From a virus: a stretch of 30,978 bases of DNA. The stretch is taken from positions 1 through 30,978 of IMG/VR virus record IMGVR_UViG_3300030103_002759; one strand, 5' to 3'. The translations under genes and the position numbers were made by a program. The notes below the pieces were generated by a model. It did not search any database and was not told where the DNA came from. It saw only the letters and a list, made by a program, of their open reading frames with translations. This document shows, one piece after another, positions 1 through 30,978 of this stretch (positions within the stretch are counted from its first letter, which is position 1; every line of letters starts with the position of its first letter).

Positions 1-239
1 GACATAACAGCCCACATAAGCACAATGATGGGCGCCGAAATTATAACAAGTACAAATTCGTCCTTATAGTCGTTTTGTCTCGCTTCAAGTAGTTTGCCTT
101 GGTAAGCTTCCTCACCTCGGGCCATTTTTTCTGCATGCATTAGTTGTGCATCAGACATAGCCATCTTAGTCTTTTGACGGTTAGCGTAAATTTTTCCGCC
201 AGCCTGTAATGCAATTTTTGCTAGACTAAACCAAGCCAT
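1..239 (-). CDS. Hypothetical phage protein with C-terminal membrane segment (partial, 3' end off window)
   Basis: The reading frame starts at the ATG at 239 and is still open at the left edge, giving 79 codons. The N-terminal half is polar and helical, starting MAWFSLAKIALQAGGKIYAN. Near residue 66 a hydrophobic run (VLVIISAPIIVLMWAVM) looks like one membrane-spanning helix. It lies directly after the 57-residue gene ending at 241, so it belongs to the portal transcript. Similar short membrane proteins follow the portal in marine phages as I remember them, but no function can be assigned. Confidence 0.7.
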   Translation of the reverse strand, partial: MAWFSLAKIALQAGGKIYANRQKTKMAMSDAQLMHAEKMARGEEAYQGKLLEARQNDYKDEFVLVIISAPIIVLMWAVM

Positions 240-240
240 A

Positions 241-414
241 TTAGTACCACTTAGCTGTTCTTTTTTTCTCTTTTAAAATTTTTCCTTGACCTTGAACTTC
301 TGCATCTTGTGTTTCGAACGGATCAGTTGTTTCGATCTCTATTCCACCTTCAACATAACCATCTTTGTTCGTAAACATTTCTTGGTTAAGGTCTTTTTTG
401 TTTTTTTCTGCCAT
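241..414 (-). CDS. Small acidic hypothetical protein, 57 aa
   Basis: This short gene starts at the ATG at 414 behind a very good ribosome-binding site (AAAGGAGC, seven bases away) and ends in TAA at 241. The product begins MAEKNKKDLNQEMF. It is highly charged, with an acidic middle (EGGIEIETTDPFETQD) and a lysine-rich end. There are no membrane segments or cysteines. It sits between the portal and the membrane protein at the left edge, so a virion or assembly role is likely only from position. Not recognised. Confidence 0.7.
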   Translation of the reverse strand: MAEKNKKDLNQEMFTNKDGYVEGGIEIETTDPFETQDAEVQGQGKILKEKKRTAKWY

Positions 415-467
415 ATTAGCTCCTTTGTTAATTACTTTACTCTTTTTTTAAAATTTTGTCGACAATT

Positions 468-2963
468 TTAGTCGTTTCTTTTAATTATCACACCACCTTG
501 GCCCATATCTTTAGCGTTTGGCAATGTTTTTGACAAAATTGTCTTCTCAATTGATGTATCAGCTCTTAATTTTGCTAAATCTTCGTTTTGTTCTAGCTTT
601 TCATCTTGATTTTGTTGATTCATCATAGCTCTCATCTTATCAAGATTGATTCTCTCTTCACCTTCGTCTTTTTTACGTTGGTTTTCTTGTGCTTGAAGGT
701 CTAACTCTCTTGCTCTTAGCTTAGCAATAGGGTCATTGTCAAATTGAGAGGTAATTTTCTTCTCTTCTTTAGTAAATTCTTCCATCATGTCAGCAATCAG
801 TTGTGCTTTTCTTGCTTCAATTTTTTCAGATATCATTTTTAACTGCATTTGCATTTGTGGGTTCTGCATTGCTTGTGGGTTTTGTTGCATTGCCATAATT
901 TGTTGTAGCTCTTGTCTAAATTCTACTTCAATTTGTTCTTGTGCCATTAAAGAAATATGTTCAAAACAGTTTTTTTCTAATGAAGCCATAATTATCGGAT
1001 TATTTCTAGCCATGTTTGTTGCCATAAAATTTAAATGCGAAGTTATGTGTGCTCTATGGTCTTGACCAGGGAAAGCTTGGAATGGTTTCCCAGCGAGAGC
1101 ATCAATATGTTCTAACGCTGGGTCCTTCGGTGTGGGAACTTGTGGTCGTTTTAAAAGTTTATCAATATCTTTAACGCCTAACGCTTCATACATATTTCTA
1201 TACGCTTGATACAAATTATGAATTTGTGGATTAGATTGAGCCAGCTGCAGTTCCGACTGTGCGAGGGAAATACGCTGTGTCTGTGAGAAAATATTGGGAT
1301 CCGCAACTGGCAATATATCTACTCTATCGTCAAAGTCAGTTTGTTTAATCATTCTTTGACCGCCAACAACATCGTAAGGATATTCTTGTGGTAGATATAA
1401 CTTGAAAACTCTAGACATTAATTTAAATTCTTGTTTTAGGGCTGCATAAATTCTTTTGTGAATAGCAGACATTGTTCTGCTTCCTCTTTCCAACAAAGCT
1501 ACTGTCGTACCCACTGCCGCTTGTTGATTACCCTCACCTACTTGCAAGTCTGCTATTGAAGCGAATCTTTGACCTGCTTGTACTACGACGCCCATAAGTG
1601 CTAAGAGTGTTTGCGATGGTTCTTTAAACGGAAGCATCATAAATGCATCTCTAATATTTCCGCCTGGTGCGTCTACGTCTCTAAATTCTCCAGGTTGTAT
1701 AGATTGTGCATCATCTCTAATTCTGATTCCTCTTTGTTTAAATCCAGCAGGTAAATTAGATAATGTTCCTGCATCTAGTAGTTGTCTCAAAGCAGCTGTT
1801 GCTGTTCTTGATAAACCACCAATCATATGGATTAAACCAAAACCATAAAAACCTAAACCTGGTAAAAATTTAAAATGTACAAAATAATCTATTTTTTTCT
1901 TTAATGGATCACCGACTTCGTAGTTTCTTTTGATTGATAAAATTTCTCTTGAGTTTTCTTCTACAGTTACAACGTAAGGAAGTTTGATTCCTGTTGGTTC
2001 ACCGTCTTCACCTATGTCTTCAAAACCTTCAAGATCTAAATTTACGTGACACTCTAACAAATTAAAAATATCTTCTTCTTTACCTTTAGTTTGTCCTTCA
2101 AGTTCTCGTTCTTTTCTTTCTACTTCGGTTTCATTCATTAACCCTGGTTTCAATTCTATGTCTCTATAGAAACCAGCAACTTGTTGTTTTCTTAATTCAT
2201 TTTCAGAAATTTGTACTCGATGTATGATTGATTCCGCATCGTCTAATGAGGTAGCTGTATACGGAACAATCAAATCATCCGCAGGAACAAATTTAGAGCA
2301 AGCCATTGAAGTAGCTTCATCATAATATACTTTTTTAAAAGCAGATCCTGCCAACGGTAAATGAAATAACATTGAATCAAAATCGGGTTCATATTCTTTC
2401 ATCTTTTCCATTATTTGGTAATTCATAAAATCTTTTACTCTTTGAGATTGTTGTTCTTTTTCTGGAGTAGGCACACCTAAAATTTGTGTTCTAACTGGAC
2501 CTTCTGCTGGTAATAATTCTTTGTAAGCTAATGCTTGAAACTGAGTTACAGCTTCAGCTAGTACAGGGTGAGTTGCGCCTGATGCACCTTGAAACGGTTC
2601 TGTTCTTTGATCGTATTTAAATCCTAATAAATCTAAACCTTCTCTGTAAGATCGTTCCCAATCTTTTCTAGAATTTTTATAGTCTTGGTAATTTTGAAAA
2701 AGTGTTGAACCTAATCGTCCTAATACATCATCAGGTAAATGTTCAGCTAAATTGTCGTAATGATTTTCTCCGCCTTCAACAGATGCGATTGCAGGATCGT
2801 AATTAATATCTACAGAGCCATCTTCGTTTTCTGTAACTTCTACAGGATCACCTTGCTCGTTAACTTCTTGTTGCTTTTCTTGTTCAGCAACTTCAATTTC
2901 TTCAGGTGATGGAACTTTTAACTCTTGCTCTACGTTTGGTAGAGACTTGTCTATGTCTGCCAT
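468..2963 (-). CDS. Portal protein
   Basis: The product is 831 residues, the size of large portal proteins of the P22 or podovirus type. The dodecameric portal forms the head vertex through which DNA is packaged. The block around residues 120-165 (GATHPVLAEAVTQFQALAYK, then LLPAEGPVRTQILG) and the later GSAFKKVYYDEAT and VPADDLIVPY segments match what I recall of such portals. The last 150 residues are rich in Gln, Met, Glu and Lys and probably form coiled coil or the barrel. The start at 2963 follows GGAGAAAAT. It lies downstream of the large terminase and two large proteins in the same orientation, which fits a head module. Assignment is from motifs and context. Confidence 0.85.
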   Translation of the reverse strand: MADIDKSLPNVEQELKVPSPEEIEVAEQEKQQEVNEQGDPVEVTENEDGSVDINYDPAIASVEGGENHYDNLAEHLPDDVLGRLGSTLFQNYQDYKNSRKDWERSYREGLDLLGFKYDQRTEPFQGASGATHPVLAEAVTQFQALAYKELLPAEGPVRTQILGVPTPEKEQQSQRVKDFMNYQIMEKMKEYEPDFDSMLFHLPLAGSAFKKVYYDEATSMACSKFVPADDLIVPYTATSLDDAESIIHRVQISENELRKQQVAGFYRDIELKPGLMNETEVERKERELEGQTKGKEEDIFNLLECHVNLDLEGFEDIGEDGEPTGIKLPYVVTVEENSREILSIKRNYEVGDPLKKKIDYFVHFKFLPGLGFYGFGLIHMIGGLSRTATAALRQLLDAGTLSNLPAGFKQRGIRIRDDAQSIQPGEFRDVDAPGGNIRDAFMMLPFKEPSQTLLALMGVVVQAGQRFASIADLQVGEGNQQAAVGTTVALLERGSRTMSAIHKRIYAALKQEFKLMSRVFKLYLPQEYPYDVVGGQRMIKQTDFDDRVDILPVADPNIFSQTQRISLAQSELQLAQSNPQIHNLYQAYRNMYEALGVKDIDKLLKRPQVPTPKDPALEHIDALAGKPFQAFPGQDHRAHITSHLNFMATNMARNNPIIMASLEKNCFEHISLMAQEQIEVEFRQELQQIMAMQQNPQAMQNPQMQMQLKMISEKIEARKAQLIADMMEEFTKEEKKITSQFDNDPIAKLRARELDLQAQENQRKKDEGEERINLDKMRAMMNQQNQDEKLEQNEDLAKLRADTSIEKTILSKTLPNAKDMGQGGVIIKRND

Positions 2964-2994
2964 TTATTTTCTCCAGTTTTACAGGTTTAACAGT

Positions 2995-3048
2995 ATTATA
3001 ATCAATAAGCAACCCCTGAGACTCAGGTCCTGATTTAGGGGGTATTGT
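2995..3048 (-). promoter_or_regulatory. Gap before portal: hairpin and possible -10
   Basis: The 86-base gap between the 1111-residue gene and the portal contains, on the minus strand, a GC-rich hairpin (CCTGA-GTC-TCAGG within outer CCCCT/AGGGG arms, about 3012-3042). A TATAAT box follows at 3000-2995. No good -35 lies 17 bases upstream, so the promoter call is weak. The hairpin could end or slow the upstream transcript. Confidence 0.35.
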
Positions 3049-3049
3049 T

Positions 3050-6000
3050 TTAGTCAATTTCATCTAAGCCCTCATCTGCTAATATATCAGCTTGATTTTC
3101 TGCTCGGCCTTGAGCCATGTCTGAATCGTACATACCTTTTTTTAAACCTGTATCTCTTCCAAAAGCGTCTTTGGCTGTGTCTGTTACATTACCTGTAGTG
3201 TATTTTTCCATATCCGCTATGTCGCTTGTATATAATTCATCTAACTCGTCTGCATAAAAAGCATCAGTGTCATAATCCTCTGGACCTAGTGCAACATGTC
3301 TTCCTTCAACAGCTTCAAATTCTCCTTTAGTCTTAACAGTTTTTCCTGTTTTATAATCTAAAACTTCATACCCCGGTGGTTCATAGGTTATATTATATGC
3401 TTCATTAAATTCGTTTTTTCCTTCAACAAAAATGCTACCATCATCTTTTCTTGTTAATTTAATATTGGGTAAATCAGGATTTGTATATTCCATGAGATCA
3501 GCGTCTATTTTTTTACCAATAGATCTACCTATAAATTTATCTACAAAATTTGGAAACCAATCTGGCATAACAGTATTTGAGTTGGCTAATTTTTTTACAA
3601 GTGGAGCAGCTGGTTTAATAAATTTACCGACAAAAGGTAATGCAGCAAGTATGCCCATACCTTTTATAAATGTTCTTCGACCTGGATTTTTTGGTCCGTC
3701 TTTAAAACCTATTCTACCTCCAAGAGCATAGATACCTCTATCTAAATTCATTTCATCTTGTAGGTCCGTTGAATCAATTGGGTCGCCTGCGAATGTCATG
3801 CCAAAGCCCAAATATCTTTCTGCTAATGCAGGGTCAGTCTTGGCTAATTCAAGTAATATACTTCTCTCTTCATCAGCTACACTTCTGTCTGTTCTTACCA
3901 TGCCTTCAGGTAATGGTTTAGCATCTAATGATTTAAAATAGTCAAGTAGTTCAAGCGCTGCTTTTGGATTTTTTTCGGTTCCTTTTTCAAAAGCACTTAT
4001 TTTTTGTTCAGGAACTCCTCGATCTCTAAACAAGTTAGCTAGTGCTTGCACTCCAACATCTGGCTCTCTTACAACATCTGTAGCAAAAAAATCTGCTACT
4101 TGTTTAAATCCAGGTACTTCTGCTAAATCATCTAAAGGCTTACCAATAATAGATTTTTTATAATCAACTCCTTTTTTATCTGCGAACTCAGTTTCTTTTG
4201 CTAATCCTGCTCGCTCTTCTGCATCAGAAATACTAGCGTTAAATAAATTATTTTCTTGTTCCTGTTTTCTTGGTGCGTATAATTTTTTTATCTCAGCTTC
4301 AGTCATACCAATATTCATTTCATTAAACTCATCTCCTGCTAAAGCTAGATCAGCTGCTTCTGCTTGTTCTAAGCTACTAAGTTTTGCTTGTTCATTATAA
4401 AAGTTTCTAAGATTTAAAATTAATTTTCCATCATTACTATTCATTCTTCTATTTATTTCAGATGCGTCTGCTTGTTCATAAGCTTTGTCTGTTCTATAAA
4501 TATCAGAAGCTCTTTTAAAAGCTTCATCAAATGTATCACCCATACCAGCTCTAATAGCAGTGTCTGCTCCAATAATAATTGCTTCAGGTATAATACCAAA
4601 CTTAGCAATCGTTCTAAGTCCTCTGCCACTTTGTTTACCTATCTCCATGGCTTTGTTTGCAAACTTAATAAAGTTTTTCTTTGCAGCGCCCTCTGGAATA
4701 TTACCTGTGTTAATCATCTTTTTACCTTTTTCAAAACAACTTGTGCCATCTTGAAAACCAATACGTCCACCCATGGCTTTGCCTGAGCAGGCAATAGATG
4801 CTACTAGTTTTTCTAAACCTGCTTCTTTAAAAATAGAGTCTTGTTTTTTAAATTCTTTTAAAATGTCAGTGTCTTTTGTAAAAACAGGAGTTTTGTCAGA
4901 CGTAGAAAATTTAATCTTTCCTGTATTATCTCTTGTTATTGAAACATCTTTTAGATAATTAGCATAGTTTTTATTAAAGTCATTTCTCTTTTCTAAAATC
5001 TGATTAAATAAAATATCTTTTTTAGGTCCTGTTGCTTTTTCGTATTTACGTAAAAGATTATTTACAGGTTGATCAAACTGTCGGTTTTTAATCTCAGCAT
5101 TAAAATACTCTGAAGTTGGTTGAAGTTTTACATATTCAATTTCATCGCCGTATCCATTCTTAATAAGAGAAACAGGTATTTTATGGTCATACATAATCTT
5201 TGTCCCCTTTTTTAAAAATTTAGCAGCGCCATCTCTATCTCGATCTTGAAAAGCTTTAATAGCTTTACCAGCTTCTGTGAACATAGATTTATATTTAGGG
5301 TTAACTTCGTTAGCTAAATATTTTAATAAATCATCTGTCCCAAATCTAGGTTGTTTAAAAGTTTGAAGATTTCTATACATATCTTCTCCTATTTCTTTAA
5401 ACAATAATTTTGCTATAGGTCCGTTTATTTGTTGATCAAATCCAAACTTTTTTAATAAAGGATTGTTTTTAATTTTTGTTCTTGCCTCTTCTGTAACTTT
5501 TGCAGGGCCTCCAGATAAAACATTTGTAATTTCTTTTGTAAGTTCTTTTCTAACTTTAGGATTAAAATTATATATAGTTGTTTTGTAAATATTATCTAAC
5601 AGTGTGTTTGTTAGTTTACTAGTGTCTCCACTAAAACCTTTCAAACCTAATATCTCATTAGTAAACCCTTGAGTAAATAAGGGTATTCCATTTTTCTTAA
5701 CTGTTTGATTTAAAATATTATTAGAACCAAATCTTTTATTGATTGCTTTTTTTAATTCAGTTGGATCCTCAAATTTTTTAGCGTTAGAAGTCATCCATTT
5801 TTCTATCTTTTCAAATTTTGCTCTGTTGCCCTTTTCTTTTATTCGGCTACCACTCATCATAGCTTTTAGTTTAGCTTCACCTGAAAAATTATCTGCTTCG
5901 TCAATAATATCTAAAACATATTCAACATCCTCTCCTAATAAATTAGCAACTATTTTAATAGAGTTTTCATCTGTTCTTAGTCTATTAAAGTCTTGACGCA

Positions 6001-6385
6001 AAGCTGCTGTCATCTTACCTTTCTTATGTCTTACTATTTTTTTTCGGTTAAGTATTTTAGCCTGTTTTAATTGTTGTTCAGGAGTTAACATTAAATACTC
6101 TAGCTCATCATCAATGTCAGCTTGTTGAATAATTTCAGCCAATCGTTTTAAATTTTCACGAGGCGCAGAAAGATTGTCAGGTCTAGTTCCTATATTAAGT
6201 TCTTCTCTCTCAATAAAATCTACAGACTCATCCATCAAACCAGGACCAATCTCTTCCATATTTTTTCTTAATCTGTCTATTCTTTTTTGCTCTTGTAAAT
6301 CTAAAAGTTCTTCTGGTTTTGGTTGAGGTAAAGGCTCGGGTCGAGTTAGATAAGCCATCATTTCATTGTATTCGGCTATCTTCAT
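3050..6385 (-). CDS. Large hypothetical protein, 1111 aa, with GGRIGF motifs and an internal twin-arginine-like segment
   Basis: Not recognised by name. The first 530 residues are lysine-rich and mostly helical. Near residue 538 comes GGRIGFQDGTSCFEKGKK, and near 890 GGRIGFKDG followed by GRRTFIKGMGILAALPFVGK, which reads like a twin-arginine signal placed inside the protein. The last 130 residues are acidic and rich in Tyr and Asp. The gene lies between the portal and the 616-residue gene and starts by a TAATG overlap with the latter, so the two are translationally coupled. Position suggests a virion or ejected internal protein. I recall similar GGRIGF-bearing giants in marine viromic phages, without known function. 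Confidence 0.75.
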   Translation of the reverse strand: MKIAEYNEMMAYLTRPEPLPQPKPEELLDLQEQKRIDRLRKNMEEIGPGLMDESVDFIEREELNIGTRPDNLSAPRENLKRLAEIIQQADIDDELEYLMLTPEQQLKQAKILNRKKIVRHKKGKMTAALRQDFNRLRTDENSIKIVANLLGEDVEYVLDIIDEADNFSGEAKLKAMMSGSRIKEKGNRAKFEKIEKWMTSNAKKFEDPTELKKAINKRFGSNNILNQTVKKNGIPLFTQGFTNEILGLKGFSGDTSKLTNTLLDNIYKTTIYNFNPKVRKELTKEITNVLSGGPAKVTEEARTKIKNNPLLKKFGFDQQINGPIAKLLFKEIGEDMYRNLQTFKQPRFGTDDLLKYLANEVNPKYKSMFTEAGKAIKAFQDRDRDGAAKFLKKGTKIMYDHKIPVSLIKNGYGDEIEYVKLQPTSEYFNAEIKNRQFDQPVNNLLRKYEKATGPKKDILFNQILEKRNDFNKNYANYLKDVSITRDNTGKIKFSTSDKTPVFTKDTDILKEFKKQDSIFKEAGLEKLVASIACSGKAMGGRIGFQDGTSCFEKGKKMINTGNIPEGAAKKNFIKFANKAMEIGKQSGRGLRTIAKFGIIPEAIIIGADTAIRAGMGDTFDEAFKRASDIYRTDKAYEQADASEINRRMNSNDGKLILNLRNFYNEQAKLSSLEQAEAADLALAGDEFNEMNIGMTEAEIKKLYAPRKQEQENNLFNASISDAEERAGLAKETEFADKKGVDYKKSIIGKPLDDLAEVPGFKQVADFFATDVVREPDVGVQALANLFRDRGVPEQKISAFEKGTEKNPKAALELLDYFKSLDAKPLPEGMVRTDRSVADEERSILLELAKTDPALAERYLGFGMTFAGDPIDSTDLQDEMNLDRGIYALGGRIGFKDGPKNPGRRTFIKGMGILAALPFVGKFIKPAAPLVKKLANSNTVMPDWFPNFVDKFIGRSIGKKIDADLMEYTNPDLPNIKLTRKDDGSIFVEGKNEFNEAYNITYEPPGYEVLDYKTGKTVKTKGEFEAVEGRHVALGPEDYDTDAFYADELDELYTSDIADMEKYTTGNVTDTAKDAFGRDTGLKKGMYDSDMAQGRAENQADILADEGLDEID

Positions 6386-8235
6386 TAAAGCCCCATCAAA
6401 TAGTTTAGGCCACCTTGAGCATTTAGTTTACGTGGATCATCTTTTACGGTTTGATTTTTTATTAACTGATCCATCATTAAAACATCATCTTCATTTATAT
6501 CTCTAGGAACAGGAGACGCTTTTGAAAAGTCTTCATCTAAATATCTAAATATATCGGACATGCCTGTTCCGCCATCATCCATAGCTTTACCTTTTTCAAT
6601 AGCTTCTTTAAAAGTAACTCTAGATTGAAACATATCTCTAAAGTTTTCTAATTGTTCCATTTTATTTTTTTGTACTTCTAATTTAAATTTATCAAACTCT
6701 GCTTTTGATAATTTATTTTTTATAACAGGGTTTAAATTTTTGTAGTTCATTAATTTTAATATATCAGATCCTTTTGTACCTCTTTCTTTTGCTAAGTTTC
6801 TAATAAGATCTCTAAGTTTTTGAAAACCAAACATGCCTATTTGTTTTATACTTCCAGCGCTAAATCCAATTCGACCACCTTCAGCGTTATCTGTTCTTTT
6901 TTTTGAATTTATTTTTTCTAGAGTTGCATCAATTGTTTTCATACCTTCAGGATCTCTTCTTCTCATAAAAGCTTCAAACTCTCCTGCTATATCATCATCA
7001 GAAATATCTATAGTACCTGTCTCTTCAATACTTTTTAAAGTTTTTGTAGGTTGAGGAATATTGTCAGCTGTTTTAATAATTCCTTTACCTTCTTTATTTA
7101 CAGACTCCATAAGTTTTTTTGCATCAAATCTTTGTTTTGTTAAAGCATCATAAGCTTTGCCATAAAGATCAAGAATATCTTTTTGATTAACAGCATCCTT
7201 ATCTATATTAAGATATTCCATTATCTCATCAACTACTACATCAGCATCATACTTTGCATCATCAGTAGTAAAAATATTATCTATTGATCTTTTAATTTGT
7301 TTAGCTGCATTAGTTCCTTGTTTACCAAAAAGATTTAATAATGAAAGTCCTCCACTCTTAAAGCCTGGTCTCCCGCCGTCCGCTAATGCATCGGGATCAC
7401 CGTCATAGTCTTTTAACTTTGTTCCTAAATCATCATCAAGTAATTCAATCGTATCATCTTTTACCAAAAAGCTATCTGCAGCATCGACTGGATTTAAAGA
7501 CTCATCAATAATACCATCTAACATTTCTAATTTTTTATTATCTCGTTTGTAATATTTATTTAACAATACTAATGGATCCATATTTGGATCTGCGTTCTTA
7601 CCTAAATCTAGCATGTCCTCTAAAGATTCTTCTTCTGCTAAAGTTAATTTAATTCTTTTATCTCTTAAAAGTATTTGTCTCATAGCTGCTCTACGTTTAC
7701 CTTCTATATCTGCGCTATAAGCTTTAGCTCCAATATCTTGAGCTGCTTTTCCCATTCCTTTAAAGGTTTGATTTATTTTATTTCTATTAGTTAAAATTTT
7801 ACCCATCGGACTATCGGGTTTAACATCTGGAGGTAAGCCCATATCTTCTTTTAAAGTTATTATACCTTTGTCATCTAATTTTTGTTTTGTTTCAAACTCA
7901 AACATTTCTGCTTCAGGCTTTGGCTCCATAGATTTTTTCATGCCTTCTGTAGTTCCTGTCTGTTTATTCTTAGCAACTAAAAGTCTTTTGGCATTGTCTT
8001 CAAAGTTTGCAAGTTCTTGTGGGTTTTTATTATTTAAAGCATAAGCCCCGTACTCATCTATTTTCTTTTCAATCAATGCTACTATTTCAGGATCATCATA
8101 AGCTGCATCAGTATATCTTCTGAAAGGACTGCTTTTATCCATCTTAATAGGTTTAACAACATTAGTTCTCGTACCTATAATCTTGTTTAGATACTTTTGG
8201 CCAAATAACGCTTTTAATAATTGTAATAGTCCCAT
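6385..8235 (-). CDS. Large hypothetical protein, 616 aa, with repeated GGR(I/P)GF motifs
   Basis: Not recognised by name. It begins MGLLQLLKALFGQKYLNKII, a short amphipathic helix, and continues as charged helical sequence. Glycine motifs recur: DGGRPGFKSGG near residue 287, EGGRIGFSAGS near 450, DDGGTGMSD near 560, and a C-terminal AQGGLNYLMGL. The same motif family occurs in the next gene (3050-6385), so the two are probably functionally related. Its start overlaps the terminase stop (TAATG) and its stop overlaps the next start in the same way. A structural or ejection role is inferred from this place between terminase and portal. Confidence 0.75.
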   Translation of the reverse strand: MGLLQLLKALFGQKYLNKIIGTRTNVVKPIKMDKSSPFRRYTDAAYDDPEIVALIEKKIDEYGAYALNNKNPQELANFEDNAKRLLVAKNKQTGTTEGMKKSMEPKPEAEMFEFETKQKLDDKGIITLKEDMGLPPDVKPDSPMGKILTNRNKINQTFKGMGKAAQDIGAKAYSADIEGKRRAAMRQILLRDKRIKLTLAEEESLEDMLDLGKNADPNMDPLVLLNKYYKRDNKKLEMLDGIIDESLNPVDAADSFLVKDDTIELLDDDLGTKLKDYDGDPDALADGGRPGFKSGGLSLLNLFGKQGTNAAKQIKRSIDNIFTTDDAKYDADVVVDEIMEYLNIDKDAVNQKDILDLYGKAYDALTKQRFDAKKLMESVNKEGKGIIKTADNIPQPTKTLKSIEETGTIDISDDDIAGEFEAFMRRRDPEGMKTIDATLEKINSKKRTDNAEGGRIGFSAGSIKQIGMFGFQKLRDLIRNLAKERGTKGSDILKLMNYKNLNPVIKNKLSKAEFDKFKLEVQKNKMEQLENFRDMFQSRVTFKEAIEKGKAMDDGGTGMSDIFRYLDEDFSKASPVPRDINEDDVLMMDQLIKNQTVKDDPRKLNAQGGLNYLMGL

Positions 8236-9704
8236 TAATAATAATTCCTTTTCCTTTGAGGTAAGACCTCATCTTTTTCATCGTCAGGGTGTAATACAAA
8301 GCCACCTTGCCTAAACCGCATGATCGCTTGTGTCGTTGAATCTACAAGGTCGTCATGATCGCCAAACGGGAATGCCGCACACTCTTCAATCACTTCTTCA
8401 GCGAATTCTTGTTCGGGAGCCCATATCATACCAGATTCAAACAAAGGTGCAACTGAATTTACTCTGGTGTGCTTGTCCTTGCCTTTCGATGGTGTAAAAT
8501 TGACAACAGGTATTCCCATCTTTCTAAGCTCATCGGTTAAAGGTTGACCCGATGCTTTGGCCTCAACAATAACAGTATCAGGATCCCAATACTTATATTG
8601 TTCCATAGCCACTTGCTTCAGCTCTGGAAAATCATATCTGCCTTTCTTGGCATCTAACAACATCAAACTAGCCGGTGCATCATCATTTAAATAAAACACA
8701 CCCCATGTTGTAATAGCTGAATAGTCGGCGTTTTCTTTTTTAGAAAAAGCTGTATCGTAAGATTGTATCACGTGCTTTAATGCAGGGATCCAATCCTTAT
8801 CCCAAACTTGCCACCATTCTCTTTTGATGATTGCTCCTTCTTCTGAAGTTGGATTCTGCATATACTGTGCATTCCATTTTTGTAAACTAACCGATGCCTT
8901 CACACCTTCTAATTCTTCTAACTTCCAATACTCTGGCCATAAAGGTTTGTTGCTAGGTAAGATAGCTGGAAACTCTACGACATCCCATTGATCAGCTTTA
9001 GCCTCTCGCTGCGCGCCAAGTAATCTCCCTGTAAGATCCTTTGTGTTCCATCTCGTCATAACTAAAATAATTGCACCGCCTGGCTGGAGACGTTGACGAG
9101 GACCTGATGTATACCATTCGTAAGCTCGATCCATGGCTTCTTTGTTCATAGCGTCTTGCTCTGAGTGCGGGTCATCAATGATCAATAGATCTGCACCCCG
9201 TCCCGTAATAGCTGAACCGACACCGGCTGCGTAGTATTCGCCGCCACCTTCTGTTTCCCATTTACCTGCGGCTTGTGAATCTTCTCTGAGTCTAGTTTTA
9301 AATACAGATTGATACTCAGCTGAATCAATAAGTGCTTTTGCTTTACGTCCGAATCTAACCGATAGCTCTGTGGTATTGGTTGACTGGATTATTTTTAACT
9401 TGGGATTTCTACCCACCATCCAAGCGGGCAGCAGGAAGCTAGCGAACTCAGACTTTGTATGTCTGGGTGGCATATTGATAATTAATCTTTTTAATTTGCC
9501 TTCAGCCAGCTGATTAAATTTTTCAGCAACAATTTTGTGATGTGAGCCTTCAATAAATTCAGGCCATACATGTTTTACAAAAGCCATGAAGTCAGAATGT
9601 ATTTTGCCTTCTTTTCTTTTTTCCTGGTATTGTAAAAAGGTTTTCATGAAATCCTTACGGACATCAGGAGGTAATTTTTTTATTTTATCAATATCTATTT
9701 TCAT
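8235..9704 (-). CDS. terL: Terminase large subunit
   Basis: This 489-residue protein is the ATP-driven DNA packaging motor and its headful or site-specific nuclease. The ATPase domain shows a Walker A variant MPPRHTKS (residues 78-85), Walker B LLIIDDPH (173-180), and a coupling segment VMTRWN (215-220). The C-terminal RNase H-fold nuclease shows SYDTAFSKKENADYS (315-329), VEAKASGQPL (380-389) and DHDDLVDS (449-456), with the acidic residues expected for metal binding. Length and motif order are complete. It leads the portal transcript and is followed by a TAATG-coupled gene. The small subunit is encoded 4.7 kb away on the other strand. Confidence 0.95.
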   Translation of the reverse strand: MKIDIDKIKKLPPDVRKDFMKTFLQYQEKRKEGKIHSDFMAFVKHVWPEFIEGSHHKIVAEKFNQLAEGKLKRLIINMPPRHTKSEFASFLLPAWMVGRNPKLKIIQSTNTTELSVRFGRKAKALIDSAEYQSVFKTRLREDSQAAGKWETEGGGEYYAAGVGSAITGRGADLLIIDDPHSEQDAMNKEAMDRAYEWYTSGPRQRLQPGGAIILVMTRWNTKDLTGRLLGAQREAKADQWDVVEFPAILPSNKPLWPEYWKLEELEGVKASVSLQKWNAQYMQNPTSEEGAIIKREWWQVWDKDWIPALKHVIQSYDTAFSKKENADYSAITTWGVFYLNDDAPASLMLLDAKKGRYDFPELKQVAMEQYKYWDPDTVIVEAKASGQPLTDELRKMGIPVVNFTPSKGKDKHTRVNSVAPLFESGMIWAPEQEFAEEVIEECAAFPFGDHDDLVDSTTQAIMRFRQGGFVLHPDDEKDEVLPQRKRNYY

Positions 9705-9894
9705 TTCGAAAAATTTTTCTGCAAAATTTTTAAGGATTAATTTTGTAACCTAACAAGTATTTACTGTATATGAATATACAAGACTTAGCAATATATGCCA
9801 CCTATTGGGACCCCTTATATACTATATATAAATTAATCTTATTATAAGAAAAAAAATTTGCAAGTGGCTTGGTACCTCTATTGATGGCGCGAAG
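9705..9894. other. AT-rich non-coding stretch upstream of the large terminase
   Basis: About 190 very AT-rich bases without a credible gene. They hold AAATTTT-type inverted repeats near the terminase start, several TATATA runs (around 9814-9831), and on the minus strand a TATAAT box at 9846-9841 without a good -35. It probably contains the promoter of the terminase-portal transcript, but I cannot place it exactly. Confidence 0.4.
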
Positions 9895-9918
9895 CGCGGC
9901 GCCCGTTAGGGCGCCGCG
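9895..9918 (-). terminator. GC-rich hairpin terminator
   Basis: A perfect 10-bp stem (CGCGGCGCCC with GGGCGCCGCG) around a GTTA loop, eight bases past the stop at 9927. It is extremely GC-rich in an AT-rich setting. No T-run follows closely on either strand, so it could be a factor-dependent stop or an RNA 3'-end protector rather than a classic intrinsic terminator. Confidence 0.65.
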
Positions 9919-9926
9919 TTGTATGA

Positions 9927-10259
9927 TTAGATTTTCTTATAGCAGACTGCTTTGCCAGTGATGAAATCACCTGGAATATTTACGTGACCTGTTCTATGCA
10001 TCCATCTGAACCATGCATTCGTTGCACGTAGATTTTTGACAGGGCTCTTGAACTTGCCCTCTTCATCAATCCATATATCAAACGTTCTGTTTGACACAGA
10101 CTTATCATAACCCGATACACGTTCTACTGTGCTACATCCGATTAGTTTATATAACTGTTCTAACGTTGGTTTGGCTGGCGCCTCGAATATTGTCTCAGTA
10201 TTGTCAGCGTCATTGTCCCAAACGTGAACGTGGTATTTCATTTTGTTTTTTGGTTTCAT
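9927..10259 (-). CDS. DUF3846-like small phage protein, 110 aa
   Basis: The 110-residue product has a Leu-rich N-terminal half with EQLYKLIGCSTVERV (34-48). It then has FDIWIDEEGKFKSPVKNLRA and a C-terminal DFITGKAVC. This order (quantity index, then D-E-x-G-K plus N-x-x-A, then G-x-A/V) resembles the DUF3846 family of phage and plasmid proteins as I remember it; its role is unclear. The start follows GAAAGGACATATAT, the leader type shared with neighbouring accessory genes. Its own promoter lies at 10281-10309, overlapping the end of the upstream gene. It ends just before the hairpin at 9895-9918. Confidence 0.7.
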   Translation of the reverse strand: MKPKNKMKYHVHVWDNDADNTETIFEAPAKPTLEQLYKLIGCSTVERVSGYDKSVSNRTFDIWIDEEGKFKSPVKNLRATNAWFRWMHRTGHVNIPGDFITGKAVCYKKI

Positions 10260-10280
10260 ATATATGTCCTTTCTATATCC

Positions 10281-10309
10281 CTTATAATCCTATTCCATAG
10301 ATGTGTCAA
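10281..10309 (-). promoter_or_regulatory. Promoter of the DUF3846-like gene
   Basis: On the minus strand TTGACA (10309-10304) is followed after 17 bases by TATAAG (10286-10281). A TAGGA half-site (10292-10288) sits in the spacer. The leader ends in AGAAAGGAC before the ATG at 10259. It overlaps the last codons of the upstream gene. Confidence 0.65.
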
Positions 10310-10622
10310 TCTTTTTTATTGTAGTAGTATAATAAGTATGCTCGCCAAAAGAATAGTTGTGAGTATGTTTCTCTCGTACTGGGTCCTCGATACGTGTTTC
10401 TAGTGGCTCGTTACGAGGTGCTATCCTTATAACTTGCTGAGCGTATTTATTTGCAAACTCATTGTAGCAATGTTGACTACAAAAATAACTATAGAAACTA
10501 TCTGTTCCCCATTGTTTTATTTTTCTAGTTCTTAGGACCTTGCTACCTTTACTACCTCTTATCCTGTCCTGTGTTCTATGAGTATGGCAATAAGGACCAT
10601 GACACCATTTATATTCGCTCAT
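10290..10622 (-). CDS. Hypothetical Cys/His-rich protein, 110 aa (possible zinc finger)
   Basis: Not recognised. Residues 7-16 (CHGPYCHTHR) and 48-52 (CSQHC) give two Cys/His clusters separated by a basic stretch, and FCSQHCYNEF looks like the FCS or TRASH type of treble-clef zinc finger. This suggests a metal-binding, possibly nucleic-acid or protein contact. The ATG at 10622 overlaps the stop of the 35-residue membrane gene upstream (ATGA), so it is translated from the 10911 transcript. The last codons contain the promoter of the next gene. Confidence 0.65.
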   Translation of the reverse strand: MSEYKWCHGPYCHTHRTQDRIRGSKGSKVLRTRKIKQWGTDSFYSYFCSQHCYNEFANKYAQQVIRIAPRNEPLETRIEDPVREKHTHNYSFGEHTYYTTTIKKIDTSME

Positions 10623-10726
10623 GATGATCTATACCCCTCTATGCCAAGTGCAATAATTCCTACTATCAGAATTATAGAAAGCCCTAGTGGGCTTTCTACA
10701 AATAGTAAATTAAATAGTTCAATCAT
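10619..10726 (-). CDS. Small single-pass membrane protein, 35 aa
   Basis: This tiny gene is supported by its double coupling. Its ATG at 10726 overlaps the TGA of the 62-residue gene upstream, and its own TGA overlaps the ATG at 10622 downstream; both are ATGA overlaps. The product begins MIELFNLLFVESPLGLS and contains a strong hydrophobic helix (LSIILIVGIIALGI, residues 15-28) followed by a short charged tail EGYRSS. It could be a superinfection or membrane-effector peptide, or a holin-like factor, but nothing beyond membrane insertion is shown. A GAAAGCCC/GGGCTTTC hairpin (10677-10696) lies inside the coding sequence. Confidence 0.65.
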   Translation of the reverse strand: MIELFNLLFVESPLGLSIILIVGIIALGIEGYRSS

Positions 10727-10911
10727 ATTCTGACCTTTGCGTTGCCTGTCGCCATTCGCCAACCGTTATTGTCTAAGTCCCAATACACTAAACAAGGTGT
10801 GTTATTTTTTGATGTAAACGATTTGCCTTTCGTTCCGTCAGGTTTATCATACTGTCCTTTTCTAGTGATAAACTTTTTGTGTTTCTTTGCGTAGTAAGTT
10901 ATGTAAAACAT
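10723..10911 (-). CDS. Hypothetical protein, 62 aa
   Basis: Not recognised. It starts MFYITYYAKKHKKF, is basic throughout, and has a central KPDGTKGKSFTSKNN followed by LVYWDLDNNGWRMATGNAKV, which could be a small beta-barrel. No membrane segment or cysteine pair is present. The start at 10911 follows ACAGAAAGGACGAA, and the gene opens a three-gene chain with the 35-residue membrane protein and the Cys/His protein. The promoter and a TAGGA dyad are just upstream (10932-10967). Confidence 0.6.
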   Translation of the reverse strand: MFYITYYAKKHKKFITRKGQYDKPDGTKGKSFTSKNNTPCLVYWDLDNNGWRMATGNAKVRI

Positions 10912-10931
10912 TTCGTCCTTTCTGTTGTTTA

Positions 10932-10967
10932 TAGGACTATCCTATTACAGATAGCCCTATATGTCAA
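10932..10967 (-). promoter_or_regulatory. Promoter with TAGGA dyad over the -10
   Basis: Reading minus, TTGACA (10967-10962) is followed after 17 bases by TAGGAT (10944-10939). The -10 is half of an inverted repeat TAGGA-CTA-TCCTA (10932-10944), a likely operator. The leader TATAAACAACAGAAAGGAC is nearly the same as that of the gene starting at 11957. Confidence 0.65.
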
Positions 10968-10970
10968 ATG

Positions 10971-11957
10971 TTAATATTTAGTCGCTATTTGTGCTTCATA
11001 GTTCATTCTAGCTTTTATCTTATCTTCTCTAGTCTGATTTTTATTCTTCATTCCTTTAATCATATTAGCAAGATTGCTAGGGTTGTAGATAGTTAAACCA
11101 GTAGAATTAGTTCTAACTAATTCTGCCTCGTCAACTTTTATTCCTAGTTCAGTAGCAAGTTCAATACCCTCGGACAAATATCTATATGCTTTCAATCCGA
11201 TTTTTAACTGGTCGCATTGTTTCTGTATGCTATCAATCCAAGTTTGATGTGTGCTTACAACTTTAGCTTTCGCACTTCGCCATTGTAAAAAGATATTGTA
11301 TTCATCTTTGGTACAAGCTATGGCACGACTTCTACAATAAGAAGTACCAATGACATCAGCATAGTATGGTGCGTTGAAGTCTTTAGTTAATCCAATCGCA
11401 TTACTATCGTTATCATTATACCTACTACTAGTATCTTTGCCGAGTGCTTTATTACACATATCAATATGCTTTGTTTTGTGTGGGTTGCTATCCTTACCAG
11501 ATTGTTGAGCGATAATATCTGGGTTGCAACCTTTCGCTTTTAGTTCTTCTCTAAAGTATGCGTGTGCAAAGTGGTCGGTATCTTCACTTGAATACTCACT
11601 ACCATTTAGATTGCCATATAAACCAAAATCAAAATGCGATTTTGTTTCTTCTGGTTCGCCCTCGTCATTTACATCTTCTTTATGTGCGAAATAAAAGCAT
11701 TTATCTTTTGCTACTACATCACAGGGGTCGCCATATTTTTTCTTAAAGACACGCAAAGTGGCTACATCTTCTTTTGGATATGACCTTTCAACAACTTCTT
11801 TGGCTAAAGAAAATGCTGATATTTGTGCAATATTAAAATCTTCTCTAGCTTGCATAAAAGCTTGTTGCTCTTGCGTCTGTTCTTTTTCAAATACATCTTT
11901 AATTCTATTATAGAATTTGTTTCTGTATTCGGTATTCATTCTTATTTTTGCTGACAT
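10971..11957 (-). CDS. Hypothetical protein, 328 aa
   Basis: Not recognised. The protein is hydrophilic and mixed alpha/beta, with an N-terminal helical part (residues 1-60), a middle rich in Asp, His and Asn (about 95-200, including FAHAYFREEL and HKTKHIDMCNKALG), and a C-terminal helical part ending in a basic stretch. Five to seven cysteines are scattered without a clear CxxC. The start at 11957 follows AACAGAAAGGACATT. It is the largest gene of the accessory cluster and faces the structured non-coding element across a shared divergent promoter region. Confidence 0.7.
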   Translation of the reverse strand: MSAKIRMNTEYRNKFYNRIKDVFEKEQTQEQQAFMQAREDFNIAQISAFSLAKEVVERSYPKEDVATLRVFKKKYGDPCDVVAKDKCFYFAHKEDVNDEGEPEETKSHFDFGLYGNLNGSEYSSEDTDHFAHAYFREELKAKGCNPDIIAQQSGKDSNPHKTKHIDMCNKALGKDTSSRYNDNDSNAIGLTKDFNAPYYADVIGTSYCRSRAIACTKDEYNIFLQWRSAKAKVVSTHQTWIDSIQKQCDQLKIGLKAYRYLSEGIELATELGIKVDEAELVRTNSTGLTIYNPSNLANMIKGMKNKNQTREDKIKARMNYEAQIATKY

Positions 11958-11986
11958 AATGTCCTTTCTGTTGTTTATAATATTTA

Positions 11987-12017
11987 TAGGTTTATCCTAT
12001 TGACATTTTATTGTCAA
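11987..12017 (-). promoter_or_regulatory. Promoter and dyad for the 328-residue gene
   Basis: Reading minus, TTGACA (12017-12012) precedes a poor -10 (TAAACC, 11994-11989) at 17 bases. An inverted repeat TAGG-N5-CCTA (11987-11999) overlaps it. The -35 forms an inverted repeat with the plus-strand -35 at 12000-12005, so the two promoters are divergent and overlapping. Confidence 0.5.
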
Positions 12018-12030
12018 GTGTTTATATAGT
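12000..12030 (+). promoter_or_regulatory. Strong plus-strand promoter of the non-coding element
   Basis: TTGACA (12000-12005) is followed after exactly 17 bases by TATATA (12023-12028), with TATAGT two bases further on. Transcription would start near 12035, immediately before the first predicted stem. No start codon with a ribosome-binding site follows for 480 bases, which supports a non-coding product. Confidence 0.7.
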
Positions 12031-12034
12031 GTTA

Positions 12035-12423
12035 GGAGTAGGCAATTTGTATGACGATACTAGATATATCTAGGTTGCCTAGTCCTTTCGGGTTTAGTCT
12101 GGTGCTGTGTCGAATTAAATTCAGCTATCAGCGCCAGCTTGAGCCCTGATCCAATACAACGATGGGTCTAACTCGTCAAACCGCTATTGGATCTGGGGTC
12201 AAGAAACTTGAGCCCAGAATACAAAGATGAGACTGAGGGTATAAACCTCTATAAGTATGGTTGCGACTTAGGATAATGGACCTGTCCTCAAACCGGTGGT
12301 AAACTGCAGTCCCGGACCCATCCTGGCTTTTGTATTCTGGGGTCAAGCGATTTACTCAGCTAGCGAAAGTAGACGTATTCCAGGGTGTTCTACTCGCTTG
12401 GCCACTTTAGAAAGATTCTAAGT
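12035..12423 (+). ncRNA. Putative structured non-coding RNA with two tandem long hairpins
   Basis: There is no credible gene here. The folds run in order: TAGGCAA/TTGCCTA (12039-12045 with 12075-12081) around a 14-base palindrome (12060-12073); GGTGCTG/CAGCGCC (12101-12107 with 12128-12134); a 19-position hairpin (12138-12156 with 12185-12203); three As; a second 19-position hairpin (12207-12225 with 12329-12347) enclosing about 100 bases; AGTAGA/TCTACT with AGCG/CGCT (12362-12398); and ACTT-AGAA/TTCT-AAGT (12404-12423). Both long hairpins share the basal arms CTTGAGCCC and GGGGTCAAG with the same G-G mismatch, but their upper halves differ while staying paired. It has its own promoter. I could not match it to a known family. 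The 3' end is uncertain. Confidence 0.65.
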
Positions 12424-12425
12424 TG

Positions 12426-12460
12426 CAAGCTACAAGCGACGAGCTTCAAGCAACAAGCAG
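12426..12460. repeat. Heptamer array A (5 units, CAAGCNN)
   Basis: Five head-to-tail 7-bp units, CAAGCTA, CAAGCGA, CGAGCTT, CAAGCAA, CAAGCAG, with only positions 6-7 (and once position 2) varying. The array lies in non-coding DNA between the structured element and the -35 box at 12462. Confidence 0.9.
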
Positions 12461-12461
12461 C

Positions 12462-12495
12462 TTGACACCATCCTAGGAATAGGATAGTATAGGAT
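12462..12495 (+). promoter_or_regulatory. Promoter and operator-like dyad of the GC-rich cassette
   Basis: TTGACA (12462-12467) precedes TAGTAT (12485-12490) by 17 bases. The spacer carries a perfect inverted repeat ATCCTA-N4-TAGGAT (12470-12485), and another TAGGAT follows at 12490-12495. The start site would be near 12497, leaving a short leader with GAAAGGAC before the ATG at 12519. This is the best operator candidate in the cassette. Confidence 0.75.
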
Positions 12496-12518
12496 TTATT
12501 AATCAACTGAAAGGACAT

Positions 12519-12722
12519 ATGAAAGTAAAAATAAACATTGAGTGGAGAAAAAAAGAAGAGCCAGGTTTAGATCCAGAATTTCTGGTGAGAACAGCTCTTA
12601 AATCTGCTGGTTACCACGTTGGCCACGTTGAGACCCAAGGCGTTTGGGATGAAGATAAACCAGCGACGGCTCATGGACCCTGGGATGAAACCAGACTTCC
12701 GCACGAAGAGATTGCCAAGTGA
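12519..12722 (+). CDS. Hypothetical protein, 67 aa
   Basis: Not recognised. The ATG at 12519 follows CTGAAAGGACAT, the leader type used by the accessory genes on the other side of the divergent region. The product opens with a short beta-like stretch (MKVKINIEWRKKEE), then LDPEFLVRTALKSAGYHVGHVE and a Trp- and Pro-rich acidic C-terminus. About half of its bases are G or C, well above the surrounding phage genes. Its TGA overlaps the GTG of the next gene (GTGA), so the two are coupled. Confidence 0.65.
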   Translation: MKVKINIEWRKKEEPGLDPEFLVRTALKSAGYHVGHVETQGVWDEDKPATAHGPWDETRLPHEEIAK

Positions 12723-12910
12723 AGAGAATTAAACACAATAACCTGCTGCCATGGTTCCTGGAGGACCATGGCCAGCTGCCGGCTTCATACCTGAAGAGCA
12801 CAAAAAACTTTTTTGATGGGTTGCGATTTTCAAGCGACAGGCGCAAGCAGCAAGCTACAAGCGGCAAGCGTCAAGCTTCTGCCACAATTGGAAAGTATAG
12901 TAAGAAATAG
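12719..12910 (+). CDS. Hypothetical protein, 63 aa, with heptamer-encoded tail
   Basis: Not recognised. It starts at a GTG that overlaps the previous stop. The first 37 residues (MKRIKHNNLLPWFLEDHGQL, then PASYLKSTKNFFDGLRF) look like an ordinary small phage protein. Residues 38-53 are read from heptamer array B and give KQQATSG-KRQAS, the KxQAxSx pattern that the 7-bp unit produces in any plus frame. The tail may be a by-product of the array rather than selected protein. The next gene starts 11 bases downstream. Confidence 0.55.
   Translation: MKRIKHNNLLPWFLEDHGQLPASYLKSTKNFFDGLRFSSDRRKQQATSGKRQASATIGKYSKK
12831..12878. repeat. Heptamer array B (6 units plus one 6-base variant)
   Basis: Units CAAGCGA, a shortened CAGGCG, then CAAGCAG, CAAGCTA, CAAGCGG, CAAGCGT, CAAGCTT. 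It lies inside the 3' part of the 63-residue gene. The one-base loss shifts the frame phase but leaves the encoded heptad pattern recognisable. Confidence 0.85.
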
Positions 12911-12921
12911 AAAGGTATAAT

Positions 12922-13599
12922 ATGAAAACAAGTGAAGCTCTAAAACTAGTGGGAGGCCTGAGCAAGCCCTCCAAGATGCCAGGATGGGCCTACGGTCTAC
13001 CGGCTAAAGAATGTAAGACTGGCTCTAAGCTGGTGAAGGTATCAGGCAGCACCTGCGAGGGCTGTTATGCTCTCAAAGGTTGCTATGTTTTTAAAGTAGT
13101 ACAAGAAGCACAGTATCGAAGGCTGGCCAGTATCAAGCATGAACTCTGGACCGGGGCAATGGCTCTTCTGATCAACAGCAAGAAGTCGAAGGTGTTCCGC
13201 TGGCACGACTCAGGAGATGTACAGGACGAAGCTCACCTAATGAAAATTTTTGCGGTGTGTAAACTTACACCAGGGACCAGGCACTGGCTGCCAACTCGGG
13301 AGGCGTGGATCAAACACTTCCTGCCACAATGTCCACAAAATTTAGTGATAAGATTCTCCGCTCCGATGGTGGACCAGGACGCCCCGAGCTCATGGCCTAC
13401 AACGTCGACAGTCACCAGCTCACACAATAGTGAAAATTGCCCTGCGTTTAGAACTGATAAGACTGGGACCGTTCACACATTAGAAGCGTTCGATACTATG
13501 ACCAAAGAAAATAAAAAAGATTTAGATCTAGGCCACTGCGGCAGCTGTAGACGTTGCTGGGATCCTGAAGTTAAGAACGTAGCATATGGCCAACATTAA
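12922..13599 (+). CDS. Gp88-like cysteine-rich phage protein
   Basis: The 225-residue product resembles the phage family named gene product 88 (Pfam PF17338, from memory), whose biochemical role is unknown to me. Visible signatures are the Cys cluster C31, C45-x2-C48, C54 around STCEGCYALKGCY; FRWHDSGDVQ (residues 92-101); WLPTREAW (122-129); and the C-terminal C206-x2-C209-x2-C212. The cysteine spacing suggests a metal or iron-sulphur site, but that is inference. The gene is about 55 percent GC near 13021-13080, far above the phage background (about 30 percent at 28021-28080), and looks acquired. Its end overlaps the next start by 14 bases. Confidence 0.75.
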   Translation: MKTSEALKLVGGLSKPSKMPGWAYGLPAKECKTGSKLVKVSGSTCEGCYALKGCYVFKVVQEAQYRRLASIKHELWTGAMALLINSKKSKVFRWHDSGDVQDEAHLMKIFAVCKLTPGTRHWLPTREAWIKHFLPQCPQNLVIRFSAPMVDQDAPSSWPTTSTVTSSHNSENCPAFRTDKTGTVHTLEAFDTMTKENKKDLDLGHCGSCRRCWDPEVKNVAYGQH

Positions 13600-13792
13600 A
13601 TTTCGAGCAGATATAGAAGCGGTCCACAATGATTGGTGCCGCGCCAATGGTTACCCGGTTAGATGGTACAAGCCTCAAGCTGGGAGACCCAAGCTACAAG
13701 CTACGAGCGGCAAGCTTCAAGCTCCAAGCAACAAGCGGCAAGCCCCGAGCAGCAAGCATCAAGCTTCAAGCCGCAAGCTGCAAGCTCTCTAA
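13586..13792 (+). CDS. Hypothetical protein, 68 aa, more than half encoded by heptamer array C
   Basis: Residues 1-28 (MANIKFRADIEAVHNDWCRA, then NGYPVRWY) look like a real small phage protein and overlap the end of the Gp88-like gene. From residue 29 the sequence is read from array C and gives repeats of KxQAxSx (KLQATSG, KLQAPSN, KRQAPSS, KHQASSR). Because seven is one more than a multiple of three, every plus frame gives the same heptad. The minus-strand nuclease ends in the same DNA, so the two genes share 92 bases. The tail's role is unknown. Confidence 0.5.
   Translation: MANIKFRADIEAVHNDWCRANGYPVRWYKPQAGRPKLQATSGKLQAPSNKRQAPSSKHQASSRKLQAL
13669..13787. repeat. Heptamer array C (17 units, CAAGCNN)
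   Basis: Exactly 119 bases, or 17 units in strict 7-bp register. Fourteen units begin CAAGC, two CGAGC, and one is divergent (GGAGACC, 13683-13689). Positions 6-7 take many different dinucleotides while positions 1-5 are nearly fixed. The array sits at the junction of two convergent genes and is open on both strands for their C-terminal codons. Confidence 0.92.
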
Positions 13793-14069
13793 TATTTTTT
13801 CCTTCATAAAGATACGCGAGACTAGAGGCGAGGGACTTTACCAAGATAAATGTATTCTTCGGATGTGTCACGTGGAACGCAATTTGATGTGGTGAGAAGC
13901 GTATAGAATTACTGCGTGTCACTTTCAGCTCAACTGTAAAAAACTGTTGGTGTTTATTATATCCAAGCACATCAGGAAGCCCTGGAACTGCCAAATTTTC
14001 AATACGATTCCAACATATTGTTGGCGTATTTTTCTTCAAATCTAGCCACAATTTACGCTCAGGTTTCAA
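13701..14069 (-). CDS. PD-(D/E)XK-type endonuclease-like protein (VRR-NUC or resolvase style)
   Basis: Residues 23-51 (IENLAVPGLPDVLGY, then FFTVELKV) carry the G-x-P-D ... E-x-K pattern of small PD-(D/E)XK nucleases, with D33, E47 and K49 as likely metal ligands. This fits a VRR-NUC or Holliday-junction-type nuclease acting on branched or single-stranded DNA ends. The only start giving this length is TTG at 14069, five bases after the upstream stop, so it depends on coupling. Residues from about 95 to 122 come from array C (LAACGLKLDACCSGLAACC), a Cys- and Leu-rich tail unlike any nuclease I know. The core is about 94 residues. Confidence 0.65.
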   Translation of the reverse strand: MKPERKLWLDLKKNTPTICWNRIENLAVPGLPDVLGYNKHQQFFTVELKVTRSNSIRFSPHQIAFHVTHPKNTFILVKSLASSLAYLYEGKNIRELAACGLKLDACCSGLAACCLELEACRS

Positions 14070-14074
14070 AGTAA

Positions 14075-14311
14075 TTACAACTTTTTAATTACCTTACCCA
14101 TTTGCCATTTTTCAGGTTCTAATGTGATAACAAGTCTATGAGTTTCTCTTACACCTAACAATTTATTTTCTAAAAGTTGTACACCTGTGATGTCATAGAA
14201 CTCACCATTCGGAAGTACGACTTGAACTCTTGCTTCTTGTGCTACAGGTGCTTTCAAGAATTTATCTAATGTCTGTCTTAATAATTTTCCTTGCATAATG
14301 TGGGATATCAT
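14075..14311 (-). CDS. Hypothetical protein, 78 aa
   Basis: Not recognised. The start at 14311 (MISHIMQGKLLRQTLDKFLK) is chosen because GGGAG lies seven bases upstream; an ATG at 14323 in frame lacks such a site. After an amphipathic helix the protein becomes beta-rich (ARVQVVLPNGEFYDITGVQL, then LVITLE). It is coupled to the nuclease downstream. It is divergent from the small terminase gene, with only 59 bases between the two starts. Confidence 0.65.
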   Translation of the reverse strand: MISHIMQGKLLRQTLDKFLKAPVAQEARVQVVLPNGEFYDITGVQLLENKLLGVRETHRLVITLEPEKWQMGKVIKKL

Positions 14312-14334
14312 CCAGTCTCCCATCCGATACCCTA

Positions 14335-14363
14335 TTGCTTTGTACTTTATATTACATTATAAG
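14335..14363 (+). promoter_or_regulatory. Promoter of the small terminase gene
   Basis: TTGCTT (14335-14340) is followed after 17 bases by TATAAG (14358-14363). The ATG at 14371 begins only eight bases beyond, and no ribosome-binding site precedes it, so the mRNA may be leaderless. Confidence 0.5.
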
Positions 14364-14370
14364 TCAATGT

Positions 14371-14883
14371 ATGGGTGTACCAAAACAATTAACAGAACAA
14401 CAAATTAAATTTGCACAACTTCTAGTAACTAATGAAGGTCGTAAGACTCCAACAGAGTGTGCAATAGAAGCTGGCTATGCTGATGGATCAGCTAGAGTTA
14501 GAGCATCAGAACTAAGAAACCCAAAACGGTTTCCACTAGTTGTACAATACATTGGTGAGCTGAGAGATGAATATAATAAAAAATACGAAGTAGATTATAG
14601 CAGACATATTACAGAGTTAGGTAAGATTAGACAGGCAGCGTTAGACAAGGGAGCTTGGTCTGCAGCTGTAAATGCAGAAGTTGCTAGAGGTAAAGCAGCT
14701 GGATTATACATTGAACAAAAAATTATTAGAACAGGTAAGCTTGAAGACTTAACAGCTGAGGAATTAGAGAGTCGTATGAAAACAATAATTGATGAGTATT
14801 CACCAATTCTTGAGGGTGAGACTCTGTCTGACCTAAAATCCAAAGTCCTACAACAAGATAACAAAACCAATACAAAAGATTAA
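14371..14883 (+). CDS. terS: Terminase small subunit
   Basis: The 170-residue product opens MGVPKQLTEQQIKFAQLLVT, then TPTECAIEAGYADGSARVRA, the typical helix-turn-helix of small terminase subunits (Terminase_2 type) that bind the packaging site. A helical oligomerisation part (about 70-115) and an acidic C-terminal tail for contact with the large subunit follow. An in-frame ATG at 14335 would lie inside the promoter, so the start at 14371 is preferred. It is unusual in lying on the opposite strand, 4.7 kb from the large subunit. Its TAA overlaps the stop of the minus-strand gene at 14880. Confidence 0.85.
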   Translation: MGVPKQLTEQQIKFAQLLVTNEGRKTPTECAIEAGYADGSARVRASELRNPKRFPLVVQYIGELRDEYNKKYEVDYSRHITELGKIRQAALDKGAWSAAVNAEVARGKAAGLYIEQKIIRTGKLEDLTAEELESRMKTIIDEYSPILEGETLSDLKSKVLQQDNKTNTKD

Positions 14884-15059
14884 AGCACCTTTCCCTTATT
14901 GGGTCCGTTTTTTATTCTATATTTTTGTGTACCGGTAGCACCAATCTCAACTTCTTCTTTCATAACTTTGTTTAGAAATATTTCATTCCAACCATTCTTA
15001 TAAGCTTCATTAGTTGGTCTTGATCTTCCGTCGTACTTTTTTCCTTTTTCTCTTTTCAT
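14880..15059 (-). CDS. Small basic hypothetical protein, 59 aa
   Basis: The ATG at 15059 overlaps the stop of the gene upstream (ATGA), and the TAA at 14880-14882 overlaps the small terminase stop from the other side. The product begins MKREKGKKYDGRSRPTNEAY and contains KNGWNEIF. It is strongly basic at both ends, without cysteines or membrane segments. I recall short proteins with K-Y-D-G-x-S-R-P near the N-terminus in several marine phages, always without function. Confidence 0.7.
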   Translation of the reverse strand: MKREKGKKYDGRSRPTNEAYKNGWNEIFLNKVMKEEVEIGATGTQKYRIKNGPNKGKVL

Positions 15060-15340
15060 ATTTTTATTCTCTCCATCTTAGTTATTATCTTTTTTGGGAA
15101 AGCATTTCTATCAGAAAATACAGCAGCATCACTGTCGTATGAAGCAAATGTCCAAACAGTTTTATTATCCTTTGCAAACACATAAGCTTGTGTAATCATC
15201 TTTGCAGGTGTTAAAGACTTCATCTCAGACGCATCTGCATGACCTGAATCACCGCACGGATCGCTCCACACTATTTTGTAAAAGTAATATCTTTTATTAC
15301 CTATGGTTGCATGTTTATATTTGCTCTTCTTCCTAATCAT
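15056..15340 (-). CDS. Hypothetical protein, 94 aa
   Basis: Not recognised. It begins MIRKKSKYKHATIGNKRYYF and looks like a small beta-rich domain (YFYKIVWSDPCGDSGHA, then KTVWTFASYDSDAAVF). The ATG at 15340 lies only five bases after a TATAAG box (15351-15346) and has no clear ribosome-binding site, so it may be read from a leaderless mRNA. A GTTACAAA repeat pair (15357-15370) lies just upstream and could regulate it. It is coupled to the 59-residue gene downstream. Confidence 0.65.
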   Translation of the reverse strand: MIRKKSKYKHATIGNKRYYFYKIVWSDPCGDSGHADASEMKSLTPAKMITQAYVFAKDNKTVWTFASYDSDAAVFSDRNAFPKKIITKMERIKI

Positions 15341-15356
15341 AATCCCTTATACACTG

Positions 15357-15671
15357 ATTACAAAGTTACATATATAGATATATATTTACAATATAATAAG
15401 CGCTGTATTCAAATTCAAAAAAATATTTGTAACTTTGTAACTTTTAGTCTATTAGTAAGCAATACCAACACTTCCCGCCGTTACAAAAAAGTTACAAAGT
15501 TACAAATATTGTTCCGAACGCTCTAGAAGTGTTATTTGGCGCCAATCTCTGGTTACAAAAAAGCGCGACAAAATGTGCCAACTCTCGTATAGGTTGCAGG
15601 ATTTGACCCTTTTTCACCCGCCGCTCGCCCCTCGACTCTCGCTTCCAGATCGATTTTTGTAACTTTGTGAC
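15357..15671. repeat. Cluster of GTTACAAA octamer repeats (iteron-like)
   Basis: Five blocks of GTTACAAA or its complement: 15357-15370 (two units), 15426-15444 (two, inverted), 15480-15507 (three), 15551-15562 (one) and 15654-15671 (two, inverted, one with a change). Within blocks the units are head to tail at 8-bp spacing. The middle is AT-rich and without a credible gene (about 15341-15613). The last block lies in the 3' end of the exonuclease gene. A related copy (18144-18158) lies in the ribbon-helix-helix gene. Origin iterons or operators are both possible. Confidence 0.8.
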
Positions 15672-16336
15672 GAGTAAAAAGCGTCTACTCTCTTCAACCA
15701 CTCCCACTTGTGTTGCCTAAATTTTGCCCCATTTATAACAAACTTCTGAAAAAATAAATCAGGCGTACACATCAGTATCACACCCTGTTCAATTTGGGTC
15801 CCGTATACTTGGTCATGCGCTGTAGCATAGGCCACCAACTGTAAATAATAGTCACCAATATATTCTTCTCTTTTTGGCTTGTTCGATTGCTTGAAGTCTA
15901 TTATACTTTCGCGTCCCTGATAAATCCCACATAGATCCGTAGCACCCGCATAGAGTCCAGGATAATGTAAAACGCACTCAGACCCCCAAATTTCTTCCAA
16001 GTCAGGTAAACCCTTTTCGATGATCACTTTTGCCATTCTCTCAGCCTCTACGCCTTCGTCAGTTAGATCTAATAGGCCTTCTCCAAGGATATACTTCTCC
16101 AAATAGCTATGTAAAGCTGTACCCCTTGTAGCTGCCTTATTCTTGACACTTTCTGCTTCAGCCGTTCCTACTCGTGCTTTCCACTTAGCAATAGCCTCTC
16201 GCTTCTCGTCGCTCTCTGTGCCAGACAAGATTGTAGTTACAGACGGTAGCTTCTCTTCGCCAACGTCGTAGTGTCTTTTATTATTTATAAGCTCTCGTAT
16301 GGATTTCGGGTATTTGTATTTTTTATTCCACTTCAT
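15614..16336 (-). CDS. PD-(D/E)XK exonuclease, Cas4/MGME1-like
   Basis: A 240-residue nuclease of the RecB/Cas4/MGME1 type that would trim or resect DNA during replication or recombination. Motifs are H76 in RGTALHSYLE, D134 in AGATDLCG, D147-F-K149 in SIIDFKQSNK, and Q166 in YYLQLVAYA. I see no iron-sulphur cysteine set, which favours the MGME1-like type common in marine phages. The start overlaps the upstream stop (ATGA). The last 15 residues (YKNRSGSESRGASGG) are read from an unusually GC-rich stretch that also contains an octamer repeat block, so the natural C-terminus may be recent. Confidence 0.85.
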   Translation of the reverse strand: MKWNKKYKYPKSIRELINNKRHYDVGEEKLPSVTTILSGTESDEKREAIAKWKARVGTAEAESVKNKAATRGTALHSYLEKYILGEGLLDLTDEGVEAERMAKVIIEKGLPDLEEIWGSECVLHYPGLYAGATDLCGIYQGRESIIDFKQSNKPKREEYIGDYYLQLVAYATAHDQVYGTQIEQGVILMCTPDLFFQKFVINGAKFRQHKWEWLKRVDAFYSSQSYKNRSGSESRGASGG

Positions 16337-16584
16337 TTCTCACCCTTAAAAAATTTAGCCAAGTATTTACAATACTCAGCATCTTCATTCACAAATATAG
16401 GTTGTTTCATTTCGTCAGCGGGGACACCACGTCTGGCACTCTCCCCATCTGACGCCGAGAGTCGTTGCTCAGGCTTTGAAATGCCTTCATCGCTAAGGTC
16501 CAGGGAATCGCCAGTGGCAGAATATGTACCCCTATCTCGGTCAATACTTTTTAATCTTAAAATTCTTTTAATGAGTTTAAGCAT
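16333..16584 (-). CDS. Hypothetical protein, 83 aa
   Basis: Not recognised. It begins with a basic amphipathic helix (MLKLIKRILRLKSIDRD), has a Ser- and Asp-rich low-complexity middle, and ends in VNEDAEYCKYLAKFFKGEK, probably helical. It overlaps the LAGLIDADG gene upstream by eight bases and the exonuclease downstream by ATGA, so it is an integral member of the chain. It may partner the exonuclease, but only position supports that. Confidence 0.6.
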   Translation of the reverse strand: MLKLIKRILRLKSIDRDRGTYSATGDSLDLSDEGISKPEQRLSASDGESARRGVPADEMKQPIFVNEDAEYCKYLAKFFKGEK

Positions 16585-16909
16585 AATGTTTTATAATTTC
16601 TTTTAATTTATCTCTCTTAACAATACTATATGGCATAATTATGTTAGCAAATTTTAAAGCAAGTTTATGGCTCGCTCGGTATCTCCATTGAGGTTTTTTA
16701 CCCATACCACCAACTTTTGCTTTGTAATGTATATTACCAAAACCTACAAAATTTTTTACCCAATGTATAACTTCTTTATTTGTCATAGCAATCTCGCACG
16801 AATGAACTCGTGTAGTTTTATTACTTTTTTTATATCTTTGCATATAATTTGAGGCACAACCATCAGCATCAAATAAACCTGCAAGATAAGATCTATCTTT
16901 TTCTTGCAT
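16577..16909 (-). CDS. LAGLIDADG-type homing endonuclease, single motif
   Basis: The 110-residue product has YLAGLFDADGCAS at residues 8-20, the LAGLIDADG helix with the catalytic Asp. The expected alpha-beta-beta-alpha core follows (SCEIAMTNKEVIHWVKNFVG, then WRYRASHKLALKFANIIMPY). One motif implies a homodimer cutting a near-palindromic site of roughly 20 bases. The start at 16909 is chosen for AAAGGA eight bases upstream; the longer frame to 16960 would run inside another gene. It is free-standing, overlaps both neighbours, and no intron or intein boundary was seen, so it may act as a selfish element or have been co-opted. Confidence 0.85.
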   Translation of the reverse strand: MQEKDRSYLAGLFDADGCASNYMQRYKKSNKTTRVHSCEIAMTNKEVIHWVKNFVGFGNIHYKAKVGGMGKKPQWRYRASHKLALKFANIIMPYSIVKRDKLKEIIKHYA

Positions 16910-17063
16910 AGCCCGTTCCTTTTTCTCGGTTAGCCCATCTTTTACGCCATGCAAATCCATTCATTTTACTTCCAATAGATTCCATCCAAGATAAAGGTAC
17001 GTCTACAAATCTTTTATACTTTCTCTTTATAAGATCTATTGTATCAGGTATCGTTCTAATCAT
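16893..17063 (-). CDS. Small basic hypothetical protein, 56 aa
   Basis: The ATG at 17063 follows AGGAGAAGCTGATC, a strong ribosome-binding site, and overlaps the end of the previous gene. The product starts MIRTIPDTIDLIKRKYKRFV and ends with a very basic FAWRKRWANREKGTGYARKR. It is probably a small nucleic-acid-associated protein, by charge only. Its last 17 bases overlap the homing endonuclease gene. Confidence 0.65.
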   Translation of the reverse strand: MIRTIPDTIDLIKRKYKRFVDVPLSWMESIGSKMNGFAWRKRWANREKGTGYARKR

Positions 17064-17199
17064 GATCAGCTTCTCCTGCAGTTAAATCAATCCAACTATA
17101 TTTATAACAAAGTCTAGATAACAGATCCCACTTACCTGTCTCTCTACATTTCTTAGCTATACATTTAATTCTAAATGCTAATGCGTCTTTTCTTTTCAT
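17056..17199 (-). CDS. Small hypothetical protein, 47 aa
   Basis: Starts at 17199 in an ATGA overlap with the gene before it and ends at 17056, inside the next start region. The product reads MKRKDALAFRIKCIAKKCRE, then TGKWDLLSRLCYKYSWIDLT. It is basic and helical, with three cysteines not in a clear zinc pattern. Not recognised; support comes from the unbroken overlap chain. Confidence 0.6.
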   Translation of the reverse strand: MKRKDALAFRIKCIAKKCRETGKWDLLSRLCYKYSWIDLTAGEADHD

Positions 17200-17324
17200 T
17201 TCTTTCTCCGTTTGTGTCGGCCCATATACCATTCTCCTGGTTCATAGTTCCAACGTTTACCGTGATGGCCGCGTAGGTCTGCGTACCACATTCTTAATCT
17301 TACTATCCATTTCTTCAATGTCAT
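17196..17324 (-). CDS. Small basic Trp-rich protein, 42 aa
   Basis: Its ATG at 17324 overlaps the TGA of the upstream 75-residue gene, and its own TGA overlaps the next ATG. The product, MTLKKWIVRLRMWYADLRGH then HGKRWNYEPGEWYMG, is strongly basic with five tryptophans. Small marine-phage proteins of this look are familiar to me but have no known function. It could bind nucleic acid or membranes. Confidence 0.65.
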   Translation of the reverse strand: MTLKKWIVRLRMWYADLRGHHGKRWNYEPGEWYMGRHKRRKK

Positions 17325-17548
17325 AAACCGCCAGTATTCCTAAACTGTTTTATTTGGTCTTCTATTTGTTTACTTAGTTTTTTATTATCAAGTCTCACTT
17401 TAATAAGTTCCTCTGTTAACATGTCGATATGCTGGTGTAAATATTTATTTCTCTCTATCCATATTTCTATCGGCACATCTGCGTTTACATACTCTTCATG
17501 TTCACTCATAACTTCTTTCTTTGTAGCTTCGTATAGTTCGTCTGTCAC
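17321..17548 (-). CDS. Predicted coiled-coil protein, 75 aa
   Basis: The start is a GTG at 17548 with AGGAGG nine bases upstream. That GTG overlaps the stop of the lipoprotein gene (GTGA). After an acidic N-terminus the segment from about residue 30 to 70 (NKYLHQHIDMLTEELIKVRL, then DNKKLSKQIEDQIKQF) has the heptad spacing of a coiled coil. Not recognised. As it follows a lipoprotein, a role at the envelope is possible but unsupported. Confidence 0.65.
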   Translation of the reverse strand: MTDELYEATKKEVMSEHEEYVNADVPIEIWIERNKYLHQHIDMLTEELIKVRLDNKKLSKQIEDQIKQFRNTGGL

Positions 17549-17676
17549 TTTTTCTTACCTCCTGTAAGTATTTGTTTTATTACTGTTCCTGTTGGATCTA
17601 GTAAATCACCTGGATCCATAGTTTTACTGCAACTTGTTAATGTCAACACCACTATAATCATAACTAGGTTCTTCAT
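17545..17676 (-). CDS. Small lipoprotein, 43 aa
   Basis: The ATG at 17676 follows GGAGAAATAG. The product MKNLVMIIVVLTLTSCSKTM has a basic start, a hydrophobic core and a lipobox LTSC with Cys16, so it should be lipidated and reach the envelope. The mature part is only 28 residues (SKTMDPGDLLDPTGTVIKQI onward). Its size resembles Rz1-type outer-membrane spanins, but no matching inner-membrane partner overlaps it. Instead its first 53 bases overlap, in another frame, the zinc-ribbon gene. Confidence 0.7.
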   Translation of the reverse strand: MKNLVMIIVVLTLTSCSKTMDPGDLLDPTGTVIKQILTGGKKK

Positions 17677-17797
17677 CTATTTCTCCTGCCGATTCACATT
17701 TAGCACATTGAATTGTAATTTTCTCACTTTCTGTTTGGTCTTTCCATATCCTTCGATATCCATTACCCATACATCTATCACAAATTTTACGCACCAT
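17624..17797 (-). CDS. Small zinc-ribbon protein, 57 aa
   Basis: Starts at the ATG at 17797 inside the end of the 92-residue gene. The product contains C6-x2-C9 in KICDRCMGNGYRRIW and C31-x2-C34 in IQCAKCESAGEI, a DnaJ-like or ribbon-type four-cysteine zinc site, then a short acidic tail (DEEPSYDYSG). It may bind nucleic acid or another protein. The longer frame at 17677-17880 in the same place lacks these features and is taken to be a shadow. Confidence 0.7.
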   Translation of the reverse strand: MVRKICDRCMGNGYRRIWKDQTESEKITIQCAKCESAGEIDEEPSYDYSGVDINKLQ

Positions 17798-18065
17798 TTG
17801 GAATCCATTTGTTTATTTTGTTTTTTGCTTTTCGCAAAATATATCTTGGATCGTATCCTGCCATTTGACATACAGAGCAAAAATCACCGTTAGCAATGTC
17901 CATCCATTCTAATGCTGATCTCATTTCTCCGTATGTTAAAGGCAAAGCATTATATTTCTTAGAGCATGCTTCATATATTCCCTGCGATAAAACAGCTTTC
18001 CATAACTTTTCTTCTGGTGTTAATTTTCGTTCTAAAAATACACCGCTATTTGCTAAGTCTGCCAT
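17787..18065 (-). CDS. Hypothetical protein, 92 aa
   Basis: Not recognised. It starts MADLANSGVFLERKLTPEEK and is helical, with LWKAVLSQGIYEACSKKYNA and a C-terminal FCSVCQMAGYDPRYILRKAK. The single C-x2-C could bind metal with other ligands. The C-terminal pattern, with an aromatic residue, a Pro-Arg and a basic helix, recalls small DNA-binding proteins, but this is weak. It overlaps the ribbon-helix-helix gene by 20 bases at its start and the zinc-ribbon gene at its end. Confidence 0.65.
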   Translation of the reverse strand: MADLANSGVFLERKLTPEEKLWKAVLSQGIYEACSKKYNALPLTYGEMRSALEWMDIANGDFCSVCQMAGYDPRYILRKAKNKINKWIPNGA

Positions 18066-18216
18066 TTAATTTTCTCGCTTTCTCATTTACTAATGTTTTT
18101 ACTACTTGACTACGACTAAGTTTTACGTCAGGCGCAATTTTAGTTTGTAACTTTGTTATTGTCGAGTATGTTTCTTTGTCGACAGTAATGTTTTTGTACT
18201 TGCTAAAGTCAGTCAT
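18046..18216 (-). CDS. Ribbon-helix-helix (Arc/CopG-like) regulator, 56 aa
   Basis: The ATG at 18216 follows AGAAAGGTTATATAAG. The product reads MTDFSKYKNITVDKETYSTI, then TKLQTKIAPDVKLSRSQVVK. The pattern is a beta strand (KNITVD), helix A (ETYSTITKLQTK), a turn with LSRSQ, and helix B (VVKTLVNEKARKLN), the classic ribbon-helix-helix fold that dimerises and binds inverted repeats. It heads an eleven-gene chain, and a perfect TCCTAT-N4-ATAGGA dyad lies in its leader, so self-regulation is likely. Related half-sites near promoters at 10-12 kb may be its other targets. Confidence 0.75.
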   Translation of the reverse strand: MTDFSKYKNITVDKETYSTITKLQTKIAPDVKLSRSQVVKTLVNEKARKLNGRLSK

Positions 18217-18246
18217 CTTATATAACCTTTCTGTTATTATATTTTT

Positions 18247-18290
18247 TCCTATTTATATAGGACATTAACTCAAAATATACAAGAGGTCAA
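18247..18290 (-). promoter_or_regulatory. Promoter and perfect dyad upstream of the ribbon-helix-helix gene
   Basis: Reading minus, TTGACC (18290-18285) precedes a weak TAATGT (18267-18262) by 17 bases. A perfect inverted repeat TCCTAT-TTAT-ATAGGA (18247-18262) follows at the start-site region. The site also lies just before the plus-strand gene at 18290, so one operator could control both directions. Confidence 0.6.
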
Positions 18291-18502
18291 TGATTAATTT
18301 TTTATTAGTGATGAAGGTGTGTTCTGTCTTAGATGGAACTTGTTTACCTGAGAGAGAAGTAAGCTACCATGATACTTGGTTTGAATGTGCAAGAGCTGGC
18401 ACAGTTGAAACATTAGTTTTAATGGATGCCATTGGTGAAGATTTAATAAATAATAATAAACTATATATAACCTATGGTTGTAGAGCTTCTAATGAAGCTT
18501 AG
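18290..18502 (+). CDS. Small exported-looking protein, 70 aa
   Basis: The start at 18290 follows AAGAGG at a short distance. The N-terminus (MINFLLVMKVCSVLDGTCLP) is hydrophobic and may be a signal or anchor. The rest has cysteines at 11, 18, 33 and 64 (WFECARAG and YGCRASNEA), which could form disulphides outside the cytoplasm. Proteins of this build recur in marine phages as I remember them. Its stop overlaps the stop of the facing gene. It is a lone plus-strand gene within a minus-strand region. Confidence 0.6.
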   Translation: MINFLLVMKVCSVLDGTCLPEREVSYHDTWFECARAGTVETLVLMDAIGEDLINNNKLYITYGCRASNEA

Positions 18503-18714
18503 ACTCCACCATTACCATCGCACATATAGCCAATAACTCTCTTTTTATTATACATGTAGTAGTAATGATTAGACATAAAAGTTTTTTTTCGTTTCTCTGT
18601 TTTTACAACATTATTTTTCCACCACGTATGACAGCTATCTTGTACCTCAAAACTATCTAATTTTATATCGCCCCCGAATGTAAGATACATCAGGGTGATC
18701 ATTATGGGTTTCAC
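18499..18714 (-). CDS. Small exported-looking protein, 71 aa
   Basis: The frame starts at a GTG at 18714 that shares a base with the previous stop; an ATG at 18702 is the alternative. The N-terminus (MKPIMITLMYLTFGGDIKLD) looks like a short signal sequence, followed by a basic aromatic middle (NHYYYMYNKKR) and cysteines at C28 and C65 (YMCDGNGG). It resembles the facing plus-strand gene in its general build (short signal, few cysteines near the ends). Not recognised. Confidence 0.55.
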   Translation of the reverse strand: MKPIMITLMYLTFGGDIKLDSFEVQDSCHTWWKNNVVKTEKRKKTFMSNHYYYMYNKKRVIGYMCDGNGGV

Positions 18715-18848
18715 TAACGCCCCTGGCCCTTGTACTTCTTAGGACGCTTTACACCTGGTCCATACTTCTTTCTTATTCTTCCTGGTCTTTTTTTAGGTGT
18801 TCGCTTGTGGTAATTACTTACCCCAAACATAGGTTTCTTTTTAGCCAT
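18714..18848 (-). CDS. Very basic small protein, 44 aa
   Basis: Starts at 18848 within the end of the zinc-ribbon gene. The product MAKKKPMFGVSNYHKRTPKK continues RPGRIRKKYGPGVKRP and has about 18 Lys or Arg residues and no acidic residue. Such a protein should bind nucleic acid or sit in the virion with DNA. I recall near-identical basic peptides in several marine phages. No known function. Confidence 0.7.
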   Translation of the reverse strand: MAKKKPMFGVSNYHKRTPKKRPGRIRKKYGPGVKRPKKYKGQGR

Positions 18849-19065
18849 CTTTCTCGTCTATTTCTTTTTCTTTTTGAATAAATTCTCTGTCTCTATCATC
18901 AAGTTTTAAATACTTAATAGATCCATTTACATATTGTCTAGTCTCTTCACCACACATTGTGCATTTGTAAAAATCTGTAACGATAGCTACTAATAAAGTA
19001 TCTTCTTTACAGTGTGGGCATTCACCGTGCACTGTATCAATGTATCCAATTTTTATTGTTTTCAT
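18841..19065 (-). CDS. Zinc-ribbon protein, 74 aa
   Basis: The start at 19065 is chosen because its ATG overlaps the peptidase stop (ATGA); an in-frame ATG lies three codons upstream. Cysteine pairs ECPHC (around residues 16-19) and KCTMC (35-38) form a four-cysteine zinc ribbon with a beta hairpin between them (TLLVAIVTDFY). A charged helical tail (DDRDREFIQKEKEIDEKDG) follows. Likely to bind nucleic acid or transcription proteins, by fold only. Confidence 0.75.
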   Translation of the reverse strand: MKTIKIGYIDTVHGECPHCKEDTLLVAIVTDFYKCTMCGEETRQYVNGSIKYLKLDDRDREFIQKEKEIDEKDG

Positions 19066-19532
19066 CCCGTCCATGGTAAATATTTAACTGATCCGTCTTC
19101 TCTTCTAGCTTTAAGCCATTGGTTTCTATTGCCTTCTTTAGCATAACTACAATGTATCCATCCGCTTGTAGGTTCTCCTTCACGGTAGAACTCAAGAATC
19201 CCTTGATCTATGTCCAGGTTATTTTTAATCCAAATAGCTAATTCTAAATTATCTACACCTGGTATTTCAAAGTCTGCTGCAGCTGCTCCATCATCTGCAA
19301 CATGTTGACTATTAACACTGCTACCGATTGCAATACATAATTCTGCGCATCTAAATCCTGAGGATATAATTAATGGTTTGTCAAAATGAGAACGTATTGG
19401 TTGAAGCACATTTACTGCTAGTGCTTTTATATTTTCTATTTGCTGTGGATTAGGATTGTTATTAATACCCTTACGTTCAGCAACTTGTGATTTGCAAAGC
19501 TCGTCTAAAGTTATGTTCGCCGTTAATTTCAT
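19062..19532 (-). CDS. M15-family peptidoglycan peptidase (probable endolysin)
   Basis: A 156-residue peptidase of the M15 (D-Ala-D-Ala or L-Ala-D-Glu type) family. SGFRCAELCIAIG leads to H77 in NSQH, D87 in AAADFEI and H127 in GWIHCSY, the three zinc ligands; the region before H127 includes the expected E114-type acid. It would cut stem-peptide bonds in the host wall, and with several small membrane proteins upstream on the same transcript it is the best lysis enzyme candidate. No signal peptide is visible, so export would need a holin or pinholin. Confidence 0.88.
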   Translation of the reverse strand: MKLTANITLDELCKSQVAERKGINNNPNPQQIENIKALAVNVLQPIRSHFDKPLIISSGFRCAELCIAIGSSVNSQHVADDGAAAADFEIPGVDNLELAIWIKNNLDIDQGILEFYREGEPTSGWIHCSYAKEGNRNQWLKARREDGSVKYLPWTG

Positions 19533-19535
19533 GAT

Positions 19536-19616
19536 TTATTGTTTAAGACTGTAGTATATTATTACACATACTGCAATGGATGCTACTATAGTATTTAAAG
19601 GTAAAAAAGGTTCCAT
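19536..19616 (-). CDS. Tiny membrane peptide, 26 aa
   Basis: Its ATG at 19616 overlaps the upstream stop (TAATG), and its stop lies three bases before the peptidase start. The product MEPFLPLNTIVASIAVCVII ends YYSLKQ and is almost wholly one membrane helix. Position right before the endolysin suggests a holin or pinholin component, but 26 residues is very short. The coding call rests on coupling. Confidence 0.5.
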   Translation of the reverse strand: MEPFLPLNTIVASIAVCVIIYYSLKQ

Positions 19617-19849
19617 TACTCTAATATTAAAGCTTTAATAGACTTAGATCCATCTATATTTGTCTCTAATTGTGCCTTAGATCTAATACATTTATATTCT
19701 ATATTTTCTTTTGGGATTCTTGTTGCCTCACGTTTGTGCTTCAAACATATTGACATAGAAGACTTCCCTGTTTTTGGATCAATTTGTATTCTGTGTTCTT
19801 TGATATCTGGTCCTACAAACATTAGAAGAGCTACAATTTCTGCTACCAT
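19616..19849 (-). CDS. Hypothetical protein with N-terminal hydrophobic segment, 77 aa
   Basis: Starts at 19849 by a TAATG overlap. The first 14 residues (MVAEIVALLMFVGP) are hydrophobic and may anchor or export the protein. The rest is basic, with CLKHKREATRIPKENIEYKC giving a Cys pair that might form a disulphide. It lies between a coiled-coil membrane protein and the tiny membrane peptide in the presumed lysis group. Not recognised. Confidence 0.65.
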   Translation of the reverse strand: MVAEIVALLMFVGPDIKEHRIQIDPKTGKSSMSICLKHKREATRIPKENIEYKCIRSKAQLETNIDGSKSIKALILE

Positions 19850-20217
19850 TAGTGACCGTTCCCGTTTTTTCTAACTTTATCTTTTAATTGTTCTACATCA
19901 ACTAATAACTTTTCAGTTTGTTTTTGTAAAAACTGTATATTAACTTTGTTGTGCATCATGTCTTCAATTCTTGTTTCTATCTTCTCTACCGACTTATAAA
20001 GATCTTCTAATAAAAATAGCTGTTCTTGGTCTACCGGGACCTGTTCACTTTTTTTAAGCAAATCATTTTCAAACAACTCACGTGATGTCTCTAACGATAC
20101 TAATCTCGAGGTCAGCTCGGTATAAGCGAAGACGCCCATTGCGACGAGGACGATCAAACTAGCGACCGTCTTCATCGGCATCTGTACTGCTGCTGACTCA
20201 GAAATTTTTAAGGCCAT
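19849..20217 (-). CDS. Membrane-anchored coiled-coil protein, 122 aa
   Basis: A helix at about residues 17-32 (TVASLIVLVAMGVFAY) should span the inner membrane. From residue 40 to 115 the sequence is acidic and basic in heptads (LFLLEDLYKSVEKIETRIED, LQKQTEKLLVDVEQLKDKV), a long coiled coil that would lie in the periplasm. This build matches an Rz-like inner-membrane spanin or a virion-independent holin partner; the family is not certain. It is TAATG-coupled to the next gene and close to the M15 peptidase. Confidence 0.7.
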   Translation of the reverse strand: MALKISESAAVQMPMKTVASLIVLVAMGVFAYTELTSRLVSLETSRELFENDLLKKSEQVPVDQEQLFLLEDLYKSVEKIETRIEDMMHNKVNIQFLQKQTEKLLVDVEQLKDKVRKNGNGH

Positions 20218-20220
20218 AAA

Positions 20221-20322
20221 CTACTTATAAAAGCCTTTAAAAATCCAATTAACCCATTTGTTCCATAGGGCTTTTACTTTTTCCCACACTTTGCAACAAA
20301 TGTTTTTACATTTTTCAATCAT
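20221..20322 (-). CDS. Tiny amphipathic Trp/Cys-rich peptide, 33 aa
   Basis: The ATG at 20322 overlaps the end of the 216-residue gene by eight bases, and the stop is three bases from the next start. The product MIEKCKNICCKVWEKVKALW ends NKWVNWIFKGFYK. It is a strongly amphipathic cationic helix with four tryptophans and three cysteines, a likely membrane-active peptide. No conventional transmembrane helix is seen. Coupling on both sides is the main support. Confidence 0.55.
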   Translation of the reverse strand: MIEKCKNICCKVWEKVKALWNKWVNWIFKGFYK

Positions 20323-20965
20323 TTTTTTTCTCCTCAATTTCGTAAAAGAAGTTGTCTGTGTCTTCTGTTTGCCACTTCCTACTATCTTCTACATTCCACT
20401 CATTCGTTTGTACCTTCCAATCTGGAATCTCATCTTTAACTGTAAAAGATGGTATGTCCCAAATTAGTCTATTGTTAGGTTGTGCTGCATAATTGCCATC
20501 GTCTAAAGCAAGTATGTGTGCGCACTTATGTTCGTGCGGTATTTCCGAATGATCGGTATCTAATATATTACTCTCTGGGTGTGCAAAATCAACAGTAAAT
20601 AAGTAAGCACCACTGTGCCATTTTTTGTCTTTACCAATGTATTTACCGGATTGTCCGTCTAAGATATCCCAAGAATGAACAGCAGGATAGTAACTGAAAG
20701 AATTCCAAAGCTGAAGCTCATCAAGTCGTCTTCGTGGAACTTCTGTTGCCTTAAAACCCCGTTGAATAAACGCGCTAATAGGTAAGCGATAAAATACTGC
20801 ACCACTCTCCATAATACAGTGAAAGAGTATAGCACGCCCAGTGATAGCTGACAGGCCGAAGATAATACAGTCTTCAACTTCTCCATGATGTTTTTTACAA
20901 TCATATAAATATTCCCTTCTTATTTGAGCGTAGGTTGCTGGTATGTTTGCATTTAAATAAGCCAT
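20315..20965 (-). CDS. Hypothetical protein, 216 aa
   Basis: Not recognised. It starts MAYLNANIPATYAQIRREYL and has a beta-rich first half (DCIIFGLSAITGRAILFHCI, then GAVFYRLPISAF) and a Trp-rich second half (SYYPAVHSWDIL, KKWHSGAYLFTVDFAHPESN). The C-terminus is acidic. It directly follows the DNA polymerase, and I recall proteins of this look after the polymerase in marine podovirus-like phages. A replication or host take-over role is possible by position only. Confidence 0.7.
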   Translation of the reverse strand: MAYLNANIPATYAQIRREYLYDCKKHHGEVEDCIIFGLSAITGRAILFHCIMESGAVFYRLPISAFIQRGFKATEVPRRRLDELQLWNSFSYYPAVHSWDILDGQSGKYIGKDKKWHSGAYLFTVDFAHPESNILDTDHSEIPHEHKCAHILALDDGNYAAQPNNRLIWDIPSFTVKDEIPDWKVQTNEWNVEDSRKWQTEDTDNFFYEIEEKKND

Positions 20966-20967
20966 AA

Positions 20968-22827
20968 TTATCCATTAATATCTCCCCAAGTCAAACCCGA
21001 CTCATAGTCAACTTTGTTAGGGACTTCCAAATTAACAGCATTTTCCATAATTTCAATGATTTTATTAGACTGCTCTTCTGACTGTATAGAAATATCTAAC
21101 TCATCATGAATTTGTATGTGTGGCACAATGCCTTCGTTATATAAATCTACCATCGCTTTTTTTGTCATGTCCGCTGCAGAACCTTGTATTAATTTATTTA
21201 AAGCTTTGTATGTAAATGCTCTTCTGATTCTACCTCTACCATAAGTTCTTTCTGCTTCTTCAAAGTCCATAGGTTTGTGCATACCAAATTGATTTGGTTC
21301 CCATTTATTAAATCTACATCTACGTCCTAGTAGTGTACCAATAGATCCTGATGTCTGAGCTGTCTTAGATGTGTAATTCATAAGATCTCTAACGAAAGGT
21401 ACATTCTGATGATACTGATTAAATAAATCTTCTGCTTCTTGTTTTGTGTTTAAACCTAATTCAGCTTGTAACTTTGCTTTACCCATACCATAGAAAAGAC
21501 CCAAATTGATCGTCTTGGCTTGTGTTCTAGATATGTTGGCCATATCAGCTACGGTCTGGTGGAAATCTACAGAGTTGTCTTTAAATTTATCTACTATGTT
21601 TCCAACTGAATTATCAAAACAGATAGGCTCTGTTGTTGCTGCGTAGTGCACAACTAATCTTGGCTCTTGTTGACTGTAATCAAAACAACCCCACTTGTGA
21701 TCTTTCTCTGGAATAAATAAAGATCTAATCATTGGTCCTAGTTCTTTATTTCTTGCAGGTATTTGTTGTAAGTTTGGATTAGAATAACTGAATCGTCCTG
21801 TAACTGTGCCACCTTGATCTGATCTTATAGGGTTAATATCTGCGTGTATTCTACCTTTATGTTGGTGTTTTAGTATCGTATCTATGAAGGTTGTATGTGC
21901 CTTGTTTATTTCTCTAGCTTTTGCTATGTTCTTAACCATCGGATGTTGATGATTGGAAAGGAAGTTTTTTGTAAATGAAGGCGCACCTGTTTTCTCAGTG
22001 GTACTATAATCTAAAGAAAGCTTATCAAAAGCTTTGGCAATCGATCTTGCTGCCCATATTTGGACATCTATACCTGTTTCTGCTTTTACTTGGTACATTA
22101 ATTGCTCTTCTTGTTTACATAATTGTTGTTTCATTGTATGAGCTTTGTCGACATCAACGCACACCCCTTTAAACTTCATATCAATTAAACATGGAAACAA
22201 CTGTGTTTCTAAATCAAATATGTTTGTTAAGTTTTGTTTTGTAATTTCTCTAGATAATACTTTGAATAATTCTAATGTTAGTTCTGCATCTTTCTCTGCA
22301 TAAGAACCTACATACATTGCAGGTAGTTTATACATTTCTTTTTTAGGATCTATACCCCAAGACTCTGCAGCTTCTTTCAAAGCTTTCTCATTCTTTACTT
22401 CACCAAGATAATCAAATGATACACTGTTTAGTGAATACCATAATCTATTCTCATCAATCAGTGAGGCCATAACCATTGTATCTATAATGTGACCATTGAT
22501 AGGTATGCCGTATGATTTAATCCAACATACATCGTACATTGCATTGTGAAATATTTTTACAGCATCTGTTGCACAAACTTTCTTGAACCATTCTAAAACA
22601 ATTCTTCTATCCATATTACCACCACCTTCGTGTGCAATCGGATAATAACCTGACCAACCATCTACAGCTACAGCAATACCTACAATCTCACCATGACCTT
22701 GTATGGCACCAGATCCTTTTGCTTTAAGATCAGGATCTTTTGTTTCTAAGTCGATCGCTATAAATTTTGCGTCTGATAAATTTGGAAAGTCTTCTGGACA
22801 ATCCCATTCAGTTTGTACTGCAAACAT
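20968..22827 (-). CDS. DNA polymerase I-type (family A) with 3'-5' exonuclease
   Basis: A 619-residue replicative polymerase. The proofreading domain has D26 and E28 in AIDLETK, N95 and D99 in FHNAMYD, and Y176/D180 in YAEKD, so it should be active. The polymerase domain has GRFSYSNPNLQQIPARN (344-360), motif A with D383 in DYSQQEPR, motif B R434...K438...Y446-G447, and motif C HDE (574-576). There is no 5' nuclease domain, as in T7-like enzymes. Its start overlaps the DUF3310 stop (TAATG), so it is the end of a primase-helicase-kinase-polymerase set. Confidence 0.95.
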   Translation of the reverse strand: MFAVQTEWDCPEDFPNLSDAKFIAIDLETKDPDLKAKGSGAIQGHGEIVGIAVAVDGWSGYYPIAHEGGGNMDRRIVLEWFKKVCATDAVKIFHNAMYDVCWIKSYGIPINGHIIDTMVMASLIDENRLWYSLNSVSFDYLGEVKNEKALKEAAESWGIDPKKEMYKLPAMYVGSYAEKDAELTLELFKVLSREITKQNLTNIFDLETQLFPCLIDMKFKGVCVDVDKAHTMKQQLCKQEEQLMYQVKAETGIDVQIWAARSIAKAFDKLSLDYSTTEKTGAPSFTKNFLSNHQHPMVKNIAKAREINKAHTTFIDTILKHQHKGRIHADINPIRSDQGGTVTGRFSYSNPNLQQIPARNKELGPMIRSLFIPEKDHKWGCFDYSQQEPRLVVHYAATTEPICFDNSVGNIVDKFKDNSVDFHQTVADMANISRTQAKTINLGLFYGMGKAKLQAELGLNTKQEAEDLFNQYHQNVPFVRDLMNYTSKTAQTSGSIGTLLGRRCRFNKWEPNQFGMHKPMDFEEAERTYGRGRIRRAFTYKALNKLIQGSAADMTKKAMVDLYNEGIVPHIQIHDELDISIQSEEQSNKIIEIMENAVNLEVPNKVDYESGLTWGDING

Positions 22828-23090
22828 TATTTCTTTTTCCTTTTCTTATCTTTTAACTTCTTTTTCTCCAATTCGCAATAGTGAATTATCTTATCTAGAT
22901 CTTCTATTCCGTTTTTGTGCATGTATCTACAAACGTACTTCACAACACAACCTTGAAAAAACGAAAGATTATTTTTTGAAATAAATTCGTACGGCTGAAT
23001 GTCAAAATACATGTAGTGACTTCCTCCTACCTGGATATTTTGTGGCTTATCCTCAGCCATAAGTTCTTTAAACATTTTTACATCTGTCAT
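22827..23090 (-). CDS. DUF3310 protein (nucleotide-kinase-related, T7 gp1.7-like)
   Basis: The 87-residue product carries the family signature: GGSHYMYFDIQPYEFISKNN, then LSFFQGCVVKYVCRYMHKNG and EDLDKIIHYCELE. In T7 the related gp1.7 phosphorylates dTMP and dGMP; here only the core domain is present, with a basic tail KKKLKDKKRKKK. It overlaps the helicase stop and the polymerase start, so supply of nucleotides at the replication site is a natural guess. Confidence 0.88.
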   Translation of the reverse strand: MTDVKMFKELMAEDKPQNIQVGGSHYMYFDIQPYEFISKNNLSFFQGCVVKYVCRYMHKNGIEDLDKIIHYCELEKKKLKDKKRKKK

Positions 23091-24583
23091 ATTATTGGTG
23101 CTCCTATGTTATATTGATATTCATAATCTTGATTGGTTATGAACAGTTTTTCTTTTGCTCTTGTTATACCTACAAAGAATGTACGGTGTTCTGGGTCTGC
23201 ATCTTTTTGTGCTGAGTCATATATGATTCTTTCTAAATCAGTAAACAAAACAACGTTATCACATTCCTCACCTTTTACACTATGTATCGTAGATAATTTT
23301 ATTCTCGCAGGTTTCATTAGATCATCACCGTTCTTTAGAATGGTTCTAATGTACATCTTACTTGACTCTGGAAAGTTTAATATCTCCCAGCCCCCCGCTG
23401 CTCGCAACCCGTATTCAGCTCTTAATCCATCTATATTAATCGAGTCAATACCTTCTAGAGTCTTGTTGCTTGCGTACCCTCTCACTAGGTGTCCGTCTTT
23501 AACTGTAAGATAATCCCATAAATCTTTTAGATCTTCTTTATTAACATAAGCACCTTGGTTTAATCTTATCCAAACTCTATATGCATTTACCATTCTCTTC
23601 GGTAAGAGTTCTTGTTGCTTTGCATCAAACCTTAAATTTAAATCATACATATGATCTTTTAATGAGGTCAACATCTTATTGGTTCTAGTCAATACCATCC
23701 AGTTACCTGTAGAAAAATCTATGTCTTGGTATGGTATATCATTATATATTTTACCTTCAGCATCTCTTGGTTCCCATTGTTTTTCTAAACGCTGTGACAT
23801 GTGAGGAAATATAGATTCAGCTAATTTATGTATTGTTCTAGGTACTCTTCTAGATTTTATCTGTGGATCTGTAACACCTTTTAAATTTATAAATATATCA
23901 GGATCTGCACCTTGAAACGTGTAGATGGTTTGGTCATCATCACCAGCTATATATGATTGTTTGCATTTAGATTCTATATAAAAAAACATTTCCCATTGTA
24001 GTGGACTTAGATCTTGGGCTTCATCGAGGAAGACAGTATGAATTGGTGGACATTTGTCCTCCTCGACAAACTTGGAAATCATATCAGAATATTCAAACAT
24101 ACCTGTTTGTTCTTTGTATGTAATTAGATCTGCTTGGATTTGTTCGGTTAAATATATATCAGTGCTGTAATGTAATTCTAGTTGTAGTGCAGCTTCATCT
24201 AAAGGTATTTTTTTATTCTTTGCATACTCAATAATTTTCATATGACTATTTTTATATTGAGGATAACCAGACTCATTGATGTAACTTTCAAAAGATAAGT
24301 CAGCGCATATGTTTGAGAAATTTTTAAAACCTTTCCATTTATCTCCTTTCAATAAATGTGTTGATGTATTCAACTGTAATTCTCTACTACCAAAAGCATG
24401 CATGGTGCTTACAATAACATTGTCATTTGTAATTCTTTTCTTAGCTTCATCTGCTGCAGCATTACTAAATGCAATGTAAGCGATCTTACTAGGATCTGTT
24501 TGCTTTAGTTCATGTTCAAGATAATACATCAGTCTATGTGTTTTACCTGTGCCTGGTGGGCCTGGTATTATTGTTCTAAGCAA
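23087..24583 (-). CDS. UvrD/Rep-type superfamily 1 DNA helicase
   Basis: A 498-residue ATP-dependent helicase. Walker A is GPPGTGKT (8-15), motif II DEAQD (187-191), motif III GDDDQTIY (214-221), motif V TIHSVKGEE (432-440), and motif VI VGITRAKEK (471-479). It is shorter than cellular UvrD and would unwind DNA for the phage replisome or recombination. The start is a TTG at 24583, supported by AAGGAG seven bases upstream and an overlap with the primase stop. Its stop overlaps the DUF3310 start. Confidence 0.92.
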   Translation of the reverse strand: MLRTIIPGPPGTGKTHRLMYYLEHELKQTDPSKIAYIAFSNAAADEAKKRITNDNVIVSTMHAFGSRELQLNTSTHLLKGDKWKGFKNFSNICADLSFESYINESGYPQYKNSHMKIIEYAKNKKIPLDEAALQLELHYSTDIYLTEQIQADLITYKEQTGMFEYSDMISKFVEEDKCPPIHTVFLDEAQDLSPLQWEMFFYIESKCKQSYIAGDDDQTIYTFQGADPDIFINLKGVTDPQIKSRRVPRTIHKLAESIFPHMSQRLEKQWEPRDAEGKIYNDIPYQDIDFSTGNWMVLTRTNKMLTSLKDHMYDLNLRFDAKQQELLPKRMVNAYRVWIRLNQGAYVNKEDLKDLWDYLTVKDGHLVRGYASNKTLEGIDSINIDGLRAEYGLRAAGGWEILNFPESSKMYIRTILKNGDDLMKPARIKLSTIHSVKGEECDNVVLFTDLERIIYDSAQKDADPEHRTFFVGITRAKEKLFITNQDYEYQYNIGAPII

Positions 24584-26108
24584 AAGGTGGCTCCTTCATC
24601 TTATCTTTTCTTACAATCGGTTTGTTTACTTCTTGTTGTTTGACTACGTAATATCTAACGGTCTTGTTATTTATTTTGCCTGCAATCTCTACTGCATTAA
24701 ATTGATTCTCTAACATTCTAGCTGTTTTATTTCTTGGGTATTGTTTCTCTGGCCATGACTTAGTTCTTAATAAATATTTCCAGAAGTCTTTAAATTTAAA
24801 ATTACTAACTCCATCTTCTGTGTAAGCTAGACCACGTAAGATATCTTTCCAATCTTTACCCGGTATCTTTGTAGTATAATCTGTAAGTATTTCTTTTAAT
24901 TGTACATCAATCTTTGTAGACTCTGGAGCTTCGATAGGTATGGTTTCTTTTAGTAATTTGTTTATTGCCTTTCTCCATATGTGTTTGCCTATTGGTGGCA
25001 TAGCTTGATTAATTTGTTCTAAACATTTTAGTGAGAACTTATCAGGTTCATGTAGTTCTGCTGATTCTACTTCAACTTGTTCATCACCTATGGTTACATA
25101 AAACAACGGTGGATCTGAATCATACTTTTGTATTTCTTTTATCTCTGCACCAGGAAGTTCATCATCACCTACACCATACTCTTGCAATACACATTTTTTA
25201 GAATTACAGAATGATGCAATAGGTTCGTCTTTACATTTGTATTGATAGTCTTTACCGTCTATGGATTTTATTAGTGTATCTATTTCTTTCTTATCTAACG
25301 GGGGTTTACAATACTCATCATTGTATTTAAATATTTTCATATCCCAATCTGTATATCTTTTCTTACAATACACACCGAAGTTATAGATGGCATTGTTTCT
25401 TTGGCCATTTGGTATACCTTGTTTAGCAATCGCTATCAAACAAGGCGGTGCACCTTTTAATAAATCGTTTGATACTTTCTCTTCTTTAACTTTTAGTTTT
25501 GTTAATTGATCTTCTGTCAGTTTAACTTTATCATACACATCAAAAAATTCTTGTATCGTCATAGCTGAGCCATCATCTTTGACACCATAACGTGTTGTCA
25601 TTTTTACATTGTGGTATGGAAGGTTTAAGAAACTACCTGTACCACCTTTATGCATGTCAACCTGGTTTTGTTTTGGAAATATCTCTGCTCTAGAATAACC
25701 CAATATGGCCGCCATATCTTTTAGTTTACTTCTAAACACAGCTGCTGGTGCAAATTCACCTGTAAATAAAAATACATGTGCACCACCAGATTTAGATCTA
25801 CATACCGTTAATGGAAAATTATGTTTCTTTATTTTTAAAATTAAAGCTTTGTGATCAAAGCCATTGTACAAATCAATATCTATACAGGCCCATCTACATT
25901 TGTTTTGTTCGTTAATCGGTATGATACCTAATGCAGGATCTTTACCTTCAAGATGTTCTTCAAACATCTTTGTTGTCGGCGGTTGTTTAATAATAAAAGA
26001 TTTAGTCTTGTGCTTACCTCTATCATCAAACTCATCTGTCTTTCTAGTTTGACCGTAGGCACTAAACGATCCGCCAAATATATCTATAAATTTATCTAAT
26101 TCTGTCAT
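24576..26108 (-). CDS. Archaeo-eukaryotic-type primase (TOTE/primase-polymerase style)
   Basis: A 510-residue protein with the primase core CIDIDLYNG (D77, D79) and SKSGGAHVFLFT (105-116, H111), then GGTGSFLNLPY, as in AEP primases of the TOTE or PrimPol style. A four-cysteine cluster near residue 300 (KCKDEP, FCNSKKC) and a helical C-terminal part follow. The start at 26108 (MTELDKFIDIFG) is preferred over the ATG at 26132, which lies inside a terminator stem. It would lay primers for the polymerase two genes downstream. Confidence 0.85.
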   Translation of the reverse strand: MTELDKFIDIFGGSFSAYGQTRKTDEFDDRGKHKTKSFIIKQPPTTKMFEEHLEGKDPALGIIPINEQNKCRWACIDIDLYNGFDHKALILKIKKHNFPLTVCRSKSGGAHVFLFTGEFAPAAVFRSKLKDMAAILGYSRAEIFPKQNQVDMHKGGTGSFLNLPYHNVKMTTRYGVKDDGSAMTIQEFFDVYDKVKLTEDQLTKLKVKEEKVSNDLLKGAPPCLIAIAKQGIPNGQRNNAIYNFGVYCKKRYTDWDMKIFKYNDEYCKPPLDKKEIDTLIKSIDGKDYQYKCKDEPIASFCNSKKCVLQEYGVGDDELPGAEIKEIQKYDSDPPLFYVTIGDEQVEVESAELHEPDKFSLKCLEQINQAMPPIGKHIWRKAINKLLKETIPIEAPESTKIDVQLKEILTDYTTKIPGKDWKDILRGLAYTEDGVSNFKFKDFWKYLLRTKSWPEKQYPRNKTARMLENQFNAVEIAGKINNKTVRYYVVKQQEVNKPIVRKDKMKEPPFA

Positions 26109-26114
26109 GTCCAC

Positions 26115-26143
26115 CAAAAAAATGGGCGGCATTGCTGCCGCCC
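26115..26143 (-). terminator. Intrinsic terminator before the primase
   Basis: Reading minus, GGGCGGC (26143-26137), a six-base loop, GCCGCCC (26130-26124), then ATTTTTTT. This is a textbook intrinsic terminator, ten bases past the 26153 stop and just before the primase start. It probably tunes early abundant protein (the 26153 gene) against the replisome genes. Confidence 0.85.
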
Positions 26144-26152
26144 AAAGAACTG

Positions 26153-26875
26153 TTAGCCTCTGTTAGCGAAGCTATTGTAGAACTTCTTAGCTCGTTCATA
26201 CATATTAGCATCTTCTAACATTCCAACTTTCTCGATATTAAAGCCATACCATTGATTACCTTTTCCTGTATTTAATACAGAAGATAATTTATAAATGTGA
26301 CTGAATGATGGTGGAGTATAAGGACCATTCTTACCATCTAAACTAATAGACTTCATCATGGAGTTCCACTTTCTGCTAACTTTACCTTGAGATGAACTCA
26401 TAGATATCATCGCAGTTTCAGATCCCTTATCACCTGAGATAATCACAAAGTGTTGTCCTACAGTTAATATGTAGTTACCATTTTGTAATCTGTCTTTACC
26501 ATCAGGTCCTTTGGTAGTCTTTTCAAGAATGTCCGAAGAGTCAGGATAAATCATTTCAGGTCTACCTGAACCTGTTCCATAATCTGCCCACTCTTGGTAT
26601 TCTAACTTATAGTAACATGGAATCACGTGTATTCCTTTGTCACCATTGTATAACTGTTTCGTAACAGTATTTAAGAACATACCAGGTTCTGCACCTTCTA
26701 CGTAATTTTGATTACGTTTCTGTGCTTCTGCTGATCCGTTCTGTAATAGTTTTAAGATTGGTGGAGCCAGACTATCTGTCTTCACATTCTCAAAACCCAT
26801 TTGCGCATCTGCTTCGAATAACGAAGCTGAAGGCAAGTTTTCTTTTTTAGTTGCTACTTGTTTCGCGTCACTCAT
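26153..26875 (-). CDS. Probable DNA-metabolism protein, possibly single-stranded DNA-binding
   Basis: The 240-residue product begins MSDAKQVATKKENLPSASLF and has a beta-rich core with LQNGSAEAQKRN, YNGDKGIHVIPCYYKLEYQE and GQHFVIISGDKGSE, then SHIYKLSSVLNTGKGNQWYG. Proteins of this form are often placed in the replication region of marine phages and are sometimes called single-stranded DNA-binding, from memory. An aromatic-rich core and its place before a strong terminator (high expression) fit that. It shares a promoter with the 184-residue gene upstream. Confidence 0.6.
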   Translation of the reverse strand: MSDAKQVATKKENLPSASLFEADAQMGFENVKTDSLAPPILKLLQNGSAEAQKRNQNYVEGAEPGMFLNTVTKQLYNGDKGIHVIPCYYKLEYQEWADYGTGSGRPEMIYPDSSDILEKTTKGPDGKDRLQNGNYILTVGQHFVIISGDKGSETAMISMSSSQGKVSRKWNSMMKSISLDGKNGPYTPPSFSHIYKLSSVLNTGKGNQWYGFNIEKVGMLEDANMYERAKKFYNSFANRG

Positions 26876-26877
26876 TT

Positions 26878-27432
26878 CTAGTTTCTCCTTGTTATTTTAG
26901 TTTGGTTACCCTCAAACGGTTTAAATAGGTCGGCAGGAACGTCTTGTCCAGATTCAAGTCGCTCCCTGACCAGTGCTTTGAGTGTCATCGGGTTTACTCC
27001 AATCTTCTGGATAGGTTCAAACCCGTTGCCTCGTGCAAGTTCAGCATATGATGCTGCCTTGTTATCTTCGCCACGACCAAAGGTAACGGTAATATCATTT
27101 TTAATAATATCACCTAGACCGTTGTTACGAAGCCATGTAAAAGCTGCTTCCTGTTGATCTTTAGGAATAGATGCACCGTAGACTTTTTTGATTTCTACGG
27201 ACTCCCCATCTTTCAGCTTTAATTTTGTAATCTGCATTTCATCCATCATCGCTGGAATCTCAATGCTTGAAATTGCTCTTGCTTTTTCTTTAAGTTTTTT
27301 TAAAGACTCTTCTGCATTTGCAATCTCATCTTCAAAATCTTTTAGTTCTAATATTTTATCTGATAGTCTTTTAGCAGAATCTATCTGTTCAACAGATTGC
27401 ATTCTATCATTTTCATAATCAATTTTTGTCAT
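26878..27432 (-). CDS. Hypothetical protein with coiled coil, 184 aa
   Basis: Residues 12-55 (QIDSAKRLSDKILELKDFED, then EESLKKLKEKARAIS) form a coiled coil; the rest is a compact domain with FTWLRNNGLGDIIKND and LARGNGFEPIQKIGVNP. It recalls Gam-like or phage host-nuclease-inhibitor proteins in its coiled-coil-plus-domain layout, but I am not sure. It is the first gene of the transcript with the possible ssDNA-binding protein, two bases apart. Promoter at 27449-27476. Confidence 0.65.
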   Translation of the reverse strand: MTKIDYENDRMQSVEQIDSAKRLSDKILELKDFEDEIANAEESLKKLKEKARAISSIEIPAMMDEMQITKLKLKDGESVEIKKVYGASIPKDQQEAAFTWLRNNGLGDIIKNDITVTFGRGEDNKAASYAELARGNGFEPIQKIGVNPMTLKALVRERLESGQDVPADLFKPFEGNQTKITRRN

Positions 27433-27448
27433 AACTTTCTCGCCTTTC

Positions 27449-27476
27449 TATATATACTTTATTATTAATAAGTCAA
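27449..27476 (-). promoter_or_regulatory. Promoter of the replication block
   Basis: Reading minus, TTGACT (27476-27471) is followed after 16 bases by TATATA (27454-27449). The leader holds AGAAAGG and GAGAAAG before the ATG at 27432. Confidence 0.65.
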
Positions 27477-27479
27477 GAT

Positions 27480-27851
27480 TTATTTTTTATATAAATCAAT
27501 CTCAACCGGATAATATCTTCTTTCTTGCTTATCCCACTTCAACAAATTAAACTTACCATTTGTTGTATCAGATACTATTGAACATGCTACGCCAATAATA
27601 GCTGGATCCCCAGTCAGTAATAAATAATCTTTAGACGTGTATTCTTTTAACTTACTTCTTAAAGTTGTTATTACATAATTAGGACTTAAAATAATTTGTG
27701 AATTTTCTGGAAGTAAAACTTTTAACTGTCCAAATTGGGTTGCACCAATAATATTTATTTTAGGCGCTCCTATTTTTGAACCAGGTACATCTTGAATAAC
27801 ATATACTATGCTGTTCTTATCTGTATATTTTAACTTTTCATAATCAGTCAT
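27480..27851 (-). CDS. Hypothetical protein, 123 aa
   Basis: Not recognised. It starts MTDYEKLKYTDKNSIVYVIQ and appears as a mixed beta/alpha domain with IGATQFGQLKVLLPENSQII and YLLLTGDPAIIGVACSIVSD, ending in a Trp/Tyr-containing strand. The TGDPAIIGVA segment is the kind of glycine loop seen in small enzymes but also in structural repeats. It lies between the replication promoter and the divergent promoter pair, and is read from 27870-27898. Confidence 0.65.
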   Translation of the reverse strand: MTDYEKLKYTDKNSIVYVIQDVPGSKIGAPKINIIGATQFGQLKVLLPENSQIILSPNYVITTLRSKLKEYTSKDYLLLTGDPAIIGVACSIVSDTTNGKFNLLKWDKQERRYYPVEIDLYKK

Positions 27852-27862
27852 AAATTACTTTC

Positions 27863-27891
27863 TTGACATTGTATAACACATAATATATATG
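27863..27891 (+). promoter_or_regulatory. Promoter of the SNF2-like gene
   Basis: TTGACA (27863-27868), 17 bases, then TATATG (27886-27891). The leader is short and ends AGAAAGTAAAATAATA before the ATG at 27918. It overlaps the opposing promoter. Confidence 0.6.
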
Positions 27892-27898
27892 CTTTCAA
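27870..27898 (-). promoter_or_regulatory. Divergent promoter of the 123-residue gene
   Basis: Reading minus, TTGAAA (27898-27893), 17 bases, then TATACA (27875-27870). The two promoters overlap by 22 bases, so only one can hold polymerase at a time. Confidence 0.6.
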
Positions 27899-27917
27899 TA
27901 GAAAGTAAAATAATAAT

Positions 27918-29342
27918 ATGCATTACAAATATAAAAGCAAGCCTTTTGCACACCAGAAAAAAGCCCTTGAAATGTCATGGGACAAAGAAGTTTTTGCGTA
28001 CTTCATGGAAATGGGTACAGGTAAATCAAAAGTATTAATAGATAACATTGCTATGCTGTACAACGCTGGCAAAATAAATGGTGCACTAATAGTGGCACCT
28101 AAAGGTGTATATAAGAACTGGTTTGATGGTGAGATACCAAATCATATGCCTGATTACATAGAAAGAAAAGTAGGTTTATGGAGAACTAAACCTGATGATA
28201 AAGCTTTAAAACCTTTGTTTTCTACAGGTGCAGAATTACATGTATTGATTATGAATGTAGAAGCATTCTCTACTAAAAAAGGTGTAGAGTTTGCAGCTAA
28301 ATTTTTAGCTAGTCATACAACTTTGATGGGTATTGATGAGTCTACTACAATTAAAAATCCATCAGCTAAAAGAACACAGAATATATTAAAGCTAAGTAAA
28401 CATACAAAATATAGAAGAATACTTACAGGTTCTCCTGTAACTAAATCACCATTAGATTTATATTCACAGTGCCAGTTTTTAGATCCTTTCTTATTAGATC
28501 AATCTTCTTATTATGTATTTAGAACACGATACGCTATTTGTAGAAAGATTAATGTATCAGGTCGATCAGTAGAGATTGTTGTAGGTTATAGAAATCTTGC
28601 AGAGTTATCAGATAAACTAAAAGGTTTTTCATATCGTGTATTGAAAGATGATTGTCTAGACCTACCTAAGAAAACATTTGTTAAGAGAACAGTAGAGCTA
28701 ACAGATGAACAGAAAAAAATATACAAACAAATGAAAGAAGAAGCGATTGCATTCTTAAATGGTAAGATGGTTACATCAGCTACAGTTATTACACAGCTAA
28801 TGAGATTACATCAAATAACTTGTGGTCACTTCACATCTAATGATGGCAAAGTACAAGATGTTAAAAGCAATCGTATTGGTCAATTGATGGATGTACTAGA
28901 AGAGATGGAAGGTAAAGCTGTTATATGGGCTCACTATCGATATGATATTAAAAAGATTGTTGAGGCTATATCAAAAAAATATGGCGAAAATGCGGTCGTA
29001 ACATACTATGGCGACACGTCTACAGATGACAGACAAAAAGCTATTAAGAAAATACAAGACCCTGAAAGTCCTGTTAGATTTATTGTAGGTACACCTCAAA
29101 CAGGTGGTTATGGTATTACACTTACAGGTGCATCAACAATGATTTATTATTCTAATGGTTACGATCTTGAGAAAAGAATGCAATCAGAAGCTAGAATAGA
29201 TCGTATTGGTCAAGAAAAACCTATGACTTATATTGATTTAATTGCTGAAGATACTATTGATACAAAGATTGTTACATCATTACGTAACAAAGTTAACATT
29301 GCGTCTGAGATTATGGGCGAAGATTTAAAAGCTTGGATCTAA
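27918..29342 (+). CDS. SNF2-type superfamily 2 helicase/ATPase
   Basis: A 474-residue ATPase with Walker A MGTGKSK (32-38), motif II DEST (140-143), motif III TGSPVTKSP (170-178), and C-terminal motifs with GGYGITLTGA and ARIDRIGQ (425-432). This is a compact SNF2 core without added domains, the type found in many phages near replication genes, where it may remodel protein-DNA complexes. It is alone on the plus strand with its own promoter. Its stop overlaps that of the facing small membrane gene. Confidence 0.92.
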   Translation: MHYKYKSKPFAHQKKALEMSWDKEVFAYFMEMGTGKSKVLIDNIAMLYNAGKINGALIVAPKGVYKNWFDGEIPNHMPDYIERKVGLWRTKPDDKALKPLFSTGAELHVLIMNVEAFSTKKGVEFAAKFLASHTTLMGIDESTTIKNPSAKRTQNILKLSKHTKYRRILTGSPVTKSPLDLYSQCQFLDPFLLDQSSYYVFRTRYAICRKINVSGRSVEIVVGYRNLAELSDKLKGFSYRVLKDDCLDLPKKTFVKRTVELTDEQKKIYKQMKEEAIAFLNGKMVTSATVITQLMRLHQITCGHFTSNDGKVQDVKSNRIGQLMDVLEEMEGKAVIWAHYRYDIKKIVEAISKKYGENAVVTYYGDTSTDDRQKAIKKIQDPESPVRFIVGTPQTGGYGITLTGASTMIYYSNGYDLEKRMQSEARIDRIGQEKPMTYIDLIAEDTIDTKIVTSLRNKVNIASEIMGEDLKAWI

Positions 29343-29533
29343 AGTTTTTGTAAGAGAACTAAAATAACACCACCCATACCTGTAATGACTGCTCCCATGG
29401 ATACTAATAATATTCTTTCTACTCTAGTAATTTGATTTTCTAATTTTTGAATTTTGTCGTGAGTTTGTTTCTGCATAATTCTGCAGAGTTTTTCGTGTGA
29501 GTCTATTCGTTGTAGTGCGTTGTCTTTAGACAT
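29339..29533 (-). CDS. Holin-like (XhlA-type) small membrane protein, 64 aa
   Basis: The first 38 residues are a charged coiled coil (LCRIMQKQTHDKIQKLENQI), and residues 41-61 (ILLVSMGAVITGMGGVILVL) form one membrane helix with a cytoplasm-like short tail. This matches the build of haemolysin XhlA-type holin partners. It starts right after the gene ending at 29533 and could instead be a virion-related membrane protein, since it lies in the structural group. Function is inferred from build only. Confidence 0.65.
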   Translation of the reverse strand: MSKDNALQRIDSHEKLCRIMQKQTHDKIQKLENQITRVERILLVSMGAVITGMGGVILVLLQKL

Positions 29534-30144
29534 TAGTAAAAACTATCAGCGCCTAAGTCATCCATAGAGCCGCCGCCTCCATAAGATTGTGAATCAGAAA
29601 AACTTTGTTCATCAGCGGATCTACCACCATCACTACCAAAACCATAATCATCTGCAGTAGTAAGAGCACCTACTTCTCTACCTGGCATAATGCCTGCATC
29701 AGCAGTTACATCTAATCTTCCTCTTCTTCTGTCATTAAAATTTTTAAATAAACCTGATATTCCATCTGAAACTCCACTCATAATACTTGGAGAGTTATAA
29801 CCTATAAGTGCTCCTATTGGCCCACCAGTTAATAATCCTAGAATACCTCTTGCAATACCACCTCTATCTCCACTTAAATAATCATAGCCTCTTTGAAAAA
29901 GACCTGGTTCTTGTAATACATCATCGGTGCCTATATTGCCTTCATTAGCATCAGACAACTGAGCGATGTTATTTAAAATAATTTGATTAATATCGTTGCT
30001 AGGAGCAGATCCCATGCTAGGAGCAGATCCCATAAATCTTTGATCAATACTTCCAATTCCTTGACCTTGGTTATCTCTAGCTATGTCTCTTTGAATAGCT
30101 TGATTACGTAAATTTTCTTCTATGATGTCATATATAGTAGCCAT
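29533..30144 (-). CDS. Gly/Ser/Asp-rich probable virion protein, 203 aa
   Basis: Not recognised. The middle (GGIARGILGLLTGGPIGALI, then GYNSPSIMSGVSDGISGLF) is glycine-rich and hydrophobic, like membrane-penetrating ejection proteins. The C-terminus is Gly-, Ser- and Asp-rich (SYGGGGSMDDLGADSFY). Near residue 38 MGSAPS occurs twice, from an 18-bp tandem duplication. It directly follows the large protein cut by the right edge, overlapping it by one base. Confidence 0.65.
   Translation of the reverse strand: MATIYDIIEENLRNQAIQRDIARDNQGQGIGSIDQRFMGSAPSMGSAPSNDINQIILNNIAQLSDANEGNIGTDDVLQEPGLFQRGYDYLSGDRGGIARGILGLLTGGPIGALIGYNSPSIMSGVSDGISGLFKNFNDRRRGRLDVTADAGIMPGREVGALTTADDYGFGSDGGRSADEQSFSDSQSYGGGGSMDDLGADSFY
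29998..30033. repeat. 18-bp perfect tandem duplication in a coding region
   Basis: GCTAGGAGCAGATCCCAT occurs twice head to tail (29998-30015 and 30016-30033). It keeps the frame and duplicates MGSAPS. It looks like recent slippage. Confidence 0.9.
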
Positions 30145-30978
30145 TATGCTAATCCTCTGTTTCTAAGTGCTATCATTTTTTCCTCTTCTGATAATAAAGC
30201 ACTTTCAGTAGGTGTCAACCCTGTTTGCATAACATTTGGTGTTGCCTGAGCTGTAGATTGTACTATACCTGGGTTTGGTTGTGGTAATTCACCAAGATTA
30301 AGATCAGGATCTTGGTTTGATGGAGTATTTGTTGGTGCTTCTTGTTCTTCTATTCCAAAATCAGAAAGTTTAATTTTAAATTCTTTAGATAAATCAGCTC
30401 CTTTCATTTTTTCAATCATTTCCATAATTACAGGCAGAGCTGCTTCAAAAGGATCTTCATATGTAGGGTTAGATCTTCTAAACTCCTCAGCTTTTTCATA
30501 AAATTTTTTACCAATATTTAAAGATGGAATATAAGGTCTAAATTCACCAGAAAGAAAAGCTCCATATTCTTTTGGTGACCTTAATCTTTTTTCAAACACT
30601 TCAACATATTGTCCTTCTGTAACATCAAATTCTTTTCCTGCTTCTAAATCTAAATGCATTTTTTGTTGAGCGTCAAATAAAGCTTTATTAGTAACAAAGA
30701 ATTGTCTTATAACTTCTTCTGGTGTTGAAGGACTTGATAATAATCTAGTTTCACCCCCTGTAAATTCTCTTGTTGCTCCTCTTTTTGCTCTATCGTATCC
30801 AGTTATTTTAAAATCTAAACCTCTAAGGGGATCAATTTTAATTAGTCTCCAACCCAATAGGCCTGGTAATTCTTTCTCTAACTCATAAGTTTGACCTGAT
30901 TTAGCAGCAGGTAATCCTGTGTATGCATAGTATAATCTTGTTAGCTGTGATTTAGATAAAGGTATCTGTGTATCAATA
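30144..30978 (-). CDS. C-terminal part of a large phage protein (partial, 5' end off window)
   Basis: The frame is open from the right edge to its stop at 30144, about 278 codons; a TTG at 30857 is not the likely start because similar sequence continues upstream without a stop. Visible parts are LSKSQLTRLYYAYTGLPA, LLGWRLIKIDPLRGLDF, FFVTNKALFDAQQKMHLDLE and a Pro/Asn-rich acidic linker near the end. I recall C-termini like this in very large polyvalent or internal virion proteins of marine phages. Role not established. Confidence 0.7.
   Translation of the reverse strand, partial: IDTQIPLSKSQLTRLYYAYTGLPAAKSGQTYELEKELPGLLGWRLIKIDPLRGLDFKITGYDRAKRGATREFTGGETRLLSSPSTPEEVIRQFFVTNKALFDAQQKMHLDLEAGKEFDVTEGQYVEVFEKRLRSPKEYGAFLSGEFRPYIPSLNIGKKFYEKAEEFRRSNPTYEDPFEAALPVIMEMIEKMKGADLSKEFKIKLSDFGIEEQEAPTNTPSNQDPDLNLGELPQPNPGIVQSTAQATPNVMQTGLTPTESALLSEEEKMIALRNRGLA

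Follow-up and report, generated by a model that had tools for sequence, protein, structure and literature searches.

The window analysed here, i.e. the whole 30,978-base viral record IMGVR_UViG_3300030103_002759 from IMG/VR, carries genes for an SU10-type portal, a large terminase, a family A polymerase and a GP88-like protein. Based on this gene content, and on the 72% identity of its gene 10971-11957 to gp35 of the cultured phage HTVC027P, the window is a pelagiphage contig, from a podovirus related to the HTVC023P type. The region of interest is the gap between the divergent genes at 11957 and 12519 (Table 1). Homologues of the first of these (gene A) are 27-93% identical and have the invariant residues N8, R12, D64, D85, C87 and H237; there was no match for the protein in Pfam or PHROGs, nor in a PDB fold search with its confident AlphaFold model (pLDDT 82.9). 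A role of the gene A protein as partner of the RNA described below is possible. The genes between the RNA and the GP88 gene vary among relatives, and the GC skew follows the gene strand and gives no sign of a replication origin. Elsewhere in the window, a primase with an AEP-TOTE domain and PriCT-1 (24576-26132, minus strand) adjoins a UvrD-type helicase.

Table 1. Predicted features of the RNA locus and its neighbouring genes (window coordinates).
Feature	Position	Strand	Details
Gene A, orphan 328-aa protein	10971..11957	-	Adjoins the RNA divergently, with class I and class II stalks alike
Dedicated promoter	12000..12028	+	-35 TTGACA 12000-12005, 17 nt, -10 TATATA 12023-12028
Dyad TTGACA-N6-TGTCAA	12000-12017		Spans the -35 box; possible operator
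5' hairpin P1	12035..12085	+	GGA...UCC closing, predicted transcript start; MFE fold; 5' leader conserved in relatives
GUCCUUUC, possible anti-SD seed	12082..12089	+	Exact complement of the GAAAGGAC RBS of both flanking genes
Hairpin P2	12099..12137	+	Top GUGUCGAAUUAAAUUCAGCUA
Module 1	12138..12203	+	Arm a CTTGAGCCC 12138-12146, top, arm b GGGGTCAAG 12195-12203
Module 2	12207..12347	+	Arm a 12207-12215, large top, arm b 12339-12347
D1-type domain, subtype b (top of module 2)	12219..12335	+	Alignments A1, A2
Second hairpin of module 2	12348..12403	+	Top 12348-12396; arm c CTTGGCC 12397-12403, able to pair with arm b
Palindrome TTTAGAAAGATTCTAAG	12406..12422	.	Probably a DNA operator; TTTAGAA-N2/3-TTCTAA in relatives
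CAAGC repeat block	12425..12461	+	Between the RNA and the next promoter
Probable separate promoter of downstream genes	12462..12490	+	TTGACA 12462-12467, 17 nt, TAGTAT 12485-12490
GP88-like gene	12922..13599	+	Downstream of the RNA; homologue of HTVC027P gp33

A first-pass annotation, made from the letters of the window alone, had proposed that a strong promoter leads into about 390 non-coding bases with two tandem hairpins. The promoter is exactly as described, it is conserved in 122/159 class I leaders (the classes are defined below) compared to 0.5% in shuffled sequences, and the positions of its -35 and -10 boxes predict a start near 12035. All three frames of 12035-12423 are closed by several stops, and in homologues there is no conserved codon structure either, with all frames closed and an element length that varies freely. 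The coordinates of both hairpins proved accurate, with the arms recovered as direct repeats by a repeat tool; the 19-nt arms are 89% complementary in hairpin 12138-12203 and 95% in hairpin 12207-12347, the basal arms are identical and share the same G-G mismatch, and the upper halves are unlike yet paired, which holds over 150 non-redundant modules elsewhere. The annotation had further suggested that the arms could pair in an alternative fold, and such pairings are indeed possible between arm b of module 1 (12195-12203) and arm a of module 2 (12207-12215) across an AAA loop, and between arm b of module 2 and arm c (12397-12403). The computed folding energy of 12035-12423 is -132.8 kcal/mol (z -3.9, 0/100 shuffles as stable; opposite strand z -2.8), and inverted repeats of at least 17 nt occur there in eight overlapping registers versus 0 in 100 shuffles. 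No known ribozyme, tRNA-like element or riboswitch had been recognised: ARAGORN found no tRNA or tRNA-like RNA in the window, and Rfam gave no gathering-level match in 12035-12423, with only chance matches at E up to 10. Covariation in homologues, which the annotation had named among the ways to check its proposal, is overwhelming in the stalks of both classes and in the domain D1 (see below). The earlier observation is thus confirmed, yet it covers a small part of something larger: the "paralogous hairpins" exemplify a more general design, in which exchangeable domains are mounted on a constant stalk, and strand b of each stalk has a second conserved partner in arm c.

Besides the isolate HTVC027P, well over 200 marine viral contigs have the same RNA at this locus, divergent from the orphan gene A and upstream of the GP88-like gene. 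The two-arm pattern CTTGAGCCCTGRTC...GRYCTGGGGTCAAG (class I) matched at least 120 viral contigs, and the class II stalk pattern CTGATCCCTGRTC...GRYCTGGGATCAG is equally common (at least 120 viral contigs); in both searches the RNA keeps its position with respect to these two neighbours, and its strand, which is that of the downstream GP88 gene and opposite to gene A. IMG/VR contigs come from overlapping samples, and these counts are lower bounds and not frequencies. In cultured phage HTVC027P, which was reached only via the neighbouring gene and not via a DNA search with the window, a class II stalk lies in the unannotated gp34-gp35 gap, with the RNA region at 17670-18219 of MN698241.1, and phage 023Pt_psg01 has a similar stalk; comparison of the window DNA with 50,697 phage records in a search for distant similarity gave nothing useful. 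Single stalk modules were also found away from the main RNA, in other intergenic gaps of the same region (L130, L143 and L036). Only 2/84,980 bacterial and archaeal species genomes contain the class I two-arm pattern, both of them SAR11 assemblies (G002 and G129). The module-bearing contig of G002 has a phage terminase 71% identical to that of the window, and a phage terminase was looked for in G129 and not found. The near-absence from species genomes and the phage terminase beside a module therefore indicate that the element belongs to phages, and the D1 domain model found no match in any of 147 Pelagibacteraceae. As far as these searches reach, the RNA is restricted to phages and is not part of SAR11 chromosomes.

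The stalks fall into two classes, class I, CTTGAGCCC/GGGGTCAAG, in which a G·G and a U·U mismatch are fixed (both present in module 1 of the window), and class II, CTGATCCC/GGGATCAG, with the U·U mismatch. Class I modules were aligned gap-free from both ends, and 150 were non-redundant at 80% over the variable arms. Position 6 (G·G) and position 10 (U·U, 144/162) are conserved mismatches; position 6 lies inside the search arm, and the invariance of positions 1-9 is partly by construction, as these positions were the search pattern. The tenth base was included in the search pattern for loci L170 onwards, and is equally common in loci found via neighbouring genes, where it was not in the pattern. 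Beyond the searched arms, positions 11-16 are paired in 149-150/150 modules and position 17 in 143/150, with up to six pair types per position at positions 11 to 19, each of which scores 10 to 15.5 SD above shuffled partners. Kinship inflates such shuffle-based z-scores, an inflation reduced by the redundancy filter and by slid controls, in which the number of paired cells over the 150 modules fell from 1393 to 499-752. G·U pairs outnumber A·C by 64 to 5 in class I and by 79 to 3 in class II, and the folded molecule is therefore the plus strand, which also has the more stable fold in 385/420 modules. Class II stalks are near-perfect palindromes found on both strands; here the U·U mismatch served to decide which strand is the RNA, a choice consistent with their G·U to A·C ratio. 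A conserved, covarying structure on one strand, as expected of a structured trans-acting phage sRNA, is thus present, as are an own promoter and the lack of a conserved reading frame.

Each RNA has one to five units, in which three arms alternate with two tops in the order a, top 1, b, top 2, c. Arm b is usually followed by a second hairpin closed by CTTGRCC (c): of 238 b arms with enough sequence behind them, 184 have it, compared to 7.7% in shuffled sequence. Downstream arms in class I fit GTCAAG, the b arm of their own class, in 81% (shuffled 12%), and GATCAG, the class II b arm, in 17% (12%), whereas those in class II fit their own GATCAG in 61% (shuffled 14%) and the class I GTCAAG in 22% (14%). 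Arms a, b and c hence change together between the two stalk types. Single substitutions in arm c, collected regardless of pairing, keep the pairing with b by 102:20 in class I and 51:10 in class II, versus a random expectation of 19% and 17%, respectively; the rival view, in which c would be no more than a degenerate remnant of a duplicated arm a, does not explain these wobble-preserving substitutions. The computed energies of a:b and b:c are close (median of 2.6 kcal/mol favouring a:b, with 68/184 units mixed). Within the window itself a2:b2 makes up 98.5% of the computed ensemble, and b:c is thermodynamically minor (0.07%). The class-specific fit, the substitutions and the energies support the b:c pairing as an alternative to a:b, such that each unit can form either hairpin.

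The modules are about 54-141 bases long and carry no genes. The 724 tops from class I, class II and b:c hairpins group into 420 families, including 279 singletons. More than half of the families with three or more members (39/61) occur in two or more positions, 40 families are common to both stalk classes, and for 92/242 class I tops a homologue was found on some other stalk, among them relatives of the tops of P2 and of the last hairpin in the window. The P2 top GUGUCGAAUUAAAUUCAGCUA recurs on the CTTGAGCCC stalk in three other phages (L095, L093 and L102), and the top at 12348-12396 recurs on a:b stalks in L025 and L163. Exchange is visible at the level of single bases in module 2 of the window, which recurs in L100/L008 with 99.3% identity over exactly 141 nt and with diverged flanks on both sides, and where the match to L100 stops precisely at the arms.

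The domain D1 is about 115 bases long and contains the core GGAGUGRGGAAUUUAAACYCUAUARCAUAGGUCGYGA. In its branched consensus 98.4% of cells are paired and 16 pairs have two-sided changes, with a covariation score of 0.330 versus 0.136 for shuffled and at most 0.076 for slid alignments. It is found on GGCGC stems, in the 5' hairpin P1 (L012), on a:b stalks (L126 and L254) and on b:c stalks (L410, L300 and HTVC027P). The second of the tandem hairpins in the window appears to carry a divergent D1, although on its own this copy matches the D1 model R1 only weakly (10.3 bits, E 0.023 in 601 bases, unfiltered). The assignment consequently rests on a chain, in which the top of L205 is near-identical to that of the window, L205 matches L163 (E 7.8e-9), and L163 matches R1 (E 9e-8). 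Mimicry of a host RNA was also considered, and comparison of the D1 model and the window DNA with Pelagibacteraceae gave only weak matches of less than 40 bases.

When pairs of loci were grouped by gene A identity, tops were in common in 11/11 pairs at 98-100% and 5/13 at 90-95%, falling to 11/202 locus pairs at 85-90% and 8/845 at 80-85%. Turnover of tops is thus fast, with tops being replaced while gene A changes by only about 10%. Taken as evidence from sequence, these comparisons strongly support the view that each top is a domain with a fold of its own, and that tops are recombined from one stalk, locus or phage to another, and this rapid exchange looks like an evolutionary arms race, the role of the tops not being known.

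Several DNA motifs surround the RNA. A TTGACA-N15/19-TATA promoter precedes the first module in 190/284 related leaders (shuffles 0.5%), and is overlaid by a dyad TTGACA-N4/9-TGTCAA in 125/284 (shuffles 0.02%). The palindrome TTTAGAA-N2/3-TTCTAA is present in 56/282 downstream regions (0 in shuffles) and 26/284 upstream regions; at 12406-12422 in the window, and upstream of gene A in relatives, it is likely to be an operator for a phage regulator. Blocks of CAAGC repeats (..TTCAAGCAACAAGCAGC..) are located in the intergenic gaps at 12425-12461, about 12836-12880 and 13690-13722, three or more copies of CAAGC are found in 202/282 related downstream regions and none in shuffles, and the blocks often lead directly into the GCTTGACA promoter. 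A typical terminator was not recognised, a T-run being present in 27/152.

The RNA is undescribed and without an Rfam family. Rfam searches with 14 class II loci gave no match to any family, and in a further 16 loci from relatives, searched at E up to 2, the sole match was Flavobacterium-1 (RF02976), of which one copy (90 bits) lies within the HTVC027P RNA (L283 2999-3119, minus strand). It was not found in the RNA of the window (12035-12423) or in the other loci scanned, and so behaves as one occasional domain and not as the element itself, a hint that orphan RNAs already known may belong to the exchangeable repertoire. The window has a Flavobacterium-1 RNA of its own elsewhere, at 16414-16540 on the minus strand (88 bits), where it directly follows a LAGLIDADG endonuclease ORF (16577-16960, minus strand) and lies upstream of a PD-(D/E)XK gene; the LAGLIDADG neighbour may be a clue to the function of Flavobacterium-1. 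No description of the RNA was found in the open-licence literature on pelagiphage non-coding RNA, modular phage RNA or Flavobacterium-1 RNA. We are not aware of any class of RNA whose structured domains are exchanged, in the manner of protein domains, on a constant stalk with two states. Known from marine metagenomes and cyanophages, manA and wcaG are likewise structured RNAs of marine phages with conserved cores, but these are single motifs in the 5' UTRs of metabolic genes (PMC2864571), and neither gave an Rfam match here.

We have very little doubt that the locus specifies a non-coding RNA of modular build. Whether this is a multi-domain phage RNA that acts in trans, through tops which are held on a constant stalk and bind changing host or rival targets, is a matter on which we would give even odds for the statement as a whole, its function being inferred and its transcription not shown. 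A decoy or inhibitor RNA is preferred because a constant scaffold with a large and fast-changing repertoire of structured tops is what is expected in a conflict with changing partners. On sequence evidence the RNA belongs to HTVC023P-type pelagiphages and their relatives, has its own promoter and consists of a 5' hairpin, a second hairpin and repeated units; in the proposed mechanism it would act in trans during infection. The constant stalks would present the tops, shield them and serve as a fixed joint for recombination, and the tops would act as decoys or inhibitors by binding various factors of the host or of rival phages, to be replaced as the targets change; the choice between a:b and b:c is inferred to serve either stepwise folding during transcription or the selection of which neighbouring top is presented. 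The folded strand, the stalk pairing, the second partner of arm b, the exchange and fast turnover of tops, the restriction to phages and the promoter find their support in sequence comparisons, whereas transcription, targets, the decoy role and the reason for the two-partner arm have not been shown. No target was found for any top, and together with the 279/420 singleton families this means that some of the variety among tops could be little more than near-neutral filling of the scaffold. Infection with HTVC027P leaves cells without a detectable 16S rRNA signal (PMC11066056), and to link this loss to the RNA is speculation.

The explanation ranked second is that of a cis-acting leader, i.e. 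a long 5' UTR of the downstream small genes and GP88 in which a:b and b:c form an attenuator that times expression. The RNA is located on the same strand as, and immediately upstream of, the GP88 gene in nearly all loci, and a strand b with two partners follows the classic logic of attenuation. Moreover, RNA-seq of HTVC027P has shown that gp33 and gp34, just downstream of the RNA, form a distinct early-middle cluster (PMC12753301), and a leader role in cis is for this reason not excluded, although gp33/gp34 are preceded by a promoter-like sequence of their own. The RNA shares with trp-type attenuators and other two-state leaders the single strand with two mutually exclusive partners, but differs from them in having no leader peptide, no recognised T-run terminator hairpin, repeated units and a separate promoter for the next gene. 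This second TTGACA-type promoter follows the RNA in 159/282 loci (shuffles 0.7%), and an own promoter combined with a separate downstream one favours an RNA independent of the downstream genes, without proving it in the absence of transcript data. The genes in the interval also vary, the tops change completely while the downstream gene stays, and one to five tandem units are hard to fit to a single switch. We consider a cis-acting leader unlikely on balance, but worth keeping in mind.

An RNA-only assembly or scaffold, in which units join within or between molecules via the a, b and c arms and the tops decorate the multimer, would make sense of the promiscuous complementary arms, which are alike in all units of one molecule. 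The RNAs nearest in kind, ROOL and GOLLD, are also phage-encoded, hundreds of bases long, elaborately structured and of unknown function; their overall fold is conserved, and they assemble into homomultimers (PMC12286853). Their covariance models gave no match here, however, and here only the stalks are constant and the tops exchanged; a pseudoknotted constant core is not evident, and tops of unrelated fold and length would be hard to place in an ordered cage. We consider such an assembly improbable.

The motif GUCCUUUC raises the prospect of an antisense regulator, which would block the GAAAGGA RBS of phage or host messages, with the hairpins mainly stabilising the RNA or binding a chaperone. 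It is the exact 8-base complement of the RBS of genes 10971-11957 and 12519-12722, and its presence in 61/122 class I leaders is a counterpoint to action of the RNA in trans via its tops, as it points to a regulatory reading. However, the motif is missing from the other half of class I, from 66/70 class II leaders and from HTVC027P, and the exchange of complex tops remains unexplained by it. Since it is present in only 4/70 class II leaders and not in HTVC027P, the motif is at most an added function, and we regard antisense regulation as the main role of the RNA as quite improbable.

Integron attC sites are folded single-stranded DNA that is cut by the integron integrase, and carry genes between sites. 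The modules resemble attC sites and cassette arrays in their constant inverted arms, variable interior, tandem arrays and cassette exchange; in contrast, here a promoter precedes the folded strand, the variable inserts consist of RNA folds, and there are neither gene-bearing cassettes nor an integrase recognised among the window proteins scanned. A DNA-level element, with single-stranded or cruciform attC-like recombination sites or miniature mobile elements and the RNA being incidental, would fit the exact exchange of a 141-nt module bounded by its arms and the few modules in other intergenic gaps of the region, but is very improbable, as the one-sided G·U bias and the fixed orientation behind a promoter favour RNA, arm-specific recombination cannot explain tops that move between stalks of unrelated sequence, and no recombinase, transposase or integrase was recognised among the flanking window proteins scanned.

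The trans-acting decoy or inhibitor RNA is thus the explanation we prefer. A more far-reaching form of it, an RNA cassette system in which a shared repertoire of small folded domains on a switchable constant stalk is recombined against changing host or competitor factors, we advance only tentatively, as a proposal with a real chance of being right that we nevertheless expect rather to fail than to hold. With HTVC027P on HTCC1062 there is a cultured pair with public RNA-seq data (PRJNA1253180), which makes these ideas testable at once. The hundreds of natural domain families with strong covariation would be a source of new RNA folds, and probably also of new binding activities. SAR11 are the commonest bacteria of the ocean and pelagiphages are among the most abundant viruses on Earth, and to our knowledge the counter-defence and takeover functions of pelagiphages are almost unknown. 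If true, the RNA cassette system would be the RNA counterpart of protein anti-defence islands.
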